NCBI GenBank assembly: GCA_009885805.1
Contig: VFJZ01000038.1
Location: 1 to 48,355 of the forward strand
DNA: 48,355 nt
Direction of reading: 5' to 3'
From: Actinomycetota bacterium
Lineage (GTDB): Bacteria > Actinomycetota > Thermoleophilia > Gaiellales > F1-60-MAGs149
Part shown: piece after piece, positions 1-48,355 of the stretch
How positions within the stretch are numbered: position 1 is the stretch's first letter
Layout: the number at the start of each line of letters is the position of its first letter
Notes under the pieces: model-generated
The model's database searches: none
What the model was told of the DNA's origin: nothing
Seen by the model: only the letters and a program-made list of their open reading frames with translations
Program-made: the position numbers and the translations under genes

Positions 1-394
1 CGTCGAGCGCTCGCGCGATCTGATCGTCAAACGGGCCCGGCGCGTTGTGCGTGCGCGCCCAGCGTGCGGCGTCACGGAGCTCGGCCGGTGTCGGCTCGAG
101 CTGCTGCAGGCCGGTAGGGCCGGCGTTCAACCAGTTCGCGTCAAGCCCGAGGTCCCGCGCGACCGTCGCGGCCGCCTCCGCGACCGCATCCGGCAACGGC
201 TCGGCGGACACCAACGCCCCATCCTGCACGAGCGCCACCACGTCGACGTCTCGCGTGGTCCGCGAGACGGCATCGATCGCCACAAGGCCACTGCCGCCGA
301 TGACGACAAGATGGTACGCCTCACCCGCCGCCTCGAGCAGGTCACCGAGGCCGGAGAGCACTTCGTGCAGCCGATCAAGGCCGATATCACCCAT
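1..394 (-). CDS. Nucleotidyltransferase-like protein (DUF6036 type), C-terminus cut by window edge
   Basis: The reading frame runs leftward from an ATG at 394 and leaves the window after about 131 codons. It contains VVIGGSGLVAIDA followed by SRTTRDVDVVAL, the GGS/G...DxD signature of the nucleotidyltransferase fold used by many toxin-like and DUF6036 proteins. The end visible here (TPAELRDAARWARTHN) resembles the usual C-terminal helix of that family. From memory of the family, about 50-60 residues that normally lie between LNAGPT and the LEPTPAEL segment appear to be missing in frame, so the protein may be an internally deleted relic. A possible -10 (TATCAT, 410-405) favours this start; an in-frame ATG at 415 is an alternative. 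No HTH partner gene is visible next to it. Confidence 0.6.
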   Translation of the reverse strand, partial: MGDIGLDRLHEVLSGLGDLLEAAGEAYHLVVIGGSGLVAIDAVSRTTRDVDVVALVQDGALVSAEPLPDAVAEAAATVARDLGLDANWLNAGPTGLQQLEPTPAELRDAARWARTHNAPGPFDDQIARALD

Positions 395-424
395 CCCACG
401 CTGGATGATACACATTCGTCTAAC

Positions 425-439
425 GGATGCTGTACATCC
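425..439. promoter_or_regulatory. Inverted repeat upstream of the nucleotidyltransferase gene
   Basis: GGATG-ctgta-CATCC forms a perfect 5-bp inverted repeat about 30 bp upstream of the ATG at 394, just upstream of a TATCAT -10-like hexamer on the minus strand. It is in the right place for an operator, but the arms are short and chance is possible. Confidence 0.3.
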
Positions 440-458
440 CTTAAAGTGATGATGATCG

Positions 459-1613
459 CTATTGCGACGCGCGGCCGTGCGCGCGGACGCGGCCGCGGAT
501 CTCCGCGAACCGGTAGCGCTCCACCACGATCACCACGACGACGATCGCGAGCACGCAGAGCGCGAGCCCGAGCGCGGGCAGCTCGCCGGAGACCGCAAGA
601 AGCGCGCCGCATGCGATCGCGGCGGCCGTCCGCTCGCGGCTGAAGCGACGCGCGATCCGCAGGCGAAACGCAACGTGGCCGAGCAGGTAGAGCGCCGTGC
701 CGCCGAGCAACGCCGCCGCGGGGACGAGCTTCAGTGGCTCCTCGACATCGCCCAGGGTCTTCTTCAAGCCGAGGGCGAGCAGCACGACGCCCGCGACCAT
801 CGGAAAGTGCAGGAAGGAGAAGGCGTCGCGGGCGAGTTCGTTCTGCACCCGGCCCACCGGCGCCTCGACGAGGCGCTTCTCGGCCACGATCGCCGTCACG
901 TCGAAGTACAGCCACCACAGCGCGGCGGTGATGGCGATGCCCGTGACGGCAGCCGCGACGACGCCGGCATCGATCCCCGCGCCGGCGCCGACGCCGATCG
1001 CAACGATCGACTCGCCGAGCGCGATCAGCACGATCAGGCCGTGGCGCTCGGCGAAGTGCGACGGTGCGAGCTTCCAGCCGTCGGCGCCGAACAGGAACGG
1101 GCCGCCCATGTCGATCGCGAGCGCGGCGGCCCAGAGGATTCCCTGCGGGACGCCGTCGGTGAAGGCGGCCGCCGTGATCAGGGCGACGCTGACGCCCGAC
1201 GAGACGCCGAGCCCGATCACGGATCGCCGGAGGTCGGGATCGCCGCGTCCGGCGACGAGGAACAGCGCGATGTGTGCGACGCGGACGACGCCGTAGGCGA
1301 CGGTGAAGATCGCGGCGTCGTCGCCGAACGCGCCGGGGACGGACATCGCGGCGACGAGCAGGGCCGCCATCGACCCGAACAGGGTGATGCGGACGAGTTC
1401 GTCCTCGGGGTCGACGACGCTCGTCAGCCAGGCGTACCCGACCCAGCACCACCACAGCACCGCGAGGACGAGCAGGCCGCGGGCGATGCCCTCCCACGTC
1501 GGGTCGGCGGCCATCAGGGCGGTGCACTGGGTGATGGCGAGCACGAACACCAGGTCGAAGAACAACTCGAGCGGGGTGACCTGCTCGAAGTCGCCGCGGA
1601 GGTGCGCACTCAT
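459..1613 (-). CDS. Low temperature requirement protein A (LtrA) family membrane protein
   Basis: The 384-residue product opens with MSAHLRGDFEQ and the LtrA hallmark VTPLELFFDLVFVLAITQ, and later has ERHGLIVLIALGESIVAIG, the conserved central motif of the family. Most of the chain is hydrophobic, with roughly ten membrane segments separated by short charged loops. LtrA was named from a Listeria cold-growth mutant; its biochemical role is not established. The start at 1613 is chosen because the family motif begins within a few residues and the frame further upstream would run into the divergent acyl-CoA dehydrogenase gene. Only 27 bp separate the two starts, so their promoters must overlap the coding ends or be leaderless. 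Confidence 0.88.
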   Translation of the reverse strand: MSAHLRGDFEQVTPLELFFDLVFVLAITQCTALMAADPTWEGIARGLLVLAVLWWCWVGYAWLTSVVDPEDELVRITLFGSMAALLVAAMSVPGAFGDDAAIFTVAYGVVRVAHIALFLVAGRGDPDLRRSVIGLGVSSGVSVALITAAAFTDGVPQGILWAAALAIDMGGPFLFGADGWKLAPSHFAERHGLIVLIALGESIVAIGVGAGAGIDAGVVAAAVTGIAITAALWWLYFDVTAIVAEKRLVEAPVGRVQNELARDAFSFLHFPMVAGVVLLALGLKKTLGDVEEPLKLVPAAALLGGTALYLLGHVAFRLRIARRFSRERTAAAIACGALLAVSGELPALGLALCVLAIVVVVIVVERYRFAEIRGRVRAHGRASQ

Positions 1614-1640
1614 GCGCCGCCATCCTGCCAGACTGCCGCG

Positions 1641-2846
1641 GTGAAAGAGCGAATCTGCAGCTTCGACGGTCTCGATCTCAGCGACGACCAGCGCGACGTC
1701 CTGGAAGCCATCCGTGGCTTCGTCGACGCGGAGATCCTTCCGACCGTCCACCAACTCGAAGCGGATGACGAGTTCCCGCAGAAGATCGTCGACGGGCTGC
1801 GCGACATGGGTCTGTTCGGGATGCGGATCCCCGTCGAGTACGGCGGCCTCGGCCTCGACCTGGTCACGTACGCGCTCGCGATCGCGGAGCTCTCGCGGGG
1901 GTGGACGAGCGTCTCCGGCATCGTCAACGGTCAGTACATCGTCGGCGGCATGATCGCGACGCACGGCACCGAGGAGCAGAAGCAGCGCTTCCTGCCGCGG
2001 CTCGCGTCAGGCGAGCTGCGCTGCTGTTTCTCGATGACGGAGCCCGATGCGGGCTCGGACGTGCGCGCGATCCGGATGACGGCCCGCCGCGAGGGCGACG
2101 AGCTCGTCATCGACGGCCAGAAGATGTGGGTCACGAACGGCCTGCGCGCCGGGCTGATCGGGCTCCTCGTGAAGACCGACCCGACCGCCGACCCGCCGCA
2201 GAAGGGTATGACCGCGCTCCTCGTCGAGAAGGAGGCGGGTCAGGAGCAGGTCGGCGGCCTCACGATCCCGATGCCGCCGCTGAAGAAGCTCGGCTACAAG
2301 GGCGTCGAGTCGGTCGAACTCGTCTTCGACGGGCACCGCGTCCCGGCCTCGGCCATCCTCGGCGGCCCGGACGGCGAGGGCCAGGGCTTCTACCAGATGA
2401 TGAGCGGCATCGAGACCGGGCGGATCAACGTCGCCGCGCGCGGCCTCGGCATCGCGATGCGGGCCTTCGAGCTCGCGATCCGCTACGCGCAGGAGCGCTC
2501 CGCGTTCGGGAAGCCGATTGGACAGCACCAACTGATTCAGGCGAAGCTGGCGGACATGGCGACCGGGATCGAGGCGTCCAGGCAGCTGATCGTGGCTGCC
2601 GCCCGCAAGAAGCAGGCCGGTGGGCGCGCCGACGTCGAGGCCGGGATGGCGAAGCTGTTCGCGACGGAGGTCGCGCAGCGCTGCGCCGAGGAGTCGATGC
2701 GGATTCACGGCGGCTACGGCTACTCGCGCGAGTACGAGATCGAGCGCCTCTACCGCGACACGCCCCTGCTGCTGATCGGCGAGGGCACGAACGAGATCCA
2801 GCGCCTGATCATCGCGCGCGGGCTGCTCGCGCGGCACGCGGTCTAG
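1641..2846 (+). CDS. Acyl-CoA dehydrogenase
   Basis: This 401-residue flavoenzyme would oxidise an acyl-CoA thioester to the 2-enoyl-CoA, passing electrons to ETF. Seen are the N-terminal helical domain (FGMRIPVEYGGLGLDLVTYA), the FAD-binding beta domain (CCFSMTEPDAGSDVRAI, DGQKMWVTNG), the helical C-terminal domain (YAQERSAFGKPIGQHQLIQ) and the final IHGGYGYSREYEIERLYRD...GEGTNEIQR. Glu381 of GEGT corresponds to the catalytic base of short- and medium-chain dehydrogenases. The GTG start at 1641 gives the family's usual length of about 380-400 residues; the much longer open frame upstream is antisense to LtrA. The acyl substrate cannot be told. A CoA-transferase lies close downstream. Confidence 0.93.
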   Translation: MKERICSFDGLDLSDDQRDVLEAIRGFVDAEILPTVHQLEADDEFPQKIVDGLRDMGLFGMRIPVEYGGLGLDLVTYALAIAELSRGWTSVSGIVNGQYIVGGMIATHGTEEQKQRFLPRLASGELRCCFSMTEPDAGSDVRAIRMTARREGDELVIDGQKMWVTNGLRAGLIGLLVKTDPTADPPQKGMTALLVEKEAGQEQVGGLTIPMPPLKKLGYKGVESVELVFDGHRVPASAILGGPDGEGQGFYQMMSGIETGRINVAARGLGIAMRAFELAIRYAQERSAFGKPIGQHQLIQAKLADMATGIEASRQLIVAAARKKQAGGRADVEAGMAKLFATEVAQRCAEESMRIHGGYGYSREYEIERLYRDTPLLLIGEGTNEIQRLIIARGLLARHAV

Positions 2847-2847
2847 G

Positions 2848-2882
2848 GACAAAGGGGTCTGGCCCCAACGTTCCACTTTGCG
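2848..2882. repeat. REP-like palindrome after the acyl-CoA dehydrogenase
   Basis: Immediately after the TAG stop lies AAAGGGGTCTGGCCCC followed by AACGTTCCACTTT. The GGGGTC-TG-GCCCC core is a near-perfect palindrome and could also end transcription. It shares the pattern AAAGGGRTCNGRYCCC with the palindromes flanking the RAYT transposase near 46 kb, suggesting the same repeat class. Confidence 0.5.
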
Positions 2883-2903
2883 TGCAACTTCCGATCCGTT
2901 CCC

Positions 2904-2942
2904 TTGACACGGCGAGGACGATGCTGCATTTGTATGCATTCG
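2904..2942 (+). promoter_or_regulatory. Putative promoter and operator region of the GntR gene
   Basis: A consensus -35 (TTGACA, 2904-2909) is followed by an AT-richer stretch with the partial dyad TGCATTTGTATGCA (2926-2939), just before the ATG at 2943. No -10 is at ideal spacing, so the exact start is unclear. The dyad is a candidate site for the FCD-type regulator encoded directly downstream. Confidence 0.35.
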
Positions 2943-3608
2943 ATGGCATCGATCGCGCCGACCAGTTCGCTCCGCGTCTACGACGACCTGCGCGAGTCGA
3001 TCCTCGCCGGGCAGTACCTGCCGGGCACGCGCCTGCGCACCGCCGCGCTCGCCGAGCGGCTCGGCACGTCACGGACACCGGTGCGCGAGGCGCTCGTACT
3101 GCTGGAGGGCGACGGGCTGGTCGCGCTGGAGCCACGTCGCGGCGCGGTCGTGCGCGGCTTCGCGACGGAGGACCTCGCCGACCTCTACGAGGTTCGGGCG
3201 CTGCTCGAACCGCACGCCGCCGCGCGCGCCGCGACGCGGATGACGCCGGAGGCGCGGGATCGTCTCGCGGCGCTATGCGACCTGGCCGAGGCCAGCACCG
3301 GCCTCGATCGCGCCGCGATCGCCGACCAGATCGCGTGGAACGAGGAGTTCCACGCCACGATCATCCAGGCCGCAGGCAGCGCGCGACTATCCGCAGCGCT
3401 CCGCGGCCTCGCCGGCATCCCCCGTGCCTTCCGCACGTCGTTCTGGCTCTCGCCTCATCAGCGCGCTATCTCCCTGGCCTGCCATCGCGAGCTGCAGGTT
3501 GCGATCGCGACCGGCTCGCCTGAACGGGCGGAGGCGACCATGCGGATGCACATCGTCAGTGCCCGCGACTATCTGATCGAGGTGATGCGTGAGCCCCGAA
3601 CCGCCTGA
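2943..3608 (+). CDS. GntR-family transcriptional regulator, FCD subfamily
   Basis: The product has about 221 residues. An N-terminal winged helix (RVYDDLRESILAGQYLPGTR, then ALAERLGTSRTPVREALVLL) is followed by an all-helical FCD ligand domain. The FCD metal-site histidines are visible in WNEEFHATII, CHRELQVAI and MRMHIVSA. Such proteins usually repress catabolic genes and release DNA on binding a carboxylate effector. Its 3' end overlaps the CoA-transferase start by 20 bp, so it is cotranscribed and probably controls the CoA-transferase-hyuA-hyuB-hydrolase-MFS genes. ATG 2943 is preferred because the domain begins shortly afterwards; ATG 2934 is in frame and possible. Confidence 0.88.
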   Translation: MASIAPTSSLRVYDDLRESILAGQYLPGTRLRTAALAERLGTSRTPVREALVLLEGDGLVALEPRRGAVVRGFATEDLADLYEVRALLEPHAAARAATRMTPEARDRLAALCDLAEASTGLDRAAIADQIAWNEEFHATIIQAAGSARLSAALRGLAGIPRAFRTSFWLSPHQRAISLACHRELQVAIATGSPERAEATMRMHIVSARDYLIEVMREPRTA

Positions 3609-4818
3609 CGTCCCGGCCGCGACCGGACCGCTCGCCGGTATCCGGGTGCTCGAGTTCGGGCAGCTGCTCGCCGGGCCGTACGTCGGATCGCTGCTCGCCG
3701 ACTTCGGCGCCGACGTGATCAAGGTCGAGGCGCCGCCCGCCGGCGACCCGATGCGCGACTGGGGACGGCTGCGCTCCAAGGGCCACTCGCTGTGGTGGCC
3801 GTCGCTCGGCCGCAACAAGCAGAGCGTGACCCTCAACCTCCGCACTCCCCGCGGCCAGGAGATCGCCGCCGCGCTCTGCGAGACCACCGACGTCATCGTC
3901 GAGAACTTCAAGCCCGGCACGATGGAGCGCTGGGGGATCGGGCCCGAGCAGGTCCACGCCGCGAACCCGGGCTGCATCTACGCGCGCGTCTCGGGCTACG
4001 GGCAGACGGGCCGCTACCGCGACCGCGTCGGCTTCGCCTCCGGCGGCGAGGCGATGGGCGGCCTGCGCTACATCAACGGCTACCCGGATCAGGCACCGCC
4101 CCGCTCCGGCATCTCCCTCGGCGACACGCTCGCCGCGCAGTCCGCGTTCCAGGGGATCCTGATGGCGCTCTACCACCGTGACGCGCGCGGCGGCGCCGGC
4201 CAGGTGATCGACGCGGCGATCCTCGACGCGTGCTTCGCGATGCTCGAGTCGACCACGGCGGAGTACGACCAGTGCGAGGTCGTCCGCGAACCGACCGGCT
4301 CGTACCTGCCGCGCATCGCACCGTCGAACGTCTTCCTCGCGAAGGACTCGAAGTGGGTCGTGATCGCCGCGAACCACGACACGCTGTGGCGCCGGCTGGC
4401 GACGCTGATGGGCCGTCCGGAGCTCGGCGACGATCCCCGCTATGCCGATCACCACGGCCGCGGGGAGCACGAGCAGGAGTTGTACGAGATGATCGGCGCG
4501 TGGGCGGCGCAGTACACCGCCGCCGAACTCGACGAGATGGTCAATGCTGCCGACGTGGTCTGCGCGCCGGTCTACTCGATCGCGGATATCTTCGCCGACC
4601 CGCATTTCCGCGAGCGCGAACTGCTGATCACGCAGCAGGACTCGGAGATCGGCGAGATCACGGTGCCCGGCATTGTCCCGAAGCTCTCGGCGACGCCGGG
4701 AAACGTACGCTGGAGCGGCAAGTGGCAGGTGGGAGCCGACAACGAGGCCGTGCTCGGCGAACTGCTCGGCATCGGCACGGAGGAGCTCGAAGCAATGCGG
4801 CACGAGGGAGTGGTCTGA
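3589..4818 (+). CDS. CaiB/BaiF-type CoA-transferase (family III)
   Basis: The 409-residue protein matches family III CoA-transferases, which move CoA between carboxylic acids through an aspartyl-CoA anhydride. It shows LAGIRVLEFGQLLAGPYVGS near the N-terminus, LGADFGADVIKVE-type sequence (ADFGADVIKVEAP), the GRNKQSVTLNL segment and VIVENFKPGTMERWG. Asp179 in ISLGDT sits where the catalytic aspartate (Asp169 of formyl-CoA transferase) is expected. The GTG start at 3589 lies inside the end of the GntR gene. It is followed, 30 bp on, by hyuA, which implies that a substrate or product of the pathway is handled as a CoA thioester. The specific acid is unknown. Confidence 0.9.
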   Translation: MSPEPPDVPAATGPLAGIRVLEFGQLLAGPYVGSLLADFGADVIKVEAPPAGDPMRDWGRLRSKGHSLWWPSLGRNKQSVTLNLRTPRGQEIAAALCETTDVIVENFKPGTMERWGIGPEQVHAANPGCIYARVSGYGQTGRYRDRVGFASGGEAMGGLRYINGYPDQAPPRSGISLGDTLAAQSAFQGILMALYHRDARGGAGQVIDAAILDACFAMLESTTAEYDQCEVVREPTGSYLPRIAPSNVFLAKDSKWVVIAANHDTLWRRLATLMGRPELGDDPRYADHHGRGEHEQELYEMIGAWAAQYTAAELDEMVNAADVVCAPVYSIADIFADPHFRERELLITQQDSEIGEITVPGIVPKLSATPGNVRWSGKWQVGADNEAVLGELLGIGTEELEAMRHEGVV

Positions 4819-4848
4819 GATGGGAATCGAGATGGAAAGGACGACGGG

Positions 4849-6915
4849 ATGGCGTTCCGCCTAGGAGTCGACGTCGGTGGCACGTTCACCGACCTGTTCT
4901 GCGTGAACGACGAGGACGGCCGGCAGTTCCGCGTGAAGACGCCGACGACGCCGGCCGACCCGTCGGAGGGAGTGATGACCGGTGTCCAGCGGATCTGCGA
5001 GACGGCGGGCATCAGCCCGTCCGCGCTGCGCAACATCCTGCACGGCACGACGGTCGCGACGAACGCGGTGCTGGAGTCGAAAGGGGCGCGCGTCGGGTTG
5101 ATCACGACGCAGGGCTTCGGGCAGATCCTGCATCTGGCACGCTCGCAGACGCCGGGGCCGCTGGCCGGCTGGATCATCATGATCAAGCCGGACCCGCCGG
5201 CCTCGCTGGAAGACACGCGCGAGGCGGTCGAGCGGATGGACGCGCGCGGCGACACGGTCGTCGCCGTCGATCGTGCGCAGGTCGAGGCGATCGTCCACGA
5301 CCTCGTGAAGTCGGGTGTCGAGTCCCTCACCGTCGGCCTGATCAACTCCTACGTCGATGGGCGCCACGAGAAGGAGATCGGCGACATCGTCGAGGCGCTC
5401 TACCCGGGCTTCCCGGTGACGCTGTCCTCCGACGTCGTCCCGGAGTTCCGCGAGTACGAGCGGACGCTGACGGCGTGCATGAACTCGTACGTGCGGCCGA
5501 CGGTGCAGCAGTACGTGCGGCGCCTGGAGGAGGGGCTGCGCGGCATCGGCGCCACCGCCGACCTCAACATCCTGCGCTCCGACGCCGGTCTGATGACCAC
5601 GCGTGAGGCCGCCCAGAACCCGATCTACGGCGTCCTCTCCGGCCCGTCCGGCGGCGTCGCCGGCGCCCTCTACGTCGCGACGCGCGCGGGCTACCCGAAC
5701 ATCCTCACGTTCGACATGGGCGGCACCTCGACCGACGTCGCGCTGTGCCAGAACGGCGAGCCGACCATCGGCCGTGACACCACCATCGGCCAGTTCCGCG
5801 TCAAGGTGCCGTCCGTCAACGTCCACACCGTCGGCGCAGGCGGCGGCTCGATCGCGCACGTCCCGCAGCTGACCGGCGCCCTGCGCGTCGGCCCCCAGTC
5901 GGCCGGCGCCGAGCCGGGCCCGGCGGCCTACGGCAAGGGCGGCGACGCGCCGACCGTGACCGACGCCAACGTCGTGCTCGGCCACCTGCCGCCGCGTCTG
6001 CTCGGCGGTGAGATGGCGCTCGACGTCGACGCCGCCCGGGCGGCGGTGCAGACGATCGGCGATGCCATGGGCCTGTCCCTCGAGCAGGCGGCCGAGGGCA
6101 TCCTCGCGATCGTCAACGAGAACATGGCCGGCGCGCTGCGGCTGGTCTCGGTGCAGCGCGGTCACGACCCGCGTGCCTTCGCGCTCGTCGCCTTCGGCGG
6201 CGCCGGCCCGCTGCACGCCAACGCGATGGCGAAGCTGATGGGTTCGTATCCGGTGATCGTGCCGCCCTCGCCGGGCCTGCTGTGCGCGATCGGCGACCTC
6301 GTCGCCGACTTCCGCAACGAGTTCGCGCAGACGCACATCCGGCTCGTGAAGGACGCCGACGCGGGCAACGTCGCCGGCATCCTCGACGACCTCGGCGCCC
6401 GCGCGAAGGCGTGGATGGAGGGCGAGGGGATCGCCGCCAGCGAGCAGCGGATCACCTACGTCGCTGACATGCGCTACCACCTGCAGGGCTACGAGATCCC
6501 GGTGCCGATCGAGGCGGCGGCGCTTCGCTCCGGCTGCCTCGCCGGGCTGGCCGGCGACTTCGACGCGCTCCACGAGCAGCTCTACGGCTTCAAGATGGAC
6601 GACGCCGAGTCCGAGATCGTCAACCTCCGCGCGATCGGCTTCGGCCTCGCGCCGAAGATCGAGCTGCCGACTGCCGAGCCGGTGCCCGGCGACGGTGCCG
6701 GCGCGATCGTCGAACAGCACGCGATCGTGTTCGAGGGCGAGCACGTCTCGACGTCGATCTACGATCGCGGCGCACTGAAGCCTGGCGACCGCTTCGCCGG
6801 GCCGGCGATCGTGACCGAGTTCGACTCCACCACGGTCGTGTTGCCCGGCTTCACGGCCGAGGTCGACCGGCACTTCAACATCCTCATCAACCCGACCGCA
6901 GGGGCGACGGCATGA
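4849..6915 (+). CDS. hyuA: Hydantoinase/oxoprolinase subunit A (HyuA, ATP-dependent)
   Basis: The 688-residue protein is the ATP-binding subunit of the hydantoinase/oxoprolinase family, which opens a cyclic amide by activating the carbonyl with ATP. Motifs include GVDVGGTFTD at the N-terminus, LHGTTVATNAVLE, LSGPSGGVAGA, TFDMGGTSTDVALC, GAGGGSIA and FGGAGPLHA, all from the actin-like fold. The start at 4849 puts GVDVGGTFTD at residues 6-15 as in relatives, with GGAAAGG-like purines upstream (ggaaagg). It pairs with hyuB through an unusual repeated spacer. With the carbamoylsarcosine-amidase-like gene downstream, N-methylhydantoin is a reasonable candidate substrate; 5-oxoproline or other lactams are alternatives. 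Confidence 0.92.
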   Translation: MAFRLGVDVGGTFTDLFCVNDEDGRQFRVKTPTTPADPSEGVMTGVQRICETAGISPSALRNILHGTTVATNAVLESKGARVGLITTQGFGQILHLARSQTPGPLAGWIIMIKPDPPASLEDTREAVERMDARGDTVVAVDRAQVEAIVHDLVKSGVESLTVGLINSYVDGRHEKEIGDIVEALYPGFPVTLSSDVVPEFREYERTLTACMNSYVRPTVQQYVRRLEEGLRGIGATADLNILRSDAGLMTTREAAQNPIYGVLSGPSGGVAGALYVATRAGYPNILTFDMGGTSTDVALCQNGEPTIGRDTTIGQFRVKVPSVNVHTVGAGGGSIAHVPQLTGALRVGPQSAGAEPGPAAYGKGGDAPTVTDANVVLGHLPPRLLGGEMALDVDAARAAVQTIGDAMGLSLEQAAEGILAIVNENMAGALRLVSVQRGHDPRAFALVAFGGAGPLHANAMAKLMGSYPVIVPPSPGLLCAIGDLVADFRNEFAQTHIRLVKDADAGNVAGILDDLGARAKAWMEGEGIAASEQRITYVADMRYHLQGYEIPVPIEAAALRSGCLAGLAGDFDALHEQLYGFKMDDAESEIVNLRAIGFGLAPKIELPTAEPVPGDGAGAIVEQHAIVFEGEHVSTSIYDRGALKPGDRFAGPAIVTEFDSTTVVLPGFTAEVDRHFNILINPTAGATA

Positions 6916-7001
6916 GCATGCAACGGCCGGAGCGGAGCGGAGGTCCTTGCGTGCGGTGGCGAACGCCGTGCGACGATCGGAAGGAGTGCACGGCGTGAGC
7001 A
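6913..7001 (+). repeat. Intercistronic repeat copy A (hyuA/hyuB junction)
   Basis: This 89-bp element begins at the TGA of hyuA and ends at the GTG AGC start of hyuB. Copy B at 8927-9018 matches it at roughly 80 of 92 aligned positions, with one 3-bp length difference. It contains GCATGCAA (6916-6923) pairing with TTGCGTGC (6947-6954), a loop with three GGAGC/GGAGG pentamers, and a GGAAGGAG ribosome-binding site eight bases before the start codon. A processing site, attenuator or translation-coupling element is inferred; nothing in the sequence proves which. Confidence 0.85.
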
Positions 7002-8929
7002 TCATCGAAAAGAGTCTCCGGATCGCCGAGATCCCGGACATCGACATCGACCCGGTGACCCTGGACATCATCGAGGGCGCCCTCAAGAACGCGCGCTTCG
7101 AGATGGACGCGGTGCTGTTCCGCTCCGCGATGAGCCCCGTCATCCGCGAGCAGCACGACGAGTTCCCGATGATCACCGACCCGCGCGGCCGCATGGTCGT
7201 CGGTCAGTTCGGCGCCTACATCAACGAGATGATGGAGGACTGGGATCGGGGTATCTATCCGGGCGACGTGATCCTCTGCTCGGACCCGTTCAAGTGCTCG
7301 GCGTCGATCTCGCACACGAACGACTGGCTCGTGCTGGTGCCGATCTTCTACGGCGACGAGCTCGTCGGCTGGGCGAGCCAGTTCGGCCACATGATGGACG
7401 CCGGCGGGCCGCTGCCAGGGTCGCTGCCGACCGGAGCGACGACGATCTTCGCGGAGGGCCTGATCATCCCGCCGATCAAGATCGTCGAGCGCGGCGAGGT
7501 GCAGAAGGACGTGCTGGGGCTGATCCTCAACAACGTCCGCATCCCGTCGATGAACCGCGCCGACCTGTTCGCGATCATCGCTGGCTGCCGCGCCGGCGAG
7601 AAGCGCGTGATGGAGCTGTGCGAGCGATTCGGCAAGGACACCTATCTCGCCGCTCTGCAGGCGCTGCTCGACCGCACCCACGAGGCGATGCGCAAGCTGA
7701 TCGGCCTCGCGATCCCCGAGGTGCCGCAGACGTTCGAGGACTACGTCGACGACGACGGCCTCGGCAACGGCCCGTTCAAGATGAAGCTGACGATCTGGCG
7801 GGAGGGCGACCACGCCTTCTTCGACTGGACGGGCACCGACCCGCAGGCGCTCGGACCGGTGAACTTCTACCTCTCCGAGGGCATGTTCAAGATGTTCATC
7901 GGCGTCTACCTGATCATGGTGAACGACCCGCAGATCCTCTTCAACGACGGCTTCTACCCGCTGCTGCACATCGTGCTGCCGGAGGGCTGCCTGCTCCGGC
8001 CGCGCTTCCCGGCCGCGCTCGGCTGCCGCACGCACGCGCTCGCCCGGCTGTTCGACGTGCTCGGCGGCGCGCTCGTGAAGCAGGCGCCGGAGCTGAACAC
8101 CGCCGCGGGCTACGGCACCTCGCCGTACATGCTCTACTCGGGCTGGGACGGCAAGGGCGACTTCTACTACTCGATGGAGATCCTCTACGGCGGGATTCCC
8201 GGGCGACCGATCGGCGACGGCATGGACGGCCACTCCTGGTGGCCGCTGTTCGAGAACATCCCGACCGAGTACCTGGAGGCGTACTACCCGCTGCGCATCG
8301 ACGGCTACACGACGGTGACCGACTCCGGCGGCGCCGGCTTCCACCGCGGTGGCAACGGCGTCGAGAAGCGCTACGTCTACCTCGAGCCGGGCCACGTCTC
8401 GATCCACGACGACCGCTGGCTGACGCGCCCCTGGGGGGTGCTCGGCGGCGAGCCGGGCGAGCGCTCGACCAAGACCCTCCGCCGCGCCGACGGCTCGGAG
8501 ACGCCGTTGCCGTCGAAGTGCGACGAGGTCGAAGTCAATCCCGGCGACATGCTGATCTACCGCACGGCCGGCGGCGGCGGCTGGAAGGACCGGCTCGACC
8601 GGCCGGCGGCGGCCGTCGAGCGGGACGTCCGCTTCGGTCTCGTCAGCCGGGCGAAGGCGACGTCGTCGTACGGAGTCATCCTCCGCGACGACCTGAGCGT
8701 GGACGAGGCTGCGACCGACGCCGAGCGCAACCGGCAGCGGACCGAGCGCGGACCGGCGCTGTCCTTCGACTTCGGGCCGCCGATGGCGGAGGTCATGGCT
8801 AACTGCCTGGCCGAGACCGGCCTCGAGCCGCCGACGCCAGCGAAGCCGCTGCGCTGGAGCCCGCTCGAGGACGGCGCCGAGGCGCAGGCGCGTGTCCGCG
8901 CGGCCGACGGGATCCCCGCGCCGTCGTGA
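6995..8929 (+). CDS. hyuB: Hydantoinase/oxoprolinase subunit B (HyuB)
   Basis: The 644-residue protein is the partner of HyuA. The family signature is clear: DPVTLDIIEGALKNARFEMD, SPVIREQHDEFPMI, then the metal-site region GDVILCSDPFKCSASISHTN, and in the C-terminal half TDSGGAGFHRGGNGVEKRY and TAGGGGWKDRLDRP. The GTG at 6995 is taken as start because GGAAGGAG lies at ideal distance and DIDPVTLDII follows soon after. An in-frame TTG at 6947 inside the repeat is less likely. Hydrolysis is ATP-coupled through HyuA. The protein is somewhat longer than the second HyuB of this window (568 residues). Confidence 0.92.
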   Translation: MSIIEKSLRIAEIPDIDIDPVTLDIIEGALKNARFEMDAVLFRSAMSPVIREQHDEFPMITDPRGRMVVGQFGAYINEMMEDWDRGIYPGDVILCSDPFKCSASISHTNDWLVLVPIFYGDELVGWASQFGHMMDAGGPLPGSLPTGATTIFAEGLIIPPIKIVERGEVQKDVLGLILNNVRIPSMNRADLFAIIAGCRAGEKRVMELCERFGKDTYLAALQALLDRTHEAMRKLIGLAIPEVPQTFEDYVDDDGLGNGPFKMKLTIWREGDHAFFDWTGTDPQALGPVNFYLSEGMFKMFIGVYLIMVNDPQILFNDGFYPLLHIVLPEGCLLRPRFPAALGCRTHALARLFDVLGGALVKQAPELNTAAGYGTSPYMLYSGWDGKGDFYYSMEILYGGIPGRPIGDGMDGHSWWPLFENIPTEYLEAYYPLRIDGYTTVTDSGGAGFHRGGNGVEKRYVYLEPGHVSIHDDRWLTRPWGVLGGEPGERSTKTLRRADGSETPLPSKCDEVEVNPGDMLIYRTAGGGGWKDRLDRPAAAVERDVRFGLVSRAKATSSYGVILRDDLSVDEAATDAERNRQRTERGPALSFDFGPPMAEVMANCLAETGLEPPTPAKPLRWSPLEDGAEAQARVRAADGIPAPS

Positions 8930-9018
8930 GCACGCAACGGCCGAAGCGAAGCGAAGGTCCTTGCGTGCGGTGGCGAACGCCGGGCGACGCTTCTCCGAAG
9001 GAGCGCACGGCGTGAGCA
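8927..9018 (+). repeat. Intercistronic repeat copy B (hyuB/cysteine hydrolase junction)
   Basis: This second copy runs from the TGA of hyuB to the GTG AGC of the hydrolase. The stem GCACGCAA (8930-8937) / TTGCGTGC (8961-8968) is a perfect 8-bp pairing; in copy A the one changed base still pairs as U-G. The three loop pentamers read GAAGC GAAGC GAAGG here and GGAGC GGAGC GGAGG in copy A, so all three changed together. GAAGGAG precedes the start codon. The downstream reading frame is open through both copies. Confidence 0.85.
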
Positions 9019-9665
9019 CGCACGGGTCCGACACCGACACGCTCTACGAGGAGCGCGGCTTCGGGAGGGCCGCCGGCTTCGGCCGGCGGCCCGTCCTCGT
9101 CGTCGTCGACCTCAGCTACGGCTTCACCGACTTCCCGGCGTCGCCGCTCGCCGGCGACTTCACCGACGTGGTCGCCGCCAACCGCCGCCTGATCGACGCC
9201 TGCCGGGACGAGGGCGTGCCGATCGTCTTCACGACCGTCCAGTACGACGACGCGACGGCGCAGGCGGCCGCGGTCTTCCAGAAGAAGGTGCCGAGCCTGC
9301 TCGTCCTGAAGGCGGGCACGCGGATGGTGGAGATCGACGAGCGGCTCGGCCGGCGGCCCGAGGACGCCCTCGTCACGAAGCAGTTCGCGTCGTCGTTCTT
9401 CGGGACGTCCCTGACCTCCCTGCTCGCGGCGGAGCAGGCCGACACGGTCATCGTCACGGGCGTCTCGACCTCGGGATGTGTCCGCGCGACGGCGGTCGAC
9501 GCGCTCCAGCACGGCTACCGCGTCGTCGTGCCGCGCGAGTGCTGCGGCGACCGCGCCGCGGGGCCGCACGAGGCGAACCTGTTCGACATCAACCAGAAGT
9601 ACGGCGACGTGTTGTCGCTGGCGGAGGTGCTCGAGGCGCTCGCCGCCCGCCATGCGGCGAACTGA
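9012..9665 (+). CDS. Cysteine hydrolase, N-carbamoylsarcosine amidase/isochorismatase-like
   Basis: The 217-residue protein has the cysteine-hydrolase triad: Asp33 in VVVDLSYGFTD, Lys123 in DALVTKQFASSFFGT and Cys156 in VTGVSTSGCVRATA. The C-terminal NLFDINQKYGDV is typical of N-carbamoylsarcosine amidohydrolase relatives, which release ammonia and CO2 from carbamoyl amino acids. Directly after hyuA and hyuB this fits a route in which a hydantoin is opened to an N-carbamoyl amino acid and then decarbamoylated. Its GTG start follows GAAGGAG in repeat B. It overlaps the MFS gene start by 14 bp. The substrate is inferred from context only. Confidence 0.9.
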   Translation: MSTHGSDTDTLYEERGFGRAAGFGRRPVLVVVDLSYGFTDFPASPLAGDFTDVVAANRRLIDACRDEGVPIVFTTVQYDDATAQAAAVFQKKVPSLLVLKAGTRMVEIDERLGRRPEDALVTKQFASSFFGTSLTSLLAAEQADTVIVTGVSTSGCVRATAVDALQHGYRVVVPRECCGDRAAGPHEANLFDINQKYGDVLSLAEVLEALAARHAAN

Positions 9666-10821
9666 CGGCGCCGTTGCCGTCGCGCTGAGCGCTGCGGCGC
9701 TCGCGATGGGGTCGTACGCGACGCTGGCGTTCGCGCCGATCGCGCCGATCGTCCGGGCCGATCTCGGTCTCAGCAGGGCCGAGATCGGTGCGCTGACGGC
9801 GCTGATCTTCGGCGGCGCCGCGCTATCGAGTGCGCCGGGCGGAAAGCTCACGGACCGCTACGGCGCGCCGCGCGTGCTGGCGGCGGCGATGGCGGGCGTG
9901 TCGGCGGCGACGCTGCTGGTCGCAGCCGCGCCCGTCGCGCTGCTGTTCATGGCCGGCGCCCTGCTGATCGGGCTGGCGTACGGCCTGATCACGCCGCCGA
10001 CGAACGTGATCGTGCGCGGCTCCGGCGCCTCCCGCCACGGCGGCCTGCTGATGAGCATCAAGCAGACCGGCGTCACGCTCGGCGGTGTCGTCTCGGGCAC
10101 GACGCTGCCGACGCTCGCGCAGGCGACGAGCTGGCGCCTGGCACTGCTCGCTCCCGCAACCGCCGCCGCCGCGGTCTCCGCAGCGGCGATCGCGATGCGC
10201 CGCCTGCTGTGGCGTCAGACGACGCCGGCCGCGGGCAATGAGGCCGACGACGGCTCCGGCCCGACGCGCCGCTGGCTGCTCGCGACGCGCACGTTCGGCT
10301 TCCTGATGGCCGGGCTGCAGGTCGGGTTCGCGACGTACATCGCGGTCTACCTGGTCGAGGAGCACGGCTACGGCATCACCGTCGCCGGTCTGGCCGTCGC
10401 ACTCGGGATGGCTGCCGGAACGGCCGGACGGCTGGGCTGGGCGGTGCTGTCCGACCGCCGCTACGCCGATCGTCGGGAGGTCGGGCTGCGGCTGAATGCG
10501 TACGTCGGCCTGGTCGGGCTGGCCTGCCTCGCCTTCGTGCCGACAGGGCCCCTGGTGTGGGTCTGCATCGCCGTGATCGGCGCCTCCAGCATCGGCTGGA
10601 ACGGCGTCTACATGGCGCTCGTCGCGGAGTCGGTGCCGGCCGCCCGCGTCGGCCGCGCCTCCGGGGCGGCGCTGCAGACGATCTTCGCCGGCGTCGTGGT
10701 GATCCCGCCGACGCTCGGCCTCGTCGCCGACCACGCCGGGTGGCCGGCGGCGTGGCTGACGGCCTGCGGGTTGGCAGCCGTCGCCGCAGCGTCGCTCACA
10801 CTGGCCAGGGGCACTGACTGA
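9652..10821 (+). CDS. Major facilitator superfamily transporter
   Basis: The product has about 389 residues with some 12 hydrophobic segments. The loop GGKLTDRYGAPRVLAA after the second segment matches the MFS GxLaDrxGrr motif, and a second such loop appears mid-protein (GRLGWAVLSDRRYADRR). It resembles the cyanate/sugar-type MFS group (NVIVRGSGASRHGGLLMSIKQTG). The start at 9652 overlaps the hydrolase end, giving translational coupling, so it is most likely the importer for the compound degraded by the upstream enzymes. The earlier in-frame start at 9478 gives an arginine/serine-rich shadow sequence and was discarded. Its 3' end overlaps the opposing phosphomutase gene by 26 bp. Confidence 0.85.
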   Translation: MRRTDGAVAVALSAAALAMGSYATLAFAPIAPIVRADLGLSRAEIGALTALIFGGAALSSAPGGKLTDRYGAPRVLAAAMAGVSAATLLVAAAPVALLFMAGALLIGLAYGLITPPTNVIVRGSGASRHGGLLMSIKQTGVTLGGVVSGTTLPTLAQATSWRLALLAPATAAAAVSAAAIAMRRLLWRQTTPAAGNEADDGSGPTRRWLLATRTFGFLMAGLQVGFATYIAVYLVEEHGYGITVAGLAVALGMAAGTAGRLGWAVLSDRRYADRREVGLRLNAYVGLVGLACLAFVPTGPLVWVCIAVIGASSIGWNGVYMALVAESVPAARVGRASGAALQTIFAGVVVIPPTLGLVADHAGWPAAWLTACGLAAVAAASLTLARGTD

Positions 10822-12013
10822 ACGGCTCCGGCCCGACACGCGCACCCAGGAAGGGGGCGCGGCCAGCCAGATCGAGCAGCACCGGCATCAGGTCGGCACC
10901 GCGCAGCACGCCAAGGCTGCCGCCGCGGCACGCGCGCTCGCCGAAGGCGAGGCCGTCGGCCCATACACCGGGACCGGTGACGATCAGCGGCACGGCGTCG
11001 CCGGAGTGGATGATGTCGCTGCCGCACGCCGGCGTGCCGTGGTCACCGGTGACGCAGACGATCGCGTCGGCGAACGGCGGCCCGGCGAGCACCGCGAGAT
11101 CGGCGTCGAGCGCCTCGACCACTGCCCGCTTCACCGCCGGGTCCTTCGTGTGACCGGCCTCGTCCGGCGCCTTCGTGTGACAGAACGCGAACGAGGCTCC
11201 GCCCCGCAGCGCGTCCGCCGCGACGCCGAGGCCGGCGGCGAGGTCGCGCGCTTGCACCGGTGCGAGCGCGAGGGTGCGCGCCAGACCCGCGATGAACGGC
11301 GAGGAGCCCGCGAACGGCCCCTCCACGCCGTGACGGTCGCGGAACGGCGGCACCGCGCGCGGACGGCCGAACCACTTCAGCGTGCAGGTGTCGAGCGGCT
11401 CGCCCGCGAGAGCGTCGAGCGCGGCGCGCGTCCACGTCTCGACGACGCGGGCCGCGCCGACCGCGGCCGGCTCGAGCGGCTGCGGACGCAGCATCGGCAC
11501 GCGGTGTTCGAGAAAGCTGTCGGTGTCCGAGACCAGGTCGCTGTCGAGCCCGTGGAACGCGACGATCGCCTCGCCGCGCGGCAGCGGATGCACGCGCACG
11601 GCCGGGTCGATCGCGGCCAGCCGATCGAGCAGCACGCGGCAGAGCGACTCCTGCTCGGCGCCGGCGCGCCCCGTCAGCCAGCGCGCGCCGTCGCGGACGA
11701 CGGACGGGCGCAGTGCTCCGTAGGCGTAGGCAGCGTCGTCCGCGACGGGCAGGCCGTGGCCGCGCGCCTCGAGGACCGCCCGCCCACAGAACTCGTCGGG
11801 CCGGTAGCCGAGCATCGCCCAGTGCGCGAGCTCACTTGACGGCGCGCGCCCGGGGTCTAGCGCGTGGTGGACGCCGCAGCGGCCCCGCGCCGCGAGCGCG
11901 TCGAGCACGGGCGTCGCGGCTGCCTCGTTCGCCGTCCGCCCTCCGAACGCATCGTGCGGCCGGTCGGCGAGGCCGTCCAGCATGACGATCACGACCGGCA
12001 GCGGGCCGGTCAT
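10796..12013 (-). CDS. Cofactor-independent phosphoglycerate mutase-like metalloenzyme (ApgM type)
   Basis: The 405-residue protein belongs to the alkaline-phosphatase superfamily, closest to archaeal-type phosphoglycerate mutase. Metal and nucleophile motifs are visible: VVIVMLDGLADRP with the first aspartate, SSELAHWAMLGYRP with the candidate phosphoserine, FCHTKAPDEAGHTKDP and VTGDHGTPACGSDIIHSGD. It is coupled (ATGA, 12010-12013) to an NMNAT-like nucleotidyltransferase upstream. That pairing is not the glycolytic context, so a phospho-sugar or phosphonate-related role is as plausible as glycolysis. This cannot be settled from the sequence. Confidence 0.75.
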   Translation of the reverse strand: MTGPLPVVIVMLDGLADRPHDAFGGRTANEAAATPVLDALAARGRCGVHHALDPGRAPSSELAHWAMLGYRPDEFCGRAVLEARGHGLPVADDAAYAYGALRPSVVRDGARWLTGRAGAEQESLCRVLLDRLAAIDPAVRVHPLPRGEAIVAFHGLDSDLVSDTDSFLEHRVPMLRPQPLEPAAVGAARVVETWTRAALDALAGEPLDTCTLKWFGRPRAVPPFRDRHGVEGPFAGSSPFIAGLARTLALAPVQARDLAAGLGVAADALRGGASFAFCHTKAPDEAGHTKDPAVKRAVVEALDADLAVLAGPPFADAIVCVTGDHGTPACGSDIIHSGDAVPLIVTGPGVWADGLAFGERACRGGSLGVLRGADLMPVLLDLAGRAPFLGARVGPEPFSQCPWPV

Positions 12014-12519
12014 CCGAGGAGCCGCGCGACGCCGACCGGGACAAGGTGGTCGACCGGGCGACCGTCGCGCAGCAGCGCCCGCACCTCGCAGCCGCTGATG
12101 CGCTTGCGCGTGCCCGGCTGGAGTACGCGCACGTCGAGGCCGGCCGCGGTGAGCCGTTCGCGCTTCTCCTCCCCCCAGGCGTCGAACACGCGCAGGTAGT
12201 GGACGGTGCCGCGCCGCAGCCGTTCGGGCCAGCGGTCAGGGCGGGCGATGTCGAGCGGCAGCACCTCGAGACGGGCCGGCGCGATCCCGGCGTCGGCGGC
12301 CGCCGCGCGCACCATCGCCTCGCGCTCCGCGTAGCTGAAGGGGTTCGAAGCGGGCAGGTGCCGGGCGCGGTCGGCGGCCTCCGCGACGGCGCCATCCGTG
12401 ATCCCGACGAGCACGAGCCGGGTGCGCTCGGCGACCAGTGCGAGGTACTCGACATGGCCGAGATGGAACGGCTGGAAACGGCCGTGTGCCATGCCTCGCG
12501 AAACGGGGGCTACCCTCAT
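12010..12519 (-). CDS. NMNAT/cytidylyltransferase-like nucleotidyltransferase
   Basis: The protein has up to 169 residues. AHGRFQPFHLGH carries the HxGH signature and KRISGCEVRALL the ISGxxxR motif of the nucleotidylyl-transferase fold, as in archaeal-type nicotinamide-nucleotide adenylyltransferase (NadM). It would transfer a nucleotide to a phosphate-bearing acceptor. A start at ATG 12492, immediately before AHGRFQPF, is closer to the family length than ATG 12519. It shares an ATGA overlap with the ApgM-like gene, so the two are one transcription unit. The divergent oxidoreductase gene starts 32 bp away, so the promoters are compressed. NAD synthesis is possible, but a specialised acceptor is equally so. 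Confidence 0.78.
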   Translation of the reverse strand: MRVAPVSRGMAHGRFQPFHLGHVEYLALVAERTRLVLVGITDGAVAEAADRARHLPASNPFSYAEREAMVRAAAADAGIAPARLEVLPLDIARPDRWPERLRRGTVHYLRVFDAWGEEKRERLTAAGLDVRVLQPGTRKRISGCEVRALLRDGRPVDHLVPVGVARLLG

Positions 12520-12551
12520 ACTTCCGGTAGAGAAGGATAGGGGAGAGATCC

Positions 12552-13580
12552 GTGAAGGCTGCGCGATTCCACGAGTACGGCAACATCGACAAGCTCGTCA
12601 TCGAGGATGTCCCGGATCCCGTCGCGGGTCCCGGCACCGTGGTGCTCAAGGTCGGCGGCTGCGCCCTCAACCACCTCGATGTCGACGTCCGCGAGGGCAT
12701 CTCGCGCTTCCCACTCGAACTGCCTCACGTGCTCGGCCTGGAGGTCGCAGGCGAGATCATCGAGGTCGGCCCCGGTGTCGATCCGCGGTGGCGCGTCGGC
12801 GACCGCGTTGCGCCGTACCTGATGGGAACCGATCCGCACGATCATTTCTCGCGTACGGGTCGCGAGAACCTGTCGCCGGCCGGCTTTCTCGGCGTCAGCA
12901 TGCCGGGCGGGTACGCGGAGTACATCGCGGTGCCCGAGCGGCACCTGATCCGCACGCCGGACGGGATGACCGACGTCGAGGCCGCCGCCTTCCAGATCGC
13001 GTTCGGAACGTCGTACCACATGCTGATCACGCGTGGCCGGCTCACGCTCGGCGAGACCGTGCTGATCAATTCCGTTGGGTCTGGTATCGGCTCCGCCGCG
13101 GTGCAGATCGCCTCGCTGATGAGTGCCGAGATCATCGGCACCTCCTCGCGTGACGACACCCTTGCCAAGGCGTCGGCGCTCGGCATGCACCACGGCATCA
13201 ACTACACGACAACCGACGTCGCCGAGCAGGCGCGCGCGCTCACCGACGGCCGCGGCGTCGACCTCGTCTACGAGCACGTCGGCGGCGCTGCGCTGCAGGC
13301 GTCGCTCGACGCTGTCACGCGCGACGGTCGGATCGTCACCTGCGGCGCGCATGCCGGCGAGGTGGTGCCGTTCGACGTCATCCCGTTCTTCCGGAATCAG
13401 ACCCAGTTGATCGGCTCGTTCGTCTTCACGTCCGCGGAGTACGAGGCATGCCTGAAGCTCGCCGGGCGCGGACTGCTGAAGCCGGTCGTGCACGCCGAGG
13501 TCAAGCTCGCCGACATCAAGCAGGCGTTCGAGATGGTCGAGTCGCGCTCGCACTTCGGCAAGGTCGTGGTCGTCCCGTGA
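12552..13580 (+). CDS. Zinc-independent alcohol dehydrogenase/quinone oxidoreductase (MDR)
   Basis: The 342-residue medium-chain reductase has MKAARFHEYGNIDKLVIEDV at the N-terminus, GGCALNHLDVDVREG, the PHVLGLEVAGEI core and a nucleotide-binding loop INSVGSGIGSAAVQIAS. YEHVGGAALQASLDAVTRDG near the C-terminus is also typical. The usual catalytic-zinc ligands are not clear (the N-terminal GGC is followed by NHLD rather than a zinc-type motif), so an NADPH-dependent enone or quinone reductase role is likely. The GTG start at 12552 follows GGGGAGAG. It shares GTGA with the MmgE/PrpD gene, implying joint action on one substrate. Confidence 0.87.
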   Translation: MKAARFHEYGNIDKLVIEDVPDPVAGPGTVVLKVGGCALNHLDVDVREGISRFPLELPHVLGLEVAGEIIEVGPGVDPRWRVGDRVAPYLMGTDPHDHFSRTGRENLSPAGFLGVSMPGGYAEYIAVPERHLIRTPDGMTDVEAAAFQIAFGTSYHMLITRGRLTLGETVLINSVGSGIGSAAVQIASLMSAEIIGTSSRDDTLAKASALGMHHGINYTTTDVAEQARALTDGRGVDLVYEHVGGAALQASLDAVTRDGRIVTCGAHAGEVVPFDVIPFFRNQTQLIGSFVFTSAEYEACLKLAGRGLLKPVVHAEVKLADIKQAFEMVESRSHFGKVVVVP

Positions 13581-14971
13581 CCGCGTCCGCGACGCAGACA
13601 CTGGCGGCGTGGGTGCTCGGCCTCCGGCACGAGGATGTGCCGAACGCCACCCGCTCGTACGCGCGCGAACTCGTTCTCGATCACCTCGGTTGCGCCGCCC
13701 GCGGCGGCACGATCGACACCGGCGCGGCAGTCGATGCCGCGATGGAGGCGATGGGTGCGGCCGAGGGGCGGACGACGGCCGTTGTCGGCAAGGCCGGCCT
13801 GCGCCCCGAGTGGGCGATCTTCTCGAACGGCACCGCCGCCCACTCGATCGAATTGGACGACACGCACTCGGCCTCGTCGCTGCACCCGGCTGTAGTCGTG
13901 ATCCCGGCCGCGCTCGCGACCGCCGAGCTCGAGGGCACCGACGGGCGCGAGCTGATCACTGCGATCGTCGCCGGCTACGAGGTGGCCTGCCGGATCGGCC
14001 GGGCGCTCGACCCGACCGAGGTGTACGCGAAGGGGTTCCACCCGACGCCGATCGTCGGCGTCTTCGCCGCCGCCGCCACCGCCGGGCGGCTGATGGGGCT
14101 GACCGAGGCGCAACTCGTGCACGCCTTCGGCATCGCCGCCAGCCAGGCCGCCGGGCGCCTCGAGTTCTTCGCCGAGGGAGCGTGGACGAAGCGGATGCAT
14201 CCAGGCTGGGCCGGCCACGCCGGCTACACCGCCGCGCGCCTCGCGCAGGGCGGGTTCAGCGGCCCGATCTCAGCGCTGGAGGGCCGCAACGGCCTGCTGC
14301 GCGCGTACGGCTCCGCCGACCGCGTCGCTCTCGTCACGGCCGGCCTCGGCGCCCCGTTCGAGCTGGCGGAGACGAGCGTCAAGCCGTACGCCTGCTGCCG
14401 CTACAACCAGGGGCCGATCGACCTCGCCCTGGCGCTCGCCCGCGAGGGCAGTCTCGCCGTCGCCGACATCGCCAGCGTGGAGGTCGGGATGGTCTCGACC
14501 GCCTTCCCGATCGTGGTCGAGCCGACCGACCGTAAGGTCGCCCCCGATAACGACGTCGACGCGCAGTTCTCGCTCCAGTACAGCGTCGCGCTCGGTATCG
14601 TCCGCGGCAGTGCCGGCCTCGACGACTACGCCGAGCCGCACCTGTCGAACGCCGACCTCCGCGCCGTCGCCGCACGCGTCTCAGCGGTTGTGCGGCCGGA
14701 CTTCGACGCCCGCTTCCCCGAGGTCTGGCCGTGCGCGATGACGATCGTCACCACCGACGGCCGCCGCCTCACGGCGGAGACCGACGCGCCGAAGGGCGAC
14801 CCCCGCAACCGCCTCACGCCCGACGAGATGCGCGCCAAGTTCCGCGGCCTCGCCGCAGGCGTCTTCGACGCGGACGGTCTGGCAGCGATCGAGCGTGCCG
14901 TCGAACGAGTCGAGGACGACGGCGTCGAGCCGCTCGTGGCAGCAGTCGGAGGGGCGCGGATCGCGCGATAG
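13577..14971 (+). CDS. MmgE/PrpD family protein
   Basis: The 464-residue protein matches the MmgE/PrpD fold (2-methylcitrate dehydratase, cis-aconitate decarboxylase and iminodisuccinate epimerase relatives). Seen are LVLDHLGCAARGG, FSNGTAAHSIELDDTHS with the conserved SxELDD segment, LHPAVVVIPAAL, GYEVACRIGRAL, KGFHPTPIVGVFAAAAT and KPYACCRYNQGPID. It would act on a polycarboxylate or similar acid by dehydration, isomerisation or decarboxylation. The GTG start overlaps the stop of the reductase by GTGA. The gene ends 1 bp from the convergent amine oxidase. Confidence 0.88.
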   Translation: MTASATQTLAAWVLGLRHEDVPNATRSYARELVLDHLGCAARGGTIDTGAAVDAAMEAMGAAEGRTTAVVGKAGLRPEWAIFSNGTAAHSIELDDTHSASSLHPAVVVIPAALATAELEGTDGRELITAIVAGYEVACRIGRALDPTEVYAKGFHPTPIVGVFAAAATAGRLMGLTEAQLVHAFGIAASQAAGRLEFFAEGAWTKRMHPGWAGHAGYTAARLAQGGFSGPISALEGRNGLLRAYGSADRVALVTAGLGAPFELAETSVKPYACCRYNQGPIDLALALAREGSLAVADIASVEVGMVSTAFPIVVEPTDRKVAPDNDVDAQFSLQYSVALGIVRGSAGLDDYAEPHLSNADLRAVAARVSAVVRPDFDARFPEVWPCAMTIVTTDGRRLTAETDAPKGDPRNRLTPDEMRAKFRGLAAGVFDADGLAAIERAVERVEDDGVEPLVAAVGGARIAR

Positions 14972-14972
14972 C

Positions 14973-16514
14973 TCAGCGCAGCGCCGCAACCACCTCGGCG
15001 GCGGCGCGCTCGCCGGTGAACACCGCACCGTTGAGGTAGCCCTGAAAGTCCTGGGTGGTGTGCTCGCCGGCGAAATGACAGGCACCCTCGACCTCGGACT
15101 CGGCGCCGCCGAACGCCGTGTACTGGCCGACGCGATAGCACGAGTACGAGCCCTTGCTCCACCGATGACTTGGCCAGTGGAAACGCTGGACCTTGCCATC
15201 CCACGCGCCGCGGATGCCCGGCAGCACCGGCTCGAGCTGGTCGAGGAAGCGTCCGGCGCGAAACTCGGGCGTACCCGAGCCGAGTGCGTCGCCGATCCGC
15301 CCGCCGGTGTAGTCGACGAGAATGCCGGACGGCCCGGGCTGGCCGCGCGAGACCTCCCACGTGTTCTGGTAGCCGGTGTCCGACGCCGTGTCGCCGGTAC
15401 ATCCGAGCGTTTCCCAGTGGCGACGCGAGAAGCCGACGTTGAGCTTGGTGTTCGTCCCCATCCCCAGCTCGCGGATGGCTCGCGTCTTGACCGCCGAGAA
15501 ACCGGCACCCGAGAAGTCGACGTCACGCAGCAACGTGAACGGCAGCGTCAGCACGACCCGGTCGGCCGTCACCGTCTGCGTCTTGTTGCCGCTGCGGATC
15601 CCGAGCGCGTAGGCGCCAGCCGTCGTCCGCCGGACGGCGACGAGCTCGCTCCCGAGCCGGACCTGATCCGACGCCAGGTTCGAGACCAACGCCGCCGGGA
15701 TCTGATCGTTGCCGCCACGCACGTGGTACTTCTCGTCGGAGGGGCCGAACAGGCGCAACTTGCCCTGCCCGATGTAGCCGATGAGATACAACAGATTGAG
15801 CGCGCTCTGGTCGGAGGACTCGCGGCCGTACTCGATCGTGTAGATCACCTCGAGGAGCTGGCCGAACTTCGAGCGCATGCCTCCCGGCACACTCTCCTCA
15901 ATCCAGTCGACGATGCTCATGGCGTCGAGCTCGCGCCCGCGCTGGGTCGACGTCGTGTACGTCGTCGGGTACGACGCCGCGCTGACGTCGCTGTGCAGCT
16001 TCTGGTAGACGCCGTTGTAGTCCTCCTCGGCCTGCCGCACCGTGTACGGCGCCCCATCGAAGTAGTACAGCGGCTCGGTGCCGTTGCGCTCGGCGCGCAG
16101 GAGGTTGTCGAGCTCGAGCCCGAGTTCCTGACAGAGCTGACGGATCTCGACGTGGCCGGTGTCGATCAGCTCACCGCCGTGCTCGGCGACGAGGCCCGGG
16201 CCGAACGCGCCGCGCACGCTCCAGACCCGTCCGCCGACGCGATCGGAGGCCTCGTACACCGTCGCCTGGATGCCGGCCTGCCGCAGCCGGAGCGCACAGG
16301 TCAGGCCGGCCAGCCCGGCGCCGATGATCGCGACGCGCGGGGCTCCGGCCGCGCTGGCCCGGACCGTAAAGCCGCCGACCGCGGGCAGCGCGGTCGCCGC
16401 GGCGGCCGCCGCGACGGCACGCGCGAGCACCTGGCGACGCGTAAGCGCGCACTCGTCAGCGGGGTGAGCGGCGGCGATCTGCGTCAGTGCGTCAGCGAGC
16501 GGCGTGCGCGGCAT
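14973..16514 (-). CDS. Tat-exported FAD-dependent amine oxidase
   Basis: The 513-residue flavoprotein starts with a twin-arginine signal (ALTRRQVLARAVAAAAAAT, Arg26-Arg27, then an Ala-rich stretch to about residue 55), followed by the dinucleotide fold VAIIGAGLAGLTCALRLRQ (GxGxxG at 65-70) and the ASDRVGGRV motif of monoamine oxidases. The C-terminal FAGEHTTQDFQGYLNGAVFTG is the FAD-contact segment. It probably oxidises an amine or L-amino acid outside the membrane, producing hydrogen peroxide. A purine-rich GAGGAAGG precedes the ATG. It is a single gene facing the MmgE gene; the nearby polyamine-type importer makes a polyamine a possible substrate. Confidence 0.9.
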   Translation of the reverse strand: MPRTPLADALTQIAAAHPADECALTRRQVLARAVAAAAAATALPAVGGFTVRASAAGAPRVAIIGAGLAGLTCALRLRQAGIQATVYEASDRVGGRVWSVRGAFGPGLVAEHGGELIDTGHVEIRQLCQELGLELDNLLRAERNGTEPLYYFDGAPYTVRQAEEDYNGVYQKLHSDVSAASYPTTYTTSTQRGRELDAMSIVDWIEESVPGGMRSKFGQLLEVIYTIEYGRESSDQSALNLLYLIGYIGQGKLRLFGPSDEKYHVRGGNDQIPAALVSNLASDQVRLGSELVAVRRTTAGAYALGIRSGNKTQTVTADRVVLTLPFTLLRDVDFSGAGFSAVKTRAIRELGMGTNTKLNVGFSRRHWETLGCTGDTASDTGYQNTWEVSRGQPGPSGILVDYTGGRIGDALGSGTPEFRAGRFLDQLEPVLPGIRGAWDGKVQRFHWPSHRWSKGSYSCYRVGQYTAFGGAESEVEGACHFAGEHTTQDFQGYLNGAVFTGERAAAEVVAALR

Positions 16515-16602
16515 CGGCGGCCTTCCTCGATCTCAGCGGGTGCTTCGATCGTACGCCAGCCCAGGCGGCCGTGTCCATAGCCACCACCCCGCGCAAGCCG
16601 AG

Positions 16603-17397
16603 CTACAGCGGCAGCTCCGGTTCGCCGGCTGTCCAACCGCCGTCCACCGGCATGACGACGCCGGTCACCAGCGACGCCGCCGGCGAGCACAGGAACGCGA
16701 TCACGCTGGCGACTTCCGCAGCCCGCCCGACCCGACCGAGCGGGATCCGCCGCACCGCGGCCGAATGCACCGCCTCGATCTCGAGCATCGGCGCCGCCAT
16801 CGGCGTCCAGATGAACGTCGGGCAGACCGCATTCACCCGGATGCCGTGCCGCGCCCAGTCGATCGCCAGCGATCGTGTCAGCGCGGTGACGGCACCCTTC
16901 GACGCCGTGTAGGCCGACTGGCTGGGGAGCGAGACGAGCGCCGCCTGCGACGCGATCAGCACGATCGCGCCGCGGCCCTGCGCGATCATCGACCGCGAGA
17001 CCGCCGTCGCCCAGAACAACGACCCCTTCACGTTGACCGCGAACAGCCGGTCGAGGTCCTCCTCGCGCACCTGCTCGGCCGGCACGTTCTCGGTGCTGAT
17101 CCCGGCCGCACACGCCAGCAGCGTCGGCGGGCCGAGCGCTGCCTCGACGCGGCGTGCCGCCGCCTCGACGGCGCCGCGGTCCGACACGTCGCACGCGATC
17201 GCGGCGGCGCGCCGCCCGTGCCGCTCGCAGGCCGCAACGGTTTCGGCCAACGCGGCCGCGTCGAGGTCGACGCAGGCGACGTCCGCCCCCTGCTGCGCGA
17301 GGGCGACCGCGGTCGCCTGCCCGATGCCCTGCGCCGCGCCGGTCACCACCGCGACCTCGCCGGCGAGCGAGAACGAGATCGTCAGGTCGTCAGTCAC
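16603..17397 (-). CDS. Short-chain dehydrogenase/reductase
   Basis: The product has 264 residues with the classical SDR motifs: TGAAQGIGQATAVALAQ for NAD(P) binding, an ACAAGIS segment in place of NNAG, the catalytic serine in IVLIASQAALVS, and YTASKGA with the active-site Tyr and Lys. The aspartate after the second strand (ACVDLD) suggests NAD rather than NADP. The GTG start (17397) overlaps the permease stop in GTGACTGA, so it is the last gene of the ABC importer operon. This suggests it acts on the imported compound or its first product. Upstream in-frame starts lie inside the permease and were discarded. Confidence 0.88.
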   Translation of the reverse strand: MTDDLTISFSLAGEVAVVTGAAQGIGQATAVALAQQGADVACVDLDAAALAETVAACERHGRRAAAIACDVSDRGAVEAAARRVEAALGPPTLLACAAGISTENVPAEQVREEDLDRLFAVNVKGSLFWATAVSRSMIAQGRGAIVLIASQAALVSLPSQSAYTASKGAVTALTRSLAIDWARHGIRVNAVCPTFIWTPMAAPMLEIEAVHSAAVRRIPLGRVGRAAEVASVIAFLCSPAASLVTGVVMPVDGGWTAGEPELPL

Positions 17398-18268
17398 CGG
17401 CCGCGGCGGCGGCGACCGCCGCGTCGGGAAGAGCCGCCGCCTCATCCGCCTTGACGGCAGCGGACTCGGCCCGCCGCTGGCTGGCGCGGCTGACAAGCAT
17501 GAAGACCGCGATCAGCACGAACGAGAACAGCGTCGTCAGCACACCGAGCGAGTACACATACGGGCGGAGCACCGACGCCGACGTGATCCGGAAGATCTCG
17601 AGCGGTAGCGTCTGCGTCGGCCCGGCGACCAGGAACGTGCGCTCGAACTCGTTCCACGCCAGAGTGAAGCCGAACAGCCCGGCGCCGAACACACCGGTCC
17701 AGACGATCGGCAGCGTCACCTCGCGGAACGTCACGATCGACGAGGCGCCGAGGTCGCGCGCCGCCTCCTCCGCCCGCGCGTCGTAGCGATTGAACACGGC
17801 CGTCATCACGAGGAAGCCGAACGGCAGCGCCCACACCACCTGCACGCCGAGCGCCGTCGTGTAGATGCCGGTGTCGAGGCCGACGTAGTAGGACAGCAGC
17901 GACAGCCCGAGTGAGATGAGGATGCCCGGCGTCATGAGGCTGAGCAGGATCCCGTAGAAGAGGATGCCCGAGCCCCGGAAACGGCGCCGGAAGGCCATGC
18001 CGAGCGACATCGACAGCAGCGCCGTGATCGCGGCGACGATCAGGCTCAGCCGAATCGAGACGCCGGTCGCGTCACGGACACCTTGCAGCGAGTCCGCGAA
18101 GAGCTCCGAGTACCAGTGACCCGAGACGAGGCCGCGCGCCGGGAACGTCTGCGAGCCGAACGGCCCCTGCAGCGACAGCACGGCCATCGCGAGCATCGGT
18201 CCATAGAGAAAGAGGGTGAAGAGCCCGAAGAAGATACCGAGCAGCCACTTGGTGCGCCTCGAAACCAT
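17390..18268 (-). CDS. ABC transporter permease, spermidine/putrescine type (PotC-like)
   Basis: The 292-residue inner-membrane protein has about six hydrophobic segments, beginning with WLLGIFFGLFTLFLYGPMLA, and carries the cytoplasmic EAA loop EEAARDLGASSIVTFREVTL that contacts the ATPase. The sequence FNRYDARAEEAARDLGAS is typical of PotC/PotI-type permeases. The last 30 residues are Ala-rich and probably unstructured. It is separated from the other permease by a single base and overlaps the SDR gene by 8 bp. Confidence 0.9.
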   Translation of the reverse strand: MVSRRTKWLLGIFFGLFTLFLYGPMLAMAVLSLQGPFGSQTFPARGLVSGHWYSELFADSLQGVRDATGVSIRLSLIVAAITALLSMSLGMAFRRRFRGSGILFYGILLSLMTPGILISLGLSLLSYYVGLDTGIYTTALGVQVVWALPFGFLVMTAVFNRYDARAEEAARDLGASSIVTFREVTLPIVWTGVFGAGLFGFTLAWNEFERTFLVAGPTQTLPLEIFRITSASVLRPYVYSLGVLTTLFSFVLIAVFMLVSRASQRRAESAAVKADEAAALPDAAVAAAAAGD

Positions 18269-18269
18269 C

Positions 18270-19238
18270 TCAGACCGCCTCGCGCAGCTTCGCGAATCGG
18301 AGCAACACGGCGACGCCGATCATCATCACGGCCACCAGGATCGAGGACCCGGCGGCAGCCGCAGGCAGGTCGATGTTCGTGTAATAGGACCGGACGATCG
18401 TGCCGACGCTCTGGATCTGGTTGCCGCCGATGATCTGCACCGTCGCAAACTCACCCATCACGAGCACGAACACGAAGATGCAGCCGATCAGGACGCCGGG
18501 GAGCGACAGCGGCAGGATCACCTCGCGGAACACCTTGTATGGCGACGCACCCAGGTCGCGCGCCGCCTCGACCGCACTCTGGTCGATCGTCGCGAGCTGG
18601 AAGAAGATCGGCGTCACCATGAACAGCACGTAGAGCTGCACGAGGGCGAGGACAACCGCGAAGTTCGAGAACAGGAGGAAGTCGAGTGGCGCGGAGATGA
18701 TCCCGAGCTTCTCGAGGCCGTAGTTGATCGCACCCTGCCGGCCGAGGATCGGGTACCAGGCGATGATCCGGATGACGTACGCCGTCCAGAACGGCGCTAG
18801 CACGACGATGAACAGCGCGATCTGCAGGCGGATGCTCTTGATGCAGACGGCGAGGAAGTACGCAACCGGGTAGGCGATCAGGAGACACAGGACGAGAACG
18901 ATGAACGCGTTCTTCAGCGTGTCGACGAGCACCTCGCGGTACACGACGGTATCGAACAGTCTGCCGTAGTTCGAGAACGTCCACTTGAAGGCATCGAAGC
19001 CGGTGTTGGTCTTCGTCCAGAACGACGCCAGGACGATCATCGTCACGGGCGCGATCAGGAACACGAGCAGCCACAACGCGCCAGGGCCGGCCCAGCCAAG
19101 CGTCACCCAGCCGGAGCGCCGCGGACCGGTGGTGGCGAGCACGGCGCCGGACATCGTCGCGTCGCCGAGCATCGCCTCCGCCGCCTCCACCTCCCGACGC
19201 GCCTCCTCGAGCGCACCGCTGCCCTGCTCAGAGCTCAA
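18270..19238 (-). CDS. ABC transporter permease, spermidine/putrescine type (PotB-like)
   Basis: The protein is up to 322 residues long with about six membrane segments; the first is GALWLLVFLIAPVTMIVLAS. The EAA loop EAARDLGASPYKVFREVILP is intact, as is the PotB-like AYVIRIIAWYPILG segment. It forms the channel with the PotC-like permease. The start is uncertain: TTG at 19238 overlaps the ATPase stop by 11 bp, while ATG at 19172 has the better ribosome-binding sequence GGAGGTGGAGG upstream and removes an acidic, non-conserved N-terminus. Confidence 0.88.
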   Translation of the reverse strand: MSSEQGSGALEEARREVEAAEAMLGDATMSGAVLATTGPRRSGWVTLGWAGPGALWLLVFLIAPVTMIVLASFWTKTNTGFDAFKWTFSNYGRLFDTVVYREVLVDTLKNAFIVLVLCLLIAYPVAYFLAVCIKSIRLQIALFIVVLAPFWTAYVIRIIAWYPILGRQGAINYGLEKLGIISAPLDFLLFSNFAVVLALVQLYVLFMVTPIFFQLATIDQSAVEAARDLGASPYKVFREVILPLSLPGVLIGCIFVFVLVMGEFATVQIIGGNQIQSVGTIVRSYYTNIDLPAAAAGSSILVAVMMIGVAVLLRFAKLREAV

Positions 19239-20370
19239 GGAGCTGCCCGTCCTCGAGGTTCCAGGAGACGGTCACGTCCTGACCCTCGAACGCGCGGATC
19301 TCGGCGTAGCGCGCCTCGTCCACCTTGGCCAGGAACGGCTCGCCCTGAACGTCGAGGTGCAGCTTGACGGAGTCACCGAGATACTCGGCGAAGTTGAGGC
19401 GTGCGCGGCCGGCGTTGACGGCGGCCGCTTCGGGCGAGGTCGAGACCTGGACGGCGCTGGCGCGAATCGTCATCGCCGTCTCCTGCCCGACCGGCAGGTC
19501 GCCCCTGACCGCACCGCGCAGTAGCTTGCCCTGGACGGTGACGACGCCGTCGCGCGACTCGACGACCGGCCCGCGGATGGTGTTGTTGTCACCCATGAAC
19601 TTGGCGACGAACACGTTCTTCGGATGCCGCGCGAGATCGGTCGGCGTGCCCACCTGCTGCAGGCGACCGTCGTCCATGACGACGATACGGTCGGCCATCG
19701 ACAGCGCCTCTTCCTGGTTGTGCGTCACATGGATGAACGTGATGCCGAGGTCGCGCTGGAGGGCGCGCAACTCGACGCGCATGCGCAGCTGCAACAGGCG
19801 GTCGAGGTCGCCGAACGGCTCGTCGAGCAGGATCGCCTTCGGTCGCGTCACGAGCACGCGCGACAGCGCGACCCGCTGCTGCTGACCGCTCGAGAGCTCG
19901 CGCGGCTTCCGGTTCGCCATCTGACCGAGCCCGACGAGGTCGATCGCGTCGCGCGCCTGCTTCTCGCGCTCGACCTTGCCGATGCCTCGCATCTTGAGGC
20001 CGAAGGCGACGTTCTGGAGGACGTTGCGGTGCGGGAATAGTGCGAAATGCTGGAAGACGGTCGTCACGGGCCGCTTGGCCGGGGTGACGCCGTTGAGGAT
20101 CTCGCCGTCAAGCGAGATCGTGCCCTGCGACGGCTCGTCGTGGCCGCCGATCATGCGCAGCGTCGTCGTCTTGCCGCAGCCGGACGGGCCGAGGAAGACG
20201 ACGTACTCGCCGTTTGCGATATGGAGGTTGACGTCCTCGACCGCGACGACACCGCCCGGGAAGACCCGGTACACGCCGTCGAGGTGGAGGCCCGAGCCTC
20301 CGCCGGACGAGCCGACGGGGGCGGCCGAAGCCGCCCCCGCCGTGGCCTGACTGGCCGGTGTCGTACTCAC
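19228..20370 (-). CDS. ABC transporter ATP-binding protein, spermidine/putrescine type (PotA-like)
   Basis: The 380-residue ATPase has Walker A GPSGCGKTT (61-69), Q-loop Gln107 in FQHFALFP, the signature LSSGQQQRVALSR (159-171; the usual LSGGQ reads LSSGQ), Walker B ILLDEPFGDLD with Glu184, and the H-loop HVTHNQEEA. The C-terminal ~130 residues form the TOBE/MOP-like regulatory domain seen in PotA and CysA. The GTG start at 20370 shares GTGA with the end of the binding-protein gene. The Ser/Gly-rich first 28 residues look like a flexible leader. Confidence 0.93.
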   Translation of the reverse strand: MSTTPASQATAGAASAAPVGSSGGGSGLHLDGVYRVFPGGVVAVEDVNLHIANGEYVVFLGPSGCGKTTTLRMIGGHDEPSQGTISLDGEILNGVTPAKRPVTTVFQHFALFPHRNVLQNVAFGLKMRGIGKVEREKQARDAIDLVGLGQMANRKPRELSSGQQQRVALSRVLVTRPKAILLDEPFGDLDRLLQLRMRVELRALQRDLGITFIHVTHNQEEALSMADRIVVMDDGRLQQVGTPTDLARHPKNVFVAKFMGDNNTIRGPVVESRDGVVTVQGKLLRGAVRGDLPVGQETAMTIRASAVQVSTSPEAAAVNAGRARLNFAEYLGDSVKLHLDVQGEPFLAKVDEARYAEIRAFEGQDVTVSWNLEDGQLLEL

Positions 20371-21731
20371 GCGTTCTGGAACTCCTGCCACTTCTGCAGG
20401 ACGTAGTCGGCCTCGTCCATGCGCGAGTTCCAAGCGCTGAAGTTGCCGATCCGCTGCTCGTACGCGCCACCGTCACGCGTCGTGCCGGACTTGATGACGA
20501 CGGTCTTGCCGTCAGGACCGAGCAGGTCCTTCGGAGCCGGCTCACCGTTCAGCCAGTACGCGGCGTCCTCGGCGGGCAGGCCCTGGCGGGACGCGTCGAT
20601 GACCGCGTTGTAGTAGCCCTGCGAGGCCATGATGCCGGCCGGCTCGGGCGTGTTCCACCAGTTGATGTACTCCCAGACTGCGGCCAGCTTGGCCGGGTCC
20701 TCGGCGACGTGGGTGAGGATCGACATGCCGCCGCCCCAACCGCGATAGCCCTCCTTCGGCGCCGCGTAGCGCACCGGGAAGTCCTGACCCTGGAGCAGGG
20801 TCACGGCCGGTGACCACATCGACTCGACGACGACCTCGCCGGACTGCATCAGGTTGACGGAGTCCTCGAAGACCGTCCAGAAGGCACGGAAGTGACCGCC
20901 CTTCTTCAGCTCCGTCAGGAGCTTGAGGAGCTCGTCGATCTCGGCCTTCGTCATGTTGCCCTTGTCGGCGAAGGTCATCTTGCCCGCCGCCTCGGCCGCC
21001 ATCGCGGCGTCGATCAGGCCGATCTCCGGGTCGCCGATGAGCGCGACGCGACCCTTCAACTCCGGGTCGAGAAGGATCGCCCACGAGTCCTGCTCGCCGA
21101 GCTCATCGACGTTGTAGCCGAAGGAGTCGGAGTTGTGATTGGCGGGCGCCATCGTCAGCTTCGCCGTCTCGCCCGTTGCGAACGTCGTGCCGTCGTCCTC
21201 GAGGAAGATCTTGCGGAACGGCGCGTCGCCGTCACCGGGATTGCCGCCGGCGGCGAGCGCGCCGGTCTTGTGCAGCGGCGACACCTCGGCCCAGCGGGTG
21301 ATGTTGGCCGCGTCGAGCACCATCAGGTTGCCCGACGGCCAGATCTGGTCCATCTGGTGGAAGTACCCGGACAGGATGTCCTGCGTGTCCGGCGTGGTGA
21401 GCACGATCTGGGCCGTCTCCGGCGTCGACTTGACCGTGAACTCGACCGTGACGCCCGGGTGGGACGCCTCGTAAGCGGCCTTGATCGGATCCTGCAGGTC
21501 GACGCCGAGGCCGACGATGCGGATCGCACCCTGGTACGCGGCCGCTGGCGGCGCGTCCGTGGCAGCCGGCACCGGCGTCGATGCGGGCGTAGCGGCCGGT
21601 TCGTCGTCGCCGCCGCACGCCGCGAGGCCGCCCGCGAGCGCCCCGAGGCCGATACCTGCCGCACCTGCACGACCGACGAACTGCCGACGGCTCATCCTGC
21701 GGATGTCGCCGGGCCCGTAGCTCTGGCTCAT
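20367..21731 (-). CDS. Extracellular solute-binding protein of a polyamine-type ABC importer (PotD-like), Tat lipoprotein
   Basis: The 454-residue protein carries a twin-arginine signal (MSRRQFVGRAGAAG) ending in a lipobox, GGLAAC with Cys39, then a Ala/Pro/Thr linker. The mature part, from AIRIVGLGVDLQDPIKA onward, resembles PotD/PotF-like periplasmic binding proteins, with SFGYNVDELGEQDSWAILLD and EYINWWNTPEPAGIMASQG typical of that group. It captures the substrate outside the cell and delivers it to the two permeases. The ATG at 21731 has GGAGGAGAGG upstream. It is the first gene of the operon, behind a good promoter. A polyamine or other cationic or hydantoin-related ligand is possible. 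Confidence 0.92.
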   Translation of the reverse strand: MSQSYGPGDIRRMSRRQFVGRAGAAGIGLGALAGGLAACGGDDEPAATPASTPVPAATDAPPAAAYQGAIRIVGLGVDLQDPIKAAYEASHPGVTVEFTVKSTPETAQIVLTTPDTQDILSGYFHQMDQIWPSGNLMVLDAANITRWAEVSPLHKTGALAAGGNPGDGDAPFRKIFLEDDGTTFATGETAKLTMAPANHNSDSFGYNVDELGEQDSWAILLDPELKGRVALIGDPEIGLIDAAMAAEAAGKMTFADKGNMTKAEIDELLKLLTELKKGGHFRAFWTVFEDSVNLMQSGEVVVESMWSPAVTLLQGQDFPVRYAAPKEGYRGWGGGMSILTHVAEDPAKLAAVWEYINWWNTPEPAGIMASQGYYNAVIDASRQGLPAEDAAYWLNGEPAPKDLLGPDGKTVVIKSGTTRDGGAYEQRIGNFSAWNSRMDEADYVLQKWQEFQNA

Positions 21732-21787
21732 GCGCCTCTCCTCCTGGTCACCAGGCACCCCCTCCTCGGAGCACCTTCGTGGGATCC

Positions 21788-21816
21788 TTTATAGACGATT
21801 GTCCGGCGGACGGCAA
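21788..21816 (-). promoter_or_regulatory. Promoter of the ABC importer operon
   Basis: On the minus strand, -35 TTGCCG (21816-21811) is followed by a 17-bp spacer and -10 TATAAA (21793-21788). This is a near-consensus sigma-70-type promoter about 57 bp upstream of the binding-protein start. A short GTCC-GGC-GGAC palindrome (21801-21811) lies between the boxes. Confidence 0.65.
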
Positions 21817-21819
21817 ACA

Positions 21820-21838
21820 CTGTATACGCGCGATACAG
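21820..21838. promoter_or_regulatory. CTGTAT-N7-ATACAG operator in the divergent region
   Basis: A perfect 6-bp inverted repeat, CTGTAT-acgcgcg-ATACAG, lies just upstream of the ABC promoter -35 and about 36 bp before the divergent hydantoinase-like gene. It contains GTATAC, the core of many FCD/GntR operators. A candidate regulator site serving both operons; the regulator is not encoded next to it. Confidence 0.55.
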
Positions 21839-21873
21839 CCCGGATCAGGCGTCGACGCCGTAGGATCTCGCGA

Positions 21874-23055
21874 GTGACCGACCTCCTCGTGATTCGCGAC
21901 GCGCTCGTCGCCGGCGCCCGCGCGAACATTCTCGTCGACGAGGCCGGCCGGATCGCGGCGATCGGGGCCGCGATCGAGGGGCCGGCTGAGACCGCTGAGC
22001 TCGACGCGACGGGCCTCGTCGCCCTGCCCGGAGGGGTCGACGGCCTCCTCCATCTCGTCGATGGCGGCGACGACGTCGGCTCGGGGACGGTCGCGGCGGC
22101 GCACGGGGGCACGACGTCCGTGGTGACGCTCGTGCCCTGTGACGGGCCAGGACAGGTCGCGGCCGCGTTCTCGGACTTCGCGACGAAGGCGCAGGCGACG
22201 GCACTCGTCGACTGGGCGGCGCTCGTCGCGCCGCGCCAGGGCGGGATCGGCCTTGCGCGGCAGTTGACGCTCCTGCGCGCCGAGCCGGGGTTCGCCGGAC
22301 TCGCGATCGACCTCGCCGCTGCGGACGAGACGGCGCTCCCCGGGATGCTACGTGCCGCGCGCGAGAGCGACGTGCGTGTCGTCATCCGCACCGCGGGGAC
22401 GCGCGGCGCGGACGCGGAGCGGCAGCGGCTGGCGGCGATCCTCGGCGCTGCGGCGCTCGCGGACCACCCCGTCCACCTCGGGCCGATCACGGTCGGCATC
22501 GACACCGTCCCGGGCCTGACGACCGGTGCCGCCGGCCTCGCGCACCTCTGTCTCCCCGCGCTGCCGGAGGGAGCGTCCGTCGTGCCGCCGCTCCCCGCCG
22601 AGGCCGCGCTGGAGGAACTGTGGGCCGCCGTCGTCGACGGCAGGGTCGGCGAGGTCGTCTCCGATCACCGGCCGCCACCGCTGCGCGGCGGCGAGGGACA
22701 CGTCGGCCTCGCCACCGCCGAGCATCGGCTCACCGCACTGCACGACGCCGGGCGCCTCTCGCTGGAGCGGCTGGCCGAGGTGACGGCGACGGAGCCGGCG
22801 CGACGGCTCGGGCTCGCGCCTCGGAAGGGGTCGCTCACGGTCGGCGCGGACGCCGACATCGTGCTGTTCGACCCGGACGAGCGATGGACACCCGCGCGCG
22901 GCGACTTCCTCGGCCGCGGCGGCGCGCCGGCCTTTCAGGACCGCGAGGTCACCGGCCGCGTACGGCACGTGCTCGTGCGTGGCGGCGTGGTGGTGCGCGA
23001 TGCGGCGGTGATCTTCCGGCCCGGGAGCGGGCGGCCGCTCTACCGGCTCCCGTGA
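21874..23055 (+). CDS. Hydantoinase/dihydropyrimidinase-like protein lacking metal ligands
   Basis: The 393-residue protein is built like a cyclic amidohydrolase: an N-terminal beta-sandwich (LLVIRDALVAGARANILVDE), a barrel, and the typical C-terminus (RLGLAPRKGSLTVGADADIV, then RHVLVRGGVVVRD). The metal-binding HxH of LPGxIDxHTHL is replaced by LPGGVDGLLHLV, so Leu58 stands for the first His. No carboxylated-lysine motif is seen and the mid-barrel histidines are not evident; only SDHRPP keeps the DH pair. It is also shorter than the 471-residue hydantoinase of this window. It is probably not a standard metal-dependent hydrolase; a regulatory or scaffold role is inference. The GTG start at 21874 is 8 bp from a TAGGAT box. 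Confidence 0.78.
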   Translation: MTDLLVIRDALVAGARANILVDEAGRIAAIGAAIEGPAETAELDATGLVALPGGVDGLLHLVDGGDDVGSGTVAAAHGGTTSVVTLVPCDGPGQVAAAFSDFATKAQATALVDWAALVAPRQGGIGLARQLTLLRAEPGFAGLAIDLAAADETALPGMLRAARESDVRVVIRTAGTRGADAERQRLAAILGAAALADHPVHLGPITVGIDTVPGLTTGAAGLAHLCLPALPEGASVVPPLPAEAALEELWAAVVDGRVGEVVSDHRPPPLRGGEGHVGLATAEHRLTALHDAGRLSLERLAEVTATEPARRLGLAPRKGSLTVGADADIVLFDPDERWTPARGDFLGRGGAPAFQDREVTGRVRHVLVRGGVVVRDAAVIFRPGSGRPLYRLP

Positions 23056-23104
23056 CCGTGCGCTAGAGTCGCCGGGCCTTCGTCGCCGAACCCGGGAGCC
23101 CACC

Positions 23105-23866
23105 ATGCCGCGCATCGCCGTGCTCGTCCCATTTGCATTCGATGACGAGGGCCTCGCGAAGCGCCGGGCCCAGCAGGACTCGGTCTCCTGGGGCCCCGGC
23201 ATCGACTTCGAGTACATACCGGTCAAGGCCGGGCCGATGGTCTACGAGGGGCCGCACGACTGGATGATCGCCGACCTGGCGATGTTCGAGGTCGGCCAGC
23301 GGGTGGCCCGCGACTACGACGCGCTCGTCATCGACACCATGAGTGACTCGGGTGTCGAGGCCCTGCGTTGCGCGGTCGAGATCCCTGTGATCGGCCCCGC
23401 GCGGGCCTGCTACCACCTGGCGCTCACGCTCGGCTCGAGCTTCGGCGTCCTCACGCAATGGGCGCCGTGGGCGGCGATCTACAAGAAGAACATGGCTGCC
23501 TACGGTGTTGCTCACCAGTGCGCGGGCATTCGCCACATCGACACGCCGCCCGACGTGAAGAACCTGCTGGGCGGCAAGGAGGACGTGGTCTTCCCGAAGC
23601 TCGTGACGGCCGGGCTCGAGCTGGTCGAGGCGGGCGCCGACGTCCTGATCCTCGGCTCGACGACGATGCACGAGGCGCACGCGCATCTGGTGGCGCACCT
23701 GCCCGTGCCCGTGCTCAATCCGGGTCCCGTCTCGTACAAGGTCTGCGAGGCCGTGCTCGGGCTCGGGCTGAACCACAGCCGCAAGTCCTATCCCGCGCCG
23801 CTCGTGCCGAAGTACGAGCTGGTTACGGCGATGCTCGACGCGGCCGTCGCACACGAGACCGCGTAG
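23105..23866 (+). CDS. Asp/Glu/hydantoin racemase-family protein with both catalytic cysteines replaced
   Basis: The 253-residue protein follows the racemase fold (MPRIAVLVPFAFDDEG, later GLELVEAGADVLILGSTTM and VPVLNPGPVSYKVCEAVLGLG). Hydantoin racemases use two cysteines, in CFGDPG and LGCAGM. Here the first position reads DTMSDSG with Thr78, and the second LGSTTM with Ser185. The reaction must therefore differ, for example isomerase or decarboxylase-like chemistry as known for atypical members, or binding only. The gene lies 49 bp after the hydantoinase-like gene, in the same direction, with GGGAG before the ATG. Confidence 0.82.
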   Translation: MPRIAVLVPFAFDDEGLAKRRAQQDSVSWGPGIDFEYIPVKAGPMVYEGPHDWMIADLAMFEVGQRVARDYDALVIDTMSDSGVEALRCAVEIPVIGPARACYHLALTLGSSFGVLTQWAPWAAIYKKNMAAYGVAHQCAGIRHIDTPPDVKNLLGGKEDVVFPKLVTAGLELVEAGADVLILGSTTMHEAHAHLVAHLPVPVLNPGPVSYKVCEAVLGLGLNHSRKSYPAPLVPKYELVTAMLDAAVAHETA

Positions 23867-23869
23867 GTG

Positions 23870-24751
23870 CTATCCGTCGGACCCTGACGCCTCATCAAGC
23901 AGCGTCAACGCCGAGTAGTCGAGCGCCCCGAGACCGGCCGCCTCCGCCGCCCGGAACCGCTCGAGCGCCGTGGCAAGCGGCCCCTCCACCAGGCCGTGCT
24001 CGGCAGCGACCTCCGCCGCGAGGCTGAGGTCCTTCGCCATCAGCGTCACGCTGAACAGCGACGCGTACCCGTGTGAGGCCGGGTGCCGGTCGTCGACGCC
24101 GGGCGCCGGGAAGCGGTTCCGCAGCACGCGCGAGTCGCCCGTCGAGTGCGAGACGAGGTCGTAGAGGAGCGCCGGCTCGATCCCCTCGGCGCGGGCGATC
24201 GCGACCGCCTGGCAGAGCGCCGCCATGTGCACGCCGGCGAGCAGGTTGTTGCAGAGCTTCGCCGCCTGGCCGGCCCCGTGTCCGCCAACGTGGACGACGT
24301 GCGTGCCGAGGGCCGCGAGGACCGGTTCGGCGCTCGCGAACGCGGCTCCGTCGCCGCCGCACATGATCGTCAGCGACGCCGCCTCGGCGCCGACCGGACC
24401 GCCGGAGACGGGCGCGTCGAGGGTGGCGACGCCGAGGGTCGCCGCGAGCCGGCGGGCCAGCGCCGGCGGCGAGGTGGAGAGGTCGATCAGCAGCGCGCCG
24501 CGATCGATCACGGCCGCGACCGTCGTCGCCGTCTCCTCCACCGCCGCCGGCGACGGCAGGGAGAGCAGGACGATGTTGGCGGTCGCTGCGGCATCGCGGG
24601 CGTCGGTCGCCCGTCGCGCTCCCGCGGCGACGGCGTCGTCGAGCGCGGTCGGCGCCAGATCGTGGACGGCCAGATCGTGGCCGGCAGCGACGAGGTGGCG
24701 CGCGAAGTGGCGCCCCATCGTGCCGACGCCGATCAGCGCGAGACGGGTCAC
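23870..24751 (-). CDS. 3-hydroxyisobutyrate dehydrogenase-like NAD(P)-dependent beta-hydroxyacid dehydrogenase
   Basis: The 293-residue protein has LALIGVGTMGRHFARHLVAAG (GxGxMG), the substrate motif TLDAPVSGGPVGAEAASLTI, and the catalytic-lysine segment GAGQAAKLCNNLL. Members oxidise 3-hydroxyisobutyrate, tartronate semialdehyde-type or related beta-hydroxy acids. The GTG start overlaps the lyase stop by GTGA, so it is the last of three coupled leftward genes (hydrolase, lyase, dehydrogenase). Upstream in-frame extensions lie inside the lyase gene and were rejected. Confidence 0.9.
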   Translation of the reverse strand: MTRLALIGVGTMGRHFARHLVAAGHDLAVHDLAPTALDDAVAAGARRATDARDAAATANIVLLSLPSPAAVEETATTVAAVIDRGALLIDLSTSPPALARRLAATLGVATLDAPVSGGPVGAEAASLTIMCGGDGAAFASAEPVLAALGTHVVHVGGHGAGQAAKLCNNLLAGVHMAALCQAVAIARAEGIEPALLYDLVSHSTGDSRVLRNRFPAPGVDDRHPASHGYASLFSVTLMAKDLSLAAEVAAEHGLVEGPLATALERFRAAEAAGLGALDYSALTLLDEASGSDG

Positions 24752-25647
24752 GCGCCGACGGGGACGAACGGGCCGGCGCGGTGCACGAGTCCTGGCAGAG
24801 CCTCGCCGAGTTGCTCGCCGAGCCACGCCGCGACCGCGATCAGGGCGTCGAGATCGATCCCGGTCGCGATCCCCATCCCCTCCAGCAGGTAGACGAGATC
24901 CTCGGTGGCGATGTTGCCCGTCGCGTTCGGCGCGAACGGACACCCGCCGAGACCACCGATCGAGGCGTCGAGGATCGAGGCGCCGACCTCGACACCGGCG
25001 GCGGCGTTCGCGTAGCCCGTGTTGCGCGTGTTGTGCAGGTGCAGGCCGACGGGTCGGCCGGACGCCTTGAGCGCGGCCGGGACGAGGTCACGGACCTGGG
25101 TCGGCACGCCGACGCCGACGGTGTCCGCGAGCAGGACCGCGTCCGCGCCGGCCGCTCCCATCCGCCCGGCGTGCTCGATCACGCGCGCCGGTGGGACGGC
25201 GCCCTCGAACGGGCAGCCGAACGCGACGCCGAGGATCGCGCGCGCGGGCTTGCCCGCGACGCGCGCGACAGCGATGATCTCCTCGGCCACGGCCGCGGCC
25301 TCGTCGACCGTCATGTTCTGGTTCTTGCGCCCGAACGTGTCCGTCAGCGGATAGGTGACGTGGATCGCGTCGGCGCCGGCGGCCAGGGCGTCGTCGAGGC
25401 CGCGTCGGTTCAGGACCAGTGCGGCGAGGGTCGTCCCGCCAGTCCGCTCCGTCGCCGCCAGCACCTCGGCTGCGCCGACCATCGCCGGCACCGCCTTCGG
25501 GTTGACGAACGAGACCGCCTCGATCCGGCGCAGCCCGGCCGCCGCGAGACGGGCGCAGAGGTCGGCGCGCACGCCCGGCGCGAGGTGCCTGGTGTGATTC
25601 TGGAGGCCGTCACGCGGCCCGACGTCGCAGATCTCGACTGCCGTCAC
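24748..25647 (-). CDS. Hydroxymethylglutaryl-CoA lyase-like protein
   Basis: The 299-residue TIM-barrel protein shows VEICDVGPRDGLQN with the metal-binding aspartate, SFVNPKAVPAM, VAFGCPFEG, GLHLHNTRNTGYANA with two metal histidines, and GGLGGCPFAPNATGNIATED with the flexible-loop catalytic cysteine. Family members cleave 3-hydroxy-3-methylglutaryl-CoA or similar 3-hydroxyacyl-CoA. The active-site residues are complete, so activity is expected. It sits between an alpha/beta hydrolase and a beta-hydroxyacid dehydrogenase, pointing to breakdown of a branched hydroxyacid. Confidence 0.9.
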   Translation of the reverse strand: MTAVEICDVGPRDGLQNHTRHLAPGVRADLCARLAAAGLRRIEAVSFVNPKAVPAMVGAAEVLAATERTGGTTLAALVLNRRGLDDALAAGADAIHVTYPLTDTFGRKNQNMTVDEAAAVAEEIIAVARVAGKPARAILGVAFGCPFEGAVPPARVIEHAGRMGAAGADAVLLADTVGVGVPTQVRDLVPAALKASGRPVGLHLHNTRNTGYANAAAGVEVGASILDASIGGLGGCPFAPNATGNIATEDLVYLLEGMGIATGIDLDALIAVAAWLGEQLGEALPGLVHRAGPFVPVGA

Positions 25648-26465
25648 GCGAGCGCCTTCTGGAAGAAGGCGGTGACGATCCGCGTCGCCTCCTCGGGCGC
25701 TTCGAGCAAGTCGGCATGGCCGATGTCGGGGAACTCGTACACCTCCGCCCACTCCGGGATGGCGGCGGCGATGTCGTGCGCGCTGAAACCGCCCGCGGCG
25801 AGCCGCGGCGGCGTCATCGTGTCGCGGGTGCCATTCGTGAACAGGATCGGCCGGCGGATCTGCCGCGCGAGATGCTCGATGTCCATCGTCTCCATCGCCA
25901 GGCACGCCTGGCGCACGGTGTACGGCGAGTTCTTGGCGATCACGCTGCGTACCATGTCGAAGATGCCCGGGTTGGCGGCGATGAAGTGGTCGCCGACGGC
26001 CTGGATCGTGATCAGGTCGGAGAGATCGTCGAGCGGCATCGCCTCGGCCATCTTGCGCCAGGTGCGGAAGTAGACCTTGCGGTACAGATCGCAGCGCGCC
26101 ATGCCGCAGTCGGAACAGCCGGCGATCGTTCGCTCCGGATACTTGCCGACGAACGCGATCGTGACCATCCCGCCCATCGAGGTGCCGTGGACGAGCGCCT
26201 TGTCGATGCCGAGCGCGTCGAGCAGCAGCGCGCCCTCATCGGCCCAGTTCTCGACCGAGTAGGCCGTCAGCGGGCAGTCGGAGCGCCCGTAGCCGGAGGC
26301 GTCGAACGAGAGCAGCCGGAAGTTCTTCCGGAAGCCGTCGTTCACCATGGCGAAGTTGTCGCGACCGAACAGCGATCCGCCGAACTGCATGATCAGCGGT
26401 GCGTCTTTCGGCCCCGTCAGTTCGTAGTAGATACGGATGTCGTTGGCGAGCGTCACGTACGGCAT
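25644..26465 (-). CDS. Alpha/beta hydrolase
   Basis: The 273-residue hydrolase has the nucleophile elbow HGTSMGGMV, an Asp in TNGTRDTMTPP and the His in PDIGHADLLEAP. Its N-terminus (IRIYYELTGPKDAPLIMQFGG) is typical of small lactonases, esterases and C-C hydrolases. Strikingly, the cap carries four cysteines close together (GCSDCGMARCD region plus one more), of unknown meaning. It is the first gene of the three-gene leftward operon. A TAGACT box at 26477-26472 lies at leaderless distance from the ATG. Confidence 0.87.
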   Translation of the reverse strand: MPYVTLANDIRIYYELTGPKDAPLIMQFGGSLFGRDNFAMVNDGFRKNFRLLSFDASGYGRSDCPLTAYSVENWADEGALLLDALGIDKALVHGTSMGGMVTIAFVGKYPERTIAGCSDCGMARCDLYRKVYFRTWRKMAEAMPLDDLSDLITIQAVGDHFIAANPGIFDMVRSVIAKNSPYTVRQACLAMETMDIEHLARQIRRPILFTNGTRDTMTPPRLAAGGFSAHDIAAAIPEWAEVYEFPDIGHADLLEAPEEATRIVTAFFQKALA

Positions 26466-26732
26466 GCGGCGAGTCTATCGCGACCGTGGAACGGTCCGGC
26501 GCGGCCGTCGAACGTCCCGGCACGGCCGAGTCACGGCCCGTGACCGGATTCGCACGCACTGGCCGCGGTCGCGACCGGTGCCTGGCCCGGTTCCGGCCAC
26601 GGCCGACGAAGCGATGCGGGTTTGCGCGAGGCGATGTCCGATTCGGGGCCAGGCCCGGTCACGGGTGGCGTTTCAGCCTACGCGCGTTGCGACACCGAGC
26701 GCGCGCTGCGCGGCACAGGTATCGTCTCGGCC
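26466..26732. other. Intergenic region between two divergent operons
   Basis: This 267-bp stretch holds no convincing gene. It contains two palindromes, GACCGT-gga-ACGGTC (26482-26496) and GTCACGG-c-CCGTGAC (26530-26544). The latter matches the palindrome over the RDD gene start at 30381-30397. The start region of the amidohydrolase has no obvious promoter. Confidence 0.5.
26530..26544. promoter_or_regulatory. GTCACGGNCCGTGAC palindrome (copy 1)
   Basis: Seven-base arms with a one-base centre, GTCACGG-c-CCGTGAC. The same 15-bp sequence, apart from the central base, occurs at 30382-30396. A shared operator is possible, but GC-rich palindromes also arise by chance. Confidence 0.35.
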
Positions 26733-27476
26733 GTGATCATCGACGCCCACGCCCACGTCGATGACGTGCCCGCGCTCGGCTGGCACATGCCCGCCGAGTT
26801 GTTACTTGAACAGATGGACGCCGCCGGCGTGGACGTCACCGTCATCATGACCATCACCGACGCGCCCGAGGTGAACCCGACGGCGCTCGAGATGATCCGC
26901 GACGTCATGGACTCCCATCCCGGCCGATTCGAGGCGTACGCCCGCATCCACCCCTGGTACGGCGACGAGGCAGAGGACCTCGTCGTCCGCGCGATCCGCG
27001 ACCTCGGCTTCGCCGGCCTCAAGCTCCACCCGGTGACCACGATCGCGCACCCGGCCGAGGAGGCGTCGCTGCGTCTGATCCGCCGCGCCGCGTCCTTCAA
27101 CGCGCCGACCCTGATCCACTGCGGCGACGACCCGATGTGCACCCCGCTGGAGATCGAGCAGGCGGCGATTCGCGCGCCGGAGGCGACGATCGTCCTCGGG
27201 CACATGGGGGCCTACTACCACGGGCAGGACGCGCTCGCGGTGGCGGAGCGGCGGCCGAACGTCATCCTCGAGACGTCCGCCTGTCCGTATCCGGACCTGA
27301 TCGGCGAGGCGGTGCGACGGATCGGCGCTGAGCGGGTGATCTTCGGTTCCGACGCGCCCGGCTGCCCGCCGGCGATCGAACTGGCGAAGGTGCGCGCGGC
27401 AGGCCTGACCGCCGAGCAACTGGAGCGGGTGCTGCACCTGAACCAGCAGGCGCTGTTCGACGGGGTCACGCGATGA
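26733..27476 (+). CDS. Amidohydrolase family 2 (metal-dependent TIM-barrel hydrolase/decarboxylase)
   Basis: The 247-residue protein keeps the amidohydrolase-2 signature: IIDAHAHVD with His6 and His8, GLKLHPV with the lysine-histidine pair, LIHCGDD, IVLGHMGAYYHG and VIFGSDAPGCPP with the barrel-end aspartate. Relatives hydrolyse lactones or amides or decarboxylate aromatic acids. The GTG start at 26733 places HxH at the expected place; the longer upstream frame is unsupported. ATGA overlap with the next gene (27473-27476) makes it part of a three-gene operon with a degenerate paralogue and an SDR. Confidence 0.88.
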   Translation: MIIDAHAHVDDVPALGWHMPAELLLEQMDAAGVDVTVIMTITDAPEVNPTALEMIRDVMDSHPGRFEAYARIHPWYGDEAEDLVVRAIRDLGFAGLKLHPVTTIAHPAEEASLRLIRRAASFNAPTLIHCGDDPMCTPLEIEQAAIRAPEATIVLGHMGAYYHGQDALAVAERRPNVILETSACPYPDLIGEAVRRIGAERVIFGSDAPGCPPAIELAKVRAAGLTAEQLERVLHLNQQALFDGVTR

Positions 27477-28216
27477 TCGTCGACGCGCTCGTCTACGCCG
27501 GGCCGTCGCTGTACCGCGACGGTATCGGGCTCGATGACCTGCTCGCCGCCGCCGCGCGGGCGGGCGTCGACCACCTGCTGGGAGCGCCGGCCCGCCCGCC
27601 GGACTACGACCTACCGGCTGCGAGCGAGCGCCTCGCCGAGGAGTGCGCCACGAGCGGCGGCCGCGCCTCCTGCCTGGCCCGCGTCGATCCCTGGCAGCAC
27701 GACGCGCCCGCGCGCGCCCGCGACCTGCTCACCCACGGCGCCGTCCGCGGTCTGCTCGTGCACCCGTACCAGGAGACGATCCAGGCGAATCACGCCGCCG
27801 TCGTCGCCGTTGCGCGCGAGGCAGCCGCGGCAGGCAAGCCGGTCGTCGTCGAGGCCGGCCACCCACTCGTCGCCGAGGCGCTCTCCCTCGCCGACCTCGC
27901 CCGCCAGATCGACGGCCCCGTCGTGATGACGCGCGGCGGACAGGTGAACATGGGCGGCCTCGCACAGCAGTCCGCCGACCTCGCGCTCGCGGCGAGCGCG
28001 AACCTCCACGCGCTCACCTGCGGCATGTACCGCCAGGACTGGCTGGAGGCGTGCGTCGCCACGTTCGGGCCGGCGCGGCTGCTGCACGGCTCCGGCGCGC
28101 CGATCTTCGACCTCGCATTCGAACTCGAACGGACAAGGCAGGTAGCGATGAGCGACACGGAACGCGCCGACGTGCTCGGCGGCAACGCCCGCAGGCTGTT
28201 CGGACTCACGGCATGA
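27473..28216 (+). CDS. Amidohydrolase-like paralogue without metal ligands
   Basis: It has the same length (247 residues) and plan as the preceding gene. MIVDALVYAG stands where IIDAHAHVD is expected, so both histidines are gone (Leu6, Tyr8); LGHMGAY reads MTRGGQVNMG and FGSDAP reads HGSGAP, removing the terminal aspartate. LLVHPYQE and VVEAGHP keep isolated histidines. The reading frame is long and intact with normal codon use, so it is maintained rather than decaying. A structural or regulatory partner of the active enzyme is inferred. It is coupled by ATGA on both sides. Confidence 0.8.
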   Translation: MIVDALVYAGPSLYRDGIGLDDLLAAAARAGVDHLLGAPARPPDYDLPAASERLAEECATSGGRASCLARVDPWQHDAPARARDLLTHGAVRGLLVHPYQETIQANHAAVVAVAREAAAAGKPVVVEAGHPLVAEALSLADLARQIDGPVVMTRGGQVNMGGLAQQSADLALAASANLHALTCGMYRQDWLEACVATFGPARLLHGSGAPIFDLAFELERTRQVAMSDTERADVLGGNARRLFGLTA

Positions 28217-28914
28217 GTCGGCGGATCATCGTCAGCGGCGGCGCGTCCGGGATCGGCGCGGCGACCGTCGCGCGCTTCCGTGGCGAGGGTGCGAAGGTCG
28301 CGATCCTCGACCTGGACGAATCGGCCGACGTGGTGGTCGACGTGGCCGATGCCGCCGCCCTGCGTGCGGCCGTCGAGCGGGCTGTCGCCGACCTCGGCGG
28401 GCTCGACGTGGCCGTCGCAGCAGCGGGCGTCGGCTGGACCGGCACGATCGAGCAGATGGAGCCCGACGAGTGGCAACGCCTTTTCGCGATCAACGTCCAC
28501 GGCGTCTACGGACTGGCTCGGGCCTGCCTGCCCGCCCTGCGCGAGAGCCGCGGCGCGTTCGTCGCGATCGCCAGCCAACTGGGCGTCGTCGCTGTCGCCG
28601 ACGCCGCCGGCTACTGCGCGACGAAGGGCGCGGTCATCAACCTCACACGCGCGATGGCGATCGACCACGCCCGGGAGGGCGTGCGGTTCAACTGCGTCTG
28701 CCCAGGCCCGACCCAGACGCCACTCGTCGATCGCTACTTCGCAGCGCTGCCGGACCCGGTCGCAACCCGACGCGCCTACGAGGAGGCAACCGTCATCGGC
28801 CGGATGGCGACACCCGAGGAGATCGCGGAGGCGATCGCCTACCTCGCCTCGCCGACGGCCGGATCGACAATCGGCGCCGCCCTCGTCGTGGACGGCGGCT
28901 TCACCATCCAGTGA
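28213..28914 (+). CDS. Short-chain dehydrogenase/reductase
   Basis: The 233-residue SDR has IIVSGGASGIGAATVARFRG (TGxxxGxG type), VAVAAAGVGWTG in place of NNAG, the serine in FVAIASQLG, and YCATKGA with Tyr and Lys. It is shorter than usual after the first strand (ILDLDESADVVVDVAD), indicating a compact NAD site. ATGA coupling to the amidohydrolase pair suggests oxidation of their product alcohol. The last 14 bp overlap the opposing nucleotidyltransferase pseudogene. Confidence 0.9.
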   Translation: MSRRIIVSGGASGIGAATVARFRGEGAKVAILDLDESADVVVDVADAAALRAAVERAVADLGGLDVAVAAAGVGWTGTIEQMEPDEWQRLFAINVHGVYGLARACLPALRESRGAFVAIASQLGVVAVADAAGYCATKGAVINLTRAMAIDHAREGVRFNCVCPGPTQTPLVDRYFAALPDPVATRRAYEEATVIGRMATPEEIAEAIAYLASPTAGSTIGAALVVDGGFTIQ

Positions 28915-29573
28915 CGCCGAGAATCGCGTCGATCGCGACGACCCCGAGCGAGCGCGCCGCGGGTCGATCGGCATGAAGACTCCAGGTGTCGTCATCATCG
29001 AGGATCGCCGCGAGCCCTGCGAGGCGCGCCCGTTCAGACCGTGAGAGGGGTGCGTCCGCGAGTTCATCTTCGATCTCGTCGGGCCGCCTCGCGCAGCAGG
29101 CGGGGAGGATGCCCAGGTCGCTGGTCTGGGAGCGCGGGCGGTCAGATACCGCTCGCGCGCGCTCCTTCACGAGGAGTCCACCGAGCAGGGTTGGGATGGG
29201 GACTCGGCCGCTGCGATCGCCGACCGTGAGCGCCAGGAGGCCCGGCCGCGCGAGCGCGTGAGTCCCTCCCGGCACGGCGGCGGTCCACGCACCCGGCGCG
29301 ACCTCGAGCCTCGAGCGCGCGAACGCCTTGCTCGCCCAGCCAGTGCGTGATGTGACCGATCAGCGACGGTGCGACGCGCACGTCCACGAGCACGTCGGCG
29401 TCCGCGGTCGCGCGCGCCACGGTGACGCCGCACCGTCGCGGGTGAAGGACGACCATCTGGGCGCCGATCAGGGACCATGCGGACGGGTACTCGGCGGACA
29501 GCGCGAGCACGCGATCCCACGTCGGATCAGCCGGGCCGAGACCGGCCGCGCCGAGGTCGCGCGGCGCCTTCAT
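28901..29573 (-). pseudogene. Broken AbiEii-type nucleotidyltransferase (toxin-like), frameshift and deletion
   Basis: The N-terminal part (from ATG 29573) has SLIGAQMVVLHPRR and ARATADADVLVDVR, the DxD-bearing nucleotidyltransferase motif of AbiEii-like toxins. After THWLGEQGVRAL the frame is lost near 29285-29325. The C-terminal part continues in another frame as PGGTHALARPGLLAL...IPTLLGGLLVKE, which is the family's usual second half. The stretch that normally joins them (about 40 residues) is also missing, so a deletion that shifted frame is the simplest cause. It overlaps the intact HTH gene by ATGA, and relatives with both genes form a type IV-like toxin-antitoxin pair. Loss of the toxin with the antitoxin retained fits inactivation. 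Confidence 0.78.
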
Positions 29574-30325
29574 CGGCTCAGCCGATCCCGGAGGATCTGG
29601 CGCAGCACGTCGGCGCCGACAGCCCGACGTCGCTCATCGAGATCGTCGTGAAGGTCCAGCGCGACGGCCGGCGGCGGCGCCTCGCGCGGCCGGCCGTCAT
29701 CGGACCGTGTCGCGAGCAGGCGCCGTGCGACTTCGCCCGGCAACGGCCGGAGGATCAGATTCTCGCCCCCGAAGCACCGCGCCAGCCGGTAATGCGCGGC
29801 GATCTCCGCGATTCCATCCGCCGCTGCGTAGGCATCGAGATGCGGCTCGAACTCGCGCAGGCCCGCCGCGCGCGCGCTTAACGATGCGGCGCCAGTCACG
29901 ACGCCGGCGTTGGCGATTCGTTCGCGCACGCGGTCGAGGACAGGCCCCGGGACCGAATAGCGGCGCGGCGCGGCGCTCCGGTACCGGGTCAGCGCACTGA
30001 GATCGGCGGGGTCGTCCGCGTCTCGGACGAGCGCCGCGAGACGGAACCGCCACCGCCGGTCGGCACCCGCCATGATGGCCTCCACCAGCTGCGCGTCGCC
30101 GCCGATCAGGGCGAGGACTGCCCAGGCGTGCGCGGGCCCGAGTGGACGCCCGCGAGGTCGGCGCTGCCGCGCTAACCGCTCGACCTCGACGACCGGGATA
30201 AGCTGGCGGCCGCCCACCTCGACGGCCGGAAGAAGCTCGGCCGCGACGAGACGCCAGACGCGGGGAGCCGAGAGCCCAAGACGACGAGCCGCCTCCGGGA
30301 CGGCCACGAGATCATCGCGCCGCAC
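29570..30325 (-). CDS. HTH DNA-binding protein, antitoxin-like partner of the nucleotidyltransferase
   Basis: The 251-residue protein starts with an excisionase/MerR-like helix-turn-helix (VAVPEAARRLGLSAPRVWRL, residues 8-27, then VEVGGRQLIPVVEVERLARQ) and continues into a mostly helical, Arg/Ala-rich domain of unknown fold. The frame is intact. It is coupled to the broken nucleotidyltransferase gene and reads away from an inverted-repeat operator at 30342-30371, consistent with autoregulation. The GTG start at 30325 is used because nothing longer is open. The antitoxin role is inferred from the gene pairing. Confidence 0.75.
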   Translation of the reverse strand: MRRDDLVAVPEAARRLGLSAPRVWRLVAAELLPAVEVGGRQLIPVVEVERLARQRRPRGRPLGPAHAWAVLALIGGDAQLVEAIMAGADRRWRFRLAALVRDADDPADLSALTRYRSAAPRRYSVPGPVLDRVRERIANAGVVTGAASLSARAAGLREFEPHLDAYAAADGIAEIAAHYRLARCFGGENLILRPLPGEVARRLLATRSDDGRPREAPPPAVALDLHDDLDERRRAVGADVLRQILRDRLSR

Positions 30326-30341
30326 AATCCGAGCGTAGCAC

Positions 30342-30371
30342 GTAAAATAGCGCCCTATAGTGCTAATTTAC
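30342..30371. promoter_or_regulatory. Operator-like inverted repeat upstream of the HTH gene
   Basis: GTAAAATAGC (30342-30351) and GCTAATTTAC (30362-30371) form 10-bp arms with one mismatch around CCTATAGT-like AT-rich DNA. A minus-strand TATAGG -10 falls in the centre. This is the best operator candidate for the HTH protein; it lies in one of the few AT-rich spots of the window. Confidence 0.65.
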
Positions 30372-30380
30372 GCGCGCTAT

Positions 30381-30397
30381 CGTCACGGACCGTGACG
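30381..30397. promoter_or_regulatory. CGTCACGG-A-CCGTGACG palindrome over the RDD start codon
   Basis: The perfect 8-bp arms around a single A overlap the GTG start of the RDD gene (30392). The inner 15 bp match the palindrome at 26530-26544 except for the centre. It may bind a dimeric regulator of the RDD gene. Confidence 0.4.
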
Positions 30398-30844
30398 ACC
30401 TTCTCCGACCTCCTTTCGCGCCCCATGGAGCCGCCGCCACCCGCCGGCCTCGTCGCGCGCGGCGTCGCCGCGGCGCTCGACCTCGGCGTCCTCACCGCCG
30501 CCCTGCTCGCCTTCGCGACCTTCCTCGGCCGCGCCGAGTTGACCACGGGCGAGGCTCTCGTCTTCGGCCTCGCGAGCCTCGGCTACTACGTGGCGTTCGA
30601 GGCGGCGCCCGGCGGCGCGACGCCCGGCAAGCGCGCGACGGGCATCCGTGTCGCCGACGGCGCTGGCGGGCGCGCCGGGCTGAAGGCGGTCCTGATCCGC
30701 ACGGCGCTGCGCCCGATCGACTCGCTGCCCTGGCTCGCGCCGTACAGCTTCGGCGTGCTCTACGCGCTGGCCACCGGCCCGGAACGGCGCCAGCGACTCG
30801 GCGACGTCGCCGCCGACACGCGCGTGATCCGCGTCAGGGGCTGA
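30392..30844 (+). CDS. RDD family membrane protein
   Basis: The 150-residue protein has the RDD layout: ARGVAAALDLGVLTAALLAF as the first hydrophobic segment with the Arg and Asp, a second segment in LVFGLASLGYYVAFEA, the loop GGATPGKRATGIRV, and RTALRPIDSLPWL. It ends in RRQRLGDVAADTRVI, the family's LGDxxAgT-type segment. RDD proteins are poorly characterised; some take part in ion transport. The GTG start is at 30392. The gene end overlaps the opposing secreted-protein gene by 11 bp. Confidence 0.88.
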   Translation: MTTFSDLLSRPMEPPPPAGLVARGVAAALDLGVLTAALLAFATFLGRAELTTGEALVFGLASLGYYVAFEAAPGGATPGKRATGIRVADGAGGRAGLKAVLIRTALRPIDSLPWLAPYSFGVLYALATGPERRQRLGDVAADTRVIRVRG

Positions 30845-32144
30845 GGAACGTCCGCGACTGGCGATCGAGCTTCTTCGCCAGCCGGTCGCGCACCTGCAGC
30901 GACAGCGGCGCCGTCGCCGGCGAGTACATGCCGGCCTGGAGGAGGAGCGGGCCACGGACCCAGTAGAGGTCGGAGTACGCCGCCCCATTCGGCCCCTCGA
31001 CGACCCACGCGCCCGGGAACAGGTCCGACCGCGACACGCGCCCCACCGCCATCGTCCGGATGTGCCTGAGAGCGTGACGAGCGCCCGCGTCGGTGTCGAA
31101 CGCGTAGCCGGTGAGCGCGTAGCTCCCGCGCGGCCGATGGGAGACGCGGATCGCCTGCACGTGCATGCCGACGAAGCCGAGCTCGGCGAACCGTGCGCTA
31201 CGGTCGGTCGTCAGGATGCCGCCGGCTCCGGAACCGCCGGGCTCGAAGAAGAGGCTGGCCCGCGCCGCAGCCGCGCGGGTCGAGTGCCCGCCGGGAAGCT
31301 CCCGGTCCGGCACGGCGAGCCGCGCGAGGTGCCCGGCAAGCGTCGGGTCGGCAGGAAGCACGGCTGGCGCGACCGGGACGTCGGCGGAGTAGATGCTCGC
31401 CTGCGCCGCGAACACCCCGGCGAGCCGTCCCCTCAGGAGACGCGCCTCGTGCACGCCCGCCGGGACGGCGTAGCTCGCACGGAGCAGCAGCGCGCCGTCG
31501 ACCCAGAGCAGATCTGACGTTCGCCGCTCGCCGTCCTCGACCAGCGCGGAGTCGGGCGCGAAGCCGCTCGGATGCCAGGGTCGGCCGGACAGGTCGCGCA
31601 GGGCCCGGAAGGCGCGGTCGGCGCCGTCCGCGTCCGCGAACGCCCAGGCGACGATCCCGAGCCGGCCCTTCACGCCCTCGATCTCGTAGCTCTGCGCCCG
31701 ACCAAGCAGGAAGCGCGAGGCGAAGAACTCGGCGACGATCACCGACCGCGGCGTCTGACCGGGCAGCGGATAGCGGAAGACGGCGTCGGCCTTCGGCGGA
31801 TGGCGGTTATCGAAGCCGTTCGCGACGATCCGCAATCCCAGCTCCGCCGCCTGCTCGTCGGTCAGGAACAGCCCGGGCAGATCGGTCGCCGCCTGCCGAA
31901 CCTCCGCCTGGTACAGCGCCGCGACGGGGTTCACCTCGTCGGCCGGCGCCGCAGACGGGGCAGCCGACTCGAGCTTCAACTGCAGCAGCGACGGCACCTC
32001 CGGCTGCGGCCCTGAAGCGGCGACGAGCGGCGGATCCGAGCCGCCGCCACGGACGACCGTGACCGCGATCAGCCCCGCGCCGGTGAATCCGAACAGCGCG
32101 GCGGCAATACCGGCAAGGGCGTTGTGCGGCCCGTGGACGCTCAC
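30834..32144 (-). CDS. Hypothetical anchored protein with a duplicated domain
   Basis: This protein of about 436 residues matches nothing I recognise. One hydrophobic segment near the N-terminus (LAGIAAALFGFTGAGLIAVTVV) suggests a membrane anchor or uncleaved signal, followed by a Pro/Ala-rich linker to about residue 75. Two related domains follow (about 90-235 and 290-430). Both contain a short A-FDxDAGA-R-AL helix (AFADADGADRAFRALRDL versus AFDTDAGARHALRHIRTM), then a DLLWVDGALLLRA / DLYWVRGPLLLQA pair. A tandem duplication is therefore clear. A TACAAT box (32156-32151) lies at leaderless distance before the GTG start. Extracytoplasmic location is inferred. Confidence 0.72.
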   Translation of the reverse strand: MSVHGPHNALAGIAAALFGFTGAGLIAVTVVRGGGSDPPLVAASGPQPEVPSLLQLKLESAAPSAAPADEVNPVAALYQAEVRQAATDLPGLFLTDEQAAELGLRIVANGFDNRHPPKADAVFRYPLPGQTPRSVIVAEFFASRFLLGRAQSYEIEGVKGRLGIVAWAFADADGADRAFRALRDLSGRPWHPSGFAPDSALVEDGERRTSDLLWVDGALLLRASYAVPAGVHEARLLRGRLAGVFAAQASIYSADVPVAPAVLPADPTLAGHLARLAVPDRELPGGHSTRAAAARASLFFEPGGSGAGGILTTDRSARFAELGFVGMHVQAIRVSHRPRGSYALTGYAFDTDAGARHALRHIRTMAVGRVSRSDLFPGAWVVEGPNGAAYSDLYWVRGPLLLQAGMYSPATAPLSLQVRDRLAKKLDRQSRTFLSP

Positions 32145-32185
32145 GATCCGATTGTAGTTCTCGCGAGGACCACTCGTGACAACCG

Positions 32186-33601
32186 TTACACCCTCGTGAT
32201 GGACCGAGCCGGCACGTTCCCGGCGGTGGCTGCGTCGTACACCGAGCGCTTCACGAAGCGGCCGTGGCCGGGTTGCGTGAGGATCTTGCCGTCGTCGTAC
32301 ACGACCGTGCCGCGCGACAGCGTTGTGCGTGGCGAACCGGCGACGGTCCTACCCTCGAAGAGGTCGTAGTCGACGTTCATGTGCGACGTCGCGGTCGAGA
32401 ACGTGAACGCCCGGTTCGGATCGAAGATCACGATGTCGGCGTCGGCACCCGGCGCGATCGTGCCCTTGTGCGGATGCAGGCCGAAGATCTTCGCGATCGC
32501 CGTCGACGTCACCTCGACCAGTCGGTTCATCGACATCCGGCCTTCGCGCACGCCATGCTCCCAGAGGAGCGGCAGGCGGTGCTGGATACAGGCGAGGCCG
32601 TTCGGGATCTTCGAGAAGTCGCCGAAGCCGAGCCGCTTCTGCTCGTCGTTGAACGGGCAGTGATCGGTCGAGATCGACTGCAGGTGGTCGTAGATCAACG
32701 CGTCCCAGATGTGCTTCTGGTTCGACGCGTCACGAAGTGGCGGCGAGCAGACGTAGCGCGCGCCCTCGAAGTTCGGCCGGCGCAGGTCGTCGATCGACGT
32801 GAACAGGTACTGGATGCAGGTCTCGCCGATCGCGTGGATGCCGCGGGCGCGCGCCGCGATGATCTCGTCCGCCGCCGCCTTGCAGGACACGTGGACGATG
32901 TAGACGGGGGTACCCGCGATCTCGGCGAGTCGGATCGCGCGGCCGGTCGCCTCCGCCTCGACCGACTCGGGCCGCGTCAGCGCGTGGTAGATCGGGTCGG
33001 TCTGGCCGGCCGCGAGCGCCTTCTTGACCAGGTGGTCGATCGCCCAGCCGTTCTCGGCATGCACCATCACCAGGCCGCCCGTCTCCTTCGTCCGCTCCAG
33101 CACGGTCAGGAAGAGGTCGTCCGTCACCATCAGGACGTCCTTGTAGGCGAGGAACACCTTGAACGTCGAGACGCCCTCGTCGACCATCGCCTGCATGTCG
33201 GCGAAGGTGCCGTCATCGGCCTTCGTGATCGCCATGTGGAAGCCGTAGTCGACGTGTGCGCGGCCCTCGGCGCGGCCCTGCCACTCCTCGAGCGACGAGC
33301 GCAGCCCGCCGGCGTGCATCTGCAGCGCGAAGTCGACGAGACAGGTGACGCCCCCGGCCGCCGCCGCGCGCGTGCCGGTGTCGTAGTCGTCCGCCGTCCA
33401 CGTCCCGCCGAACGGCATCGACAGGTGCGTGTGGTTGTCGATCAGGCCGGGGAGGACGTAACAGCCGCTCGCGTCGATCGGCTCCGCGTCGACGCCGTCG
33501 AACGAGCCGATCGCGGCGATCTGCTCCCCGTCGATCAGGACATCGGCCTGCACGGTGTCGGTGGCCGTGACGATGGTGCCGCCGCGGATGATCTTGCGCA
33601 T
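32186..33601 (-). CDS. D-hydantoinase/dihydropyrimidinase
   Basis: The 471-residue cyclic amidohydrolase has all catalytic residues: His57/His59 in LIDNHTHL, the carboxylated Lys148 in STFKVFLAYK, His181 in MVHAEN, His237 in VHVSCK and Asp313 in STDHCPFN. It hydrolyses a hydantoin or dihydropyrimidine to the N-carbamoyl amino acid without ATP. The C-terminus PNRAFTFSTATSHMNVDYDL and GRFVKRSVY is the normal end of this family. It is divergent from hyuA2, with 50 bp between starts. In contrast to the ligand-less relative at 21874, this one is expected to be active. Confidence 0.93.
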   Translation of the reverse strand: MRKIIRGGTIVTATDTVQADVLIDGEQIAAIGSFDGVDAEPIDASGCYVLPGLIDNHTHLSMPFGGTWTADDYDTGTRAAAAGGVTCLVDFALQMHAGGLRSSLEEWQGRAEGRAHVDYGFHMAITKADDGTFADMQAMVDEGVSTFKVFLAYKDVLMVTDDLFLTVLERTKETGGLVMVHAENGWAIDHLVKKALAAGQTDPIYHALTRPESVEAEATGRAIRLAEIAGTPVYIVHVSCKAAADEIIAARARGIHAIGETCIQYLFTSIDDLRRPNFEGARYVCSPPLRDASNQKHIWDALIYDHLQSISTDHCPFNDEQKRLGFGDFSKIPNGLACIQHRLPLLWEHGVREGRMSMNRLVEVTSTAIAKIFGLHPHKGTIAPGADADIVIFDPNRAFTFSTATSHMNVDYDLFEGRTVAGSPRTTLSRGTVVYDDGKILTQPGHGRFVKRSVYDAATAGNVPARSITRV

Positions 33602-33651
33602 CTCAGCCGTCTCCTGAATCGTTGACGCGGGAGGTTGATCATACTCGCACC

Positions 33652-35697
33652 ATGCGAGGGGCCCGCATCGTGGGAGTCGACGTCGGCGGGACGTTCACGG
33701 ACGTGGTCCTTGCCGACCTCGACCGCGGCACGATCGAGATCGCGAAGCTGCCGACGACGCCCGACGACCAGTCGCGCGCGGTCGTCGAGGGCATCCGCCG
33801 CCTCACCGGCCTCGACGAGATCGGCGACCTGCGCCACGGCACGACGATCGCGACGAACACGATGCTGCAGGCGAACGGCGCGGTCGTCGGCGTCATCACG
33901 ACGGCCGGGTTCCGCGACGTGCTCCACCTCGCCCGCCACCAGCGGCCGCAGCACTACTCGATCATGCAGGAGATCCCCTGGCAGGACCGGCCGCTCGCGC
34001 GGCGCGTCCACCGGATCGGCGTGGCGGAGCGGATCACGGCGGACGGTGCCGTGCTCGTCCCGCTCGACCGCGACGCGGTTCGCGCCGCGGCACGCGAGCT
34101 CGGCGAGGCCGGCGTCGAGGCGGTCGCCATCTGCTTCCTGCACTCCTACCTCGATCCGACGCACGAGGACGAGGCGGCGGCGATCGTCCGCGACGAGTTG
34201 CCCGACGCCTTCGTGACGACGTCGAGCGCGATCTACCCGCAGTTCCGGGAATTCGAGCGCTTCACGACCGCAGCCGCGAACGCGTACGTCGGACCGCCCG
34301 TGCGCCGCTACTTCGAGCATCTCGCTGCCGGCGTCCGCGAGGCCGGCTTCGCGGGCGAGGTCCACGTGATGCGCTCGAACGGCGGCATCGCGCCGGTCGC
34401 GCAGGCTGCGACCGAGCCGGTCACTCTCCTGCTGTCGGGCCCGGCCGGTGGCGTCCTCGGCGGCGCGCACGCCGGTCGCGCGGCCGGGCGCGAGCTACTC
34501 GTGACGTTCGACGTCGGGGGCACCAGCGCCGACATCGGCGTCATCGCCGGCGAGGGCCTGACGGAGGCCTCCGCGCGCGACACCTTCATCGCCGGCTTCC
34601 CGATCATGGTGCCGATGCTCGACATCTCGACGATCGGCGCCGGCGGCGGCTCGATCGCACGGGTCGACGAGGGCGGCGCGTTCCGCGTCGGCCCGGCGTC
34701 CGCGGGTGCCCGCCCCGGCCCGGCCGCCTACGGCCACGGCGGAACGGCGCCGACGGTGACCGACGCGCACGTCGTCCTCGGCCGTCTCGTCCCGGAGCGG
34801 TTCCTCGGCGGCGCGATGACGCTCGACGCCGCCGCCGCGACCGCAGTCGTCAGCGACCTCGCCGGTCGGCTCGGGCTCGGGCTCGAAGAGGCCGCGGAGG
34901 GGATCCTGACGCTCCTCGACGCGAACATGGCGAACGCGATCCGGGCGCTGACCGTGCAGCGCGGCCTCGATCCCCGGCAGTACTCGCTGGTCGCCTTCGG
35001 TGGCGCCGGGCCGCTCCACGCCGTCGCCGTCGCCACGCTGCTGCAGATGCGCGAGGTGATCATCCCGCCCTACCCGGGTCTGTCGTCCGCGTTCGGGCTG
35101 CTCGAATCGGACCTGCGCTACGACGCCGTCGCCACGCAGTTCCAGGTGCAGGGCGCCGTCGACGTCGCGCGTGTCGCCGCCGACCTCCAACGGCTCGAGG
35201 ACGGCATCCGTCGCCAACTCGCGGCCGACGGCGTCGCCGCGGCCGACGTGCGGATCGAGCGGGCCGCCGACCTGCGCTATGTCGGCCAGGGCTACGAGCT
35301 GCGCGTGCCGATCGCCGACGACGCGCTGACCGGGCTCTGGGACGACCTGCACGAGCGGCACCGGCGGGAGTACGGCCACGCCTTTCCGGACACGCCGATC
35401 GAGCTTGTCAACGTGCGCGTCACCGGCGTCGGCGTGACGGCGCGGCCGCCGCAACCCCGCCCCGCCGCCGTCACGACCGCGCCGGCCGAGCGCAGCGTGT
35501 GGTTCCGCCGCGACGGTCGGCTGGCGCCGCACTCGACGCCCGTTGTCGAGCGCTCCTCACTCCGTCCGGGCGAGGGAATCGACGGGCCGGCGATCCTCGT
35601 CCAGACGGACACGACGACGGTGATCCCGCCCGGCTACCGGGCGGAGACCGACGCCGCCTACAACCTCGTCATCCCGGTCGGCGGCCGTTCGTACTAG
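33652..35697 (+). CDS. Hydantoinase/oxoprolinase subunit A, second copy (HyuA2)
   Basis: The 681-residue protein contains GVDVGGTFTDVVLADLD, LRHGTTIATNTML, LSGPAGGVLGGAHAG, TFDVGGTSADIGV, GAGGGSIARV and FGGAGPLHAVAVA, the ATP-fold set of the family. FEHLAAGVREAGF and DLRYVGQGYELRVP are also standard. It differs clearly from the first HyuA in length and detail, so this is not a recent duplicate. The matching hyuB2 lies 2 kb downstream, after two unrelated genes, an unusual separation for normally adjacent subunits. The ATG at 33652 is preferred over 33622 because GVDVGGTFTD starts within ten residues. Confidence 0.92.
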   Translation: MRGARIVGVDVGGTFTDVVLADLDRGTIEIAKLPTTPDDQSRAVVEGIRRLTGLDEIGDLRHGTTIATNTMLQANGAVVGVITTAGFRDVLHLARHQRPQHYSIMQEIPWQDRPLARRVHRIGVAERITADGAVLVPLDRDAVRAAARELGEAGVEAVAICFLHSYLDPTHEDEAAAIVRDELPDAFVTTSSAIYPQFREFERFTTAAANAYVGPPVRRYFEHLAAGVREAGFAGEVHVMRSNGGIAPVAQAATEPVTLLLSGPAGGVLGGAHAGRAAGRELLVTFDVGGTSADIGVIAGEGLTEASARDTFIAGFPIMVPMLDISTIGAGGGSIARVDEGGAFRVGPASAGARPGPAAYGHGGTAPTVTDAHVVLGRLVPERFLGGAMTLDAAAATAVVSDLAGRLGLGLEEAAEGILTLLDANMANAIRALTVQRGLDPRQYSLVAFGGAGPLHAVAVATLLQMREVIIPPYPGLSSAFGLLESDLRYDAVATQFQVQGAVDVARVAADLQRLEDGIRRQLAADGVAAADVRIERAADLRYVGQGYELRVPIADDALTGLWDDLHERHRREYGHAFPDTPIELVNVRVTGVGVTARPPQPRPAAVTTAPAERSVWFRRDGRLAPHSTPVVERSSLRPGEGIDGPAILVQTDTTTVIPPGYRAETDAAYNLVIPVGGRSY

Positions 35698-35729
35698 AGT
35701 AGAGAGGCCCGATCTGCGAGGAGCGCACG

Positions 35730-37133
35730 ATCGCCCGCATCACCGTCATCGCGACCGGCGGCACGAGGACGCCGAGTCAACTCGACCTCGCCGAGCGGTT
35801 CCTCGGCGACGGCCACGAGGTGCGCCTCCTGGCGTCACGGAACGCGATCCGTTTCCTCGTGTCGTTCGGCGCCCGGCGCCCGCAGCGCGTTCGCCCGTTC
35901 CTGCGCCACTACCGTCCGCAACTCCTCGAGACGCTCGCCTACTTCAGCGAGCGGCCGGGGAACGTGCCACACGTCAACGAGGGCAAGTGGGCTGACGTGT
36001 TCGTCGTCTGTCCGGCGACCCGGAACTCGGTCGGGAAGCTCGCCGCCGGCATCGGCGACACCTACCCGCTCCAGGTGCTCGGCGCCGTGCCGCGGTCGAA
36101 GCGCGTCATCGTCGTGCCGTCGATGAACCCGGAGATGTGGTTCGACCCGCAGCTCCAGCGCAACGTCGATGCGCTCAACGCGACCATGAAGTACCACGTC
36201 GTGTGCCCATCACGCGGGCTGATGGCGAGCGGCGACATCGGCTTCGGCGCGCAGGCGCCGATCGACGACATCGTCGAGGCCACGTACCACGCGCTCGGAC
36301 TGGTGGAGCCTTCCGTCGCGGCGGCGATTGAAGGCCGGCCGCTGACCCCGTGGGAGCGCGACGCCGACACGGCGCCGAGCGACGGGCGAACGGCGCTGCT
36401 CGTCGAGCCTGACGCCGCGCTCCGAAACGCGCTCGTCGAGCACCTGCGCCGCGAGTACCCGGCGCTGACGGTGACCGCCGTGACGCGGCCATCCGAGGCG
36501 TTGCGGTGGATGGACGGCAACGATCCCGACGTCGCGCTGGTCGACCTCGACGCCGAGGACGGAACGACCGGACGCGACGTGATCTCCCGTCTGCGCCGCG
36601 AGCCGGTCCACGTCCAGATCATCGCCACCTCGGCGCTCGACCGGCGCGCCGCACGCGCCGAGGAACTCGCCCACGACGACGTCCTGTTTCTCCCGAAGCC
36701 GATGAACCTGGCGTTCGCCGTCGGGATGATCGGCGGCTGTGTGCAGGGCGCGCGCAGTCGGTCCGAAGCGGCCGTCCGGAGGCTCGGCGCCGGCGCCGTG
36801 CTGTTCCGGGAGGGCGATCCGGGCGACCGGCTGTTCGTCGTTCAGGAAGGCAGCTTCTCGATCCGCCGGACGGTGGAGGGCGAGGAGGTCGAGATCGACA
36901 CCGTTGCGGCAGGTGAGCTTCTCGGCGAGGTCAGCTTCTTCGGAAACGGCCCGCGCACCGTCACGGCGGTCGCCGCGACGGACGCCCGGGTCGTCGATCT
37001 GGACGGCGCCGCGCTGCGCGGCTATCTCGCACGGCAGCCGCGCTGGCTGACGACGGTGCTGACGTCGTTCGTCGCGAACACGATGGAGGACGAGGCGGCG
37101 ATCGCCCGCCTCAAGCGAGACCTGGCGGACTGA
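35730..37133 (+). CDS. Flavoprotein (HFCD decarboxylase-type) - receiver - cyclic-nucleotide-binding fusion
   Basis: I see three domains. Domain 1 (to about residue 190 of the longest form) is of the PPC-decarboxylase flavoprotein type: HVNEGKWADVFVVCPATRNS, GKLAAGIGD, PSMNPEMWFDPQLQRN and SRGLMASGDIGFG. The WAD-preceding His is kept, but the LACGD cysteine reads LMASGD. Domain 2 (about 220-330) is a receiver: ALLVEPDAALRNALVEH, DVALVDLDAEDG with the likely phospho-Asp, and FLPKPMN with the conserved Lys. Domain 3 (about 350-465) is a cNMP-binding domain: GAVLFREGDPGDRLFVVQEG and GELLGEVSFFGNGPRTV. The first 30 residues, including the opening strand ITVIATGGTRTPS, lie upstream of the first normal start (GTG 35820). 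An ATC at 35730 sits seven bases after GAGGAG. The gene lies between hyuA2 and hyuB2. Confidence 0.75.
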   Translation: MARITVIATGGTRTPSQLDLAERFLGDGHEVRLLASRNAIRFLVSFGARRPQRVRPFLRHYRPQLLETLAYFSERPGNVPHVNEGKWADVFVVCPATRNSVGKLAAGIGDTYPLQVLGAVPRSKRVIVVPSMNPEMWFDPQLQRNVDALNATMKYHVVCPSRGLMASGDIGFGAQAPIDDIVEATYHALGLVEPSVAAAIEGRPLTPWERDADTAPSDGRTALLVEPDAALRNALVEHLRREYPALTVTAVTRPSEALRWMDGNDPDVALVDLDAEDGTTGRDVISRLRREPVHVQIIATSALDRRAARAEELAHDDVLFLPKPMNLAFAVGMIGGCVQGARSRSEAAVRRLGAGAVLFREGDPGDRLFVVQEGSFSIRRTVEGEEVEIDTVAAGELLGEVSFFGNGPRTVTAVAATDARVVDLDGAALRGYLARQPRWLTTVLTSFVANTMEDEAAIARLKRDLAD

Positions 37134-37653
37134 TCACGTCGTGCGGCCCGGCATGGCCCGGGCGGTCGCGGCAGCACGGCTTCGGGAGGCCATCCGCGAG
37201 TGCGCGGGGAAAGCGGTCGAGGACATCGGCTCCGCCCGATGTGACGAGCGCCATCCACGGACCGGCGTTGGCGATCAGGTAGGCGGTGACGCCCGAGGCC
37301 TCGCACGTCCCCGAGACCGGCACCGCATCGATCTCCCGCCGGAGATAGGTGCTGCCCGCCTCATCGGTCGCGTCGTAGCCCTCGAGCTCGTCGATCCGCC
37401 CGAGCAGGTCGGCGTCGATCTGGAAGACGTCTCCCTCGACGCCGTCGCCGAATCCCGGCACCATCACGCACATCCGGTGCAGAAGGCCGCAGCCGGGATT
37501 CGTACACGCCGGCTCGCGGGGGACGACGAGCGCATGCGGCAGCAGCGTCCGATACCGGCCGACGGACGCGCCGAGCTCGCCGGCGATTCGCGCGTGATTC
37601 GGGTAGCCCTCCTGCAGCGATCCGTACGCGAACAGCAGCACCACGCCGACCAC
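37111..37653 (-). CDS. Gamma-glutamylcyclotransferase-like protein
   Basis: The 180-residue protein opens with VVLLFAYGSLQEGYPNH, the YGSL signature of the cyclotransferase fold, and has the catalytic-glutamate motif IDELEGYD. The loop PACTNPGCGLLHRMC has three cysteines that could bind metal or form disulfides. GGCT enzymes release 5-oxoproline from gamma-glutamyl peptides or glutathione. It is oriented against the surrounding hyu genes and overlaps the fusion gene's end by 23 bp. Its context with HyuA/HyuB (the oxoprolinase family) and a GST-like gene fits 5-oxoproline metabolism. Confidence 0.82.
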   Translation of the reverse strand: MVGVVLLFAYGSLQEGYPNHARIAGELGASVGRYRTLLPHALVVPREPACTNPGCGLLHRMCVMVPGFGDGVEGDVFQIDADLLGRIDELEGYDATDEAGSTYLRREIDAVPVSGTCEASGVTAYLIANAGPWMALVTSGGADVLDRFPRALADGLPKPCCRDRPGHAGPHDVISPPGLA

Positions 37654-37688
37654 CCGCGAAGTCTACCCGCCGGCGCGAAGCCGATACC

Positions 37689-39395
37689 ATGGCGCCGATG
37701 CCGATCGGCCCCGTCGACGCCCAGGTGATCGGCGGCGCGCTGTCCTCGATCGCGCTCGAGATGGGCCGCAAACTCGCCCGGATGAGCTACTCCTCGATCA
37801 TCCGCGAGTCGGAGGACTTCGGCGCCGCGCTGCTCGACGCGCAGGGTCGGCAGCTCGCGGAGTCGACCGACTCGACGCCGCTGCAGCTCGGCCCGATCCC
37901 GGGCTACATGCGCGGTATCTTCACCTGCCTCGCCGCGCGCGGCGAGACGATCGAGCCGGGTGATGTGATCATGCACAACTCGCCGTACCACGGCGCCTCG
38001 CACGGGCCCGACGTCGGCGTCTGCGTGCCGGTGTTCGTCGCAGACGAGCTCGTCGGGTTCGCCTTCACGACGGCGCATCACCTCGACATCGGCGCGCTGT
38101 ACCCGGGCTCGTGCGGCATCGTCGACGCGGTCGATGCGTACGCCGAGGGGCTGCAGCTGAAGGCGATCAAGGTATACGAGGCCGGCCGCCGGGCGACCGG
38201 CGTCTGGGCGCTGCTGCGCGACAACGTGCGCGCCGCCGACATGGTCGTCGGTGACATGGAGGCGCAGATCGCGGCCTGCCGCCTGGGCGCCGAGCGGTTC
38301 GCGGAGCTCGTCGAACGCGAGGGCGGCGATCGCGTGAATGCGGCCGGCGAGGCGTTGATGGACTACTCGGAGCGGATGCTCCGCGCCCGCATCGCCGCGC
38401 TGCCCGACGGCGTCTACCGCGCCGAGAGCCGCATCGACGGCTTCACCGACAGCGCCGACGAGGCCATCCGCGACCTGCCGATCGTCGTCACGATCACCGT
38501 CTCGGGATCGGACATGCGCGTCGATCTGACCGGCACGGCGCCACAGGTCGACCTGCCGATCAACATGCCGTTCGAGGGCACCGTCGACGTCGCGATCCTG
38601 CTCACGATCCGCTCGATCCTGCTCGACTCGGCGACGACCGAGCACGTGCCGCAGAACGAGGGCCTGACCCGTCCCGTCACGATCACGGCGCCGCGCGGAA
38701 CGCTCGCGAACCCGACGTTCCCGGCGCCGACGATCGCGCGTTTCGCCGCTGGGAACATGCTCGCGGCGACCGTGATGCGCGCCCTCTCCGACGTCGTGCC
38801 GCGAAACGTCGCGGCCGGCATCGGCAACCTGAAGGTGACGGCGTACTCCGGTCTCGACGGCGAGCGCTACTGGGTGCTGATGGACATCACCGAGGGCTCG
38901 TACGGCGGGCGCTACGGCCGCGACGGCATGGATGCCGTCGACACGCTGTTCGCCAACACCCGCAACAACCCGATCGAGGACATCGAGAGCCACTACCCGC
39001 TGCGCGTCCGCCGCTACGAGCTGCGCGAGGACCTCGCCGGCGCCGGGCGCTGGCGCGGCGGTCTCGGCTCGGTGCGCGAGGTGGAGTTCCTCGCCGACGG
39101 CCGCTTCTCGCTCGAGGGCGACGGCAGCCTGCACCCGCCGTGGGGGTTGTTCGGCGGCGACCCCGGAGCGACCGGCGGGCTGATCCTGAACCCCGGCACA
39201 CCCGGTGAGCGAGAGCTTCCCTCGAACATCGCCGACCACCGCACCCGCACCGGCGACGTCATCCAGCTCCTCGGCCCGTGCGGCGGCGGCTACGGCGACC
39301 CGCGCGAGCGCGATCCCGCTGCCGTCCGGCGCGACGTCGAAGACGGCCTGATCTCGAAACGAACCGCGCGCGAGCGCTACGGAGTGACCGAATGA
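37689..39395 (+). CDS. Hydantoinase/oxoprolinase subunit B, second copy (HyuB2)
   Basis: The 568-residue protein carries SYSSIIRESEDFGAALLDAQ, GDVIMHNSPYHGASHGPDV, FTTAHHLDIGALYPGSCGIV, the mid-domain VDLTGTAPQVDLPINMPF and the C-terminal LLGPCGGGYGDPRERDPAAV. These are the typical HyuB landmarks. It would form the hydrolase with HyuA2. The start is ATG 37689 or 37698 (the second lies close to the IGPVDAQVIG segment). It overlaps the flavin reductase gene by ATGA, showing translational coupling. Confidence 0.92.
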   Translation: MAPMPIGPVDAQVIGGALSSIALEMGRKLARMSYSSIIRESEDFGAALLDAQGRQLAESTDSTPLQLGPIPGYMRGIFTCLAARGETIEPGDVIMHNSPYHGASHGPDVGVCVPVFVADELVGFAFTTAHHLDIGALYPGSCGIVDAVDAYAEGLQLKAIKVYEAGRRATGVWALLRDNVRAADMVVGDMEAQIAACRLGAERFAELVEREGGDRVNAAGEALMDYSERMLRARIAALPDGVYRAESRIDGFTDSADEAIRDLPIVVTITVSGSDMRVDLTGTAPQVDLPINMPFEGTVDVAILLTIRSILLDSATTEHVPQNEGLTRPVTITAPRGTLANPTFPAPTIARFAAGNMLAATVMRALSDVVPRNVAAGIGNLKVTAYSGLDGERYWVLMDITEGSYGGRYGRDGMDAVDTLFANTRNNPIEDIESHYPLRVRRYELREDLAGAGRWRGGLGSVREVEFLADGRFSLEGDGSLHPPWGLFGGDPGATGGLILNPGTPGERELPSNIADHRTRTGDVIQLLGPCGGGYGDPRERDPAAVRRDVEDGLISKRTARERYGVTE

Positions 39396-40024
39396 CCCAG
39401 ATCGACGTCGCCTCGCTCGACGGGGCGGACGCCTACCGCCTGATGACCGATGTCGTCGTGCCGCGCCCGATCGCGTGGGTGACGACCGTGGACGAGGCGG
39501 GGACCGTGAACCTCGCGCCGTTCAGCTTCTTCCAGGGCGTCTGCGGATCGCCGCCGACGATCATCGTCTCCGTCGGCCGTCACAGGGACGGGCTCCACAA
39601 GGACACCGGCGTGAATGCGATGGCGACGGGCGAACTCGTCGTCAACATCGTCTCGGACGACCTCGCCGAAGCGATGAACGTCACCTGCGGCGAGCACCCG
39701 GTTGGCGTTGACGAGATGGCGATCGCCGGGTTGTTGGCGGCGCCCTCGGCGCACGTCCGTCCGCCGCGCGTCGCCGAGGCCGGCGTCGCACTCGAGTGCA
39801 AGCTCGTGCAGACGGTGCCGGTCGGACGGCCGCCGCGCGACTACCTGATCCTGATCGCTGAGATCATCGCGTTCCAGATCCGCGACGACCTCTACCGCGA
39901 CGGGCGCGTCGACCCCGTCGCACTGGCACCGCTCGCCCGGCTCGGTGGGAATCGGTACCGACGCGGCGGCGAGGTGTTCGAGATGGAACGGCCCGTGATC
40001 TCGCGAACCGGAGAGGCACCATGA
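39392..40024 (+). CDS. Flavin reductase-like FMN-binding protein
   Basis: The 210-residue protein contains PRPIAWVTTVDEAGTVNLAP followed by FSFFQGVCGSPPTIIVSV, the FMN/flavin reductase domain. GVNAMATGELVVNIVS and VGVDEMAIAGLL agree with the flavoredoxin/NTA-reductase-like group. It probably supplies reduced flavin or acts as a flavin-dependent oxidoreductase. The ATGA overlaps with both hyuB2 and the GST-like gene make one transcription unit. Confidence 0.88.
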   Translation: MTQIDVASLDGADAYRLMTDVVVPRPIAWVTTVDEAGTVNLAPFSFFQGVCGSPPTIIVSVGRHRDGLHKDTGVNAMATGELVVNIVSDDLAEAMNVTCGEHPVGVDEMAIAGLLAAPSAHVRPPRVAEAGVALECKLVQTVPVGRPPRDYLILIAEIIAFQIRDDLYRDGRVDPVALAPLARLGGNRYRRGGEVFEMERPVISRTGEAP

Positions 40025-40653
40025 CGCTCACCCTGCACGACAACCTGTTGTCGTCGAACGCGCAGAAGGCGCGGTTCCTGCTGCGCGAACTCGGCCTCGC
40101 CTTCGACCGGCTCGACGTCCCGTTCACGGCGCGGCCGGACGCGCACGTCGCCGTCAACCCGACCGGCGGGATCCCCGCCCTCGTCGACGGCGGCGTCCAT
40201 CTGGCCGAGTCGAACGCGATCCTCCGCTACCTCGCCGACCGCGAGGGCCGCGACGACCTGTATCCACGCGACCTGGCAGCGCGTGCCCGGGTGGAGTGGC
40301 TGCTCGACCACCAGGCGACGTTCTTCCGGCCGGTCTCGATGACGATCGAGCAGCCGGCGTTCGGCCTGCGCCCGGGCCGCGGCCTGTTCGCCGAGGCGCC
40401 GGAGCCGGATGCGGTCGCCGCCGCGGTCACCGCCGCGACGCCGAAGCTGCAGATGACCGAACGACTGCTCGGGCCGGCTCCCTACGCCTGCCATGAGCGA
40501 TTCACGATCGTGGACGTCGCGTTCGCGCCGTTCCTGCACCGCCTGCGAGCGTCGGGCGCGGACCTGAGCGCGACACCGCGCCTCGTCGAGTGGGCCGCGG
40601 CGGTCACGTCGCGTCCCGCCTGGCAGGCGATGGCGCCCGAGACCGGGGTCTGA
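40021..40653 (+). CDS. Glutathione S-transferase-like protein
   Basis: The 210-residue protein has an N-terminal thioredoxin-like half (LHDNLLSSNAQKARFLLREL, SSN at the usual catalytic Ser/Cys region) with NPTGGIPALVDGG carrying the cis-proline and LAESNAILRYLADREG, followed by an all-helical half. It may use glutathione or another thiol. In actinobacteria mycothiol is common and glutathione often absent, so a different thiol or a nonredox role is possible. Coupled by ATGA to the flavin reductase. Confidence 0.85.
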   Translation: MTLTLHDNLLSSNAQKARFLLRELGLAFDRLDVPFTARPDAHVAVNPTGGIPALVDGGVHLAESNAILRYLADREGRDDLYPRDLAARARVEWLLDHQATFFRPVSMTIEQPAFGLRPGRGLFAEAPEPDAVAAAVTAATPKLQMTERLLGPAPYACHERFTIVDVAFAPFLHRLRASGADLSATPRLVEWAAAVTSRPAWQAMAPETGV

Positions 40654-40686
40654 CACGATGCGCGGACGACGCGCGAAGGAGGCACG

Positions 40687-41157
40687 ATGAGCTCGAAGTC
40701 GACGGCGACCCCCGAGAACGCCCTCACGAAGGACGAGATCGACGAGTACCTCGGTCGGCGCCTGCTCGCGCGCATGTCGACGATGCGCGCCTCCGGCTAT
40801 CCGCACGTGACGCCGATCTGGTTCGTCTGGGACGGCGCGAAGTTCCACCACACGCTCGGCGCCGGGCGCACCCATCTGCGGAACCTGGCGAACGAACCGC
40901 GCATGGGTCTCGTCGTCGACGAGGACTACCGCCTCGAGCAGGGTCTCGCCGCCGGCGCGCGGTCGATCACCGTGCACGGCGACGCAACGCTCTCGCAGGA
41001 TCCCGGCCTGATCCGCGACATCACGCACAAGGCGCTCGTCAAGTACCTCGGCGAGACGGACGCGGAGCTCTACCTGGAGCCGATCATGGCCGAGGGGCGC
41101 ACGATCGTCACGATGACGCCGCGCTTCTGGCTGACGTGGGACTACAACAAGGGCTGA
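40687..41157 (+). CDS. Pyridoxamine 5'-phosphate oxidase-like (PPOX) protein
   Basis: The 156-residue split-barrel protein shows RRLLARMSTMRASGYPHVTPIWFVWDG spread over residues 25-51, the typical opening of PPOX/F420-binding proteins, and later THLRNLANEPRMGLVVD. Such proteins bind FMN or F420 and reduce small substrates. GAAGGAGG precedes the ATG. It is the last gene of the hyu2 unit, facing the amidase. Confidence 0.87.
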   Translation: MSSKSTATPENALTKDEIDEYLGRRLLARMSTMRASGYPHVTPIWFVWDGAKFHHTLGAGRTHLRNLANEPRMGLVVDEDYRLEQGLAAGARSITVHGDATLSQDPGLIRDITHKALVKYLGETDAELYLEPIMAEGRTIVTMTPRFWLTWDYNKG

Positions 41158-41221
41158 TCGGCGCCGCGCACGGTACCCCCGGCGTCGTCGGCGACCGGCT
41201 CTACGCGACGCGCGACACTGC

Positions 41222-42421
41222 TCAGGGGTAGAGCGCGTCCTCCCAGGCGAGCGCGGCGCCGAGCACCGTCGCGTCGTCGCGGCCCGTGAACATCGTCCCG
41301 TCCCGCGTGGTCGCGGACGGCCAGCCGAGGAAGTTCATCGGCCGGGTGTACCGCGTCGCCCTGAGTCGCAGATCGGCGTCCTCCACGTCGTCCCGTAGCG
41401 GAAGGTCGATCGGGACGGTCGGGTTCACCAGCACGTCGTGGGGCAGCGCCTGCTCGCAGCGCTCGCGCCAGCGGTCGTACTCGCCGAGCAGGTGCAGGAA
41501 GTCGGCGGCGGTCACGCTGAAGCCCCAGTCGAACTTCACCTGCAGGTCCGGCGAGTACTCGTCGCGGCGCGCCCGGTACTGCTCGTAGTGCGAGTCGGCG
41601 CACCAGGCGGCGAACATCGGCAGCAGCGCCTCCGAGTCGGGCAGGGCCGCCTCCTCGACGTTGGCGCCGAGGTCCGTGAGACGAGCGACGCCGTCGATCT
41701 CGTGCAGCAGGCCGACGCGCAGCCCCCCGAGACGCGGCGTCGCCCTGATGCCGGCGAGCACCTCCATGGCGAGCGCGCACTCGGCCATCGTGCGGGCCAT
41801 CGGCCCGATGTGATCCATCCGTGGCACGAGCGGATAGCAGCCGTCGAGTGGGACGAGCCCGTAGCTCGGCTTGTAGCCGGCCGTGCCGCACGCGAACGAC
41901 GGGATGCGGATCGAGCCGCCCGTGTCCGTCCCCAGGCTGATCGCGGCGAGACCCGCCGCCACCGCGGCGGCCGACCCTCCGGACGAGCCACCCGGGATCC
42001 GATCGGGCCGGCGCGGGTTGACCACCGCGCCGTAGTGCGGGTTCCGGGACGTGATCCCCCAGGCGAACTCGTGCAGGTTGGCCTTGCCGACGATCACCGC
42101 GCCGGCGTCGGTCAGCGCGGTGATCGAGGACGCCGTTCGCTGCGGGACGTGGTCGCGGTAGATCGATGAGCCGTACGTCGTCCGCAGCCCCGCCGTGTCG
42201 AGAAGATCCTTCGGCGCGAACGGCACCCCGGCGAGCGGCGCGGCGAGATCGACGGCGTCGGCGTCGCGGAGCGCCTGCTCGGCGTCGGCGACCGTGATGA
42301 AGGCGTTCAGATCGGAGTGGTCGGCGATCCGCTCGAGGTGATGCGCGACGACCTCGCGGGCCGACACGTCGCCGCTGCGGACGTGGGCCGCGATCTCGAG
42401 GCACGACCAGTCATGGAACAC
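41222..42421 (-). CDS. Amidase signature family hydrolase
   Basis: The 399-residue protein has the Ser-Ser-Lys triad: Lys71 in FAPKDL, the GGSSGGS loop (144-150) and the nucleophile Ser170 in GTDTGGSIRIPS. RIPGGSSGGSAAAVAAGLAA is the standard signature. It hydrolyses an amide, substrate unknown. At the C-terminus PTVPIDLPLRDDVEDAD and PMNFLGWPSATTRDG agree with AtzF/GatA-like members, although it is shorter than GatA. The GTG start overlaps the EamA transporter's stop by 11 bp. Confidence 0.9.
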   Translation of the reverse strand: MFHDWSCLEIAAHVRSGDVSAREVVAHHLERIADHSDLNAFITVADAEQALRDADAVDLAAPLAGVPFAPKDLLDTAGLRTTYGSSIYRDHVPQRTASSITALTDAGAVIVGKANLHEFAWGITSRNPHYGAVVNPRRPDRIPGGSSGGSAAAVAAGLAAISLGTDTGGSIRIPSFACGTAGYKPSYGLVPLDGCYPLVPRMDHIGPMARTMAECALAMEVLAGIRATPRLGGLRVGLLHEIDGVARLTDLGANVEEAALPDSEALLPMFAAWCADSHYEQYRARRDEYSPDLQVKFDWGFSVTAADFLHLLGEYDRWRERCEQALPHDVLVNPTVPIDLPLRDDVEDADLRLRATRYTRPMNFLGWPSATTRDGTMFTGRDDATVLGAALAWEDALYP

Positions 42422-43322
42422 GTTCGCGGACCTCCGCCCGTGGCAGGTTGACGATCACGACGCCGGCGATGACGACGACCATACCCGCGGCGGTGAGACC
42501 GCCCGGCAGGTTCCCCCGCGCCGCCTCGATCGCCGCCGCGACAACCGGCGGCAGGAACGCCCAGGCCAGCACGCGGGCGGTCGTCCAGCGCTCGAGCGCA
42601 CGGAAGAAGCAGATGAAGGCGATCAGCTGCGAGCCGAGCGCGAGGAAGATCAGCGCCGCCCAGAGCTCCCCTGAGCCCCACTCCGTCGAGGCCGGGTCGC
42701 CCGAGAGCAGCGCATACGGCACCAGGAAGAGCGCACCGGTGACGAACTGCGCGGCCGTGAACCCGTAGAGCTCGTACTGGAACCCGGTCGTGTGCAGGTA
42801 GCGCACGGCGACCCCGGCGACGGCGTAGCCGACGGCGCCGACGATCGTCAGCGCCGCGCCGATGTAGAGATCAGATCCCGACGCCACATCGCCCGGGTTC
42901 GAGAAGATAATCAGCAGGACGCCGGAGAAGCCGACCAGCAGACCGGCGCCGCGGAGCACCGTCGGACGCTCGCGCAGCGCCGCCCAGGCGATGAACGTCG
43001 CCCAGAACGGCGCCGTGTTGAGGAGCACCGACGCGACCGCGGGGCCGGCGCGGGACGTGCCTTCCGACAGGCCCATCAGCGACAGCGACGTCGCCCCCGC
43101 GCCGGCAACGGCCGCCCACAGCCACGTGCGCAGGTCACGCGGCAGTCGCGCCCCGAACAACGGCAGCAGCGCGATCAGGATCGGCGCAGCGATGAGGGGA
43201 CGCGACAGCGCGACCAGCGCGGGCGTCGTATGGTCAAACGCGACGTCGCTGACATTGAATGCCGCGCCCCAGAAGAACATCGTAGTGCCGAGCAGCACCG
43301 GCACCGGAAGAGCGCGCACCAC
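42411..43322 (-). CDS. EamA/DMT family transporter
   Basis: The 303-residue protein has ten hydrophobic segments arranged as two repeated five-helix EamA halves; the first begins VLLGTTMFFWGAAFNVSD and the second LYIGAALTIVGAVGYAVAG. These transporters usually export amino acids or metabolites. It is coupled to the amidase and follows the SnoaL-like gene by four bases, so the three genes form one leftward unit. Confidence 0.85.
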   Translation of the reverse strand: MVRALPVPVLLGTTMFFWGAAFNVSDVAFDHTTPALVALSRPLIAAPILIALLPLFGARLPRDLRTWLWAAVAGAGATSLSLMGLSEGTSRAGPAVASVLLNTAPFWATFIAWAALRERPTVLRGAGLLVGFSGVLLIIFSNPGDVASGSDLYIGAALTIVGAVGYAVAGVAVRYLHTTGFQYELYGFTAAQFVTGALFLVPYALLSGDPASTEWGSGELWAALIFLALGSQLIAFICFFRALERWTTARVLAWAFLPPVVAAAIEAARGNLPGGLTAAGMVVVIAGVVIVNLPRAEVRERVP

Positions 43323-43326
43323 CCGC

Positions 43327-43728
43327 CTAGACGAGCGGACTGGAGCCGGACATGAAGATGATCACGCGGGTGAAGCGGCCATCCGGGCCGACGTCGAAGA
43401 AGTTGCAGTTGTGCATGTCGTTCTTGGTGCCGTCCTTGAGCTCGCCCTGGTACCCCTGCTCGGTGGCGACCTTCATCGTGCTCGGCTCGACGACGATGTT
43501 GCGGATGTCGTGGCGGATGAAGACGGAGCTGCCGATGAAGTCGCCGAACATCCGGCGGATCTCGTCCGCGCCGTTGAAGGTCGTGTGCGCGGTCTGGATC
43601 GTCATCGTCGCGTCATCGGCCCAGTGGGCCATGATGCCGTCGAGGTCCATCGCGTCAACCGCGCGGAAGTAGCTGTCGGGAAGCGCGGCGAGCTCGTCGC
43701 GCGTGAGGGTCGCACCCTGGGTGGCCAT
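43327..43728 (-). CDS. SnoaL-like/NTF2-fold protein
   Basis: The 133-residue protein shows the NTF2 pattern: an N-terminal helix (LPDSYFRAVDAMDLDGIMAHWADDATMTI split around residues 15-45), then strands including HNCNFFDVGPDGRFTRVIIF. Proteins of this fold bind small ligands or catalyse isomerisation or hydrolysis; many are annotated only as nuclear transport factor 2-like. Function is not predictable here. Confidence 0.75.
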   Translation of the reverse strand: MATQGATLTRDELAALPDSYFRAVDAMDLDGIMAHWADDATMTIQTAHTTFNGADEIRRMFGDFIGSSVFIRHDIRNIVVEPSTMKVATEQGYQGELKDGTKNDMHNCNFFDVGPDGRFTRVIIFMSGSSPLV

Positions 43729-43737
43729 CCCTGGAGA

Positions 43738-44751
43738 CTACCGGGCCGTCGCAGCCTGGGTCAAACCCATGCGCGCGGCCTCGTCGAACGCGTTGAGTGA
43801 GCGGATGAGGACGCTGCGCGAGATGCCTCGCGCGATCACGACGAGCCGCGAGGCGTGATCGTCGTCCGGCCACTCCGGTAGGTGCAGCGGCGGATGGATC
43901 ACGTGTTGGACACCGTTCACGAGGAGCGGACCGACGTCGCCAACGTCGAGCAGGCCCTTGACGCGGAGGACGTCCGCCGGATAGCGGGCGACGAGCATGC
44001 TCAGCCAGATGCCGAACATCGTCCAGTCGAGTGGCCGTTCGAGGCGGATCGCGTGCGCCTGGACGTCGTGAGCGTGTCGCTCGGGGCCGGCGCCGACGGC
44101 GGCGAGCCAGTGCAGGGTGTCGGCGAGCCGCGCGGCGGGATCGGTCGGCGCCGCACCGAGAATCGACGCGGCGGCGACCGCGCCGTGGTCGGCCTCGACG
44201 ATCGGCGAAGCCGGATTCGCCGCCCGGAGACGCTCGCGAACCGCGGCGAGGTCCTCAGCGGTGGCGAGATCGGCCTTCGTGATCACGAGGCGGTCGGCGA
44301 GCGCAACCTGGCGGATCCACTCCGGCGCCCGGTCCGCCTGCGGCAGCGCACCGACCGCATCGACGCAGGTGACGACACCGTCCGCGGCGTAGTTGGCCGC
44401 GAGCATCGGGTCGGCGAGCAGGGTCGAGAGGACCGGCGCGGGGTCGGCGAGGCCGCTCGTCTCCAGCACGACCCGGCGAAACGGCGGGATCTCACCGCGA
44501 AGCCGGCGCGCCTCGAGCGCGCGGAGCTCGTCGGCGAGGTCGCCCCGGATCGTGCAGCACACGCAGCCGGATGCCAGGACGACGGTGCGCTCATCGATGC
44601 GCCGCAGCAGGTGGTGGTCGAGCGCGATGGCGCCGATCTCATTGACAAGGACGGCGGCGTCGGCGAGGTCGGGGTCGGCCAGGAGCCGCTGGAGCAGCGT
44701 CGTCTTCCCCGCACCGAGGAAGCCGGTGACGATGGTCAGCGGGGTGCGCAC
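43738..44751 (-). CDS. CobW/COG0523 family GTPase (metal chaperone type)
   Basis: The 337-residue protein starts [20 protein letters not shown] with the P-loop GAGKTT (13-18), followed by ASGCVCCTIRGDL with the CxCC metal motif (Cys63, 65, 66), VVLETSGLADP and the base-recognition TKAD. The C-terminal CobW domain includes MFGIWLSMLVARYPADVLRVKG. These GTPases deliver zinc or other metals to client enzymes such as amidohydrolases. The GTG at 44751 overlaps the small CSLCG gene by 16 bp. The many metal hydrolases of this window are plausible clients. Confidence 0.9.
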   Translation of the reverse strand: MRTPLTIVTGFLGAGKTTLLQRLLADPDLADAAVLVNEIGAIALDHHLLRRIDERTVVLASGCVCCTIRGDLADELRALEARRLRGEIPPFRRVVLETSGLADPAPVLSTLLADPMLAANYAADGVVTCVDAVGALPQADRAPEWIRQVALADRLVITKADLATAEDLAAVRERLRAANPASPIVEADHGAVAAASILGAAPTDPAARLADTLHWLAAVGAGPERHAHDVQAHAIRLERPLDWTMFGIWLSMLVARYPADVLRVKGLLDVGDVGPLLVNGVQHVIHPPLHLPEWPDDDHASRLVVIARGISRSVLIRSLNAFDEAARMGLTQAATAR

Positions 44752-45065
44752 GCCGCCTCGAGCGCGTCGAGCAGGCCCGGGTCGAGCGGATCGGGCGCGG
44801 CGCCCCGCAGGCGGGCCGCGGCGGCCCAGACGCCGGCCAGGTCTGGGACGAGTTCGGCGGCCCCGGTCGCGGTTCGCACGACGTAGGCCGTCTCCTCGAA
44901 CTCGTCGACGCTGAGACCGACCGGTCGCAGCACGCGATTCAGCAGCTCGACGCGCCGCAGGCGGTCGCGAAGCGCGGCGCGGCGCTGCCCGGTCTCCCCC
45001 GGCGTGCCGCGCGCGGTCTCGGCCCAGTGGGCGGCACCGCTGAGAACGCCGCAGAGGGAGCACAC
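44736..45065 (-). CDS. Small CxxC protein coupled to CobW
   Basis: The 109-residue protein begins [16 protein letters not shown]; from memory, the CSLCGVL start is seen in uncharacterised proteins encoded next to CobW GTPases. The rest is Arg/Leu-rich and helical ([19 protein letters not shown], then [16 protein letters not shown]). The CxxC at the very N-terminus could be a metal site or handed-over ligand. A GTG at 45065 is preferred over 45116 because the CSLCG motif then opens the protein. Function is unproven; a metal-transfer partner of CobW is inferred. Confidence 0.6.
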
Positions 45066-45105
45066 GCCTGCATTATCGTTCAGCGACCAGGAAACGAAGG
45101 AGGCA

Positions 45106-45984
45106 ATGGTGGCCAAGGAGATCCTCGTCGCCTACGGCGTCGACATCGACGCCGTCGCAGGCCAGATCGGCTCGTACGGTGGTGGCGACTCGCCCTGCGA
45201 TATCTCGCGCGGCCTGTTCGCCGGCGAGATCGGCACGCGGCGGCTGCTCAAGCTGTTCGCGAAGTACGACATCAAGGTCACCTGGTTCATCCCGGGCCAC
45301 TCGATCGAGACGTTCCCGGAGGAGACACGGGCGATCGTCGCGGCGGGGCACGAGATCGGCGTGCACGGCTACACGCACGAGAACCCGATCGCGATGACGC
45401 CGGAGCAGGAGGAGACGGTCCTCACCAAGTGCATCGACCTCATCACGAGCTTCTCCGGCCGGCGGCCGACCGGCTACGTCGCGCCGTGGTGGGAGTTCTC
45501 GCCGATCACGAACGAGTTGCTGCTGAAGCACGGCATCAAGTACGACCACTCGCTGATGTCGAGCGATTTCTACCCGCACCGCGTCCGTGTCGGCGACACG
45601 TGGACGCTGATCGACTATTCGGCGCCGGCCGAGAGTTGGATGAAGCCGCTGGAGCGGGGCGAGGAGACCGACCTGATCGAGATCCCGGCGAGCTGGTACC
45701 TCGACGACCTGCCGCCGATGATGTTCATCAAGAAGTCGCCGAACTCGCACGGCTTCGTCAACCCGCGTGACATCGAGCAGATGTGGATGGACCAGTTCGA
45801 CTACATCTACCGCGAGGACGACTACGCGGTGTTCACGATGACGATCCACCCGGACGTCTCGGGTCGCCCCCAGGTGCTCCTGATGCACGAGCGGATCATC
45901 GAGTACATCAACGGGCACGAGGGTGTGCGCTGGTGCACGTTCGACGAGATCGCGGACGACTACGCGAAGCGAGCGCCGCGGTGA
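45106..45984 (+). CDS. Polysaccharide deacetylase family protein (PgdA/PuuE-like)
   Basis: The 292-residue NodB-fold protein has [16 protein letters not shown] with the catalytic/metal aspartate, [32 protein letters not shown] with the HxxxH metal ligands, and [30 protein letters not shown]-type sequence ([13 protein letters not shown]) links it to the HpPgdA/allantoinase (PuuE) group, which hydrolyses acetamido or allantoin C-N bonds. AAGGAGG lies just before ATG 45106; the GTG at 45109 would give better spacing. In a ureide-rich window an allantoinase-like role is as likely as peptidoglycan deacetylation. Its TGA sits inside a REP palindrome. Confidence 0.88.
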
Positions 45985-46013
45985 AAGAACGGGATCTGAT
46001 CCCTTTCTTTCAC
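45981..46013. repeat. RAYT-associated palindrome, copy 1
   Basis: A 33-bp palindrome beginning GTGAAAGAACGGGATC and ending GATCCCTTTCTTTCAC, sharing the central GATC pairing with one mismatch in 16; flanking CGCG extends the arms to 45977-46017. It contains the deacetylase stop (45982-45984) and the RAYT stop (46012-46010). It can form a strong RNA hairpin between the convergent genes and probably terminates both. Confidence 0.75.
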
Positions 46014-46702
46014 CGCGTCGAGCGTCGCCATGCCGTCGCCTCGCTCACGCCGAGCGCCGCAGCGATCTCGCGGAGGGTGTAGCCGTACACCCGGTGCGCC
46101 CGCACGATGCTCGACGCCGTGTCGTCCAGGACGTCGTCCAGGTATGGGCGACCTTCGTTCGACGAACCCGGGTTGCCGAGGTGCCGCACGACTGATTCGA
46201 AGCGCTCGTGGCCGCCGCAGGCAGCAATCGCGGCGGCCACGTCGAGCCACGGCGGCGCCGGGACGATGCCGACCGTCGCGCGGTAGGACGACCACGGCCA
46301 GTCGACGGCACCCGTGACGAACCCGTCCTTCGCCGGATTCGCTACGACATAGGGGACCACGTGCGCGTGGTACCGCGGATCGTTGACGACGCGGCTCTTG
46401 AACCGTCCCTCGTAGACGTGCCCCCGGCGGACGCGGTGCTTGTTCCACCAGGTGCCGTAGGTCGCGAGCAACTGATGCATCCCGACCGAGAGTGCTCCCT
46501 TCGGCCTGACGACGATGTGAAGGTGGTTCGGCATGACGGCGTACGCCTCGACCGCCCAGCCGTGCCTGGTCGCGGCAGTACCAAGAGCACGCTCGAATCG
46601 CTCGAACTCCGAGCGGTCGCCGTGAATGGTCTGGCGATCGTTGCCGCGCGTGTAGACGTGGTAGACACCGTCAGGATGATCGAGTCGCAGGGGGTGCGGC
46701 AC
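46010..46702 (-). CDS. REP-associated tyrosine transposase (RAYT, IS200-like Y1 fold)
   Basis: The 230-residue protein has the HUH motif VMPNHLHIVV (His60, His62) and the candidate catalytic tyrosine Tyr82 in LLATYGTWWNKH, followed by GHVYEGRFKSRVV, all typical of RAYTs. The N-terminus (GVYHVYTRGNDRQTI) is standard. An extra C-terminal helix-turn-helix (YTLREIAAALGVSEATAWRR) may help binding. RAYTs move or maintain REP palindromes. It lies between two matching palindromes, one of which includes its stop codon. It appears intact and domesticated, as no terminal inverted repeats or target duplications of an IS are evident. Confidence 0.9.
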   Translation of the reverse strand: MPHPLRLDHPDGVYHVYTRGNDRQTIHGDRSEFERFERALGTAATRHGWAVEAYAVMPNHLHIVVRPKGALSVGMHQLLATYGTWWNKHRVRRGHVYEGRFKSRVVNDPRYHAHVVPYVVANPAKDGFVTGAVDWPWSSYRATVGIVPAPPWLDVAAAIAACGGHERFESVVRHLGNPGSSNEGRPYLDDVLDDTASSIVRAHRVYGYTLREIAAALGVSEATAWRRSTR

Positions 46703-46747
46703 CCCGCCATCGTGCCCTGCCGACGGCGCGTCGGACCGTCACGCACC

Positions 46748-46780
46748 GTGAAAGAAAGGGATCGGATCCCGATCTTTCAC
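46748..46780. repeat. RAYT-associated palindrome, copy 2
   Basis: The 33-bp palindrome GTGAAAGAAAGGGATC-g-GATCCCGATCTTTCAC matches copy 1 and lies about 45 bp upstream of the RAYT start. It contains the stop codon (46779-46777) of the second cysteine hydrolase. Two arm mismatches remain. The pair frames the RAYT gene like a REP doublet. Confidence 0.75.
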
Positions 46781-47472
46781 GCCATCGGGTCGATCGAACC
46801 CAGGTACTCGACCACGGTCGCCAACGACTCGACGTCGCCGAACTTCGCGTCGATGTCGAACAGGTTCCACTCGACGACGCCGGGCACCCGGTCGCCCACC
46901 GCTTCGCGCACGACGATCGGGCGGAAGCCCTCCGCGATCGCGTCCTCGCACGAGTGCCGGACGCAGCCACACATCGTCACACCGGTGAGGATCACCGTGT
47001 CGACTCCGCGCGCACGCAGGAAGCCCGCGAGGTACGTGCCGTGGAACGCGCTCGCGCGCTTCTTGACGATTACCTGCTCGCCGGGTGCCGGCTCGATCCG
47101 GCTGTCGATCTCGACCGCCGGATCACCGACGCGAAGCTGCTCGACGGGGATCTTCAGGTGCCACAGCCCCGTGTCGGGATGCGCACCGTCGACGTTCGTG
47201 TACGCCGTCGTCGTGTAGACGACCGGGATCCCCTTCGCCCGCCCGGCGTCGTTCAGCTTCTGCACGGCCGGGATGATGGTGTCCATGCCCTCGCACGAGA
47301 ACGCGTGACCCGGGCGCGTCCAGGCGTTCGCGAGGTCGATATGGATCAAGGCCGGCCGCTTCCCGAATCCGACGCGGCGCTGGAACCCGCGCTGCTGGTA
47401 GATGCCGGTATCGGCATCGAAGATCTCGTCGAGAAGCGCCTGGATCCGCGTCTGGTGGTCGGTGGTTACCAC
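46777..47472 (-). CDS. Cysteine hydrolase, N-carbamoylsarcosine amidase/isochorismatase-like (second copy)
   Basis: The 231-residue protein has Asp46 in LIHIDLANAWTRPG, a lysine pair (137-138) in VIVKKRASAFHGT and Cys170 in TGVTMCGCVRHSC. EWNLFDIDAKFGDVESL is the same C-terminal motif as in the first copy. It therefore probably cleaves a carbamoyl amino acid or similar. AGGAGGTACC precedes its GTG start. It is directly downstream of an FCD regulator gene, with promoter and operator between them, and its stop lies in palindrome copy 2. Confidence 0.9.
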   Translation of the reverse strand: MVTTDHQTRIQALLDEIFDADTGIYQQRGFQRRVGFGKRPALIHIDLANAWTRPGHAFSCEGMDTIIPAVQKLNDAGRAKGIPVVYTTTAYTNVDGAHPDTGLWHLKIPVEQLRVGDPAVEIDSRIEPAPGEQVIVKKRASAFHGTYLAGFLRARGVDTVILTGVTMCGCVRHSCEDAIAEGFRPIVVREAVGDRVPGVVEWNLFDIDAKFGDVESLATVVEYLGSIDPMA

Positions 47473-47489
47473 GGGGTACCTCCTGCTCG

Positions 47490-47524
47490 GTATCCATTGT
47501 CTACATTGGATACATCGATGTCAA
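47490..47524 (-). promoter_or_regulatory. Promoter and operator of the second cysteine hydrolase gene
   Basis: On the minus strand TTGACA (47524-47519) is followed by 17 bp and GACAAT (47501-47496), a good promoter starting inside the end of the regulator gene. The dyad GTATCCA (47490-47496) / TGGATAC (47507-47513), with a 10-bp spacer, overlaps the spacer and -10. This arrangement fits repression by the adjacent FCD protein. Confidence 0.65.
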
Positions 47525-48225
47525 CTGGAGATCAGACGCGCAGCGAATGCCCGCGCAGCATCGCTCGTCTCGCTCTTCGCCGACTCCGCGGCCGCAGACT
47601 CCGCGTACCCGACGAGGAGCTCCCTTGCCCGCGTCGAGTGTCGCTCCAACACCTCCGCGAGAGCAGCGTTGTCACGCGCGTCGATCGCCGCGATCATCTC
47701 GTGGTGCTCGGCCTGCGCCGCGCCGCGGCCCTGCAGCCGGTTGACGGCCACCCGCGAGTACGGCTCGATCTGGTTCAGCACCCGCGCCGCAGCGGCGCCG
47801 TGGTGACGCATCCCGCTGAGGCGGTAGAGATCCATGTGGAACGTGTGGTTGAGGTCGGACCAGGCGTCGTCCGGCGCGGTGTCCATGGTCGCCACCTGGC
47901 GCCGCAGGCCAGCGAGATCGCCGGCGGTCGCGTTGCGGACGATCCCCTCGGCCAGCACCGGCTCGAGCAGGGCGCGCAGAGACCACAACTCGTGGACCTC
48001 GGCCGGCCGCAACTCCGTGACGCGCGTGCCGTCTTCCGTGAAGGTGACGAGCCCCTCCGAGGCGAGGAACTGCAGCGCCTCGCGAACGGGAATCCGGCTG
48101 ACGCCAAGCGCTTCGGCGATCGACGCCTGGATCAGCTGCGAACCAGGCGGCAGCAGGCGCTGCCGGATCGCGTCGCGCAGGATGTCGACGATCGCCGGCT
48201 GACCGCGGGCGGCGAGCGGAGGCAT
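47521..48225 (-). CDS. GntR-family transcriptional regulator, FCD subfamily (second copy)
   Basis: The 234-residue protein has the winged helix IVDILRDAIRQRLLPPGSQL and ASIAEALGVSRIPVREALQFL, then an FCD domain with the metal-site region SDLNHTFHMDLYRLSG, the HHEMIAAIDARD helix and LERHSTRARELL. The histidines for a metal site are present. Together with its own promoter carrying GTATAC and the hydrolase operator, it likely senses a carboxylate made by the hydrolase pathway and represses both transcripts. Confidence 0.88.
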   Translation of the reverse strand: MPPLAARGQPAIVDILRDAIRQRLLPPGSQLIQASIAEALGVSRIPVREALQFLASEGLVTFTEDGTRVTELRPAEVHELWSLRALLEPVLAEGIVRNATAGDLAGLRRQVATMDTAPDDAWSDLNHTFHMDLYRLSGMRHHGAAAARVLNQIEPYSRVAVNRLQGRGAAQAEHHEMIAAIDARDNAALAEVLERHSTRARELLVGYAESAAAESAKSETSDAARAFAARLISS

Positions 48226-48233
48226 GCAGGCAG

Positions 48234-48261
48234 TGTATACGGTGGCCTAGGAGCCCGTCAA
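48234..48261 (-). promoter_or_regulatory. Promoter of the FCD regulator with GTATAC operator half
   Basis: Minus-strand TTGACG (48261-48256) and TATACA (48239-48234) are spaced by 16 bp. GTATAC (48235-48240) overlaps the -10 and matches the GTATAC core of the operator at 21820-21838. Autorepression is inferred. Confidence 0.55.
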
Positions 48262-48355
48262 AGAAGCGGCGGCGGTCGGGGCCAGGATGACCGGCCAGCG
48301 GCGGCGAACGGTCGCGACGAGCTGGCTGGTGCGTCGGAGGAGGCGCCGGATCGTC
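48247..48355 (-). CDS. Possible C-terminal fragment of a gene beyond the window
   Basis: On the minus strand one frame is open from the window edge to TAG at 48249-48247, giving about 35 residues (RRWPVILAPTAAASLTGS at the end). It has no recognisable motif. It may be the end of a transposase-like or other protein, or chance in GC-rich DNA. The regulator's -35 lies inside it. Confidence 0.25.
   Translation of the reverse strand, partial: TIRRLLRRTSQLVATVRRRWPVILAPTAAASLTGS

Follow-up and report, generated by a model that had tools for sequence, protein, structure and literature searches.

The closest described systems are the mycobacterial MIRUs, short dispersed repeats located at start codons and codirectional with the genes, some of them in tandem arrays (PMC12548453, PMC4473831, PMC4213456). 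The small ORF of the unit overlaps the neighbouring ORFs with a −4 coupling to the next gene, units of 77 and 53 bp are given, three of them in tandem in the senX3-regX3 region, and the MIRUs are described as having no dyad symmetries (PMC12548453, PMC4473831, PMC4213456). Two models of coupling, RNA unfolding and ribosome scanning with reinitiation, are treated in one review (PMC12548453). In addition, the REP/REPIN sequences associated with RAYT (Y1 family, IS200/IS605-like) are characterized as dispersed short hairpin repeats with a GT(A/G)G head, an imperfect palindrome and a fixed tetranucleotide at the hairpin foot (PMC2817692). No stop/start-overlap elements of the MIRU kind outside mycobacteria were found in the open-licence literature searched.

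In this study, we report a real family of mini-ORF repeats targeted to start codons that had not been seen before in the collections and literature searched. The window (the whole stretch of DNA that was analysed, 48,355 nucleotides in length) carries two of its copies, A and B, one on each side of hyuB. The features of this region are the following:

4849 to 6915, + strand: hyuA (Hydantoinase_A), host gene upstream of copy A
6912 to 7000, + strand: repeat unit copy A (RTGAGC to RTGAGC), period 83 nt
6912 to 6998, + strand: mini-ORF of copy A, 28 codons; ATG overlapping the hyuA stop TGA (6913-6915), TGA overlapping the hyuB start GTG (6995)
6916 to 6954, + strand: hairpin 1 of copy A, predicted
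6963 to 6996, + strand: hairpin 2 of copy A, predicted; SD inside, the hyuB start codon paired at its first two bases
6982 to 6986, + strand: SD-like AGGAG of copy A, 8 nt 5' of the hyuB start codon
6995 to 8929, + strand: hyuB (Hydantoinase_B), between copies A and B
8926 to 9017, + strand: repeat unit copy B, period 86 nt
8926 to 9015, + strand: mini-ORF of copy B, 29 codons; GTG overlapping the hyuB stop TGA (8927-8929), TGA overlapping the isochorismatase start GTG (9012)
8930 to 8968, + strand: hairpin 1 of copy B, predicted
8977 to 9013, + strand: hairpin 2 of copy B, predicted; with SD and start codon bases
8999 to 9003, + strand: SD-like AGGAG of copy B, 8 nt 5' of the isochorismatase start codon
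9012 to 9665, + strand: isochorismatase-family gene, downstream of copy B

Both repeats were present where the initial annotation had located them (6913-7001 and 8927-9018), and a degenerate hairpin-1 pattern gave two matches in the window compared with none in 100 shuffles. The stem GCAYGCAA/TTGCGTGC is common to the two copies, with the reported change from U-G in A to C-G in B. The difference of 3 nt in length, which had been read as keeping the downstream frame open, is also real; what it keeps is a mini-ORF, 28 codons long in A and 29 in B. Hairpin 1 had been correctly described, while a second, equally conserved hairpin that includes the SD and the start codon had been overlooked. The claim that the three loop pentamers change in step did not survive the comparison of 18 distinct copies, in which they vary independently (e.g., GGAGC GAAGC GGAGG; GCAGC GAAGC GCCGG) and copies A and B are uniform by chance only. 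A scan of positions 6800-9150 for sigma-70 promoters and terminators found none. The window also holds second, diverged hyuA-like and hyuB-like genes (33670-35697 and 37689-39395) without the element, and the hydantoinase B paralogues are greatly expanded in the relative G060, where 59 candidates gave 20 scored hyuB-like matches.

The host genome consists of 3.56 Mb in 101 contigs. Blastn revealed 23 copies of the unit at about 16 sites, the identical 23 being recovered with a covariance model; 21 of them are full, one is truncated at the 5' end and one is cut by a contig end. Further covariance-model matches in this genome were weak or at noise level and mostly antisense to known copies. Tandem head-to-tail arrays are found in C21 (2 units), C27 (2 units) and C76 (at least 5 units, reaching the contig end). 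Since contig C51 (L015) stops just past a unit identical to one in C76 (L013/L021), both contigs are probably the two sides of one long array, and they were counted as one site. This array, which would have broken the assembly, is suggested to lie between a cupin gene and one for a ROK kinase.

The period is 83 or 86 nt in all full host units and 80 in a copy from another genus described below. As these values are 2 mod 3, a reading frame that starts with the RTG of the 5' end runs into a TGA that overlaps the 3' RTG. The resulting mini-ORF has 28 or 29 codons in the host units and is open in 18/18 distinct ones, with TTG as the 5' codon in one of them, and within the arrays the mini-ORFs are chained head to tail via 4-nt overlaps. 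AGGAG or a close variant lies 8 nt 5' of the 3' start codon of each unit. Two hairpins are predicted. Hairpin 1, which is imperfect, comes directly after the 5' RTGA, and this tetranucleotide is its foot. Hairpin 2, formed by alignment columns 52-61 with 79-88, has the SD inside, and the downstream start codon takes part in its pairing with the first two bases.

At all 16 sites the 3' RTG of the unit is the start of the next ORF. The proteins of these ORFs have a Pfam domain in 14 of the 16 cases, the exceptions being C50 and C27, and they comprise HyuB, isochorismatase, a molybdopterin-dehydrogenase FAD subunit, UDP-GlcNAc epimerase, a radical SAM protein of the CofH/MqnC type, ROK, a luciferase-like monooxygenase, formamidase, a competence protein (ComEC), PlsY, PilZ, an ABC ATPase (LivF), a topoisomerase and adenosine deaminase. 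The 5' TGA of the unit is the stop codon of the upstream gene at 12/16 sites. In C78 the stop of the upstream gene comes 6 nt earlier, in C89 and C27 no same-strand upstream gene was seen ending at the unit, and the copy in C32 has lost its 5' third. What all sites have in common is the start codon, the overlap with a stop being usual and not needed. Given the sites in C78, C89 and C27, which have no stop overlap, coupling to the upstream gene cannot be the general role of the element.

The window contains 46 RTGAGC sites, 4 of them made by the element. The other 42 correspond to 4 start codons, 2 intergenic sites and 36 sites within genes on either strand, a table that is approximate as its gene calls come from a rough codon-usage script. 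Placement at start codons in 16 of 16 sites would not be given by random insertion, and insertion followed by the loss of harmful events could largely produce it. The copies do not lie at random within genes, which supports the initial proposal of a dispersed repeat inserting at gene junctions.

The junctions without the element were sought in relatives, those used for hyuB being 14 with HyuB at 81-84% identity, among 60 relatives searched. None of the 14 had the element at the hyuB/isochorismatase junction, and 12 of them showed there a bare 4-nt overlap (GTGAGC, GTGAGT, ATGAGT or ATGAGC). Similarly, the livG/livF junction is a bare RTGA overlap in 5/5 relatives. For comEA/comEC only the base before the stop was counted: among the 23 relatives whose locus included both genes, 21 have A, G or T in front of the comEA stop (DTGA), one of them as TTGA, and 6 of 29 relative loci had no upstream match. 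At the hyuA/hyuB junction, occupied by copy A, the 14 relatives have no RTGA overlap, hyuB starting 11-17 nt past the first base of the hyuA stop. No overlap was seen either between the polyprenyl synthetase and radical-SAM genes, with offsets of 4-26 nt in the 11 relatives (of 14) whose start could be placed. It must be noted, then, that the bare junction preceding insertion is evident at hyuB/isochorismatase and livG/livF, but not at hyuA/hyuB or polyprenyl synthetase/radical SAM. In view of the gapped relatives at these last two junctions, either the host lineage first gained RTGAGC or the copy came by another route.

The covariation that had been proposed from two copies, and on which the initial annotation had made its proposal depend, persists in the larger alignment of 18 distinct copies and one divergent copy from another genus. 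In the 18 distinct copies, 97.0% of the pairing cells are occupied by pairs compared with 94.0% after shuffling (0/500 shuffles reach it), and five pairs are changed on both sides (2/500 shuffles). The covariation score, which kinship of the copies may inflate, was 0.142 vs 0.089 in the shuffled set (0/500) and at most 0.041 in the slid-partner controls. The tree of the 18 copies has no well-supported branch and is too weak for counting independent compensatory events.

Among the deviations from pairing in the stems, 9 pair types are G-U on the coding strand, none is A-C and 10 are other mismatches. An A-C on the coding strand would be a G-T on the opposite strand. Therefore, the presence of G-U and the lack of A-C deviations suggest that the structure is of importance on the mRNA strand or, alternatively, on single-stranded DNA of the top strand. 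In the unpaired columns there was no excess of C to T changes (2) over G to A changes (4).

The covariance-model search of 129 genomes of the order detected a single copy outside the host, in a different genus of its family (G002, contig C107; 44.5 bits, E 4e-5 calculated for one genome). The other 127 genomes gave none and a sample of 396 genomes of the phylum gave a match in the host alone, both under strict filters by which weak copies could be missed. The sequence of the G002 copy is widely different, and it keeps RTGAGC at both ends, a period of 80 nt, an ORF of 27 codons, both hairpins and, in the middle of the unit, CGGTGGCGA. It is placed between an ABC ATPase gene and that of its permease. 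When it was aligned with 15 of the 18 distinct host units, three further pairs of hairpin 2 were found changed on both sides and still pairing (4 pairs in all; 0/500 shuffles). No second copy was found in 20 of the approximately 520 contigs of G002.

A generic scan for RTGAG[CT]...RTGAG[CT] with a spacing of 45-125, performed on 110 non-host loci (549,922 bases, overlaps included), provided 32 pairs, of which 7 were open with a spacing of 2 mod 3; on visual inspection, the G002 element, detected twice (L144 and L147), was the only one that went beyond ordinary sequence. The search of plasmids and phages for the unit gave no match, and the pattern scan of viral contigs gave none. In Rfam, no family reached the gathering score in the window, and when E values up to 1 were admitted, 6880-9060 gave nothing but noise outside the units. 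Two candidates were discarded: the only match of the pattern scan in 84,980 species, located in a Ciceribacter coding sequence without the layout of the unit and attributed to chance, and a partial blastn match in G051, rejected as sequence without this layout.

Taking the above into account, we consider it probable that A and B are copies of a small non-autonomous mobile cassette that targets start codons and is harmless through translational coupling. At the level of sequence, this is supported by the family, its anatomy and placement, the empty sites and the hairpins that covary on the coding strand. The insertion target would be an RTGAGC whose RTG is or overlaps a gene start, most often at the 4-nt overlap of a stop and a start within an operon, and RTGAGC would be duplicated on insertion. 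The old ribosome-binding site and start codon would then serve the mini-ORF of 27-29 codons carried by the cassette, and the TGA of this mini-ORF would overlap the new RTG, from which the host gene would restart in its own frame. An SD supplied by the cassette would lie 8 nt before the new start, both being folded into hairpin 2. Since hairpin 2 would hide the SD and the start, it would have to be opened by a ribosome coming through the mini-ORF, and translation downstream would take place mainly when a ribosome from the upstream gene translates the mini-ORF, opens hairpin 2 and reinitiates. Such a layout would satisfy both the RNA unfolding and the scanning/reinitiation models. Insertion would be near-neutral, and the cassette could then spread and form head-to-tail arrays. 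Translation of the mini-ORF, the coupling and transposition by an enzyme acting in trans are what we infer from this arrangement. The initial annotation had offered translational coupling, mRNA processing and a dispersed repeat as separate possibilities; the first and the last are supported jointly, in the form of a repeat at junctions that would be built for coupling, and nothing was found pointing to mRNA processing.

The possibility that best survives next to the mobile cassette, although we find it unlikely, is that of a non-autonomous element of the REP/IS200-IS605 type, in which the hairpins would serve single-strand transposition and coupling would be a by-product of the survival of insertions. 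The left-end RTGA at the foot of an imperfect hairpin, the right-end RTGA directly after a hairpin, the direct ends and the tandem arrays all fit with it. Direct rather than inverted ends and tandem arrays are traces of peel-and-paste IS200/IS605 elements. There are, moreover, three Y1 transposase genes in the host genome, one of them with about 35 REP palindromes and located in the window:

46010 to 46702, − strand: Y1 transposase gene (PF01797), with 33-bp palindromes at 45981-46013 and 46748-46780

Against it, this element does not flank any of the Y1 genes, and the wobble test does not separate RNA from top-strand DNA. The three genes were rejected as linked mobilisers, each being accompanied by other hairpins or palindromes, and no transposase linked to the element was found in the host genome. 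The 33-bp palindromes around the gene of the window (GTGAAAGAAMGGGATC...TCTTTCAC) occur at about 35 places in the genome and are a separate, REP/RAYT-like family, while the Y1 genes at L032 (C33) and L033 (C98) are beside their own hairpins, GTGTCGCAA...TTGCGACAC and CTGGCCAGGCTCCG...CGGAGCCTGGCCAG, respectively. The REP/IS200-IS605-type explanation is compatible with the mobile cassette, to which it would supply the missing enzyme. In this regard, it is conceivable, if rather doubtful, that the element represents a second class, of independent build, of mobile mini-ORFs directed at start codons. It would be moved by a Y1-type single-strand transposase that recognises the RTGA stop/start overlap, hairpins 1 and 2 being its left and right binding ends and hairpin 2 acting also as an RNA switch through which translation of the host gene would depend on the mini-ORF. 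If so, the DTGA choice and the head-to-tail arrays of MIRU-type elements would be explained.

A cis-regulatory RNA of a regulon, either riboswitch-like or a protein-bound leader, spread by selection for regulation, would also present two covarying hairpins on the coding strand with the SD and the start codon sequestered, but we judge it improbable, given that the downstream genes have no common theme (topoisomerase, ComEC, PlsY, adenosine deaminase, LivF, ROK kinase, hydantoinase), the units form head-to-tail arrays, Rfam has no match, and the 23 copies of one genome are accompanied by a single copy in another genus and none in the remaining 127 genomes searched within the order. Still less credit is due to a dispersed small gene with a functional peptide. 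The open frame of the 18 units and a length held at 2 mod 3 would agree with it, but nonsynonymous changes (36/177) are as frequent as synonymous ones (13/64), 20% each, without enrichment at third positions. Stop-creating changes (0/11) are not significant taken alone. With nonsynonymous changes no rarer than synonymous ones, what is kept is the reading frame and not the peptide, and selection seems to act accordingly on the openness of the frame. Finally, a local duplication of A and B without wider meaning is refuted by the 21 further copies elsewhere with unrelated flanks, even if one of the two may derive from the other or have converted it. As to this pair itself, A and B are 88% identical and share a T at position 33 that is absent from the other 16 distinct copies in alignment A3, so that local copying or conversion between them is possible.

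With a second family in an unrelated genome, which presents empty sites, arrays, strand-specific covarying hairpins and a divergent copy in another genus, it becomes testable whether the stop/start overlap as a safe landing site is a general strategy of small mobile elements. The units would be natural, ready-made coupling cassettes with ORF, SD, hairpin and start, and they possibly constitute a translated layer between operon genes that has been overlooked by gene callers.

With respect to known systems, the element resembles translationally coupled leaders and bicistronic-design mini-ORFs in that a short ORF would bring the ribosome to an overlapping start behind a hairpin, and differs from them in that its mini-ORF belongs to a multi-copy dispersed element. 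It shares with REP/REPIN the dispersed short hairpin repeats, the fixed tetranucleotide at the hairpin foot and the presence of Y1 transposases in the genome. Unlike REP sequences as described, it has no GT(A/G)G head, its foot being RTGA, and is not palindromic as a whole; it occurs only at start codons, carries an ORF and an SD, is not beside a rayt gene, and does not flank any of the three Y1 genes in inverted orientation.

The similarities with MIRUs are closer. Both have a small ORF in the same orientation with −4 overlaps (here at both ends in 12/16 sites and at the 3' end in 16/16), and in both, going by the reported MIRU units, lengths are 2 mod 3 (77 and 53 bp there; 80, 83 and 86 here). 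To our knowledge WhiB is universal in mycobacteria; no WhiB match (PF02467) was obtained in the host genome, while it was present in the Corynebacterium control, which indicates that the host is not a Mycobacterium. The element was not filed as a MIRU because its dyad symmetry is conserved, in two covarying hairpins, MIRUs being described as having none, and because WhiB is absent, a separation made by description. MIRU insertion reportedly takes place at DTGA sites, in the wording of the 1997 abstract of Supply et al.; the empty junctions of the relatives studied here are RTGA, and start codons are the target in both. By analogy, the element appears to work like a MIRU, and the MIRU logic gains a second, structurally richer example with a testable mechanism.

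Follow-up and report, generated by a model that had tools for sequence, protein, structure and literature searches.

A single gene joining an HFCD-type flavin domain to receiver and cyclic-nucleotide-binding domains in an Actinomycetota bacterium

Introduction

Positions 35730 to 37133 of a 48,355-nucleotide stretch of DNA from an Actinomycetota bacterium (Thermoleophilia; contig VFJZ01000038.1; the whole stretch that was analysed is called the window here) hold an open frame in which a flavoprotein decarboxylase-like domain is followed by a receiver and a cyclic-nucleotide-binding (cNMP) domain. This raises the question of whether the three belong to one real gene and, if so, what a protein of this kind might do. 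An earlier note, made from the sequence alone, had described the architecture as probably novel, and had proposed that the flavin domain serves in sensing or altered chemistry and that the protein couples signals to cyclic-amide metabolism.

Results

Three domains in a single coding frame

The domain search that the earlier note had proposed found Flavoprotein, Response_reg and cNMP_binding in one frame, each above its Pfam cut-off, and the motifs quoted in the note are present in the translation. Independently of Pfam, a phmmer comparison of the whole protein with PDB chains matched PPC decarboxylases and cNMP proteins. The features of the gene are as follows.

35718..35723, + strand: Shine-Dalgarno-like GAGGAG, 6 nt before ATC 35730 (sequence)
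35730..37133, + strand: fusion gene, 467 aa from ATC 35730 (translated frame, AlphaFold2 model, codon usage)
35730..36320, + strand: HFCD/Flavoprotein domain (Pfam PF02441, residues 3-163, 73.8 bits against a cut-off of 22.7; AlphaFold2; Foldseek; alignments)
35970-35972, + strand: His81 of the flavin domain (alignments)
36117-36140, + strand: PSMNPEMW, residues 130-137 (alignments)
36228-36230, + strand: Ser167, which replaces the clamp Cys (alignments)
36384..36743, + strand: receiver domain (Pfam PF00072, residues 223-327, 42.4 bits against a cut-off of 30.2; alignment with related receivers)
36543-36545, + strand: putative phospho-acceptor Asp272 of the receiver (alignment)
36741..37133, + strand: cyclic-nucleotide-binding domain (Pfam PF00027, residues 350-435, 74.9 bits against a cut-off of 27.5; alignment)

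The open frame (35703-37133, + strand) begins after a TAG at 35700-35702, and none of the 467 codons between 35730 and 37133 is a stop. GC3 lies between 0.87 and 0.95 over the entire fusion frame, and the codon-usage scores of the flavin, receiver and cNMP parts (0.695, 0.655 and 0.658, respectively) compare with 0.65-0.79 in neighbouring genes; the other five frames score 0.21-0.53. These values indicate that the frame is not a chance ORF in DNA of 71% GC; codon usage is native in all three domains, and this is a real single gene. An assembly artefact joining separate genes, which the fragmented state of the genome (101 contigs), the lack of an orthologue and the missing canonical start could suggest, is very improbable, since two joins would both have had to keep the frame, codon usage is uniform, and the genes that flank the join on either side of the contig are found together in relatives.

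The start at 35730 given in the earlier note fits the GAGGAG just upstream but not the usual choice of codons, as there is no in-frame ATG, GTG or TTG between the TAG and GTG 35820. The latter, at residue 31, is the first canonical start and would cut off residues 1-30, which form strand 1, the flavin loop and helix 1 in the AlphaFold2 model of the flavin domain (strand at residues 3-8; mean pLDDT of 94 over residues 1-10). The sequence around ATC 35730 reads IARITVIATGG. Since GTG 35820 would truncate the flavin fold, and the ribosome-binding-like motif is suitably placed, translation likely starts at ATC 35730, or at an ATG miscalled there. A full-length single-sequence model was unusable (mean pLDDT 35).

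The flavin domain retains the residues of the oxidative half-reaction

Both the PF02441 match and the fold, as well as an active-site His and a PXMNXXMW motif, place the first domain within the HFCD superfamily (homo-oligomeric flavin-containing Cys decarboxylases). Its AlphaFold2 model (mean pLDDT 86.4, pTM 0.83) matched PPC decarboxylase and CoaBC with a Foldseek probability of 1.00; the top match was the C175S mutant of PPC decarboxylase with a trapped intermediate (PDB 1mvn, E 4.9e-14), followed in order by CoaBC, AtHal3, SpaF, MrsD, human PPCDC, TvaF and EpiD. The histidine that had been noticed before the WAD motif is His81, which is invariant across three flavin-domain alignments, and PSMNPEMW matches PXMNXXMW, with Asn133 and Met136 retained. 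In AtHal3a the oxidative first step has been assigned to His90, N142 and M145, and the reductive second step to a Cys (PMC9604783). The Cys is indeed missing here, as had been pointed out: the clamp stretch reads LMASGD where decarboxylases have LACGD, with Ser167 in place of the reductive Cys. The ASGD stretch is identical to that of the plant AtHAL3a C175S chain (PDB 1mvl/1mvn); that enzyme, unlike the fusion, has a single domain and carries an engineered mutation. The flavin loop has changed, with ATGGTRTPSQ in place of VTGGIAAYK, and the domain forms a very long branch, without a supported partner, in a 39-row tree, so that FMN binding is not assured.

The domain has the fold, the active-site His and the PXMNXXMW motif in common with CoaC/PPC decarboxylases (AtHAL3a, and the N-terminal half of CoaBC), but differs from them in its clamp Ser, its flavin loop and its NCBIfam equivalog scores, which stay far below cut-off for both CoaC (75.2 versus 261.4 bits) and CoaBC (71.8 versus 219.7 bits). 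A separate CoaBC is present elsewhere in the genome, as is a second Flavoprotein-family protein of UbiX size, and CoA synthesis therefore need not depend on the fusion gene. We rejected CoA synthesis as its main role on account of the scores and of the separate CoaBC.

LMASGD, which the earlier note took to suggest sensing or altered chemistry, does not by itself point to sensing. The clamp of the genome's own CoaBC reads ELAEGE instead of LACGD, relatives within the order have AEGE or GEGG, likewise without Cys, and single-domain flavoproteins of Rubrobacter carry a GLMASAEE-type clamp; loss of the Cys was thus rejected as proof of sensing. These Rubrobacter proteins are the closest to the fusion over the full domain length (33-38% identical, with a shared GLMAS clamp), but differ from it in that neither a receiver nor a cNMP domain occurs in their open frames. 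The Rubrobacter gene adjoins a NUDIX-like gene in each of three loci inspected.

Peptidyl-cysteine decarboxylases of the EpiD, MrsD and TvaF type also share the HFCD fold, and carry out oxidative decarboxylation. EpiD, MrsD, TvaF, SpaF and CypD all figure among the fold matches, which could suggest a RiPP-pathway decarboxylase with added regulation; this we consider highly unlikely, as the best fold matches are PPC decarboxylases, the EpiD-type enzymes are single-domain proteins with a RiPP context that the fusion gene lacks, and a scan of 31 proteins of the window revealed no lanthionine, YcaO or peptide-transport gene.

The receiver and cNMP domains keep most signature residues

In an alignment with 21 receivers from related genomes, Asp272, Thr300 and Lys323 are retained. 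The acidic pair reads Glu226-Pro227 where the relatives have Glu-Asp or Asp-Asp, and the full acidic Mg2+ pair is thus absent from this receiver, Pro227 standing for one Mg2+-site Asp. When the receiver alone was compared with PDB chains by phmmer, only weak receiver matches were obtained (best E 0.001).

The phosphate-binding cassette of the cNMP domain is GELLGEVSFFGNGPRT, which has Glu400 and Arg409, followed by Thr410; Gly399, Glu400 and Arg409 are retained in an alignment whose E. coli CRP row is a rough guide only. A search for class III cyclases (PF00211) found none in the genome, whose completeness is rated at about 95% and which encodes two other cNMP proteins. Beyond the cNMP domain the protein continues for approximately 32 residues, and Pfam detected neither an HTH nor any other output domain there; the C-terminal DNA-binding HTH of CRP/FNR-type regulators is therefore missing. 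An anti-phage system was considered and rejected, as the PADLOC matches are weak and confined to the cNMP domain.

The architecture was found in one genome only

The whole protein or its C-terminal part was searched against 101 relatives and against genomes of the order (129), the class (399) and the phylum Actinomycetota (396). None of these sets yielded a three-domain relative: the only match across all three domains was the window's own gene, the others being mainly single-domain or CoaBC-like. A few matches cross a domain border; for example, one in genome G025 spans residues 72-359 and lies in a 417-aa frame, about the length of a CoaBC, and another, in G043, spans residues 265-447 in a 1347-aa frame. 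Exact peptide patterns retrieved no close relative from GTDB contigs. When the flavin-domain alignment was used on the same contigs, no receiver or cNMP domain fused to a flavin domain was seen in the best 80 loci of 583 relatives; in one of these loci (L056), a weak cNMP match lies 4.6 kb from the flavin domain. Viral contigs held no full-length relative, and plasmids no place with 80% coverage of the query. Both the proposed search of other genomes, which turned up no second case, and the literature searched, in which no described protein of the same three-domain kind was found, agree with the earlier claim of novelty: the domains are known, and their combination appears new. Without an orthologue, there is no conservation to show selection on the combination.

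The fusion gene lies in an insertion between hyuA and hyuB

The immediate neighbours of the gene are the following.

33622..35697, + strand: hyuA-type gene (Hydantoinase_A/oxoprolinase), upstream neighbour (Pfam)
37111..37653, - strand: GGACT-family gene (gamma-glutamylamine cyclotransferase-like), convergent (Pfam PF06094, 44.5 bits)
37689..39395, + strand: hyuB-type gene (Hydantoinase_B), downstream neighbour (Pfam)

The gene does lie between hyuA and hyuB, as had been described, but shares this place with the GGACT gene on the other strand, which overlaps its 3' end, antisense, by 23 nt. Together they fill the 1,991 bp (35698-37688) that split the pair. In ten relatives with the orthologous pair (tblastn identity 52.8-57.1% for hyuA and 61.2-64.6% for hyuB) the two genes are adjacent, with 11-38 nt between matched ends, and their syntenic loci gave no GGACT match. 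To the left of the insert, HydA and hyuA are found together in relatives too, and to its right relatives share hyuB, FlavRed, Amidase, DMT, SnoaL, CobW and PDA. The fusion gene and the GGACT gene are thus a lineage-specific insertion; its GC equals the window mean, and its edges showed neither terminal repeats nor a mobile-element signature.

The neighbourhood comparison suggested in the earlier note therefore speaks against the conserved association on which a coupling to cyclic-amide metabolism would depend. The adjacency of hyuA and hyuB in ten relatives leaves the link to lactam or hydantoin metabolism weak, and at E <= 1e-60 the genome gives at least nine hyuA-type matches, of which the window includes two (4849-6915 and 33622-35697), while some relatives give at least 11; the coupling is only a guess. 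By annotation only, the GGACT gene, hyuA/hyuB and a GST (40021-40653) recall the gamma-glutamyl cycle.

Discussion

The reading that we prefer, tentatively and at somewhat less than an even chance, is that of a homo-oligomeric HFCD-type flavoprotein in which phosphorylation of the receiver and a ligand of the cNMP domain control activity or assembly. By analogy with its relatives, the flavin domain would form a trimer or dodecamer and bind FMN between the subunits. It would retain the oxidative first half of the reaction, with an acyl- or peptidyl-cysteine-like substrate that need not be phosphopantothenoylcysteine, and would release an ene-thiol rather than a reduced product. Phosphorylation of Asp272 and a ligand in the cNMP cassette could then alter the packing or the activity of the flavin core. 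The regulatory tail would stand where CoaB stands in CoaBC; Mycobacterium CoaBC is a dodecamer with CoaC domains as the core and CoaB attached C-terminally (PMC7794376), a layout that offers a precedent for a C-terminal extension on an HFCD core. The job of such a protein, which has no DNA-binding domain, would be to let two signals tune a flavin reaction without a transcriptional step.

This controlled flavoprotein is consistent with the three Pfam domains, the predicted fold matches, His81 and PSMNPEMW, and the signature residues of the receiver and cNMP domains. Against it count the altered flavin loop, the long branch, Pro227, the class III cyclase that was not found, and the want of an orthologue and of a full-length structure. 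Its most far-reaching form, in which an HFCD enzyme is itself both a response regulator and a receptor for a cyclic nucleotide or other small ligand, is controlled non-transcriptionally and, owing to its natural Ser, halts at the ene-thiol, we regard as rather unlikely.

The main rival, less probable than the controlled flavoprotein yet a serious contender, is a non-catalytic sensor or adaptor, in which the HFCD domain would sense flavin, redox state or a thiol ligand, or would only be an oligomeric scaffold, while the receiver and cNMP domains dock partners. The altered flavin loop, long branch and lost Cys would suit such a role, as would the share of the regulatory domains, which exceeds half of the protein, and an HFCD protein is known to act in regulation, namely Hal3, with Ppz1 (PMC9604783). 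Yeast Hal3, a phosphatase inhibitor, and Vhs3 offer the comparison, but are eukaryotic, target a phosphatase and lack receiver and cNMP domains. Against it stands the retention of His81 and of the complete PXMNXXMW motif, for which a pure scaffold would have no use.

It is distinctly unlikely that the gene is a recent lineage-specific fusion of domains joined by chance, with little or no integrated function. The gene is a singleton in every search, was inserted into an otherwise adjacent hyuA-hyuB pair, has an incomplete receiver acidic pair and lacks a canonical start codon, all of which would fit a chance fusion; 467 codons without a stop, native codon usage throughout, and catalytic and signature residues retained in all three domains do not.

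As judged from its sequence, the protein may be an enzyme that signals in the cell switch. Enzymatic outputs are known among response regulators, but no HFCD flavin domain was found among them in the genomes and literature searched. If the protein works as proposed, two-component and ligand signals would be tied directly to flavin thiol chemistry, and if its flavin domain is a sensor instead, yeast Hal3, an HFCD protein used in regulation, would have a parallel in bacteria.
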